Shown: positions 1 to 34,933 of the stretch, in pieces
Numbering within the stretch: the first letter of the stretch is position 1
Layout of the letters: each line of letters begins with the position of its first letter
Source: Chlorobiaceae bacterium
Lineage (GTDB): Bacteria; Bacteroidota; Chlorobiia; Chlorobiales; Chlorobiaceae
Assembly (NCBI GenBank): GCA_013334975.1
Contig: JAAXWL010000010.1
Location: 4,601 to 39,533, forward strand
Length of the DNA: 34,933 nucleotides
Reading direction: 5' to 3'
Notes under the pieces: generated by a model
What the model was told of the DNA's origin: nothing
The model's database searches: none
The model's input: the letters and a program-made list of their open reading frames with translations, nothing else
Made by a program: the position numbers and the translations under genes

Positions 1-152
1 GGGTATTGTGGTTTATTGTGATAAACATTTGATAATTTAATAGATACAGATAGAAGCGGGTTTTCTGTTTTTGAATAAACAATCGATTTTGATACCGATA
101 CCGATTTCGATGTGGATAAGTCAATGGTTCCTTAAAATACGTCAGCATATGG
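1..152 (-). repeat. Hexamer-cored dispersed repeat, copy A (cut by window edge)
   Basis: Reverse-oriented copy of the intergenic repeat also seen at 2267-2608, 12503-12780 and 26082-26303. The hexamer tract (GATACC/GATTTC units, ATCGNN on the other strand) is at 82-111. It is flanked by a TTTTCTGTTT module at 61-70 and an AATACGTCAG module near 136-145, both shared with the other copies. It lies just downstream of the dxs stop codon. Its left part is missing because the window begins inside it. Confidence 0.75.
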
Positions 153-197
153 ATGAAATAACGTAGTGCAAGGCGGCGCAGGTTTGTCAAGGTTCTT

Positions 198-2135
198 TTA
201 CGCCATCCCCCTGGAGAATTCCACAATCTTTTCTGACAACGTTTCCGCGTCAAGTCCCACCTCACGGTAGAGATCTTCCATACTTCCGTGAGTCACAAAA
301 GCGTCCGGCAGACCGAAAGAGATGCTTCGGACGCAGGGATGGTTACGGTTCAGGTAGCCAGCCACACTGCTTCCGAACCCGCCGATGATGCTGTTCTCCT
401 CGATGGTGACGATATGGGTGCAACGTGAAACGGCCATGTCGATCATTGCTGTATCGATCGGCTTGAGGAAGCGCAGGTCACAGACCAGCGGATTCAGGCC
501 GGCGGCTTCGAGTTTGGCTGCCGTTTGGATCGCTCTGCTTACCATGCTTCCAATGCAGAGGAGGGCAACGGAGTCACCCTCCCGAATTACTCTTCCCTTT
601 CCTGGCGGAATCGGGGTGAACTCCTTGTGTAGCACCGCACCGCTGCCGCTGCCTCGCGGGTAGCGGATGGCTACCGGGCCCTTTATTTCGTAAAGAGCAG
701 TGTAGAGCATGTTGCGCAGCTCCTGTTCATCGCCCGGCGCCATGACGACAAGGTTTGGCACTGCGTTCAGATAGGAGAGGTCAAAGGCTCCGTGATGGGT
801 CGGTCCATCTTCGCCAACAAGTCCTGCCCGGTCGATGGCAAAAATCACATGCAGGTTTTGCAGGGCGACATCGTGGATCACCTGGTCGTAGGCGCGTTGC
901 AGGAAGGTGGAGTAGATGGCGAAGACAGGCTTGAATCCGCCTATGGCAAGTCCAGCGGCGAACGTGACGGCGTGTTGTTCGGCGATACCTACATCGTAGA
1001 ACCTTGAAGGTATGGCATTCTGGAAGAGGTCGAGTGAGGTCCCGCTCGGCATGGCGGCGGTGATGGCCGTGATGGTTGGGTCTTTGAGGGCCAGTTCGAC
1101 CAGTGCTTCGCCGAAGACCTCCTGATACCTGGGTTTCGATGGTTTGGCTGCCTTGAGGTTTAAGCCGGTTTCAATGTCGAAGCCTCCGGCGCTTGCATGC
1201 CACTTGGGCTGGTTGTCCTCGGCAGGCTTGAACCCCTTGCCCTTGGTGGTAATGACGTGCAGCAGCTTGGGGTGGTGCAGTGAGCGCATTTCACGCAGCG
1301 CCTTGACAAGCTGCTCCATGTTGTGACCGTCGATCGGGCCGAAATAGCGGAATCCGAGTGCCTCGAAAAAGGCTCCGGGAGTAAAGGCGGCCTTGATGCC
1401 GTCCTCTATGCGGTGAACGGTCGTTTTTGCCGTATCACCAAACTCGTTGTTCAGTAGCGAGATGCTGTCCCAGATGAACTTTCTCATCCGGTTGTAGGTC
1501 TTGTTCAGCGGGAGGTTTACCAGATGGTTCTTCAGCCCTCCGGTATTGGGTGAAATCGCCATCTGGTTGTCGTTGAGGATGACGAGCACGTCGGACTTGA
1601 TATCGCCGAGATGGTTCATCGCCTCGAACGCCATGCCTCCGGTAAGACTGCCGTCGCCGATGATCGCCACGACCTTCTCGGTTCTGCCTGCAAGGTCACG
1701 CGCAACGGCCAGGCCCGCAGCAGCGGAGATCGAGGTCGAAGCATGACCGGTATCGAAAGCGTCATGAAAGCTTTCACTGCGTTTCGGAAAACCTGCGAGT
1801 CCATGATACTGGCGGTTGGTGTTCATCTCCGCCATTCGTCCGGTGAGTATTTTGTGGACATAGGCCTGATGGCCCACATCCCAGACGATCCTGTCGGTCG
1901 GGCTCTGGTAGACGTGATGCAGGGCTACGGTAAGCTCGGCAACACCGAGGCTCGATCCGAAATGGCCGCCGTTCTGCGAAACCAGTTCGATGACCCGCTT
2001 CCGGCATTCGGTTGCCACTTGTTCGAGCTCATGCAGGCTCAACTTTTTGAGGTCTGCAGGGGAGTGAATTGCCGAAAGAAGCGGATAGGCCTGCTGTATC
2101 TGAGTGATTGCCGGAGTTGAAACGAAGTCAGCCAT
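198..2135 (-). CDS. dxs: 1-deoxy-D-xylulose-5-phosphate synthase
   Basis: This thiamine-diphosphate enzyme condenses pyruvate with glyceraldehyde-3-phosphate to DXP, the first step of the MEP isoprenoid pathway; in a phototroph that would feed (bacterio)chlorophyll tails, carotenoids and quinones. The 645 residues are full length for the family. Visible motifs are GGHFGSSLG (His58, TPP/substrate side), the TPP-binding GDGSLTGG beginning at residue 160 and ending in NDN (188-190), DGHN near 270, and the transketolase pyrimidine and C-terminal domains (GLVGEDGPTHHG, YPRG). The start is the ATG at 2135; there is no strong Shine-Dalgarno. The gene stands alone, with repeat copies on both sides, so it is probably monocistronic. 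No oddities were seen. Confidence 0.97.
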   Translation of the reverse strand: MADFVSTPAITQIQQAYPLLSAIHSPADLKKLSLHELEQVATECRKRVIELVSQNGGHFGSSLGVAELTVALHHVYQSPTDRIVWDVGHQAYVHKILTGRMAEMNTNRQYHGLAGFPKRSESFHDAFDTGHASTSISAAAGLAVARDLAGRTEKVVAIIGDGSLTGGMAFEAMNHLGDIKSDVLVILNDNQMAISPNTGGLKNHLVNLPLNKTYNRMRKFIWDSISLLNNEFGDTAKTTVHRIEDGIKAAFTPGAFFEALGFRYFGPIDGHNMEQLVKALREMRSLHHPKLLHVITTKGKGFKPAEDNQPKWHASAGGFDIETGLNLKAAKPSKPRYQEVFGEALVELALKDPTITAITAAMPSGTSLDLFQNAIPSRFYDVGIAEQHAVTFAAGLAIGGFKPVFAIYSTFLQRAYDQVIHDVALQNLHVIFAIDRAGLVGEDGPTHHGAFDLSYLNAVPNLVVMAPGDEQELRNMLYTALYEIKGPVAIRYPRGSGSGAVLHKEFTPIPPGKGRVIREGDSVALLCIGSMVSRAIQTAAKLEAAGLNPLVCDLRFLKPIDTAMIDMAVSRCTHIVTIEENSIIGGFGSSVAGYLNRNHPCVRSISFGLPDAFVTHGSMEDLYREVGLDAETLSEKIVEFSRGMA

Positions 2136-2266
2136 AGGTTATGGGGAATGAAGTTCTGACGGATTTGTCTGTTTGTATCTAACCATTCAGGCTGGCTCAC
2201 GGTTCCGGTGAAGCTGATTTGATGGTCTGAATCCTGCTTCGATATCGATGGGGAAGAGGGTTACTG

Positions 2267-2608
2267 TTATGTCAATCTTAAGCTGGCGTATGTTATAGTG
2301 CCATTAACTTTTCCAAATCGAAATCGGTATCGAAATTGATTATTTGTATGAAAACAGAAAACCGGCTTCTGGCAGTATCAGTTTAATTTCTGAGAAAATA
2401 ATGTACTATTGACGTGCTATTGGTTCTTATTTTCGATCTGGATACCGATTTGGATACCGATAGCGATTTATCATCAAATGGCTATGGCAATTAACCACAA
2501 TTCATGGTGTTTTTTTTTAGCCTCTTTTTAGCCTCTTCAAGTGGAATTCGATACCGATACCGATTTCGATGATAAAGGAAATTCAGACTATTTACTGTTG
2601 ACGCTACA
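2267..2608 (+). repeat. Hexamer-cored dispersed repeat, copy B (longest, with nested insert)
   Basis: This fills the spacer between dxs and yjbQ, whose stop codon it touches. The left module (TGTCAA...CTGGCGTATG) is followed by an ATCGAA/ATCGGT tract at 2317-2340, the AAAACAGAAAACCGG module, a central CCACAATTCA module near 2496-2505, and a right inverted tract (GATACC/GATTTC) at 2549-2571. Compared with copy C it has roughly 80 extra bases near 2390-2470. These carry a third hexamer tract (2433-2468) and a TATTGACGTG segment that resembles the repeat's own right end, so this may be a nested partial copy. Confidence 0.75.
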
Positions 2609-3034
2609 CTACTCTCCCTGGATATGCACCAGAACCTGCCGCTGTGGTCTCGGACCGTCAAGTTCTATGAAAAAGATCGATTGCCACTCTCCGAGCATAA
2701 GGCGACCTTGAGAAAAGGGGATGGTTTCGGAGCTGTTCATCAGGAGGCTCAACAGATGTGAATGGGCGTTGTCCCGGCCGTCGAGGGTTTCGAGGTTGTG
2801 CAGCCAGTTGCCATCTTTCGGAATGAACCGCTTCAGGAAGCTTATCATATCCTGTTGCAGTCGTTCTTCGCGTTCATTGATATTGATGCTGGCTGTGGTG
2901 TGTCGGCTGAGTAGCGTGACCGTACCCTGTTTCAGGCCTGTGACATCGAGGGCCGAGCGAACCTCGGCAGTGATATCGATAATGTCGATTGGCTGGCTGG
3001 TCTTGCACGAGATGGTGATCGTCTGGTAGTGCAT
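2609..3034 (-). CDS. YjbQ-family protein (UPF0047)
   Basis: Small beta-barrel protein of the YjbQ/UPF0047 family; some members have weak thiamine-phosphate synthase activity, but the cellular role is not settled. The reading frame could be extended to 3097. I chose the ATG at 3034 because MHYQTITI is where family members begin and the upstream residues look non-coding. In the 141-residue product, SRHTTASININE (43-54) and DGRDNAHSHLLS (85-96) supply the conserved His, Asp and Glu residues; GEWQSIFFIELDGPR (115-129) is the C-terminal signature. It lies downstream of the GH13 gene on the same strand, with a hairpin between them. Family assignment is firm; function is not. Confidence 0.9.
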   Translation of the reverse strand: MHYQTITISCKTSQPIDIIDITAEVRSALDVTGLKQGTVTLLSRHTTASININEREERLQQDMISFLKRFIPKDGNWLHNLETLDGRDNAHSHLLSLLMNSSETIPFSQGRLMLGEWQSIFFIELDGPRPQRQVLVHIQGE

Positions 3035-3080
3035 CGCTGAAGGTGGTGTCCAATGAGATTGAAAAAGTTTCGGGTTGCTT

Positions 3081-3105
3081 CGGATGCCGCAGGACACGGC
3101 ATCCG
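3081..3105. terminator. Intercistronic hairpin between GH13 gene and yjbQ
   Basis: A perfect 9-bp inverted repeat (CGGATGCCG / CGGCATCCG) has a 7-base loop. Read on the minus strand it follows the GH13 stop codon and is followed after about 14 bases by a short T run, so it may partly terminate the upstream transcript or protect its 3' end. No tight U-tract directly follows the stem, hence low confidence as a terminator. Confidence 0.35.
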
Positions 3106-3115
3106 GAGACAGGTA

Positions 3116-4567
3116 TTACGCTGTTTTCACCATGAGCAGCACCCCTTCATGGGGAGCGAGGCGGATGGTCAGTGAGGCATCGCTCAACTGGCGCTCATGT
3201 GGATGTTCGGGAAAACGGGTCGAGAATGCGGTGATGTCAGTGACCTTGAGACCGGCCAGGGCTGGATGTTTAAAGTGCGTATCGATGCCTGTGGCAGAGA
3301 AGTTGGCCAGTACGAATGCGTGGGAGCCAGGAACTGAACGGCAATATCCGAAGCAGAGCGGCTGTCCTTCGGGGTGCAGTTCGAGCCATTCCGTTGTGCC
3401 TTCCTGAAAAACCGTGTCCGAACGGAAGTCGAACAGCTTGAGGTAAAGATGCAGCAGCGCCTTGTGTGAAGGCTCTTTGGCATGGCGGAGCAACTGTACA
3501 GGAATTTTTTTCTTCAGACCGAGCAACTGGCCCTGATGGACCAAAGTCAATCCGGGAGAGGTGAGCAATATCAGAGCGGCAACGGCATGGTTTGGGCCGA
3601 ACTGTTCCGAAGCCCGAACCTCGTCGTGGTTTTCGATAAACCGGCACAGTCGTTGCTGGTAGTTCCAGTCGGCAAGCAGGTGTCCACGCAGCTTTGGTAC
3701 GTTGACCGGAGAGTTGCCGAGGTAGTCGTAAAAAGGTTTGTCGTAGGTGAAATCGAATCCCATCTGCTGTAAATCCCATTCCCGGTTCCAGTACGATTCG
3801 GCAAGGAAAAGAAATCCGGGGTGCTTTTTCCTGATCGTCTGGATGGCTTTGGGCCAGAACTCCTCAGTCATTTTTCCGGCCAGGTTTTCCCAGGTGGTAT
3901 TGAACACATCCTTCAGCACCAGCATGGCGACGTCACACCGTACAGCGTCACAAAGATCGCTGATATGCAACAGGTTGTGGATCATCATCTCATGCGTAGC
4001 CAGGTTGGCGTAGTTGATCTGCAGGGTGTCGGTCCATGGAGGGAAATAGGGATCCTTGCCATGAGCGAGGTATTTTCCTTTGGTGTATTCGAAACAGGAG
4101 CAGGGATCCTGGCTCTGCTCTTGTTTCGATATGGTGACGAACAGCTCCGGATGATCAGGCAGCCAGCGGTTGTCGAGCGCCATGTGGTTGGGCACGAAAT
4201 CAAGCATCAGTTTGATACCCATGCCGGCAAGACGTTTGCGGAACGCCATAAGGGCGTAATAACCGCCAATAGCCTCACTGACCTCGTAGGAGGGAATGGC
4301 ATAAGGTGAGCCAACGATATCCTCGGGCTGGAGATCTTTCAGGTTGTCGAGGAATTCAGAGCGTAGTTCCCGGTGCGAAGAGGCGATTGCCTCGCTGTAA
4401 CGGCTTTTTTTCCAGACTCCCATGAGCCAGACCATCGTGAACTTGCCATCGATGAGTATCTGCAACTCCTCATCAGGCACCTCTTCGAGATTGATGGTAC
4501 GTCCAAGCCTGACGGAGAGCTCTTTCAGCCAGACTCTCGTATTGATTTCATAAACAAGTGGAAACAT
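3116..4567 (-). CDS. Alpha-amylase family glycoside hydrolase (GH13)
   Basis: Predicted cytoplasmic (beta/alpha)8-barrel enzyme acting on alpha-glucans. The frame is open upstream to 4801, but the ATG at 4567 (MFPLVYEINTRVWL) fits the family's first barrel strand and the upstream residues look non-coding, so I use a 483-residue product. GH13 regions are visible: region I DFVPNH (123-128); region II DAVRCDVAM with the likely nucleophile Asp212; region III FLAESYW with the likely acid/base Glu257; region IV ENHDE with Asp315. A short C-terminal all-beta domain follows. No signal peptide or carbohydrate-binding module is seen. Substrate specificity (amylase, trehalose synthase-like or other) cannot be told from the sequence. 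Glycogen turnover is a reasonable inference. Confidence 0.88.
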   Translation of the reverse strand: MFPLVYEINTRVWLKELSVRLGRTINLEEVPDEELQILIDGKFTMVWLMGVWKKSRYSEAIASSHRELRSEFLDNLKDLQPEDIVGSPYAIPSYEVSEAIGGYYALMAFRKRLAGMGIKLMLDFVPNHMALDNRWLPDHPELFVTISKQEQSQDPCSCFEYTKGKYLAHGKDPYFPPWTDTLQINYANLATHEMMIHNLLHISDLCDAVRCDVAMLVLKDVFNTTWENLAGKMTEEFWPKAIQTIRKKHPGFLFLAESYWNREWDLQQMGFDFTYDKPFYDYLGNSPVNVPKLRGHLLADWNYQQRLCRFIENHDEVRASEQFGPNHAVAALILLTSPGLTLVHQGQLLGLKKKIPVQLLRHAKEPSHKALLHLYLKLFDFRSDTVFQEGTTEWLELHPEGQPLCFGYCRSVPGSHAFVLANFSATGIDTHFKHPALAGLKVTDITAFSTRFPEHPHERQLSDASLTIRLAPHEGVLLMVKTA

Positions 4568-5025
4568 GCCGGTATCTGTTGAGCAAAGATGACGAATATT
4601 AGGTTGCCTTATCCTTCGACAGTTCGAAATATAGCAATCCAAATGCAAAAGATTCGGTCTTTGTACGTTCTGCTTTTTGGGTGCAACTTTGACTTGCTGT
4701 TTGCTGTTCATTTCTGAAACCCTGATTCGCATAAGCCTCCAGCTGATTTTTTCCCGTTCATGGGCACCTCCAAAAAAGGCAAGAACCCCCTTTCTGCTCA
4801 TTGAATCAGAAACTCAGGGGCTCGTAAACCAGCGTGATCAGCGGATTTTTCCAAATCGAAATCCAAATCGTTATCGAAATCGATAACCAAGCCAGAGTAT
4901 GTCAGTCATTCATGAGTTTTTAGAAAAGAGTCATGAGCGACAGGCCGGAACCAACGCAGCAATCAGGACGCGCAACAAGTTTTTGAGATGTCCTCATCAC
5001 TAACAGCACATCAGGAGGAATCGTC
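4568..5025. other. Intergenic spacer between divergent GH13 and phhB genes
   Basis: Divergent spacer of 458 bases that should contain the promoters of both flanking genes. The 4568-4801 part is open in frame with the GH13 gene but has no convincing coding character. A short hexamer-repeat fragment is at 4850-4890. A good Shine-Dalgarno (AGGAGG, about 5012-5017) precedes phhB. No promoter motif stands out. Confidence 0.5.
4850..4890 (+). repeat. Hexamer-repeat fragment (copy E)
   Basis: Five degenerate ATCGNN units (tract 4855-4886) follow TTTTCC, exactly as in the left arm of copy B. The flanking modules of the full repeat are absent, so this is a solo left tract or a decayed remnant. Confidence 0.6.
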
Positions 5026-5385
5026 ATGGAAGCATTGCAAAGCAAACACTGTGTGCCCTGTGAAGGGACAGCACTTCCAATGGCATCGGAAGAACTTCAG
5101 CGGCAACTCTCCTACCTTCCGGAGTGGAAGCTTGTCGATGACTCCGGAACCCCGAAGCTCGTCAGGGTTTTCAGTTTCAGGAATTTCAAGGAGGCGCTCG
5201 ACTTCACCGTCAGGGTAGGCCAGCTCGCCGAAGCCGAAGGACACCATCCGGCGCTGCTGACCGAATGGGGCAAAGTGACCGTCTCTTGGTGGACGCACGC
5301 TATCGGGGGCATTCATCTGAACGACCTCATCATGGCTTCGAAGACCGAAAAGCTGAACGGGGAGGTTCAAGGGGCGTCGGCCTGA
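5026..5385 (+). CDS. phhB: 4a-hydroxytetrahydrobiopterin dehydratase (pterin-4a-carbinolamine dehydratase)
   Basis: PCD/DCoH-family enzyme that dehydrates 4a-hydroxytetrahydropterin during pterin cofactor recycling. The 119-residue product is slightly long for the family because of an N-terminal segment with two Cys residues. The family core is clear: residues 28-36 (LSYLPEWKL), the [10 protein letters not shown] helix, the catalytic EGHHP (two adjacent His near residues 72-73) and the [17 protein letters not shown] segment. The start is the ATG at 5026 with AGGAGG 9 bases upstream, one of the better ribosome binding sites in the window. No aromatic amino acid hydroxylase is nearby. Green sulfur bacteria are known to make unusual pterins, so a link to those is possible but inferred. 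Confidence 0.93.
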
Positions 5386-5550
5386 TCAATTCGGGGAATA
5401 TCGATAGAACGATGCGTCTTCTGATTTCTTAACTTTTAAGGCTGGTATATAGCAGGCAGGAGATATCTTTTATCTGAAGGCGCATTTGTATTTCGGGCCG
5501 GGATGTGCGAAATTCTTCTGAGCTTTGTATCGGTTTGCTTTGCCCGTTGC

Positions 5551-5559
5551 GGGGGGGGG
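5551..5559. repeat. Homopolymer tract of nine G
   Basis: A run of nine G lies in the spacer about 31 bases upstream of the helicase TTG start. Such tracts slip readily during replication and could vary leader length or spacing. It lies outside any gene I call. Confidence 0.7.
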
Positions 5560-5589
5560 CTGGCCGCTAACCTGTAATTTTCAGCAGCA

Positions 5590-7830
5590 TTGACAGATTT
5601 TCTCCGGGAACTCAACGACGTGCAGCGTGAGGCTGTGCTTGCCACCGAAGGCCCCGTGATGGTGCTTGCGGGTGCGGGTTCGGGCAAGACGCGCGTTATC
5701 ACCTACCGCATTGCGCACCTTATTCGCAATGAGCGGGTCTCGCCCCAGAACATTCTCGCCCTGACCTTCACCAACAAGGCAGCGGGGGAGATGCGTCACC
5801 GGATCGACGGTCTCCTCCAGCAGGGAAGTTCCAACGGTCTCTGGATCGGCACCTTCCACTCGGTTTTTGCTCGTCTGTTGCGCAGTTATATCCACCTGAT
5901 CGGCTACGACCGGAACTTTTCGATCTTTGATGCCGACGACAGCAAGAGCTTAGTCAAGCAGTGCATGTCGGAGCTGAACATTTCGATCGAGTCGCTGCCG
6001 GTGAATCTCGTTCACTCGACCATCAGCAAGTCGAAGAACAACTTTGTGATGCCGCCGGAGTTTCATCGCAAGGCGATCGACGATCAGTACCGGAAGATGG
6101 CGCTCATCTACGAGCGTTATGTGCAGAAGCTGCGCGAGAACAACGCACTCGATTTCGACGACTTGCTCGTCAAGCCGATCGAGCTCTTTACCGAGCATCC
6201 GCCTGTGCTTGAGCAGCTTCAGGAGTACTTTCGGTACCTGCTCATCGACGAGTACCAGGATACCAACCGGGTTCAGTATCTGGTGTCGAAGATGATCTCC
6301 GGCAAGCACCGGAACATCTTTGTGGTGGGTGACGATGCCCAGTCGATCTACTCGTGGCGCGGGGCGGACATCTCGAACATGCTCAACTTCTGCGATGATT
6401 ATGAGGATGCCCGGACCTTCAAGCTGGTGGACAACTACCGGAGCACCAAGACGATTCTGCAGGCGGCCAACAACGTCATCAGCCGGAACCAGCGCCAGAT
6501 CAAAAAGGAGCTGGTGGCCAACGCCGGAACGGGCGAGCCGATCACGCTGATCGAGGCGTACAACGAGCGGCGCGAGGCAGAGAAGGTGGGGGAGTCGATC
6601 GAGTCGATCCGGCAGTTGCATGGGGCTCAGTACCGCGCCTTTGCCATCTTCTATCGTACCAACGCGCAGTCGCGGGTGATTGAGGATGTGATGCGCCTGA
6701 ACCGGATTCCCTACCGGATATTCGGCAGCGTTTCGTTCTACAAGCGCAAGGAGATCAAGGATGCCGTAGCCTATATGCGGCTGGTGATGAACGATCGTGA
6801 CAGCGAGTCGCTCCTGCGGGTGATCAACTTTCCGCCGCGAAAGATTGGCGACGTGAGCATCGGCAAGCTGAAGGAGTTCGCCGAGGAGCAGGGGATTTCT
6901 CTCTACGATGCGGTGCGCCGGGCCGGGGAGGGGGGCTTTCAGACAAGGCTGGTGAGTGCGCTGACGGAGTTTGCGAACCTGATCGGCTCCATGCGCAGGC
7001 AGGCCGAGGAGGGCACGGCGTATGATGTGCTATCGATGCTGTTTGAAATGACCTCCATTCTGTCGCTGCTCAAGGACGAGAACACTCCGGAGTCGCTGGC
7101 TCGTCAAGAGAACCTTCAGGAGTTGCTCTCCATGACGAGGGATTTTTCGGATCACAACCCCGCATCCGCTTCGCTTGGTGACTTTCTTTCGACCATTTCC
7201 CTCGCATCGGATTACGACGAGACGCAGGAGTCGGACAATTATGTTTCGCTCATGACGGTCCATGCCGCCAAAGGGCTTGAATTCCCGGTGGTGTTCGTTA
7301 CCGGTCTGGAGGAGAAGCTCTTTCCGCTCAACGTCTACGAGCCGGGAGAGGTCGAGGAGGAGCGTCGGCTCTTCTACGTGGCGATCACCCGTGCGCGAGA
7401 GAAGCTCTTCCTGTCGTGGGCCCAGAGTCGCTACATGTACGGTCAGCCGCAGATGTGCATGCGCTCCTCTTTTATCAACGAGATCGATCCGGACATTATC
7501 GTCACCGAGGGGGGGCGCAAGCTTTCCGAGAGTCCGAAAAAGGTTGCAGCTTCAGCGATGGCCGGACGCCCGGTCTTCGGCTCGTCGCTTGCCAATCCCG
7601 GACGGCCGGTCGCACAAGCCTCGGTGGTGACACCGGCAGGTTCGGCGGCGCCAACTGGTGCTGCTAAAAGCGCGTTCAAGGTCGGCGTCAGGGTACAGCA
7701 CGCCATTTTCGGCCCTGGTGTGGTTCTTGAAGTGCAGGGGAGCGGCGCGAAGCAGAAGGTGAAGATCAATTTCAGGAATGCAGGCGAAAAGAGTCTCATG
7801 GTGCAGTACGCCAACCTGAAGATTGTGTGA
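5590..7830 (+). CDS. ATP-dependent DNA helicase, UvrD/PcrA family
   Basis: Superfamily 1A 3'-5' DNA helicase for repair and removal of replication or transcription obstacles. The 746 residues match PcrA/UvrD length. All SF1 motifs are visible: Q-motif (LNDVQREAV), Walker A AGAGSGKT (27-34), Ib TFTNKAA, Walker B LLIDEYQDTN (about 217-226), III VGDDAQSIYSWRG, IV DNYRST, V TVHAAKGLEFPVVF, VI EERRLFYVAITRA. A flexible linker leads to a C-terminal Tudor-like module (GVRVQHAIFGPGVV...), which in PcrA binds RNA polymerase. The start must be TTG at 5590 because an in-frame TAA lies at 5575-5577 and no ATG or GTG fits. No Shine-Dalgarno is seen, and a G9 tract is in the leader. Confidence 0.95.
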   Translation: MTDFLRELNDVQREAVLATEGPVMVLAGAGSGKTRVITYRIAHLIRNERVSPQNILALTFTNKAAGEMRHRIDGLLQQGSSNGLWIGTFHSVFARLLRSYIHLIGYDRNFSIFDADDSKSLVKQCMSELNISIESLPVNLVHSTISKSKNNFVMPPEFHRKAIDDQYRKMALIYERYVQKLRENNALDFDDLLVKPIELFTEHPPVLEQLQEYFRYLLIDEYQDTNRVQYLVSKMISGKHRNIFVVGDDAQSIYSWRGADISNMLNFCDDYEDARTFKLVDNYRSTKTILQAANNVISRNQRQIKKELVANAGTGEPITLIEAYNERREAEKVGESIESIRQLHGAQYRAFAIFYRTNAQSRVIEDVMRLNRIPYRIFGSVSFYKRKEIKDAVAYMRLVMNDRDSESLLRVINFPPRKIGDVSIGKLKEFAEEQGISLYDAVRRAGEGGFQTRLVSALTEFANLIGSMRRQAEEGTAYDVLSMLFEMTSILSLLKDENTPESLARQENLQELLSMTRDFSDHNPASASLGDFLSTISLASDYDETQESDNYVSLMTVHAAKGLEFPVVFVTGLEEKLFPLNVYEPGEVEEERRLFYVAITRAREKLFLSWAQSRYMYGQPQMCMRSSFINEIDPDIIVTEGGRKLSESPKKVAASAMAGRPVFGSSLANPGRPVAQASVVTPAGSAAPTGAAKSAFKVGVRVQHAIFGPGVVLEVQGSGAKQKVKINFRNAGEKSLMVQYANLKIV

Positions 7831-7882
7831 TGGAGCCGGGATTCATTCCGGTTCATCCCCATGCTCACGGCATCCACTCAGG

Positions 7883-8623
7883 TTATTTCCGGTCTGCCGC
7901 CGAGTTGAACTGCACGAGCTTCGGCCAGTCAATGGCTCCGTTACTATTGCAATATTCCCTACCGAACTCCATTGTGAACCGGTTGAGCATCTGGGCGTAG
8001 GATTGCTGGAACTCTTCGTTTTTCTCTTGAGCCTTGTGGCCAAGTGGCTCGATGATTTCCGTGTAGAGATCGTGCTTTCCTGATATGAAGGCCCAGAAAT
8101 CCTGTCCGCAATATTTGAAATAGTCGCCCTTGTCGGGATTTTTGTCCCGTCCATAGCAGCAGCCGTTGACTGCGACCACCTGAATTCCGGAGTTGCTGGT
8201 GCGAAGCGTCTTTTGTGCGGACTTGAAATCCGTGATCATCTTTTTGATTTGACTGCTGTTTCCCCAGTTTGGGCCGGATTTGATGTTGACGATGTAGCGA
8301 CAGCCATCACGGTCGAATTCGAGATCGATGCCCGGGATGCCCGATTTTCTGCCGCTGAACACTTTCGCATTGATGAAAATGGCGAGTCCTTCGAGCCAGT
8401 CTCCGAAAACGGTCTCCTCGTTCGAGGAGATGTGGACATCGACCAGCCCTCTGACAATCTGTTCCGCCGTCAGAACATATTTGGCTTTGAAGAGGTAAGG
8501 GTTTTTCCTTCCCAGCACTTTGGATAGTTTCAGGCTGTCGAGGCTGGCGATTCTTTTCTGGTGAAAAACGCCGATATTGTTTTCAACGTAAATCGATACA
8601 TAGCTGAGGTTCAGTTGGAGCAT
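7883..8623 (-). CDS. Type II restriction endonuclease, PmeII-like
   Basis: Probable nuclease partner of the adjacent DNA methyltransferase. From the ATG at 8623 (MLQLNLSYVSIYVENN) it has 246 residues; the frame is open to 8677, but those extra residues lie deeper inside the methylase gene. Near residues 105-130 a GIDLEF strand, a turn, and VNIKSGPNWGNSSQ form a PD-(D/E)xK-type core with N-I-K in the last position. The AVNGCCYGRD and GQDFWAFISG blocks are, from memory, characteristic of PmeII-type enzymes; the recognition site cannot be read from the sequence. The gene overlaps the methylase 3' end by 41 bases, so the pair is probably translationally coupled. It lies tail to tail with the helicase. 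No frame lesion is visible. Confidence 0.7.
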   Translation of the reverse strand: MLQLNLSYVSIYVENNIGVFHQKRIASLDSLKLSKVLGRKNPYLFKAKYVLTAEQIVRGLVDVHISSNEETVFGDWLEGLAIFINAKVFSGRKSGIPGIDLEFDRDGCRYIVNIKSGPNWGNSSQIKKMITDFKSAQKTLRTSNSGIQVVAVNGCCYGRDKNPDKGDYFKYCGQDFWAFISGKHDLYTEIIEPLGHKAQEKNEEFQQSYAQMLNRFTMEFGREYCNSNGAIDWPKLVQFNSAADRK

Positions 8624-9464
8624 AACTGTCCTTGTTTTCAAGCAGGTAGAGTTCCACCGGTCTGAGTTCATTTTCAACCATCTTGCAATACTCCGGCAAG
8701 ATTTCGATGCCGATGGAGTTGCGCTTCATGCGCTGGGCGACGGCGTTGGTGGTTCCTGAACCCATGAAGGGATCGAGCACCGTGTCGCCCTCTTTGGTGA
8801 AAAGTCTGATGAACCATTCGGGCAGCCCTTCGGGGAATGCTGCGCTGTGGTTCTTGTTGTTGCACTCGGTGGCCAGGTGCAAGACGTTGGTGGGATAGGC
8901 CATCTCCCGCGTGAGCCAGTTGGAGATGTTCTTGCCGAAGCCGCTGCCGACTTTCGATTCGTCGCGCAACATGTCTGTTTCACTCAACTTTTTCAGCCGT
9001 TTTTTCGACCAGTCGCCCATCGGCACCATGACCGCCTCCTGATACATGGTGAAATGGTGGTTCTTGTTGAACTGGATGAGCCGTTCCCACGAGTCGCGGA
9101 AACGGTTGGGCCACTTGCCGGGATAGCAGTTTTTTTTGTGCCAGATGAACTCTTCGGTCCAGAGCCACCCTTGCTGCCGCCGCATTTCGAGAATGAGCTC
9201 CATCACGTAGATGCTGCGTTCGCCGTTGACCACTTTCTCCTTGATGTTGAGGATGAAGGTACCGCTTGGCCTGAGCACCCGCTTCAGTTCTTCTGATATC
9301 GGCAGAAACCAATCGACATACCGGTCGGGATGTATGCCACCATAGGTGTTTTTTCGCTGGTCAGCATAGGGCGGCGAGGTGAAAATCAGATCCACCGAAT
9401 CGTCCGGAAGTGTTCTCAGTACTTTTTTGCTGTCGCCGAGAAGAATGTCTGTCCTGATTTCCAT
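8583..9464 (-). CDS. Site-specific DNA methyltransferase (beta-type)
   Basis: S-adenosylmethionine-dependent DNA methylase of the restriction-modification pair. The 293 residues have the catalytic motif TSPPY (29-33) before the SAM-binding DPFMGSGTT (231-239), the beta-class order. TSPPY is common in N4-cytosine enzymes but also occurs in N6-adenine enzymes, so the modified base is uncertain. The middle segment (about 100-200: KWPNRFRDSWERLIQF, WLTREMAYPTNVLHL) is the likely target-recognition region. The start is the ATG at 9464, with AAGG about 11 bases upstream. It precedes and overlaps the nuclease gene, so methylase is made first, which fits self-protection. The locus sits between genes unrelated to it, as expected for an acquired cassette. 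Confidence 0.92.
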   Translation of the reverse strand: MEIRTDILLGDSKKVLRTLPDDSVDLIFTSPPYADQRKNTYGGIHPDRYVDWFLPISEELKRVLRPSGTFILNIKEKVVNGERSIYVMELILEMRRQQGWLWTEEFIWHKKNCYPGKWPNRFRDSWERLIQFNKNHHFTMYQEAVMVPMGDWSKKRLKKLSETDMLRDESKVGSGFGKNISNWLTREMAYPTNVLHLATECNNKNHSAAFPEGLPEWFIRLFTKEGDTVLDPFMGSGTTNAVAQRMKRNSIGIEILPEYCKMVENELRPVELYLLENKDSYAPTEPQLCIDLR

Positions 9465-9468
9465 CGTA

Positions 9469-9642
9469 TCAATTGCCTTGAAGCGTTTGTTTATCGGTGA
9501 TTGCCTGTGAGGAAGACATCACCTTCTGCCAACTTACATTTTTCTCCGCTTCTCTCATACCGTCGGCGGCCTCATGACGCCGGTTTGGTAAAGACATCAG
9601 TTCATGCTGTTCGATATTTCCGTAATAATTGTAATTTTGCAT
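9469..9642 (-). CDS. Hypothetical small ORF upstream of the methylase
   Basis: A 57-residue open frame ends four bases before the methylase start, a spacing that would allow coupling. I do not recognise it: it is hydrophilic, with no helix-turn-helix signature, signal peptide or membrane segment, and has no Shine-Dalgarno. A restriction-modification control protein would normally be longer and show a helix-turn-helix. It may be chance coding in the methylase leader. Confidence 0.22.
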   Translation of the reverse strand: MQNYNYYGNIEQHELMSLPNRRHEAADGMREAEKNVSWQKVMSSSQAITDKQTLQGN

Positions 9643-9721
9643 AGAGAGAGGGTAACAAGCTGCCAAAGTCTCCGACAGATGATCGGCAAGCCAGACTTAT
9701 GTTTTTTTAACAACGTAGTGC

Positions 9722-10768
9722 ATGAAGATCCTTTTCGGCGTTCAGGGGACCGGGAATGGCCATATCAGCAGGAGCAGGGAACTGGTCAAAAAGCTCAAGC
9801 AGGATGGTCATGATGTTCAGGTCATTATCAGTGGAAGGAAAGAGGAGGAGCTTCGGGAGATCGAGGTTTTCACTCCTTACAAAGTGCTCAAGGGCTTTAC
9901 CCTGGTGACGAGGCGGGGCAGGATGAACTATATCGAGACGTTGTTTCAACTTGATTTTGTGAGTCTCTGGGCTGACGTTCTGACGCTCGATACCGATGGC
10001 GTCGATCTGGTGATCACCGATTTCGAGCCGGTCACCTCCATGGTGGCAAGAGTCAAGGGGATCGATAGTGTAGGGTTTGGTCATCAGTACGCTTTTCCGT
10101 TTCATATCCCCATGGAGCGGGGTAACCTGCTCGAAAAGTATACCCTGCTGAATTTCGCTCCGGCGCGATACAATGCGGGTCTGCACTGGAGCCATTTCGA
10201 CCAGCCAATTTTTCCGCCAGTTATTCCCGAGACGCTCTACCGGACGGCGCGCCTGGTAGAGGATTCACAGAAAATCCTGGTCTACCTGCCGTTCGAGGAG
10301 GTGGAGGATATCGTGGCGTTCCTGAGTCCATTCGATGCGTACCGTTTTTTCATTTATGGCAAGGTTACCGAGGATCGTGATGATGGGCACCTGTCGTTCA
10401 GGAGCTATTCGCGTGAAGGATTCCTGCGCGATCTGATGGAGTGCGCGGGGGTGGTCTGCAATGCAGGCTTCGAACTGCCGGGAGAGGCGCTGCATATCGG
10501 CAAGAAGCTGTTGCTCCGACCGCTTGACGGGCAGATCGAACAGGAGTCGAATGCCCTTGCCATGGTGGAACTCGATTATGGTATGGCAATGCACTACCTT
10601 GATGGCGATATTCTCAGGGAGTGGCTTTTGAGACCGCCGGGCAAGCCGCTCAACTATGCGAGGAGTGTTGATTATATCGCAGAGTGGATCGCTTCAGGCA
10701 GATGGGACGACCTGCGAACCTTTACCGATGCCGCCTGGAATGATCACCGTTCTGCCGGGGAGGTTTGA
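9722..10768 (+). CDS. Glycosyltransferase, MJ1255 family
   Basis: GT-B fold enzyme of the family typified by MJ1255/VC2487, distantly related to MurG. The 348-residue product opens with FGVQGTGNGHISRSREL, the glycine-rich acceptor-side loop of the family. It has ITDFEPVTSMVAR (about 98-110), SVGFGHQYAF (116-125) and a C-terminal nucleotide-sugar half with GVVCNAGFELPGEALHIGKKLL (about 243-264), where MurG-like enzymes bind the donor. There is no membrane segment, so it is probably peripheral or cytoplasmic. Donor and acceptor are unknown. It is the first gene of a co-directional group; its stop lies 2 bases before the next ATG, arguing for one operon with the nitroreductase gene. Confidence 0.85.
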   Translation: MKILFGVQGTGNGHISRSRELVKKLKQDGHDVQVIISGRKEEELREIEVFTPYKVLKGFTLVTRRGRMNYIETLFQLDFVSLWADVLTLDTDGVDLVITDFEPVTSMVARVKGIDSVGFGHQYAFPFHIPMERGNLLEKYTLLNFAPARYNAGLHWSHFDQPIFPPVIPETLYRTARLVEDSQKILVYLPFEEVEDIVAFLSPFDAYRFFIYGKVTEDRDDGHLSFRSYSREGFLRDLMECAGVVCNAGFELPGEALHIGKKLLLRPLDGQIEQESNALAMVELDYGMAMHYLDGDILREWLLRPPGKPLNYARSVDYIAEWIASGRWDDLRTFTDAAWNDHRSAGEV

Positions 10769-10770
10769 TC

Positions 10771-11367
10771 ATGAAGTTCAGAGAGCTGGTGACCCGGAGT
10801 CGCAGTTTCCGCCGTTTCGACGAATATGCCGAAGTGAGCGGGGAGCTGCTTCGTGACCTGGTGGAACTTGCTTCATACACTCCGTCGGCGGCCAACCGGC
10901 AGCCGTTGCGCTATCTGCCGGTTACTGGCGCCGATATGACCGACAAGCTTTTTGACTGCCTCGGATGGGCGGGCTATCTCGAAGATTGGCCCAGGCCGGA
11001 ACCGGGGGAGCGTCCACCGGCGGCTCTGGTTCTGTTTTGCCGCAAGGAGGATGCCAGCGGCGCCGTCTGCGACAGCGGCATTGCGGCGCAGACCATCGTA
11101 CTTGGTGCTGTCGAAAAAGGGTTTGGTGGTTGCATCATTACCACTATCGACCGTGAAGGAGTGATGGCTGCATTCGGGATTGATGACTCCTGGTCGGTGC
11201 TTCTGGTTATCGCTCTTGGCAAGCCGAAGGAGACGGTGGTTATCGACCAGATCGATTCTGGCGAGGATATTCGTTATTGGCGCGACCGCTACGGTATTCA
11301 CCATGTTCCGAAAAGGAAAGCAGACGATCTGCTGGTGACGGTTGAGTGGCTTCGGGGGAGTGAATAA
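10771..11367 (+). CDS. Nitroreductase-family flavoprotein
   Basis: FMN-dependent oxidoreductase of the nitroreductase fold; physiological substrate unknown. I start at the ATG at 10771 (MKFRELVTRSRSFRRF), which has a GGGGAGG ribosome site 7 bases upstream overlapping the end of the previous gene. The alternative TTG at 10765 would add two residues. The N-terminal RSFRRFDE segment and SPSAANRQPLRYLPV (about residues 32-46) bind FMN phosphate in the family. AAQTIVLGAVEKGFGGCIIT (about 107-126) is the conserved helix and strand before the second FMN contact. It is coupled to the upstream glycosyltransferase and 21 bases from aat. Confidence 0.9.
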   Translation: MKFRELVTRSRSFRRFDEYAEVSGELLRDLVELASYTPSAANRQPLRYLPVTGADMTDKLFDCLGWAGYLEDWPRPEPGERPPAALVLFCRKEDASGAVCDSGIAAQTIVLGAVEKGFGGCIITTIDREGVMAAFGIDDSWSVLLVIALGKPKETVVIDQIDSGEDIRYWRDRYGIHHVPKRKADDLLVTVEWLRGSE

Positions 11368-11388
11368 GTTTTTTCAGATCAGTACCTC

Positions 11389-11973
11389 ATGATACGAGTT
11401 GAAGATGTGCTCAGGGCTTACCGGCATGGCTTCTTTCCCATGGCCGATTCCCGTGAGGGCACGGTGAGCTGGTGCCAGCCCTATCAGAGGGCGGTGGTAC
11501 CTCTCGATCAGTTCCAGCCATCGAGGAGCCTTCGGCGGATCATCGCCGAAAGACACTTTTCCATCAGGATCGATTCTTCGTTTGAAAGCGTGATCAGGGC
11601 TTGTGCCCTTCCGCGTTCGATCGAAAAAGAGACCTGGATTTCAGAAGAGATTATTGATGTGTTCATCCGGCTGCATCGGATCGGGCTTGCGCACAGCATC
11701 GAGAGCTGGCAGGGAGGAGAGCTTGCCGGGGGGCTGTACGGTATAGCGATGGGGGGCGCTTTTTTCGGGGAGTCGATGTTTTTTTTCAGGCCGAACGCCT
11801 CAAAGGTCGCTTTTGCGTGGCTGGTCTCCTATCTCAAACGGAAAGGGTATCATCTGCTCGATGCCCAGATCATGAATCCTCATTTGCAGCAGCTCGGCGC
11901 CATCGAAATTCCTCATGAAGAGTACATGCAGCAACTCGAAACCGCCCTGACTAAAAAAATTCCCTTTATCTGA
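11389..11973 (+). CDS. aat: Leucyl/phenylalanyl-tRNA--protein transferase
   Basis: Transfers Leu or Phe from aminoacyl-tRNA to the N-terminus of proteins with basic N-terminal residues, marking them for ClpS/ClpAP degradation (N-degron pathway). The 194-residue product is a compact family member. Signatures are AYRHGFFPM (residues 10-18), WCQPYQRAVVPL (28-39), SRSLRR (45-50), GELAGGLYGIAMGGAFFGESMFF (about 109-131) and ASKVAFAWL. It starts at the ATG at 11389, 21 bases after the nitroreductase gene, so it is likely co-transcribed. No lesion is seen. Confidence 0.95.
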   Translation: MIRVEDVLRAYRHGFFPMADSREGTVSWCQPYQRAVVPLDQFQPSRSLRRIIAERHFSIRIDSSFESVIRACALPRSIEKETWISEEIIDVFIRLHRIGLAHSIESWQGGELAGGLYGIAMGGAFFGESMFFFRPNASKVAFAWLVSYLKRKGYHLLDAQIMNPHLQQLGAIEIPHEEYMQQLETALTKKIPFI

Positions 11974-12048
11974 AAAATGGATGGCGATTGTTATGGTTGC
12001 TTCAGGGCATCAATTTACGGTCGTCAAACAGAGAAAAAAAGAAGCTCC

Positions 12049-12462
12049 ATGAACAAGAAACGGTTATCAGGATTTATTTTGACTCTGGTCATGAGTGGTA
12101 TTTCAAGTGGAGTGTCGTTTGCGACCGAGAGTGCATCACCTATCACGAATCAGAGGGGCACGGCATCTGATTCCGGGAAGATCGCTATCCGGGAGGTTCC
12201 AAAAACCGGCGGATGGTCAAAATTCGGCGTTCTTTCAGCCAAAGAAAGGGCACTATTCAATAATGCTATGGCCGACATTGTCGAGGTGCATTATGAACCA
12301 CTTGCTGTCAGAAAGCAGGTGGTCGCCGGTATGAACTACAACTTTTTCTGTAACGCCCGGGTGATGGTTCCGGGGAGTGAATGGTATCCGGTAATGGTGC
12401 ATATCTATAAACCATTGCAAGGCAAGGCTGTGGTGAATATTGGCAGAACCGAAAAGCTCTGA
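12049..12462 (+). CDS. Secreted cystatin-like protein
   Basis: A 137-residue exported protein. Residues 1-25 form a Sec signal peptide (basic MNKKR, hydrophobic core, SGVSFA cleavage region). The mature part resembles the cystatin/stefin fold by eye: a Gly-rich segment TGGW (53-56), a helix (62-80), QVVAG at 90-94 followed by MNYNFF, a strand pair, and VHIYKPLQGK (117-126), which parallels the LKVFKSLPG stretch of stefins. In cystatins, the N-terminal Gly and QxVxG loop insert into papain-like cysteine proteases. Inhibitory activity here is inferred. I chose the ATG at 12049 over the in-frame ATG at 11977 because only the former starts with a signal peptide. It follows aat by 75 bases. A single Cys (101) remains in the mature part. 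Confidence 0.7.
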   Translation: MNKKRLSGFILTLVMSGISSGVSFATESASPITNQRGTASDSGKIAIREVPKTGGWSKFGVLSAKERALFNNAMADIVEVHYEPLAVRKQVVAGMNYNFFCNARVMVPGSEWYPVMVHIYKPLQGKAVVNIGRTEKL

Positions 12463-12502
12463 ACAGGATTTGTCAAGTTAACATATGATGTATGATTCTT
12501 GT

Positions 12503-12780
12503 ATAGTGCCATGTCAAGCTTAAACTGACGTATGTTACGGAGTCATTGATTTATCCAGATCGAAATCGGTATCGGTATCGGTATCGGTATCGATTATTTG
12601 TGTGAAAAAAACCGGTTTCTGACTGTATCAGTATAATAATAAGATGGTTATGACAATAAACCACAATTCACGGTGAGTTTTGGTTCAGCCATCGCAAGAG
12701 GAAATCGATATCGATTTCGATGATAAAGTCAAATCCGATTATTTACCGTTGACATGACATTTGCTTCAATATGACACTAT
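12503..12780 (+). repeat. Hexamer-cored dispersed repeat, copy C
   Basis: Occupies most of the 338-base spacer between the cystatin-like gene and the acyltransferase gene. The left tract (12559-12593) has ATCGAA, four ATCGGT units and ATCGAT, the longest uninterrupted tract in the window. It is followed by the AAAACCGGTTTCTG and CCACAATTCACGG modules and an inverted right tract at 12703-12722. ATAGTGCCAT at 12503-12512 and ATGACACTAT at 12771-12780 are inverted with one mismatch and may be termini. There is no coding capacity. Confidence 0.78.
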
Positions 12781-12800
12781 CACTGAGTGTTTTCACCTCA

Positions 12801-13820
12801 TTATGTGACCGGCTTGAGTGAGTGCTTTTTGAGTCGGAGTGCTGGCTTTTCTATGAAAAACCATGAAAATATTGAGATGCAGAATGTCATAACCGTAGCC
12901 AGCAACAAATTTTTTATGGATATGACCAGCAGGAAATTGATGACTGGCATGTGCCATATATATACCCCGTAACTGAAGTCAAAGGGAAGTTTTACGTAAC
13001 GTAAACCAAAGGATATCCAGAGTATCAGAGTTATATAACAGAGGAAATACAATAGTCCGAGGGTGTTGCCTTGCGTATTCAGAAGGAAATTCTTGTGTGA
13101 ATATTTCATCATGAAAAGCATGAAAGGAAAAGCAATGTAAAAGTATTTCAGCGACGTGCGATACACATGAAAATATCGGACGGCCAGTATTCCAAAACCA
13201 AACATCCAACCCCATACGACAGGAGTGAGCGCGAGAATGTCGTAAACGGTTCTGTCTCTGTAAACAGGACGGGTCAATACGTGAGGTCCTGCTGCGTAGA
13301 GTGAAAAAGAGATGATAATCAGTATCCAGAGGGTATATCGAAATCGTCGTTCCAGTGTTACAATGAGAGGAATACAAAGGTAAAAAAGGATTTCTGTTGT
13401 GATAGTCCAGAGTGAGCCGTTTATGACGCCTACTCCGATATCGCGAAAATGTGAAGGGTTGTAAGCTTGTCCGATTGTCAATTGGGAGAGAATCCAGATT
13501 CCGTACGTTGAAAAGTGCGTTATGAAATCACTTGGAGCGTGAGCATACATCGCCAGAAAGGCGCCTCCTGTTGTTACAAAGAAAAGGGCGGGAAAAAGGC
13601 GGAGAAACCTGTTAACGAAATAGCGTTTTCCTGGTGTGTTTATGTAAGAAGCATAAATCAGAAATCCGCTTACAAAAAAAAAGGCAGGAACACCCGGAAA
13701 ATAGTTGATAAAATGAGGAATTTTAAGTCCAAAATGATCTGCACCATGTACCAGCAGAACCTGTGTGGCAAAGATCAGTCTCAACCATTCGAAGTTATTA
13801 TGACGTGGAAAATCAAGCAT
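12801..13820 (-). CDS. Acyltransferase 3 (OafA/NodX-type) membrane protein
   Basis: Integral membrane O-acyltransferase that probably acetylates or acylates a surface polysaccharide or lipid-linked sugar. The ATG at 13820 gives 339 residues with about ten hydrophobic segments. Conserved features are NNFEWLRLIFATQVLLVHG (residues 7-25, with the family's conserved His), FFFVSGFLI, RFLRLFPALF (family R-x10-H region) and the C-terminal YIWHMPVINFLL and IEKPALR. A TTG start at 13865 would add 15 residues; neither has a clear ribosome site. Base composition is visibly more AT-rich than the flanking housekeeping genes. It is isolated between a repeat and a gene-poor spacer, so horizontal acquisition is plausible. 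Confidence 0.88.
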   Translation of the reverse strand: MLDFPRHNNFEWLRLIFATQVLLVHGADHFGLKIPHFINYFPGVPAFFFVSGFLIYASYINTPGKRYFVNRFLRLFPALFFVTTGGAFLAMYAHAPSDFITHFSTYGIWILSQLTIGQAYNPSHFRDIGVGVINGSLWTITTEILFYLCIPLIVTLERRFRYTLWILIIISFSLYAAGPHVLTRPVYRDRTVYDILALTPVVWGWMFGFGILAVRYFHVYRTSLKYFYIAFPFMLFMMKYSHKNFLLNTQGNTLGLLYFLCYITLILWISFGLRYVKLPFDFSYGVYIWHMPVINFLLVISIKNLLLATVMTFCISIFSWFFIEKPALRLKKHSLKPVT

Positions 13821-14535
13821 TGACTGAAAGGTAACTCTTGGTTTAGTGAATCTTTCAACGATCAATCAGGAACAGCATGTCCTGGTTTACGCTGGATATC
13901 TTCAATTTCGGGTAAAGCAAAGACGGATTTTATACATTGTACGTTTTTTTTGTTTCCGGAGAAATAACCGCCGAATCCGGTCATTTCTGCTCTTTGTCGG
14001 GAACCCTGCTTAAAAATGCGTTCCGTTTTCTTTCAGGATAAAGTTAACAATTTTGACTTGTATTCAAACAGAATGCAGGGTGTTCAACCAGTGAAGTATA
14101 TTATGATATAACATATTGTAAAATAGATGATTATATTTATGTGTTTCTGACAGTCCTGATTTTAGTGGCGCGATTTCCGCTTCTTGTTTGGTGTGATTAC
14201 ATCATAAAATCGTCGATTCTTTTGGGTGCTGCTTAGAGAGTAAATGCTGTAATATTGCTTTTTTTAGGTTTTGAGATTGGTGAAAATACAGTATTCTGAT
14301 CAGGTCGGTATTGGAAACCGGTGAAGTGTTTTTCCGGTTGTTTTCTGATCAGGAGCACTCTTGTCAGCAGCGCTTTCTTTGAATCTGTTCAGTCTGCAAG
14401 ACTCGAATTGTCTTCATTATCATACGATCACCTGACAGAGTGGTCGTTTTTTGATAAAGTTCTCATAAAAATGGTAACTTCACAGGTTGTTTCTGTCGTT
14501 CTCACTTTTCAGCTCGCTTAAAAGGAGTCTACCGC
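13821..14535. other. AT-rich spacer between acyltransferase and arsA-like gene
   Basis: A gap of about 715 bases with no gene I can support. It is AT-rich, especially around 14090-14150 (runs such as ATATTATGATATAAC), and should carry divergent promoters. A 66-codon open frame at 14321-14521 shows no protein-like pattern and is not called. A good ribosome site (AAAAGGAG, 14520-14527) marks its right edge. No hexamer repeat is seen here. Confidence 0.5.
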
Positions 14536-15837
14536 ATGCTGTCGAGGGATTTAACCGAAAACCAGTCTCTTCCGAGGGTCATCATTTATTCCGGTAAAGG
14601 GGGGACGGGTAAAACCACCATCTCTTCATCGACGGCAGTCGCTCTTGCCCGACAGGGCAAACGGGTGCTGATCATGTCTTCAGATCCAGCCCATTCTCTC
14701 TCGGATGTCTTCGATGTCCAGATAGGAAGGAACGATCCGCTCAGGATCGAAAAGAACCTGTATGGTCTCGAAGTCGATACTATCTACGAGCTGAAGAAGA
14801 ATATGTCGGGTTTTCAGAAATTCGTCTCTTCGTCATACAAGAACCAGGGGATCGACAGCGGTATGGCCTCCGAGTTGACCACCCAGCCTGGTCTCGACGA
14901 GATATTCGCTCTTTCCCGCCTGCTTGACGAATCGCAGTCCGGCAACTGGGACGTCGTCGTGCTCGATACCTCGCCGACCGGTAACACTCTGCGTTTGCTT
15001 GCCTATCCGGAGATCATCATCGGTGGCAATATGGGCAAGCAGTTTTTCAAGCTCTACAAGAGCATGTCTTCGCTTGCACGTCCACTCAGTGGCAATAACA
15101 TTCCGGATGACGACTTTTTCAACGAGGTCAATGTGCTGCTCAAGCAGATGGAGGATATCAACCGCTTTATCCTGAGTCCCGAGGTGACCTTCAGGCTGGT
15201 GCTGAACCCCGAGAAGCTTTCGATTCTCGAGACCAAGCGTGCCTATACCTTTGTCCATCTCTATGGCATCAATATCGATGGTATCGTGATCAACAAGATT
15301 CTGCCTACCTCGCGTACGGTTGGAGAGTATTTCGAGTTCTGGGCAGACCTGCACAGCCGTTACCTCATGGAGATCGATAACTCCTTCTATCCGACTCCGG
15401 TATTCAGATGTCACCTCCAGCGTACCGAACCGATCGGTGCGGATGCGCTTTACAGCATCAGCCAGTTGGTGTTCGGTGACCAGGAGCCCGATCGTATCTT
15501 CTATTCGGGAAAAAACTTCTGGATCGAGAGCCAGAAAAATCAGGTCACGACTGACCATAGGGAGATTCTCTGTATCAGGATTCCGTTCCTTAGTGATGCC
15601 GAAGATGTGTCGGTAGAGCGAATGGGTACCGACATGATCGTGACGGTCGATCGGGCCCAGCGGATCATCACCCTGCCCAGGGCGCTGTACAGCCTCGATA
15701 TGGAGCGCTTCATCAGGGAAGACAATACTCTCAGGGTCGTTTTCAAGGAGATTCCTGTTGAAAAGGGAAGCATGGAGCTGAACGTCAACAAGAATGTGCT
15801 CGACAAGCTGCGCTCCATGCGTCGCCTGAAGATATGA
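14536..15837 (+). CDS. ArsA/GET3-type ATPase with C-terminal HSP20-like domain
   Basis: Deviant Walker-A P-loop ATPase of the ArsA/GET3 family. The 433 residues contain SGKGGTGKTT (19-28), switch I region SSDPAHSLSDVF (48-59), switch II LDTSPTGNTLRLL (about 143-155) and a GIVINKILP strand. The last ~90 residues (REILCIRIPFLSDAEDVSV...) resemble the alpha-crystallin-like tail seen in Chlorobi ArsA proteins. The paired arsenite-binding Cys of true ArsA are absent and no arsenic genes are nearby, so a role in arsenic export is unlikely. Green sulfur bacteria carry several such paralogues; a protein-targeting or chlorosome/envelope-assembly role is a possibility only. The start is the ATG at 14536 with AAAAGGAG 8 bases upstream. 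Confidence 0.88.
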   Translation: MLSRDLTENQSLPRVIIYSGKGGTGKTTISSSTAVALARQGKRVLIMSSDPAHSLSDVFDVQIGRNDPLRIEKNLYGLEVDTIYELKKNMSGFQKFVSSSYKNQGIDSGMASELTTQPGLDEIFALSRLLDESQSGNWDVVVLDTSPTGNTLRLLAYPEIIIGGNMGKQFFKLYKSMSSLARPLSGNNIPDDDFFNEVNVLLKQMEDINRFILSPEVTFRLVLNPEKLSILETKRAYTFVHLYGINIDGIVINKILPTSRTVGEYFEFWADLHSRYLMEIDNSFYPTPVFRCHLQRTEPIGADALYSISQLVFGDQEPDRIFYSGKNFWIESQKNQVTTDHREILCIRIPFLSDAEDVSVERMGTDMIVTVDRAQRIITLPRALYSLDMERFIREDNTLRVVFKEIPVEKGSMELNVNKNVLDKLRSMRRLKI

Positions 15838-16068
15838 TGTCAGGGCGTACTGGAAATGCAGACCAACCGGCGCGCACTGATGGTTCGGCTCTTTACGGTC
15901 TTTTGTCGATTACGGAGAAGCCTGGCGGAAGGCGTGCTTTAGGTTCAGGATGGAAATTTTACCGGTAACTGTTTAACTATTCACCGGAAACTTGTATCTT
16001 GACTGCTTTGAAATGATCATCAAAGGGGTACAACTACCCTTATTTTCTGAAAAGTATAAGATTATACC

Positions 16069-16950
16069 ATGCCTGAGAAAGCGCACTATGGTCTTCTGAA
16101 AGGGAAAAAAGGAATTGTTTTCGGTCCTCTCGATGAGAGCAGCATCGGTTGGCAGATTGCGCTGCACGCTTACCGTGAAGGCGCCGAGATCGCCCTGTCC
16201 AACGTCGCGACGGCAATTCGCTTCGGCAATCTCCAGGAACTTGCCGATCTTTGCGGTGATGCTCCTGTTCTGATTTGCGATGCTTCCAAAAACGAGGATG
16301 TCGATAACTGTTTCAGGGAGCTCAAGGAGAAGATGGGCTCCGTCGATTTCATCGTGCACTCGATCGGCATGTCGCAGAACATCCGCAAACAGCTTCCATA
16401 CGAAGAGCTGAATTATGAATGGTTCATGAGGACGCTCGATGTTTCCGGTATCTCGTTCCACAGGTTGGTTTCCTATGCGCTGAAGAACGACGCCATCAAT
16501 GACGGCGGAAGCATTATAGCGCTCTCCTATATTGCATCGCAGCGTAACTACTGGACCTACTCCGATATGGGTGACGCCAAGTCGTTGCTTGAATCGATTG
16601 CCCGCAGTTACGGCCCAAGACTGGCTGGCCGCGGCATAAGGATCAACACCATATCACAGAGTCCGACCTACACAAAGGCTGGCAGCGGGATTCCTGGTTT
16701 CGAGAAGATGTACGAATACAGCGATCTGATGTCACCGCTCGGTAACGCCAGTGCCGAGGAGTGCGCAGAGTACACCATGACGCTGCTCAGCGATCTGTCG
16801 CGTAAGGTGACCATGCAGAATCTTTTCCATGACGGCGGTTACAGCTCCATGGGCGCGACCATTCCTATGATCAAGCTCGCTCATGAAGTGCTTCATGACA
16901 AAGAGCTTGCCGAGAAGGTCGGTCTCGATAACCGTCATCCAGCCAGTTGA
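16069..16950 (+). CDS. fabI: Enoyl-[acyl-carrier-protein] reductase
   Basis: Short-chain dehydrogenase that performs the last reduction of each fatty-acid elongation cycle using NAD(P)H. The 293 residues show GLLKGKKGIVFGPLDESSIGW (8-28), the divergent FabI nucleotide loop in place of a classic Rossmann GxGxxG. DFIVHSIGMS (93-102) and the catalytic pair Tyr164 and Lys171 (Y-x6-K), with a second Tyr154 in SYIASQR, follow the FabI arrangement rather than FabG or FabV. IRINTISQSPTYTKAG is the substrate-loop region, targeted by triclosan-type inhibitors in the family. It starts at the ATG at 16069, with no clear Shine-Dalgarno. It lies 231 bases after the ArsA-like gene, so it probably has its own promoter. 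Confidence 0.92.
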   Translation: MPEKAHYGLLKGKKGIVFGPLDESSIGWQIALHAYREGAEIALSNVATAIRFGNLQELADLCGDAPVLICDASKNEDVDNCFRELKEKMGSVDFIVHSIGMSQNIRKQLPYEELNYEWFMRTLDVSGISFHRLVSYALKNDAINDGGSIIALSYIASQRNYWTYSDMGDAKSLLESIARSYGPRLAGRGIRINTISQSPTYTKAGSGIPGFEKMYEYSDLMSPLGNASAEECAEYTMTLLSDLSRKVTMQNLFHDGGYSSMGATIPMIKLAHEVLHDKELAEKVGLDNRHPAS

Positions 16951-19501
<2,551 letters not shown>

Positions 19502-19527
19502 TTGCTAAAAAGGCAGCACATCGTATC

Positions 19528-19558
19528 AACGAAGCCCGGTTCATCGCCGGGCTTCGTT
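19528..19558. terminator. Strong hairpin terminator between convergent icd and L,D-transpeptidase genes
   Basis: A perfect 12-bp inverted repeat (AACGAAGCCCGG / CCGGGCTTCGTT) with a 7-base loop starts 27 bases after the icd stop. It overlaps the stop codon of the convergent gene at 19557-19559. The U-tract is weak on both sides, but stem strength and position favour a shared terminator. Confidence 0.75.
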
Positions 19559-20237
19559 ATTTGCAGGCGTTATCGTTTGACCCCACCCACGCATAGATGA
19601 ATCCGCCGTCCACCAGCTTCCCCGCCACCTCGCCGATGTCTTTTCGCGAAACGGCGAAACAACCGCTGCTCCGTCCGATCATCGGTCCATAACCGGTAAG
19701 AAGATTCAGCAGGATATACCGGATCGAGACATACCCGGCAGAGTGCAATACGATGTCCCGCAGGGCGGCATTACCGTTACGAAGCGAATCGAGCCCCTCA
19801 AGCCGCAGTGACCGGCCATGATCTCCGAAGTACACTCTGGTGACCCGGAAGAGCCCCAGACTGCTCATGTTCGACTCAGGTACATCGGAGAAGCGGATGG
19901 CGAACCGCTCCCCGCTGTTTTTTCCGTGTGCTACCCGGTAAAACGACCGAAATCCGCTTTGCAGGTCGATGATCACCATCCGTTTCGTCCATGATGGTTT
20001 ACGGTAATCCACAACGGCAAGCGTACGGGCTCTCTGGTCGGGGTGGGTGTCGAGATACCGGGCAAGCTCTGCCCTTGCCTGTGTTTCCGCTTCTGTGGAG
20101 ACCCGGCCGGTATCGCTCAAGAGGCCGAGGAGTGTCAGCAGCAAGAGGAAAATCGATACGGTGGCAGCGACGCCGATGATGCGCAGAACTCCGGAGTGCA
20201 AGAATGTCAGCATCGGGTTGTTCCGGTTAAAGGTCAT
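19557..20237 (-). CDS. Murein L,D-transpeptidase catalytic domain (YkuD_2) protein
   Basis: Probable periplasmic, membrane-anchored cell-wall enzyme or relative. The 226 residues have one N-terminal hydrophobic segment (about 18-41), which acts as an anchor or uncleaved signal. The YkuD_2 domain follows: DYRKPSWTKRMVIIDLQSG (77-95), VAHGKNSGE (102-110), SSLGLFRV, SLRLEGLD, IVLHSAGYVS with His165, and IGRSSGCFAVS with the catalytic Cys193. Those residues are the usual His and Cys of L,D-transpeptidases, so activity is plausible. The start is the ATG at 20237. It is convergent with icd and alone on its strand. Confidence 0.87.
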   Translation of the reverse strand: MTFNRNNPMLTFLHSGVLRIIGVAATVSIFLLLLTLLGLLSDTGRVSTEAETQARAELARYLDTHPDQRARTLAVVDYRKPSWTKRMVIIDLQSGFRSFYRVAHGKNSGERFAIRFSDVPESNMSSLGLFRVTRVYFGDHGRSLRLEGLDSLRNGNAALRDIVLHSAGYVSIRYILLNLLTGYGPMIGRSSGCFAVSRKDIGEVAGKLVDGGFIYAWVGSNDNACK

Positions 20238-20291
20238 AAAGGTAATCTGTTATCAGCTCATCGTTACAGACGGCAAGAGGGTGCCTTATGA

Positions 20292-20324
20292 TGTATCGAA
20301 ATTGTTATCGAAATCGAAATTGTC
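20292..20324 (+). repeat. Hexamer-repeat fragment (copy F)
   Basis: A short degenerate tract of about five ATCGNN/ATTGNN units (20294-20322) lies in the 219-base divergent spacer between the transpeptidase-like gene and ymdB. It has no flanking modules of the long repeat, so it is probably a remnant or a solo tract. Confidence 0.5.
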
Positions 20325-20404
20325 ATTGGCTTCAGAATTGATTCTTCTGTTCGGAGGGTGGATCGACACCTGGAATCTTTTTTCGGAATGAGCGCCTCAT
20401 TGCG

Positions 20405-20413
20405 TACCTTTGC
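20405..20413 (+). promoter_or_regulatory. Candidate -7 element (TACCTTTGC) for ymdB
   Basis: TACCTTTGC matches the TAnnTTTG -7 motif used by the primary sigma factor in Bacteroidota, a sister phylum. A T-rich block about 20 bases upstream could be the -33 element. It lies 45-52 bases before the ymdB start. Use of this motif in this lineage is inferred. Confidence 0.3.
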
Positions 20414-20456
20414 ATATCATTTTTTCACTTGCCGGTAACTTTTTTCGTTTTTTGTC

Positions 20457-21275
20457 ATGTCAGCTAAAACAGTCAACATTTTTTTTATCGGCGACGTTGT
20501 CGGAAATCCCGGCCTGCAGATGGTCAGCCGGATGCTCAAGGGATTCATCTCAAAATACGAGGTTGATTTCGTCATCTGCAACGGCGAGAATGCCCATAAC
20601 GGCAAAGGCATGAGCCTTGAGGCGCTGAATCAGATGCTCGATGCCGGCGTTGATGTCGTGACCGGCGGTAACCATACCTGGAATAACTTCAATTTTTTTG
20701 ATACGCTCAAAACCCATGACCGGGTGCTCAGGCCGCAGAACTATCCCAAAGGAACCTACGGCAAAGGGTATGGTGTTTACAGGCTTCCACGTGGTCTGGG
20801 TAACATTACCGTGCTCAACCTCCAGGGTCGAACCTTCATGTATCCGATCGACTGCCCTTTCCGCACGGCGGACTGGGTCATCAAGCAGACCAAAGAGCAG
20901 TCATCGCTGGTCGTGGTCGATTTTCATGCAGAGGCGACAGCCGAGAAGCTCTCCATGGCCTGGTATCTCGATGGCAAGGTGTCTGCGATCATCGGCACCC
21001 ACACCCATGTGCAGACCGCCGATGAACGCATCTTCCCCAAAGGGACGGCTTACCTCACCGATGTTGGCATGACTGGTCCTCACCAGTCGGTCATCGGTAT
21101 GCAGGTCAAATCAGCGGTTGACCGGATGCTCTACCAGACCCCGCACAAATACGAATGCGCCACCGACGATGTCCACCTTTCCGCCGTCCTACTCACCCTC
21201 GACGTTTCAACCGGCAAAGCGGTGGGGATCGAAAGGATATTCTATCCCGAGTTCGAGAAAGTGCCGCAGGGGTAA
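20457..21275 (+). CDS. ymdB: YmdB/TIGR00282-family metallophosphoesterase
   Basis: Calcineurin-like phosphoesterase of the YmdB family; the Bacillus member hydrolyses 2',3'-cyclic nucleotides and affects sporulation and biofilm choices. The 272 residues carry all metal-ligand motifs: FIGDVVG (9-15), CNGENAHNGKG (about 40-50), GGNHTWNN (70-77), VVDFHAEATAEK (about 153-164) and GTHTHVQTADERI (about 179-191). There is no signal peptide, so it is cytoplasmic. The start is the ATG at 20457 after a T-rich leader. It is monocistronic and ends 40 bases before the convergent Dam-like pseudogene. Confidence 0.92.
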   Translation: MSAKTVNIFFIGDVVGNPGLQMVSRMLKGFISKYEVDFVICNGENAHNGKGMSLEALNQMLDAGVDVVTGGNHTWNNFNFFDTLKTHDRVLRPQNYPKGTYGKGYGVYRLPRGLGNITVLNLQGRTFMYPIDCPFRTADWVIKQTKEQSSLVVVDFHAEATAEKLSMAWYLDGKVSAIIGTHTHVQTADERIFPKGTAYLTDVGMTGPHQSVIGMQVKSAVDRMLYQTPHKYECATDDVHLSAVLLTLDVSTGKAVGIERIFYPEFEKVPQG

Positions 21276-21315
21276 TCATGGGCTTGTTCGTCAAAAAGCT
21301 TTAAGTGGAATAGCT

Positions 21316-22220
21316 TTATGCTGGTTCGTGAACCATCTGGTATCGATCCATCCAGTCAAGATTTTTTCCGATAACGAGTTCTTCCATCGTCGCGTTGTGC
21401 GTATTGGTCATGGGAATGAGCCTCATCTGGAAATCGTGCTGTCTTGCAAGTTGCTTGACCTCTTCAGCGTTATCGTAGGTCATGAGAAAATCACCGGCAA
21501 CAGATTTGCATAGTTTGAACAGTTGTTCGTGATCGATTTCAGAATAGCGATACAGCCGTTTGCCTGCTTTTTTTCCACCAGCAGTATACGGTGGATCAAT
21601 GAAAAATAGTACATCCTGACGATTTAAAAATTCTTTCATAACCGCAAGGCCATCACTTTGCTGGAAAGAGATTTTGTCTGAAATATGATCGATTGCCGAA
21701 AATCGTTTGGCTAACGTTTGTGGATACCAGCGCGAACGAATACCTTTACCATTTTCACCATGCCTGAGCAAACCCGATCCGTTGGCAAGAATGCCGCCAT
21801 GTGATGTTCGATTTTTCAGAATGGTTTGAAATGCTTTTTCCTTGAGATCACAATCGGTTTTTGAAAGTTCAACCGTTAACGTTTCTTTTGTCAGAACGAA
21901 GTTAACAATTCGCTGCGCCAGCCATCGGGCATTGCCGTCAACAATCGTTTGCCAGACTGAACCATGACTGCCGTTTCGACAAGGTTCTCGAAAAGAGCCG
22001 TCAAACTGATGATTCCGCCTCCTGCAAATGGTTCGACAAGCGTCGATGGTTTATGCGTTTGTTGTAAAAGCCAGTCTCTGAATGTCGGTACGAACCATGT
22101 TTTCCCGCCGGGATACCGGAATGGACTTCGTTGAGGAATCGAGGCGACATTCACCGGTTTCTGGCGAACAGGTTTTGCATAGAATTCTGGAAACAAGAAT
22201 TCCTGTCGTGTTGCGTTCAT
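21316..22220 (-). pseudogene. Frameshifted Dam-like (D12-class) adenine-specific DNA methylase
   Basis: Remnant of an alpha-class N6-adenine methylase. The N-terminal part, from the ATG at 22220, encodes FRYPGGK (34-40) and the SAM-binding EPFAGGGIISL (63-73), then ends in another frame at 21891. The rest continues in a second frame: VWQTIVDGNA, ILANGSGLLRHGENG, the catalytic DPPY within FFIDPPYTAGG, and FLMTYDN, to the stop at 21316. The break is at about 21958-21964. By comparison with the family, about eight residues between AVMV and VWQT (normally containing an acidic ELDD-like stretch) are missing, implying a 22-25 base deletion. The start follows the nuclease-pseudogene stop by one base (TGATATG), so the two were one operon. 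Functional methylase is unlikely unless the sequence is wrong. Confidence 0.85.
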
Positions 22221-22221
22221 A

Positions 22222-23102
22222 TCAGAATGGTTTGTCAAGCGTCTTGTTTATCGGTGGCGTTTCAAGATGTTCGTCGAGTTTTTCCTGAAGCAGACGGATA
22301 AAATTTTCTATACTGCCAGGAATCGCTGTCGTGATTGTCAGCAGGGCAGGTTCGAATTCGGTATAGACGACATCGGTTTTAACGAGTTGATCCCGTTCCG
22401 ATATTCCATCTGAAACGGGGTCGAGATCGTAGATGAACCATGCTATGTCGGCATCTTTTTTATCAACCTTTTTCAGCACAGGAAGCGTATCAAAGAAACA
22501 TTTGTTTATGGCGACTCCTATCTTTTTTCTCCATGAGTGCAAAATTCCACCTTTGAAAAGAAGTTGAGGCGCTAACCTTTTTCGTGACGATGACAGAAAA
22601 TCGGGTCGTGGATAATTCGGCTGGTTTGTCCAGTCCATGAAAGCACGAGATTTAGTGTCATTCATATAGAACTCGAAAGGGTCTCTGATATTTCCAGAAA
22701 TATAGACTGCCTGAATTTCAAGCGCTCCGAAATCGGTGACTTTCCCATCATTGTCATATGCGACAAGAACGATAGCGATGTTGCCAGCTGATTTGCCGGC
22801 AGCGCCGTTCAGACGGACTTCTGTCAGTGAACTCCAGCGGATATCGTTATCAAAAAAGAAAGAGGCGGCATCTTCAGTAATAAGCCACTCTTCACGAAAA
22901 CGGACAGGACAGGTAATGACCGGTTTGTCGTTCTGTAAAATACTGCATACGCTAAGCGGGTTTTTTGCTTTGTCTTTCGTGCAGTTCGGTACTTTTTGTT
23001 GAAAGTGCAAAGCCGATGCGTGCGGTATCGTTCCGCTTTGGCGGAGGTGTCTGTTACCGGGAATCCAAAGACCTCCGCCAAAGGATGTTGAAACGTGTTC
23101 AT
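22222..23102 (-). pseudogene. Frameshifted NotI-family type II restriction endonuclease
   Basis: The intended product of about 293 residues begins at the ATG at 23102 (MNTFQHPLAEVFGFP) and runs to RLCTFNKK, where the frame is lost at a run of five A (plus-strand T run 22993-22997). The rest continues in the next frame from VPNCTKD. One added A restores a continuous NotI-like protein with four Cys (32, 41, 53, 65) placed like the metal-binding Cys of that family. The core LEIQ (Glu129, Gln131) is present, but the preceding GNI is followed by Ala110, where I would expect Asp. The gene starts 25 bases after fbp and is followed directly by the methylase pseudogene. Composition is more AT-rich than fbp, consistent with acquisition. 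Confidence 0.8.
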
Positions 23103-23127
23103 GCAGAGTGATCGATTATCATTTCTT

Positions 23128-24159
23128 TCACCTCTTTCCCTGCTCGAACTCTTCGGCGACGAGCACGTCCTCCTTGCTGCCGATGTAGAGCGGGGTGCGC
23201 TGGTGCAGCTCTTCGGGTACGATATCCAGAATTCTGCGCTCTCCATCCGTGGCGCGGCCTCCGGCCTGCTCGCAGATGAATGAGAGTGGGTTGGCTTCGT
23301 ACATGAGCCTGAGTTTGCCCTGTTTGTGCTTTTTGGTGGCCGGATAGACAAAGACGCCGCCGGTAAGCAGGTTGCGGTGGAAGTCCGCCACGAGTGAGCC
23401 GATGTAGCGGGTGCTGTATGGCCTGCCCGTTTCGGCATCTTCCTCCTTGAGGTAGTCGAGGAAGCGCTTGGTGCCGTCGTTGAGCTGCGCCCATGAGCCT
23501 TCATTGGCCGAATAGTATTTCCCTCTTTCCGGTGTGATGATGTTCTCGTGAGAGAGCAGGAACTCGCCGATGGTCGGGTCGTAGGTGAAGCCGTGTACTC
23601 CGTGACCGGTGGTGTAGACCATCACCACAGAGGAGCCGTAGATGACGTAACCGGCGGCGACCTGTTCTGCGCCACTTTGCAGGCAGTCGGCGAGGCTTGC
23701 ATTGCCGGGGTCTTCACTCTTGATACGGTAGATCGAGAAGATGGTCCCTACGCTCACGTTGACGTCGATGTTCGATGAGCCGTCGAGAGGGTCGAAAAGC
23801 AGTGCGTAGTTGCCCGTTTCGTTTTTCGGGGGGATGATGATGCTGTCGTTCTCCTCTGAACCCATGATGGCGAAACGTCCGTGCTGGCCGATGGCGCAGA
23901 TGATCTTTTCGTTGGCGAACAGATCGAGCTTTTTGACCTCTTCACCCTGTACGTTGGTCGATCCGGTCAGACCGAGGATGTCGGCCAGACCCGCTCGCAC
24001 GACTTCGCGCCGCACCAGTTTGGCCGCAAAGGCGACGTCGTGCAGAAGATCGATCACTTCGGCGTTGACTTCGGGATAGAGCTTCTGCTGTTGCAGAAAA
24101 TGGCTTTCGATGGTGGTGAGCTTGTTCATTGCAGGATCGTTCAAGGTGATTGGGTCCAT
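23128..24159 (-). CDS. fbp: Fructose-1,6-bisphosphatase class 1
   Basis: Mg-dependent hydrolysis of fructose-1,6-bisphosphate to fructose-6-phosphate, the committed gluconeogenic step; in an rTCA autotroph it leads to sugars and glycogen. The 343 residues include [13 protein letters not shown] (about 72-84), GSEENDSI (metal Glu), the metal site [19 protein letters not shown] (about 122-140), [41 protein letters not shown] (about 249-271) and [17 protein letters not shown]. The ATG at 24159 is used; the ATG at 24129 ([11 protein letters not shown]) is an equally reasonable start and may be the true one. The decayed restriction-modification operon follows on the same strand after 25 bases. Confidence 0.96.
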
Positions 24160-24365
24160 CCAAGCGGATCAGGGGGTTCATGCATGACGAAACTGCCCTG
24201 AAGCCGGTGTCATGATTATAAGAGAGACAACTTTCAATTTAGGGTATTTTCAAGGCTATTCCAATGGAGAGTACCGTGGGGTGGCGGTCAGGAATTATTT
24301 CTGAGGAAACGGATTAAATATCCTGTACATTCACCGACCCGTATTCCCGATTCAAGACTTCTTTC

Positions 24366-26081
24366 ATGAAACGATATCGTTGGACCCGTCTCGATCCTGA
24401 GCAGACTCTGGTTCGGGGGCTTTCAGCCGCAATCAACGTCAGCGCACCCATTGCTGCTGCGTTATGCAATCGGGGCATCTCCAGCTTCGAGGCGGCTCGT
24501 CATTTTTTTCGTCCATCGCTTGAAGAGATACCCTCCCCTTTTCTGTTCAACCAGATGGAGCGTGCCGTCGAGCGAGTGTCGATAGCGGTTTCGAAAGGCG
24601 AAAAGATTATGATTTATGGTGATTATGATGTGGATGGCACGACAGGAACGGCGATGCTCTCCCTTTTTCTTCGCGAACTTGGAGCCGATGTCAGTCATTA
24701 CATCAACGACCGCTTCAGCGAAGGGTACGGTCTCTCAAAAGCAGGCATCGACCAGGCTGCCGAAAAGGGTGTTTCGCTGATTATCACCGTTGATTGTGGT
24801 ATCCGTGCGGTCAGGGAGGCCGGATGGTGCGCCGCTGCCGGTATCGATCTCATCATCTGCGATCATCATGAGGCCGGGGAGCTTCCGGAAGTCTATGCCA
24901 TTATCAACCCGAAAGTCGAGGGATGCGGCTATCCTTTCAGGGATCTTTGCGGCTGTGGAGTTGCTCTGAAGTTCATGCAGGCCATGGTCATGAAAAGGGG
25001 CGAGAGTGGCGAACGCTGGATGAAATATCTCGATTTCGTGGCCATTGCGACTGCTGCTGACCTGGTTTCCCTGCAAGGGGAGAATCGTCTCTATCTTCGG
25101 GAAGGGCTCGAGCTGATGCGGCGTTTACCACGAGAGAGCCTGTCGGCGATGGCGGTGTTCATGAAAGTGCTTCCGGCTGATTTTGGCATGATGCATATCA
25201 CGTTTGGTGTTGCTCCCCGGATCAATGCTGCCGGCAGGATGGAGTCAGCTGATGCCGCTATGCAATGGTTGCTCTCGTCTGATAAGGAGTCGGCTAGCCG
25301 CCATGCGGTCGAGCTGGAGGGTTTGAATACCCGGCGACGCGAAATCGATGCGGCAATCACAACGAAAGCCGAATCCATGGTGGCAGGTCACTGTGCGAGT
25401 TTCTGCTCTTCGATCGTCCTGTACGACGAAGAGTGGCATCTGGGGGTTCTTGGAATCGTCGCCTCGAAGCTTCTCGACAAATATCGTTTGCCCTCTGTTG
25501 TGATGGGGCGAATTAACGGTCTGATCAAAGGTTCAGTCAGGAGTGTCGATAGTCTGAATATTTATGATGTTCTTCAGGAGTGCAGCGATCACCTTGAACA
25601 GTTCGGTGGTCACCACCAGGCAGCAGGTCTTACGCTCAGGCCGGAAAATCTTGCCCCTTTCAGGAAAAGGTTCGACGAGGTATGCCGTGAACTGCTGCCT
25701 GTCGAGATGCGGCAGAAAGAGTTGCTGATTGATGCCGAGCTGTCAATAGGCGAGATCACCCCGAATTTTCTCAAGGTGCTCGAACAGTTTTCACCGTTCG
25801 GTTTTGGCAACAGGGAGCCGCTGTTCGTTCTGAACGGATGCCGTCTTGTTGGTAGACCAAAAATGCTCCGGGAAAGGCACGTCAAATTTATGGTACAGGG
25901 TGATAGGGGAATCTCCTGTGAGGTGATCGGTTTCGATCGTCCCGATATTTTCACCGATCTCGAGCGCTTCGAAGGCACCCCGGCTCCGTTGCGTCTGGTC
26001 TGCGTTCCGGAACGCAAACAGTGGAACGGCCGGGAATACATTCAGCTTCGCCTGAAAGATATGGAAGTAATGGATAGTTGA
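24366..26081 (+). CDS. recJ: Single-stranded-DNA-specific exonuclease RecJ
   Basis: 5'-3' ssDNA exonuclease used in recombination and mismatch/base-excision repair. The 571 residues are typical. DHH-phosphoesterase motifs are visible: YGDYDVDGTTGTAM (84-97), TVDCGIRA (about 141-148), CDHHEAG (about 165-171) and the DHHA1-domain motif FGGHHQAAGLTL (about 416-427). APRINAAGRMESADAA is the linker region. The C-terminal OB-like domain (about 460-565) completes the protein. The start is the ATG at 24366, without a clear Shine-Dalgarno. Its stop codon directly abuts repeat copy D. Confidence 0.95.
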   Translation: MKRYRWTRLDPEQTLVRGLSAAINVSAPIAAALCNRGISSFEAARHFFRPSLEEIPSPFLFNQMERAVERVSIAVSKGEKIMIYGDYDVDGTTGTAMLSLFLRELGADVSHYINDRFSEGYGLSKAGIDQAAEKGVSLIITVDCGIRAVREAGWCAAAGIDLIICDHHEAGELPEVYAIINPKVEGCGYPFRDLCGCGVALKFMQAMVMKRGESGERWMKYLDFVAIATAADLVSLQGENRLYLREGLELMRRLPRESLSAMAVFMKVLPADFGMMHITFGVAPRINAAGRMESADAAMQWLLSSDKESASRHAVELEGLNTRRREIDAAITTKAESMVAGHCASFCSSIVLYDEEWHLGVLGIVASKLLDKYRLPSVVMGRINGLIKGSVRSVDSLNIYDVLQECSDHLEQFGGHHQAAGLTLRPENLAPFRKRFDEVCRELLPVEMRQKELLIDAELSIGEITPNFLKVLEQFSPFGFGNREPLFVLNGCRLVGRPKMLRERHVKFMVQGDRGISCEVIGFDRPDIFTDLERFEGTPAPLRLVCVPERKQWNGREYIQLRLKDMEVMDS

Positions 26082-26303
26082 TAGTTGAAAAATCGAAATC
26101 GGTATCGGGTCCCACTTGAACAGGCTAAAGAAAAACTCACTGATCATTATAACTTATTGTCATAACCATCTGATAAATAAACAGATACAGCCAGAAACCG
26201 GTTTTCTGTTTTTACATAAATAATCGATTTCGATACCGATACCGATTTGGATTTGGATAAATCAATTGCTTAAAAAAATACGTCAGTTTAAACTTGACAC
26301 GAC
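26082..26303 (-). repeat. Hexamer-cored dispersed repeat, copy D (abuts recJ stop)
   Basis: Reverse-oriented copy that aligns, as its reverse complement, with copy C over nearly its whole length. The modules include AACTGACGTAT, a hexamer tract at 26222-26257, the AAAACCGGTTTCTGGCTG region at about 26190-26207, GTTATGACAATAA, TTCAAGTGGG and a short second tract at 26091-26107. It begins immediately after the recJ stop codon, so recJ transcripts must run into it. Its outer end is shorter than in copies B and C. Confidence 0.75.
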
Positions 26304-26307
26304 AGAA

Positions 26308-26323
26308 GTGGACTTTGTGGACA
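26308..26323. repeat. GTGGAC direct repeat (second repeat family)
   Basis: GTGGACTTTGTGGAC has two GTGGAC units 9 bases apart, joined to the end of repeat copy D. An inverted match, TTGTCCACTCACT, starts near 26374, close to the 3' end of the membrane-protein gene. The same motif recurs at 34448-34464. Confidence 0.55.
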
Positions 26324-26395
26324 AAAAAAGATTTTCCGAACCCCCTTCTCCCAGTCACTCTTCTCTCACATTGTCCACTCACTCCTCTTCTCCCG

Positions 26396-27310
26396 CTATT
26401 TCCACTTTTTGCACTGATCCACTCCGACCTCTTCCTCACTTTTTTCGTGCCGGATTTTTGACAGAATTCCTGCGAGCGAAGAGAGCGCTGAAACAGCAAA
26501 AAAGATCAGAGACAGGGCTACTCCGGTATTGACGTCGAGTCCCAGGTGGTTGAGCGCGTACAAAAAGGTGACTTCCCTTGCTCCGGCACCGCCGATGGTG
26601 AGCGGTAGAATGGTTGCGACGCTTGAAATGAGGAAAATGGCGAGATAGTCGATCTGGTGCGATGTGGCCGAAAGAGCCATGAGGATGAACCAGGCTGCGA
26701 TGACCTGGGTCGCCTGGATGATCACGGATTCAGCGGCTGTGACGAGGAATACAGACAGGAACTGCCGATAGAAGAGTCTGGTCAGCAACAGCGAAAGGGG
26801 ATAGGATAGGCCGGCAATCAGCCATATCCAGAGCATTTCCACAGGGTAGAGCGTCGCGAAGGAGCTCGGTATAATCAGCATCGCTGAAAGAAAGACGAGA
26901 GCAAAGATGCCGCTGACCCTGTCCCAGAAGACCGCATTGAAGACATTGACCATCGTCAGTCCATGATTTTTGGTCAGGACATAAATTTTGTATCCGTCGC
27001 CTCCGATACCCCCGGGCAGGAAGAGGTTGTAGAACATGCCCAGGTAGTAGAGTTTCAGGTTGTACCAGGGGGAGAGTCGCAGGCCGATGGTTGTGAAAAA
27101 GCGATTCAAACGCAGGGCATTGACGATCTTGGAGATGTTGAAGAAGAGCATTGCCCCCATGAGGTGCCACGGATTGGCATGACGCATGATTTCCATCAAC
27201 TTTGCCGGATCTGTTTTGCTGAGCACGATGGCCAGTGCGGCCACAGTGAGTACAATCTGGAAGAGCGTCTTGAGGATTTTGTTTCTGACGGAGCTACTTT
27301 GTTTTGTCAA
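26396..27310 (-). CDS. UPF0104 / lysylphosphatidylglycerol-synthase-like membrane protein
   Basis: Polytopic inner-membrane protein of the UPF0104 (AglD/MprF transmembrane-domain) family; members act near lipid-linked sugars or lipid flipping, but the exact function is unsettled. About 304 residues form some seven to eight hydrophobic segments. Family marks are ALRLNRFFTTIG (about 64-75), YYLGMFYNLFLPGGIGGDGYK (about 87-107, the conserved Pro-Gly-Gly loop), WDRVSG and LPLTIGGAGAREVTFLYAL (about 236-254). The start is TTG at 27310, overlapping the GT2 gene end by 17 bases; no closer ATG fits. It is the last gene of a four-gene overlapping operon. Confidence 0.85.
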   Translation of the reverse strand: MTKQSSSVRNKILKTLFQIVLTVAALAIVLSKTDPAKLMEIMRHANPWHLMGAMLFFNISKIVNALRLNRFFTTIGLRLSPWYNLKLYYLGMFYNLFLPGGIGGDGYKIYVLTKNHGLTMVNVFNAVFWDRVSGIFALVFLSAMLIIPSSFATLYPVEMLWIWLIAGLSYPLSLLLTRLFYRQFLSVFLVTAAESVIIQATQVIAAWFILMALSATSHQIDYLAIFLISSVATILPLTIGGAGAREVTFLYALNHLGLDVNTGVALSLIFFAVSALSSLAGILSKIRHEKSEEEVGVDQCKKWK

Positions 27311-28229
27311 CGATCTGTCTGATGATATAGGGTTTCTTGTTCTGCGATTCGTAATAGGTCCGCATGATGAACTCGGCGATGAATCCTGTGGTGATCAGCT
27401 GAATGCCGATGACGGTCAGAATGACGCCGAGGCTCAGGAGGGGACGTCCGCCGATTTTCTGGCCAAGAATTTTCAGGGCAAGCAGATAGGCGTCGATACC
27501 GGTTCCGATAAACAGGGTGATAAAACCAAGTGAACCGAACAGATGCATCGGCTTCTGGGCGTATTTCTGGAAAAAGACCATGAAAAGCAGATCGCTCAGC
27601 ACTTTGAGCGTTCTTCCGATGCCATATTTCGATTTGCCGAATTTTCTGGCATGGTGGCGGACATCAACCTCCTCCATTCTTGCTCCGTAAAGCTGAACGA
27701 GAACGGGAATGAAACGGTGCAGTTCACCGTACAGTCCGAGATTTCTGGCAACGTCACGCTTGAAAACCTTCAGGGTGCAGCCGTAATCATGGATATGCAC
27801 GTTGGTCATGTTTCTGATGATTGCATTGGCGATTTTACTCGGTATTTTGCGTAGTATCATGCCATCCTGTCGTCCGACACGTCGTCCAGCCACCACATCG
27901 AGCCTTTTCGATTCAAGATGGCGGATCATCATGGGAATGTCAGCAGGATCATTCTGCAGGTCACCGTCCATTGTGGCGATCAGTTCGCCGTTTGACTGGT
28001 CGATGCCGGCAGACATGGCGGTCGTCTGGCCGTAGTTTTTGTTCAGCACCACCAGCCGGCTGTTCGGTGTGGAGTATCGCTCGATTTCGGCGACCGTCGA
28101 GTCCGTCGAACCATCATCGACCAATATGATTTCATGATCGATACCGTCAAGCGAAGTGAGAAGGGCATCGAAAAGCGGTTTGATGCTTTCGGCCTCGTTC
28201 ATGATCGGTATGACGACAGAGAGTTTCAT
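27294..28229 (-). CDS. Polyprenyl-phosphate glycosyltransferase, GT2 (DPM1/ArnC/GtrB type)
   Basis: Family 2 transferase that most likely loads a sugar from a nucleotide donor onto undecaprenyl phosphate at the cytoplasmic face. The 311 residues show the GT-A start VVIPIMNEAESIKPLFDAL, the donor-site DDGSTDST (37-44), NYGQTTAMSAGI, the metal-binding MDGDLQNDP (about 89-97), GRRVGRQDG and FKRDVARNLGLYGELHRFIP. Two C-terminal membrane helices (about 230-290) fit the GtrB/ArnC subgroup. The sugar is unknown. The ATG at 28229 overlaps the upstream gene's stop by one base (TGATG), so translation is coupled; its 3' end overlaps the UPF0104 gene by 17 bases. Confidence 0.92.
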   Translation of the reverse strand: MKLSVVIPIMNEAESIKPLFDALLTSLDGIDHEIILVDDGSTDSTVAEIERYSTPNSRLVVLNKNYGQTTAMSAGIDQSNGELIATMDGDLQNDPADIPMMIRHLESKRLDVVAGRRVGRQDGMILRKIPSKIANAIIRNMTNVHIHDYGCTLKVFKRDVARNLGLYGELHRFIPVLVQLYGARMEEVDVRHHARKFGKSKYGIGRTLKVLSDLLFMVFFQKYAQKPMHLFGSLGFITLFIGTGIDAYLLALKILGQKIGGRPLLSLGVILTVIGIQLITTGFIAEFIMRTYYESQNKKPYIIRQIVDKTK

Positions 28230-29791
28230 CAGGGTTTTTGTTGCTCCGGCATTCGAGCCAGGATTATTCCATATCTGCCGTACAGCATCTTGATCGGTCC
28301 GAGCTTGTCGAGCCTGTCGATGGTTGTCAGCACCACATCACCTGGTTTGGGGTGACGTCGTTCGGCAAAAGAACCCGAATATACTAAAAAAGAGGGGTAA
28401 AAGACTTTCCACATCACCACCTTGAGTCCCTCTTTCCTTGCAAGTAACGCGGCCTCCCTGACGGGTGCCTGCATGACGTTTGCCGCAATGGGCATGGCGA
28501 TGAAATTGAACGAAAAGGTCAGAAGAGCCCCGCCTGCGATGAAACGCAGCGATGGGGCGAGAGCCGGAATCGTTTGCAGAATTATGCAGAGTAAGGCCGC
28601 TCCGGTCATGAGCAGCGAAAACCTGCTGGCGGCCATCTGTTCAAGTAATCCATGGAGCTGTGCCCGTATGAAGAGGTTTTCGATCGACGGCATCACCTTT
28701 TCAAGCGCAAGGGGCAGGGCGGCAAGGAGCAGCAGCAAGACTGCCGGCCAGAGGGCGAGCAGCCACGGTTTTTTTGTTTTCGCAAGCTCAGCGCCGAGGA
28801 TGATGAAGAGTGGCGTATAGCCATAGATCATGTAGTGAGGCAGTTTGGTGCCCGAAAGGGAAAAAAAGAGGAAGACGAAACCGAACCAGATCAGGCAGAA
28901 GCGGTAGAGCGGATCGGCGAGGCGATGACGGAGGTTTTTGATGGCCGTCAGGAGGAGCCCGGTTGAGGGCATGATGCCGATCAGCACCACAGGCAGGTAG
29001 TAGAACGGCGAGCCCGAGTGCCCTTCCATCGACCCGTGAAAGCGTCCAAGATTGTGCTTCAGAAAAAAGCCGTTAATGAAAGCCTCTCCCTGATCTTGGT
29101 ACTCGAGGAGATACCAGGGGAGGGCTATTGCCAGAAACAGAGCGATAGCCGTCGGATTCAGGACAGCCCTTAACCACGCTTTCAACTCTTTTTGCACAAG
29201 GAAAAAGAGGAGCGAAACGGCTACCGGAATCAGGATGGCGACTGGCCCTTTATCGAGCATGCCGAATCCCATGGCCGCAAAGGCGACATAGATCGATGAG
29301 TTTCGCCTGGTGCGCCAGTACCGGAAAATGGCCGTCAGGGTGACGGCGAGGCAGAGGTTGAGCAAGGCATCGGCGATAGCCGCCTTGGCGATAATGCTGA
29401 CCTGCAGGGAAAGGGCGAGAAGTGCTGTGGAGAAGAGTGCCTCTTCTTCGTTACGTTCACGACGAACGAACAGGAACAGCGTCGCTGCCCAGCATGCCGC
29501 AGCCAGAGCCGATGGTAGCCGGAATGCGAATTCGCTGATGCCGAAACTCTTTACTGAAAGCAGTTGCAGCCAGTAGATCAGGATTGGTTTGTCGAATCTG
29601 AGCTCTCCGTTCAGCCAGGTGGTCAGATAATTTCCGGAAACGAGCATCTCCCGGGTGGCTTCGCTGAATGCCCCTTCATCGACATCGAAAAGCGGGCCTG
29701 ACCCCAAGCCTGCAAAAAAACTCAGGAACACGAGTAGGGCAAGCGCTGCAGGCAGCAGAACTCTGCCCTGATGATTCGACAGGTGTGTCAT
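28229..29791 (-). CDS. ArnT-like glycosyltransferase (GT39 / PMT family)
   Basis: Integral membrane GT-C enzyme expected to move a sugar from a polyprenyl-phosphate carrier to an acceptor such as lipid A or protein on the outer face. From the ATG at 29791 it has 520 residues (the frame is open to 30076, but that part overlaps the PAP2 gene). The first luminal loop contains the acidic catalytic motif FDVDEGAFSEATREML (about 33-48) and NGELRFDKPILIYWLQ. About eleven hydrophobic helices follow, with GMLDKGPVAILIP and SLSGTKLPHYMIYGYTPLF typical of ArnT-like proteins. It overlaps the PAP2 gene by four bases (ATGA) and the GT2 gene by one. Confidence 0.9.
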   Translation of the reverse strand: MTHLSNHQGRVLLPAALALLVFLSFFAGLGSGPLFDVDEGAFSEATREMLVSGNYLTTWLNGELRFDKPILIYWLQLLSVKSFGISEFAFRLPSALAAACWAATLFLFVRRERNEEEALFSTALLALSLQVSIIAKAAIADALLNLCLAVTLTAIFRYWRTRRNSSIYVAFAAMGFGMLDKGPVAILIPVAVSLLFFLVQKELKAWLRAVLNPTAIALFLAIALPWYLLEYQDQGEAFINGFFLKHNLGRFHGSMEGHSGSPFYYLPVVLIGIMPSTGLLLTAIKNLRHRLADPLYRFCLIWFGFVFLFFSLSGTKLPHYMIYGYTPLFIILGAELAKTKKPWLLALWPAVLLLLLAALPLALEKVMPSIENLFIRAQLHGLLEQMAASRFSLLMTGAALLCIILQTIPALAPSLRFIAGGALLTFSFNFIAMPIAANVMQAPVREAALLARKEGLKVVMWKVFYPSFLVYSGSFAERRHPKPGDVVLTTIDRLDKLGPIKMLYGRYGIILARMPEQQKP

Positions 29792-30504
29792 CGAAAGCCT
29801 TTTGGAAAGAGCGTTTGAAATCGTTCGGGCAGATGAGTGGATGTTTTGTCGCAAGCGAACCGGAAATAGTGCTGATACAGAAGGGTGACCGTCATGACGC
29901 CGAGCACCGATCCTGCGGCCACATCGCTGAGGTAATGCTGGCAGAGCACGACACGACTTGCCGCAACCAGCATGGCCGTGACGATGAACACCGGACGCAA
30001 GCGGGGAAAAAGGAGTGAGAGCGTCAGGGCCACACTCAGGGCCGTGGCTGAATGGCCAGAGGGAAACGAGGTCCATGCATGTTCGATGTGGCCCTGAAAG
30101 GGCTCAAAACCAAAGATACCTTGTTGCAGGAACAGTTTTGGTCGGGCTCTTCCGAGGATGAACTTGAAGATGTCCGCCAGGATTCCGGAGACGGCGACCG
30201 TGCTGAAGAGGAAAAGTCCGCTCTTCGCTTTTTCCCTGTTCCGTTTGCGGAACCAAGCGTACACGACGAGTCCGCCGATCAGATACCATTCGGATTGACC
30301 CGCCAGAGTTACTGCTTTCCAGAATGCACGCCAAAGGCCGTGGTTCAGTGGTTGAAAACTGAGTGTCAGCGCTCTGTCAAACAGGAAAAACGAGGCAACA
30401 CAGAACAGCAGGGTTGCCGAAAGCAGCAGGGTATGATCCCGGAGGCGTCGTTCATGAAGGGGATAATAGTCTGTTCCCTGAGCTTCGAGAGAGGATTTCA
30501 TCAT
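29788..30504 (-). CDS. PAP2-family membrane phosphatase
   Basis: Lipid phosphatase with the three PAP2 motifs: KFILGRARP (C1, about residue 113), FPSGHS (C2, about 146) and SRVVLCQHYLSDV (C3, about 182). There are about six hydrophobic segments; the active site faces the periplasm in this family. From the ATG at 30504 it has 238 residues; TTG at 30510 or ATG at 30501 are alternatives. It is the first gene of the operon and overlaps the GT39 gene by ATGA. In this setting it may recycle undecaprenyl (pyro)phosphate released by glycosyl transfer, or remove phosphate from the acceptor lipid. Both are inferences. Confidence 0.9.
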   Translation of the reverse strand: MMKSSLEAQGTDYYPLHERRLRDHTLLLSATLLFCVASFFLFDRALTLSFQPLNHGLWRAFWKAVTLAGQSEWYLIGGLVVYAWFRKRNREKAKSGLFLFSTVAVSGILADIFKFILGRARPKLFLQQGIFGFEPFQGHIEHAWTSFPSGHSATALSVALTLSLLFPRLRPVFIVTAMLVAASRVVLCQHYLSDVAAGSVLGVMTVTLLYQHYFRFACDKTSTHLPERFQTLFPKGFR

Positions 30505-30785
30505 GGACAAGCTGTTTGGTCACTCATCGAAGGTAAAGTCTGGTAACGTGTTCCTGATAGCCTTGACGCCAGTCAGCGCTTTGAGCCAAAGTACAAAATA
30601 ATGTTTTTCGGTTTTTTCCTGATTATTTCTGCATGGTGAAGGGCGTATTTTTATTAACATACTCAAATTGTACTCTTAACAGATTCTCTTGCAAACTTTT
30701 TGTTAATTTCTGCCATGAGAAAGAAAATAATTTGTTTTTTTTGTATAAAAGCGTAATATCGTGTGTATACTTTATTTTTAAAACT

Positions 30786-32627
30786 ATGCAAAATCTTACG
30801 ACCATGACTGGCAATGTTACGTTACAAGGGTCAAGACTGTTTCGTGCGGTCAACAATTCCGATCAGGATGATGCTGGCTTTTCCAATTTTGCAGCAGGAA
30901 ACGGCGCTGTTTTCTTTGAAAACAGTCTGAACAACTTCAACAATCATGCTGATATATCCGATTTTATGGCAGACGGCGCCTTAAGCGCCTTTGCAACCGG
31001 AAAAACCGGCGCATCATCGGTTGCCGGTTCTTCCCTGCCGACAACATCCGGTTCCGTACTTTCATCCGGTTCTGTTTCAACCATGAGTGTTACTCTCGAT
31101 ACGACGGCGCCGACCGTTCTTAGCTTCAACCCGGTTGACGGTGGCGCCAGAGTCAACGCTGACGCCAACATCACGATAACCTTCAGTGAATCGGTTATGG
31201 CCGGCAGCGGTGTGATCGAGATTCATGCAGGCTCAGCGACGGGGACTCTGGTCGAGAGTTATAATGTGGCATCGAGCAGCAACCTTACCTTCTCAGGCAG
31301 CACGTTGACCATCAATCCGACGGCAAATCTCGGTTTTGGCACAGATTACTATGTGACCATCGCTGCGGGATCGGTGGTCGATCTTGCCTCAAACAGCTAC
31401 GCAGGTACAAGTACTTACGATTTCATGACCAAGGTTGCCGGTTCTACCTGGAGTGCGGTTTCGGGACACGGATTCCTCAATATCGATGCCATGCTTGAGG
31501 TTGCAACGGGAAGCAGCATCAGCGACGCTCCGCTCTATGGTGACGGATACGGTGCATGGGACTGGGGCCTCAACAGGGTTCAGGCTCCCGATGCATGGCA
31601 GGCAGGCTATACCGGTGAGGGCATCGTTGTTGCGGTTGTCGATTCCGGCGTTCTTTACACCCACAGCGATCTGGCCGGGAACATCTGGACGAATACGGCT
31701 GAAATCGCCAGCAACGGTGTCGATGATGATGGTAACGGCTATGTGGATGATATTTATGGTTACGATTTTGTCAACAAAGACGGTTATGCGATCGATGACA
31801 ACGGTCATGGCACTCATGTCGCAGGTATCATTGCAGGATTGCGTAATGGTACGGGCGTGACCGGTGTCTCCTATGATGCCACCATCATGCCGGTCAAGGT
31901 GCTCGGCTCAACGGGTACCGGCTCTTTTACCAACGTCGCTGCCGGCATCATGTATGCAGTCAATAATGGAGCCGATGTCATCAACCTCTCACTCGGAGCC
32001 TGGGGAGTAATTTCCGGTGCGGTCACCAGCGCCATAACCTACGCCATCAATCATGGAGTTGTCGTGTGTATGGCATCGGGTAATGACTCAAAGCCATCAC
32101 CGGCCTATCCGGCTATACTTGCGCAAACCGTCGGCGGAATAGCGGTTGGTTCGGTCAACAGCAGCCTTGTGATTGCTTCGAACAGCAATGGCGCCGGAAC
32201 AACGGTTCCCTACGACTACATAGAAGCTCCTGGAGTGAATATCTACAGTACCTACAAGAACGGTGGATACGTGGCCATGACCGGAACTTCGATGGCTGCT
32301 CCATACGCTGCGGGCGCGGCAGCCCTGCTGCTTTCTGCGGAAGACGACTTTGCATCGGCCTGGTCGCTCCAGCAGCTTGAATCCATCATCACTTCGACAG
32401 CTACCTCGATGGGAGGCACTGCGCTTACCTCTTCGTCAGTAAACACGACATCCTCTACGCTGAAGGCTGCATCGATGAGTGAGGGATATACCGAAATCGA
32501 TCTCGGTCAATCAGGTATCATCGATACCGGTTATGACGCTCACGGTTATGAGATGCAGGTACTGCCGGCAGAACTGACCGGAGTGATGAGTGGCGTTGAT
32601 TCGGTTCACGAAATGTTTATGGTCTGA
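30786..32627 (+). CDS. S8 (subtilisin-family) serine peptidase with Ig-like domain
   Basis: Predicted extracellular protease of 613 residues. Residues 1-105 are low-complexity Ser/Asn/Ala-rich. About 107-215 form a Big_5/SbsA-type Ig domain (LDTTAPTVLSFNPVDGG ... TSTYDF). The peptidase domain has Asp286 (VAVVDSGV), His341 (NGHGTHVAG), ASGND (oxyanion Asn) and Ser502 (GTSMAAP). A calcium-loop-like DDDGNGYVDD lies between Asp and His. The frame is open back to 30633, but the ATG at 30786 is preferred; the upstream segment is AT-rich and not protein-like. There is no N-terminal signal peptide, so a C-terminal (type I-like) export signal ending in HEMFMV is possible. A strong terminator follows. 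Good evidence for protease; export route uncertain. Confidence 0.9.
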   Translation: MQNLTTMTGNVTLQGSRLFRAVNNSDQDDAGFSNFAAGNGAVFFENSLNNFNNHADISDFMADGALSAFATGKTGASSVAGSSLPTTSGSVLSSGSVSTMSVTLDTTAPTVLSFNPVDGGARVNADANITITFSESVMAGSGVIEIHAGSATGTLVESYNVASSSNLTFSGSTLTINPTANLGFGTDYYVTIAAGSVVDLASNSYAGTSTYDFMTKVAGSTWSAVSGHGFLNIDAMLEVATGSSISDAPLYGDGYGAWDWGLNRVQAPDAWQAGYTGEGIVVAVVDSGVLYTHSDLAGNIWTNTAEIASNGVDDDGNGYVDDIYGYDFVNKDGYAIDDNGHGTHVAGIIAGLRNGTGVTGVSYDATIMPVKVLGSTGTGSFTNVAAGIMYAVNNGADVINLSLGAWGVISGAVTSAITYAINHGVVVCMASGNDSKPSPAYPAILAQTVGGIAVGSVNSSLVIASNSNGAGTTVPYDYIEAPGVNIYSTYKNGGYVAMTGTSMAAPYAAGAAALLLSAEDDFASAWSLQQLESIITSTATSMGGTALTSSSVNTTSSTLKAASMSEGYTEIDLGQSGIIDTGYDAHGYEMQVLPAELTGVMSGVDSVHEMFMV

Positions 32628-32670
32628 ATCTTCGGGAGGCAGTCGTCTCCGTTTTGAAAAGCTGAAAGAG

Positions 32671-32710
32671 AAAGAGCGAAAAGGCACGAGCGGCCTTTTC
32701 GCTCTTTTTT
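32671..32710 (+). terminator. Rho-independent terminator after the S8 peptidase gene
   Basis: A perfect 15-bp inverted repeat (AAAGAGCGAAAAGGC / GCCTTTTCGCTCTTT, 32671-32685 and 32693-32707) with a 7-base loop runs into a T tract, 44 bases after the peptidase stop. This is the clearest intrinsic terminator in the window. Confidence 0.9.
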
Positions 32711-32802
32711 TGAGTTGGCCGACTCAGCTCTGAATTGTCTCCGGGCTTCGGGGATTTATCTATATTGATGTTTGAACAATCAGATTGCTGACATCAATCC
32801 GG

Positions 32803-33759
32803 ATGAGCGAGCACCATCATCAACATCGCCATGATCACGCCCACGATCATGGGCACCATCATCACAGCCACAAAGGTCATCACCACCATCAGGCTGTCGG
32901 CAGCATAAGGACAGTCTTCTTCATGAATCTTGGCTTCACCGTTCTTGAGGCGGTCGGTGGCGTCATGACCAACAGCACGGCTATTCTGGCCAACGCCGTG
33001 CACGATTTCGGTGATTCTTTCGCCCTCGGGCAGGCATGGTACTTCGAAAAGCTCTCAGTCCGCGCGGGTGACCGCCGCTACTCATACGGCTACCAGCGCT
33101 TCTCCATTTTCGGAGCGCTCGTGAGTGCCATCCTGATGCTGGGCAGCTCTTTTTTTGTGCTCGTCCAGGCTCTTCCCCGTTTGTTCCATCCCGAGCATCC
33201 CGATGCAAGAGGCATGGTTGCCATTGCCCTTGCCGGTGTGGCGGTCAACTCGCTTGCCATGCTTCGCCTCAAGGGGCAGAAAGGGATGAACTCCCGTGTC
33301 ATAGCCCTGCATTTGCTCGAAGATGTGCTTGGCTGGGTCTCCGTGCTGCTGGTTTCGGTCGTGCTCCTTTTTATCGATGTGCCCTTGCTCGACCCGATTC
33401 TTGCTCTTCTCATCACCCTGTATATCCTCACGGGTGTCGTCAAAAACCTCAGAGGAATGGTACCGGTCTTCCTGCAAGCCGTACCCCGCGACATCAGCCT
33501 CGACAAGGTCGTCGATGAAATACAGGCGGCGCCACATGTCAGCGGCGTGCATCACGCCCATCTCTGGTCGCTCGACGGAGAGCGCACCGCCGTCTTCACC
33601 GCACACCTCGAACTCGACAGCGATCTCGATCCCGCAGGATACACCAGCATCAAGGAGGAGATACGCACCCTTGTCGCCCGCCACGACATCTACCACTCCA
33701 CCGTAGAACTCGAATACCCCGGTGAACTATGCAGGAATGAACTGAACAATGGTGGCTAA
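32803..33759 (+). CDS. Cation diffusion facilitator, zinc-type exporter
   Basis: Proton-coupled efflux of Zn2+ or a related divalent metal across the inner membrane. From the ATG at 32803 it has 318 residues (an in-frame TTG at 32785 would add six). The cytoplasmic N-terminus has 17 His between residues 4 and 29, a metal-sensing or buffering tail. About six membrane helices follow, with the HDFGDS pair in TM2 and HLLEDVLGW in TM5; two His/Asp pairs give the zinc-type site. The C-terminal cytoplasmic domain (about 220-310) has VHHAHLWSLDGERTAVFTAHLELD, where His residues bind metal in YiiP/CzcD. The name CzcD/ZitB-type is as far as the sequence allows. It has its own leader after the strong terminator. 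Confidence 0.93.
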   Translation: MSEHHHQHRHDHAHDHGHHHHSHKGHHHHQAVGSIRTVFFMNLGFTVLEAVGGVMTNSTAILANAVHDFGDSFALGQAWYFEKLSVRAGDRRYSYGYQRFSIFGALVSAILMLGSSFFVLVQALPRLFHPEHPDARGMVAIALAGVAVNSLAMLRLKGQKGMNSRVIALHLLEDVLGWVSVLLVSVVLLFIDVPLLDPILALLITLYILTGVVKNLRGMVPVFLQAVPRDISLDKVVDEIQAAPHVSGVHHAHLWSLDGERTAVFTAHLELDSDLDPAGYTSIKEEIRTLVARHDIYHSTVELEYPGELCRNELNNGG

Positions 33760-33851
33760 CTGTTTATTCCCTCGGTCAGTCGGATAATTCGGATCTGACT
33801 GAGCCTTGTTGGGGCACACACAGTGCGCCCTCGATATGAACACTCGGGGCT

Positions 33852-33880
33852 ATCCCCGGAACTCTGAAGCGGGGATTTTG
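33852..33880 (+). terminator. Possible terminator after the CDF gene
   Basis: A 7-bp stem (ATCCCCG / CGGGGAT) with an 11-base loop is followed by TTTTG in the 149-base spacer before the lipocalin gene. A second, competing stem (CGGGG/CCCCG) lies just upstream, so the RNA could fold in alternative ways. No known riboswitch is recognised. Confidence 0.4.
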
Positions 33881-33908
33881 TTGTATTTCTGAACCAAACG
33901 GGAGAACG

Positions 33909-34433
33909 ATGATGAAAAAATTATTAATGCCTTTGCTGTTGTGGATGGTTACGCTTGCCGGGTGCGCTGGTGCGCCGGAGGGGATCGTGGCAGTGGATAA
34001 CTTCAAGCTTGACCGCTACCTCGGTACCTGGTACGAAATCGCCCGAATCGACAACCGCTTCGAGCGCGGATCGGAGCAGGTGTCGGCCATTTACACCCTG
34101 CGCGAGGACGGCATGGTGAAGGTGCTCAACAAGGGGTACTACCCCGACAAGCAGAAGTGGAAAACCGCCGAAGGCAAAGGCAAATTTTCCGGGGATTCCA
34201 ATGTCGGCTCGCTCAAGGTTTCGTTTTTCGGCCCATTCTACGGCCCCTACATTGTATTCGCCCTTGACCACGAAAGCTACTCCTGGGCAATGGTCACGGC
34301 CTCCAGCCGCGACTACTTCTGGATTTTAGCGAGAACCCCGCAAATGGAGCCCGCGCTTTATGCCAGGCTGCTCGAAGAGGCGAAGGCGCAAGGTTTTGAC
34401 ACTTCGAGGGTGATGAAAAAAAGAAAAGAGTGA
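33909..34433 (+). CDS. blc: Outer-membrane lipocalin lipoprotein (Blc type)
   Basis: Bacterial lipocalin, likely anchored to the outer membrane and binding fatty acids or lysophospholipids. The 174-residue precursor has a lipoprotein signal (MMKKLL, hydrophobic stretch, lipobox LAGC with Cys19). The mature part shows the lipocalin signature LGTWYEIARIDNRFERG (about 38-54), VKVLNKGY, LKVSFFGPFYGPYIVFALD (about 99-117), SYSWAMVTASSRDYFWILAR (about 120-139) and a C-terminal helix with AQGFDTSRV. The double ATG start has GGGAG upstream; I chose the first. It lies 149 bases behind the CDF gene, with a possible terminator between. Confidence 0.94.
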   Translation: MMKKLLMPLLLWMVTLAGCAGAPEGIVAVDNFKLDRYLGTWYEIARIDNRFERGSEQVSAIYTLREDGMVKVLNKGYYPDKQKWKTAEGKGKFSGDSNVGSLKVSFFGPFYGPYIVFALDHESYSWAMVTASSRDYFWILARTPQMEPALYARLLEEAKAQGFDTSRVMKKRKE

Positions 34434-34447
34434 ATGTAATGTAAGAT

Positions 34448-34542
34448 GTGGACTTGGTGGACAATGTAAGAGAGTGCAAGATCATTGCCTAGCCCCGATG
34501 CCGTGTTGATTTTCTTTCTTTTCTCTTGTCCACAACGTCCAC
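34448..34542. repeat. Inverted GTGGAC / GTCCAC repeat pair
   Basis: GTGGACTTGGTGGACAA (34448-34464) is matched in reverse complement by TTGTCCACAACGTCCAC (34526-34542), with 15 of 17 bases pairing across about 60 bases. The same motif is at 26308-26323. It could be a small mobile or hairpin-forming element; there is no coding capacity inside. Confidence 0.55.
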
Positions 34543-34588
34543 TTTTCCAACAGGTTTGCTTTTATTCACTGTAACCTCAAAAGTGAAA

Positions 34589-34933
34589 ATGAGTAAAGTA
34601 AAGAGCCTCTCATTCCTGTTCATGGTGGGTACCGCAATCTGAAAAGCTTTCAGTTGGCGCAGCTTGTGTACGATGTAACGGTGCGTTTTTGTGACCGGTT
34701 TGTTGAAAAGAAGAGCCGCACTCATGACCAGATGGTGCAGGCTGCACGCTCGGGAGTGCAGAACATCGCCGAAGGTAGTCAGGCTTCGGGAACCTTGCGG
34801 AAAACGGAACTCAAGCTCACCAATGTGGCGCGAGCCAGCCTCGAAGAGCTGAAGCTCGACTACGAGGATTTCATGCGCCAGCGCACCCTGCTGGTCTGGG
34901 AGCGCAGCGAGCCGAGGCTGCAACGCCTGATTG
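34589..34933 (+). pseudogene. Four-helix-bundle (S23-like) protein gene, frameshifted and cut by window edge
   Basis: From HGGYRNLKSFQLAQLVYD onward the frame encodes a clear four-helix-bundle protein of the 23S rRNA intervening-sequence (S23) class, with AARSGVQNIAEGSQASG and KLTNVARASLEELKLDYEDF as its core blocks. This frame has an in-frame TAA at 34594-34596 and no ATG, GTG or TTG start until the middle of helix 1. The ATG at 34589 reads MSK and then falls out of frame at GTAAAGTAAA (34593-34602). Removing one GTAAA copy gives MSKEPLIPVHGGYR, a normal family N-terminus. So a 5-bp tandem duplication breaks the start. The role of stand-alone members is unknown. The 3' end lies beyond the window. 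Confidence 0.75.

Follow-up and report, generated by a model that had tools for sequence, protein, structure and literature searches.

The forward-strand open reading frame at positions 12049-12462 encodes a 137-residue protein that we assign, with a probability of about 0.75, to the stefins (type 1 cystatins, MEROPS I25) as a signal-peptide-bearing bacterial member and putative inhibitor. Positions are those of the window, the whole 34,933-nucleotide stretch of Chlorobiaceae DNA that was analyzed. An 82-residue cystatin-type domain follows a predicted signal peptide and a disordered linker, and the features of the protein are these.

12049-12123, + strand: Sec signal peptide predicted over residues 1-25 (MNKKRLSGFILTLVMSGISSGVSFA), with a basic n-region, a hydrophobic core, and an A-type end
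12124-12201, + strand: linker of low conservation and variable length, residues 26-51 (pLDDT below 50 over residues 16-47)
12202-12447, + strand: cystatin/stefin-type domain, residues 52-133 (AlphaFold2, Foldseek, and a profile E value of 3e-9 to 6i1m)
12208-12213, + strand: Gly54-Gly55, the N-terminal contact segment, aligned to the Gly-Gly pairs in stefin A and 6i1m
12316-12330, + strand: QVVAG, the first hairpin loop, residues 90-94, at the turn between strands 80-92 and 94-105
12349-12351, + strand: Cys101, the single cysteine, in the FxC strand, kept in at least 90% of relatives
12409-12423, + strand: KPLQG at residues 121-125, forming the second hairpin loop, which joins strands 113-122 and 128-133

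The sequence-only reading had held a secreted inhibitor of this kind to be unexpected in an anaerobic phototroph. Bacterial stefins have in fact been known since 2009, that of Chlorobaculum tepidum included (PMC2784779). Our analysis adds the predicted export signal, a fixed and probably old locus, and a mismatch with the C1 proteases of the organism itself; a small, single-domain, predicted exported protein at a fixed locus in genomes without a C1 protease makes a clean case in which to ask what use a bacterium has for a papain inhibitor.

Searches with the single sequence gave little. PF00031 was the sole Pfam family matched (E = 0.2, 12.4 bits versus a cut-off of 22.2), a search of the whole genome with PF00031 at E 1e-3 returned no match, phmmer found a weak match to the Fasciola cystatin 6i1m, and Pfam, NCBIfam, and phmmer yielded no match beyond such weak ones. 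We first gathered 11 relatives from the genus, family, and phylum, and a later set of 26 domains spanned several phyla; profile matches confined to residues 1-55, present in many Chlorobiaceae, reflect the signal peptide and low-complexity linker and were left out of the stefin set. Searched against all PDB sequences, the 26-domain bacterial profile retrieved 6i1m, a secreted Fasciola stefin (E = 3.3e-9), potato multicystatin (E = 1.4e-5), and, across the domain, human stefin A (E = 7.5e-4), with nearly all matches down to E 1 being cystatins. An hhalign comparison with five classical cystatins gave a probability of 94.7 (E = 5.7e-8). Homology to the cystatins (MEROPS I25/PF00031), as first suggested from motifs, is thus recovered by the profile, with the single sequence lying under the Pfam cut-off.

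The AlphaFold2 model of the domain (pLDDT 90.6, pTM 0.80) shows the expected order of one helix followed by four strands (helix 64-73; strands 80-92, 94-105, 113-122, and 128-133). The short helix, of 11 residues in this model, packs on an antiparallel sheet in the manner of the four- or five-stranded cystatin fold, and when the model was searched with Foldseek, the first 27 matches all belonged to the cystatin superfamily (cystatins, stefins, and fetuins). The best of these had a probability of 1.00 with a modest E value of 2.4e-3, and TM-scores were about 0.5 to 0.7. The predicted helix-on-sheet architecture is therefore borne out by the model, and with the profile, hhalign, AlphaFold2, and Foldseek results taken together, membership in the cystatin superfamily is secure.

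With respect to the contact edge, the sequence-only reading had named a Gly-Gly segment, an exact QVVAG loop, and an EWYP/KPLQG second hairpin. Gly54-Gly55, QVVAG, and KPLQG hold as its three parts, and from the places of these motifs in the model, the N-terminal Gly, QxVxG, and the second hairpin would share one edge. EWYP drops out of this set, as residues 111-114 form the connection of strand 3 to strand 4, which lies at the far end of the sheet from the contact edge, and are not conserved outside close relatives in the 26-domain alignment. The order and spacing of the motifs are kept in all 26 of these divergent bacterial proteins: the first Gly of the pair is nearly invariant, QxVxG has the same Q, V, and G in 26/26, and the P and G of the KPLQG loop are invariant or nearly so, with Leu123 at the stefin-type position. 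What varies among relatives is the exact QVVAG (QAVEG, QIVEG, QVVEG, QVVNG, and QLVNG all occur), so that the expected conservation applies to the pattern rather than to the five letters. We give next to no credence to the idea that QVVAG matched by chance and that the small secreted protein is unrelated to cystatins, a reading that the single-sequence Pfam E value of just 0.2 would have allowed, and that profile, fold, and conservation contradict.

Within the superfamily, the loop residue Leu123, the single Cys, and the short connection between strands 3 and 4 agree with the stefins, which have no inter-strand insert and no disulfide pair, and in which the second loop (L2) carries Leu where true cystatins carry Trp (PMC9986714). 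The earlier cystatin-like identity is accordingly upheld for the superfamily and refined, the protein being of stefin type rather than a true cystatin. Type 2 cystatins such as cystatin C and chicken cystatin resemble the protein in being secreted and in having QxVxG, but their second-loop PW, their insert, and their two disulfides are absent from it (KPLQG, single Cys). Human stefins A and B (I25, type 1) have a similarly compact domain that lacks the large insert seen in true cystatins, and the second loop reads KSLPG in stefin A versus KPLQG here; they are, however, cytosolic, with no signal peptide or linker and with the Gly at the extreme N terminus. Since classical stefins are intracellular and a signal peptide is predicted here by eye and hydropathy, we call the protein stefin-type rather than a classical stefin. 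The best match in both sequence and fold is FhCyLS-2 of Fasciola hepatica (6i1m), itself a secreted exception among the intracellular stefins (PMC9986714). Both proteins combine a stefin architecture and L2 Leu with Gly-Gly, QVVAG, and a signal peptide, whereas FhCyLS-2 has two disulfides and a longer helix region, as opposed to the single Cys of the bacterial protein, and identity is about 25%. Chagasin-type inhibitors (ICP, I42) are also bacterial C1 inhibitors with a similar wedge but have an unrelated immunoglobulin-like fold; PF09394 found no match in this stefin-bearing genome, and the protein itself matches just PF00031, weakly.

The start of translation is placed at the ATG at 12049, which orthologues have in common (MKQRF.../MKKKF...); a longer in-frame start at 11977 is also present. 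The signal peptide proposed earlier from the sequence is confirmed in composition, being of the hydrophobic n/h/c type with the ending VSFA and a 12-residue Kyte-Doolittle maximum of 1.87 at residue 7, and it is kept, like the start, across orthologues. The linker that follows is weakly constrained among them (pN/pS 0.60). Export of the protein is what this predicted signal peptide would imply, and, because neither a type 9 signal nor any other for outer-membrane export was recognized, the protein may stay periplasmic.

Orthologues are found in 11 of the 21 genomes of the genus, with 10 of them lying between aat and an ArsA-type ATPase gene and one (G006) elsewhere. In the window, this locus reads as follows.

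11389-11973, + strand: aat, leucyl/phenylalanyl-tRNA-protein transferase, the conserved upstream flank (PF03588, E = 1.5e-66)
12801-13865, - strand: acyltransferase, between the stefin and ArsA genes (PF01757, E = 1.8e-17)
14536-15837, + strand: ArsA-type ATPase, the conserved downstream neighbor (PF02374, E = 1.2e-76)

No copy of the acyltransferase was found at the equivalent place in the syntenic relatives. In genomes without the stefin gene, aat adjoins the ArsA-type ATPase gene across a short gap, the exception being G019, whose retrieved stretch showed no aat. A tree of the flanking genes, several of whose deep forks are weakly supported, places the bearers together except for one subclade, which appears to have lost the gene, and G006. 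The domain is under purifying selection, with dN/dS of 0.10 to 0.28 in close pairs and far less constraint on the linker. Some copies have diverged: Glu replaces Ala in the loop of G003, G016, and G002, the first Gly pair reads GV or GS in some orthologues, and an in-frame stop interrupts the G002 copy ahead of the domain. Two further observations concern the surroundings of the gene. Near-identical ATCGGT repeats (atcggtatcggtatcggtatcg) form a short run at 12560-12600, about 100 bases downstream, and 7883-9464 (- strand) holds an EcoO109I-family type II restriction endonuclease (PF14511, E = 7.8e-89) beside an N6/N4 DNA methyltransferase (PF01555), close homologues of the methyltransferase being present at the same place in most of the syntenic relatives checked.

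The likely targets of the stefin were approached through the C1 (papain family) proteases of the genus. The organism's own genome has no match to PF00112, the one clan CA family covered by the search. Across the 21 genomes, 4 carry both genes, 7 the stefin only, 7 a C1 protease only, and 3 neither, so that co-occurrence is not enriched and tends to be negative (Fisher P = 0.20). The PF00112 papain-like genes (L072-L079) are scattered over the genus, have no evident signal peptide, and are absent from the genome studied here. We regard it as very unlikely that the stefin is an endogenous regulator of, or immunity factor for, a C1 protease of the same or sister Chlorobaculum cells. Such a role would draw on the PF00112 proteins in 11/21 genomes (in 4 together with the stefin gene), those that were read showing recognizable catalytic Cys, His, and Asn motifs, but 7/11 stefin-bearing genomes, the present one included, have no PF00112 match, the counts show no enrichment, the two genes are unlinked, and the C1 proteins have no signal peptide on inspection where the stefin has one. 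No association with an own C1 protease was thus found.

The absence of a C1 protease and of chagasin from the genome, together with the absence of a genus-wide pairing of C1 and stefin genes, points to foreign proteases as the likely targets. Candidates would be proteases that arrive at the cell envelope or in its vicinity, for example cathepsins with which bacterivorous protists digest their prey, or C1 enzymes that other microbes secrete. With a linker ahead of the Gly-Gly, endopeptidases would be more likely targets than exopeptidases, because N-terminal elongation of stefin B lowers cathepsin H inhibition, according to a title cited in PMC7863939. We consider it possible, if doubtful, that a free-living phototroph exports the stefin for use against grazers or competitors, disarming the digestive cathepsins of protists or the C1 proteases of neighbors; if so, the exported and lipoprotein stefins found across bacterial phyla would represent a general, unrecognized envelope defense against papain-like proteases.

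C1 protease inhibition by the bacterial stefin is suggested by its conserved contact motifs, and we found no inhibition measurement for any bacterial stefin in the literature consulted. The cystatin fold can be repurposed, as in monellin, which is non-inhibitory, and SQAPI, which inhibits aspartic proteases. A protein that keeps the fold and has ceased to be a C1 inhibitor, serving instead in the periplasm for binding or as an adaptor or, like SQAPI, inhibiting another protease class, is in our view unlikely. The absence of a C1 protease from the genome would fit it, as would the loop and N-terminal substitutions of the G003 and G016 orthologues (QIVEG with GV, and QAVEG) and a weak SQAPI Pfam match in some relatives (best E = 0.014); that match is, however, far under the cut-off and covers the shared QxVxG strand, and QxVxG and the L2 Pro and Gly are kept over large divergence. 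A role in C1 inhibition gains support from one Bacteroidota protein (L050, and L070:8037-8648) in which a weak I42 (chagasin-like) match below the cut-off is followed by a stefin domain, which would unite C1 inhibitors of two kinds in a single chain; a chagasin-stefin fusion has been described in Bacteroides fragilis (PMC2784779). In the Bacteroidota case, a second stefin gene lies on the opposite strand at a distance of about 1 kb.

Related stefins are spread across Bacteroidota, Lentisphaerae, Bacillota, and others. Relatives lacking a signal peptide are present in other Bacteroidota, an apparent lipoprotein lipobox is seen in the UBA1790, Sodaliphilus, and Lentisphaeraceae records, and Oscillospiraceae hold a secreted or lipoprotein-like relative. 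No common functional partner was evident by eye among the neighbors of the non-syntenic copies. We take G003 to be C. tepidum TLS; it carries an orthologue at the same aat/ArsA locus, which is probably the gene behind the C. tepidum stefin of Kordis and Turk. These authors reported stefins in eight bacterial phyla in 2009, with Chlorobium (now Chlorobaculum) tepidum as the one Chlorobi genome, and described them as patchy, recent acquisitions by transfer into bacteria that were proposed to act on host proteases (PMC2784779). The proteins belong to the same superfamily, share QxVxG, and in the case of C. tepidum come from the same genus in its current sense; in contrast to the pattern of patchy recent acquisition (PMC2784779), the Chlorobaculum gene has a predicted signal peptide and a fixed, probably old locus.

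Cystatins are mainly eukaryotic, and a phylogeny had been proposed earlier as a means of asking whether the gene came from eukaryotes. In a small tree (91 columns, few eukaryotes), the bacterial domains group together (support 92/88), as do those of Chlorobaculum (96/93), and the locus is fixed and probably old in the genus. Recent acquisition from a eukaryote, which the distribution of cystatins and the argument of Kordis and Turk for transfer into bacteria (PMC2784779) would favor, finds no support in these results and is highly improbable, given the fixed aat/arsA locus, its ten orthologues, the single clade-wide absence, and the grouping of the domain with bacterial stefins. An ancient transfer from eukaryotes may still be compatible with a tree of this size and eukaryote sampling.

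With respect to phages, the stefin had no match in the phage collection. Stefin-domain relatives do occur on 11 contigs classed as viral (L094-L104), several of them among bacterial-looking genes; these could represent flanking host DNA or genes next to a prophage, and the surroundings of the 11 loci, read by eye, offered no clear case of phage cargo. One of these contigs (L096, 102-5246) encodes a 1715-residue protein, in which a suspected papain-like domain was not confirmed by Pfam, and which combines GLUG, bacterial Ig-like, cadherin-like, and copper amine oxidase N-terminal domains with a C-terminal stefin domain.
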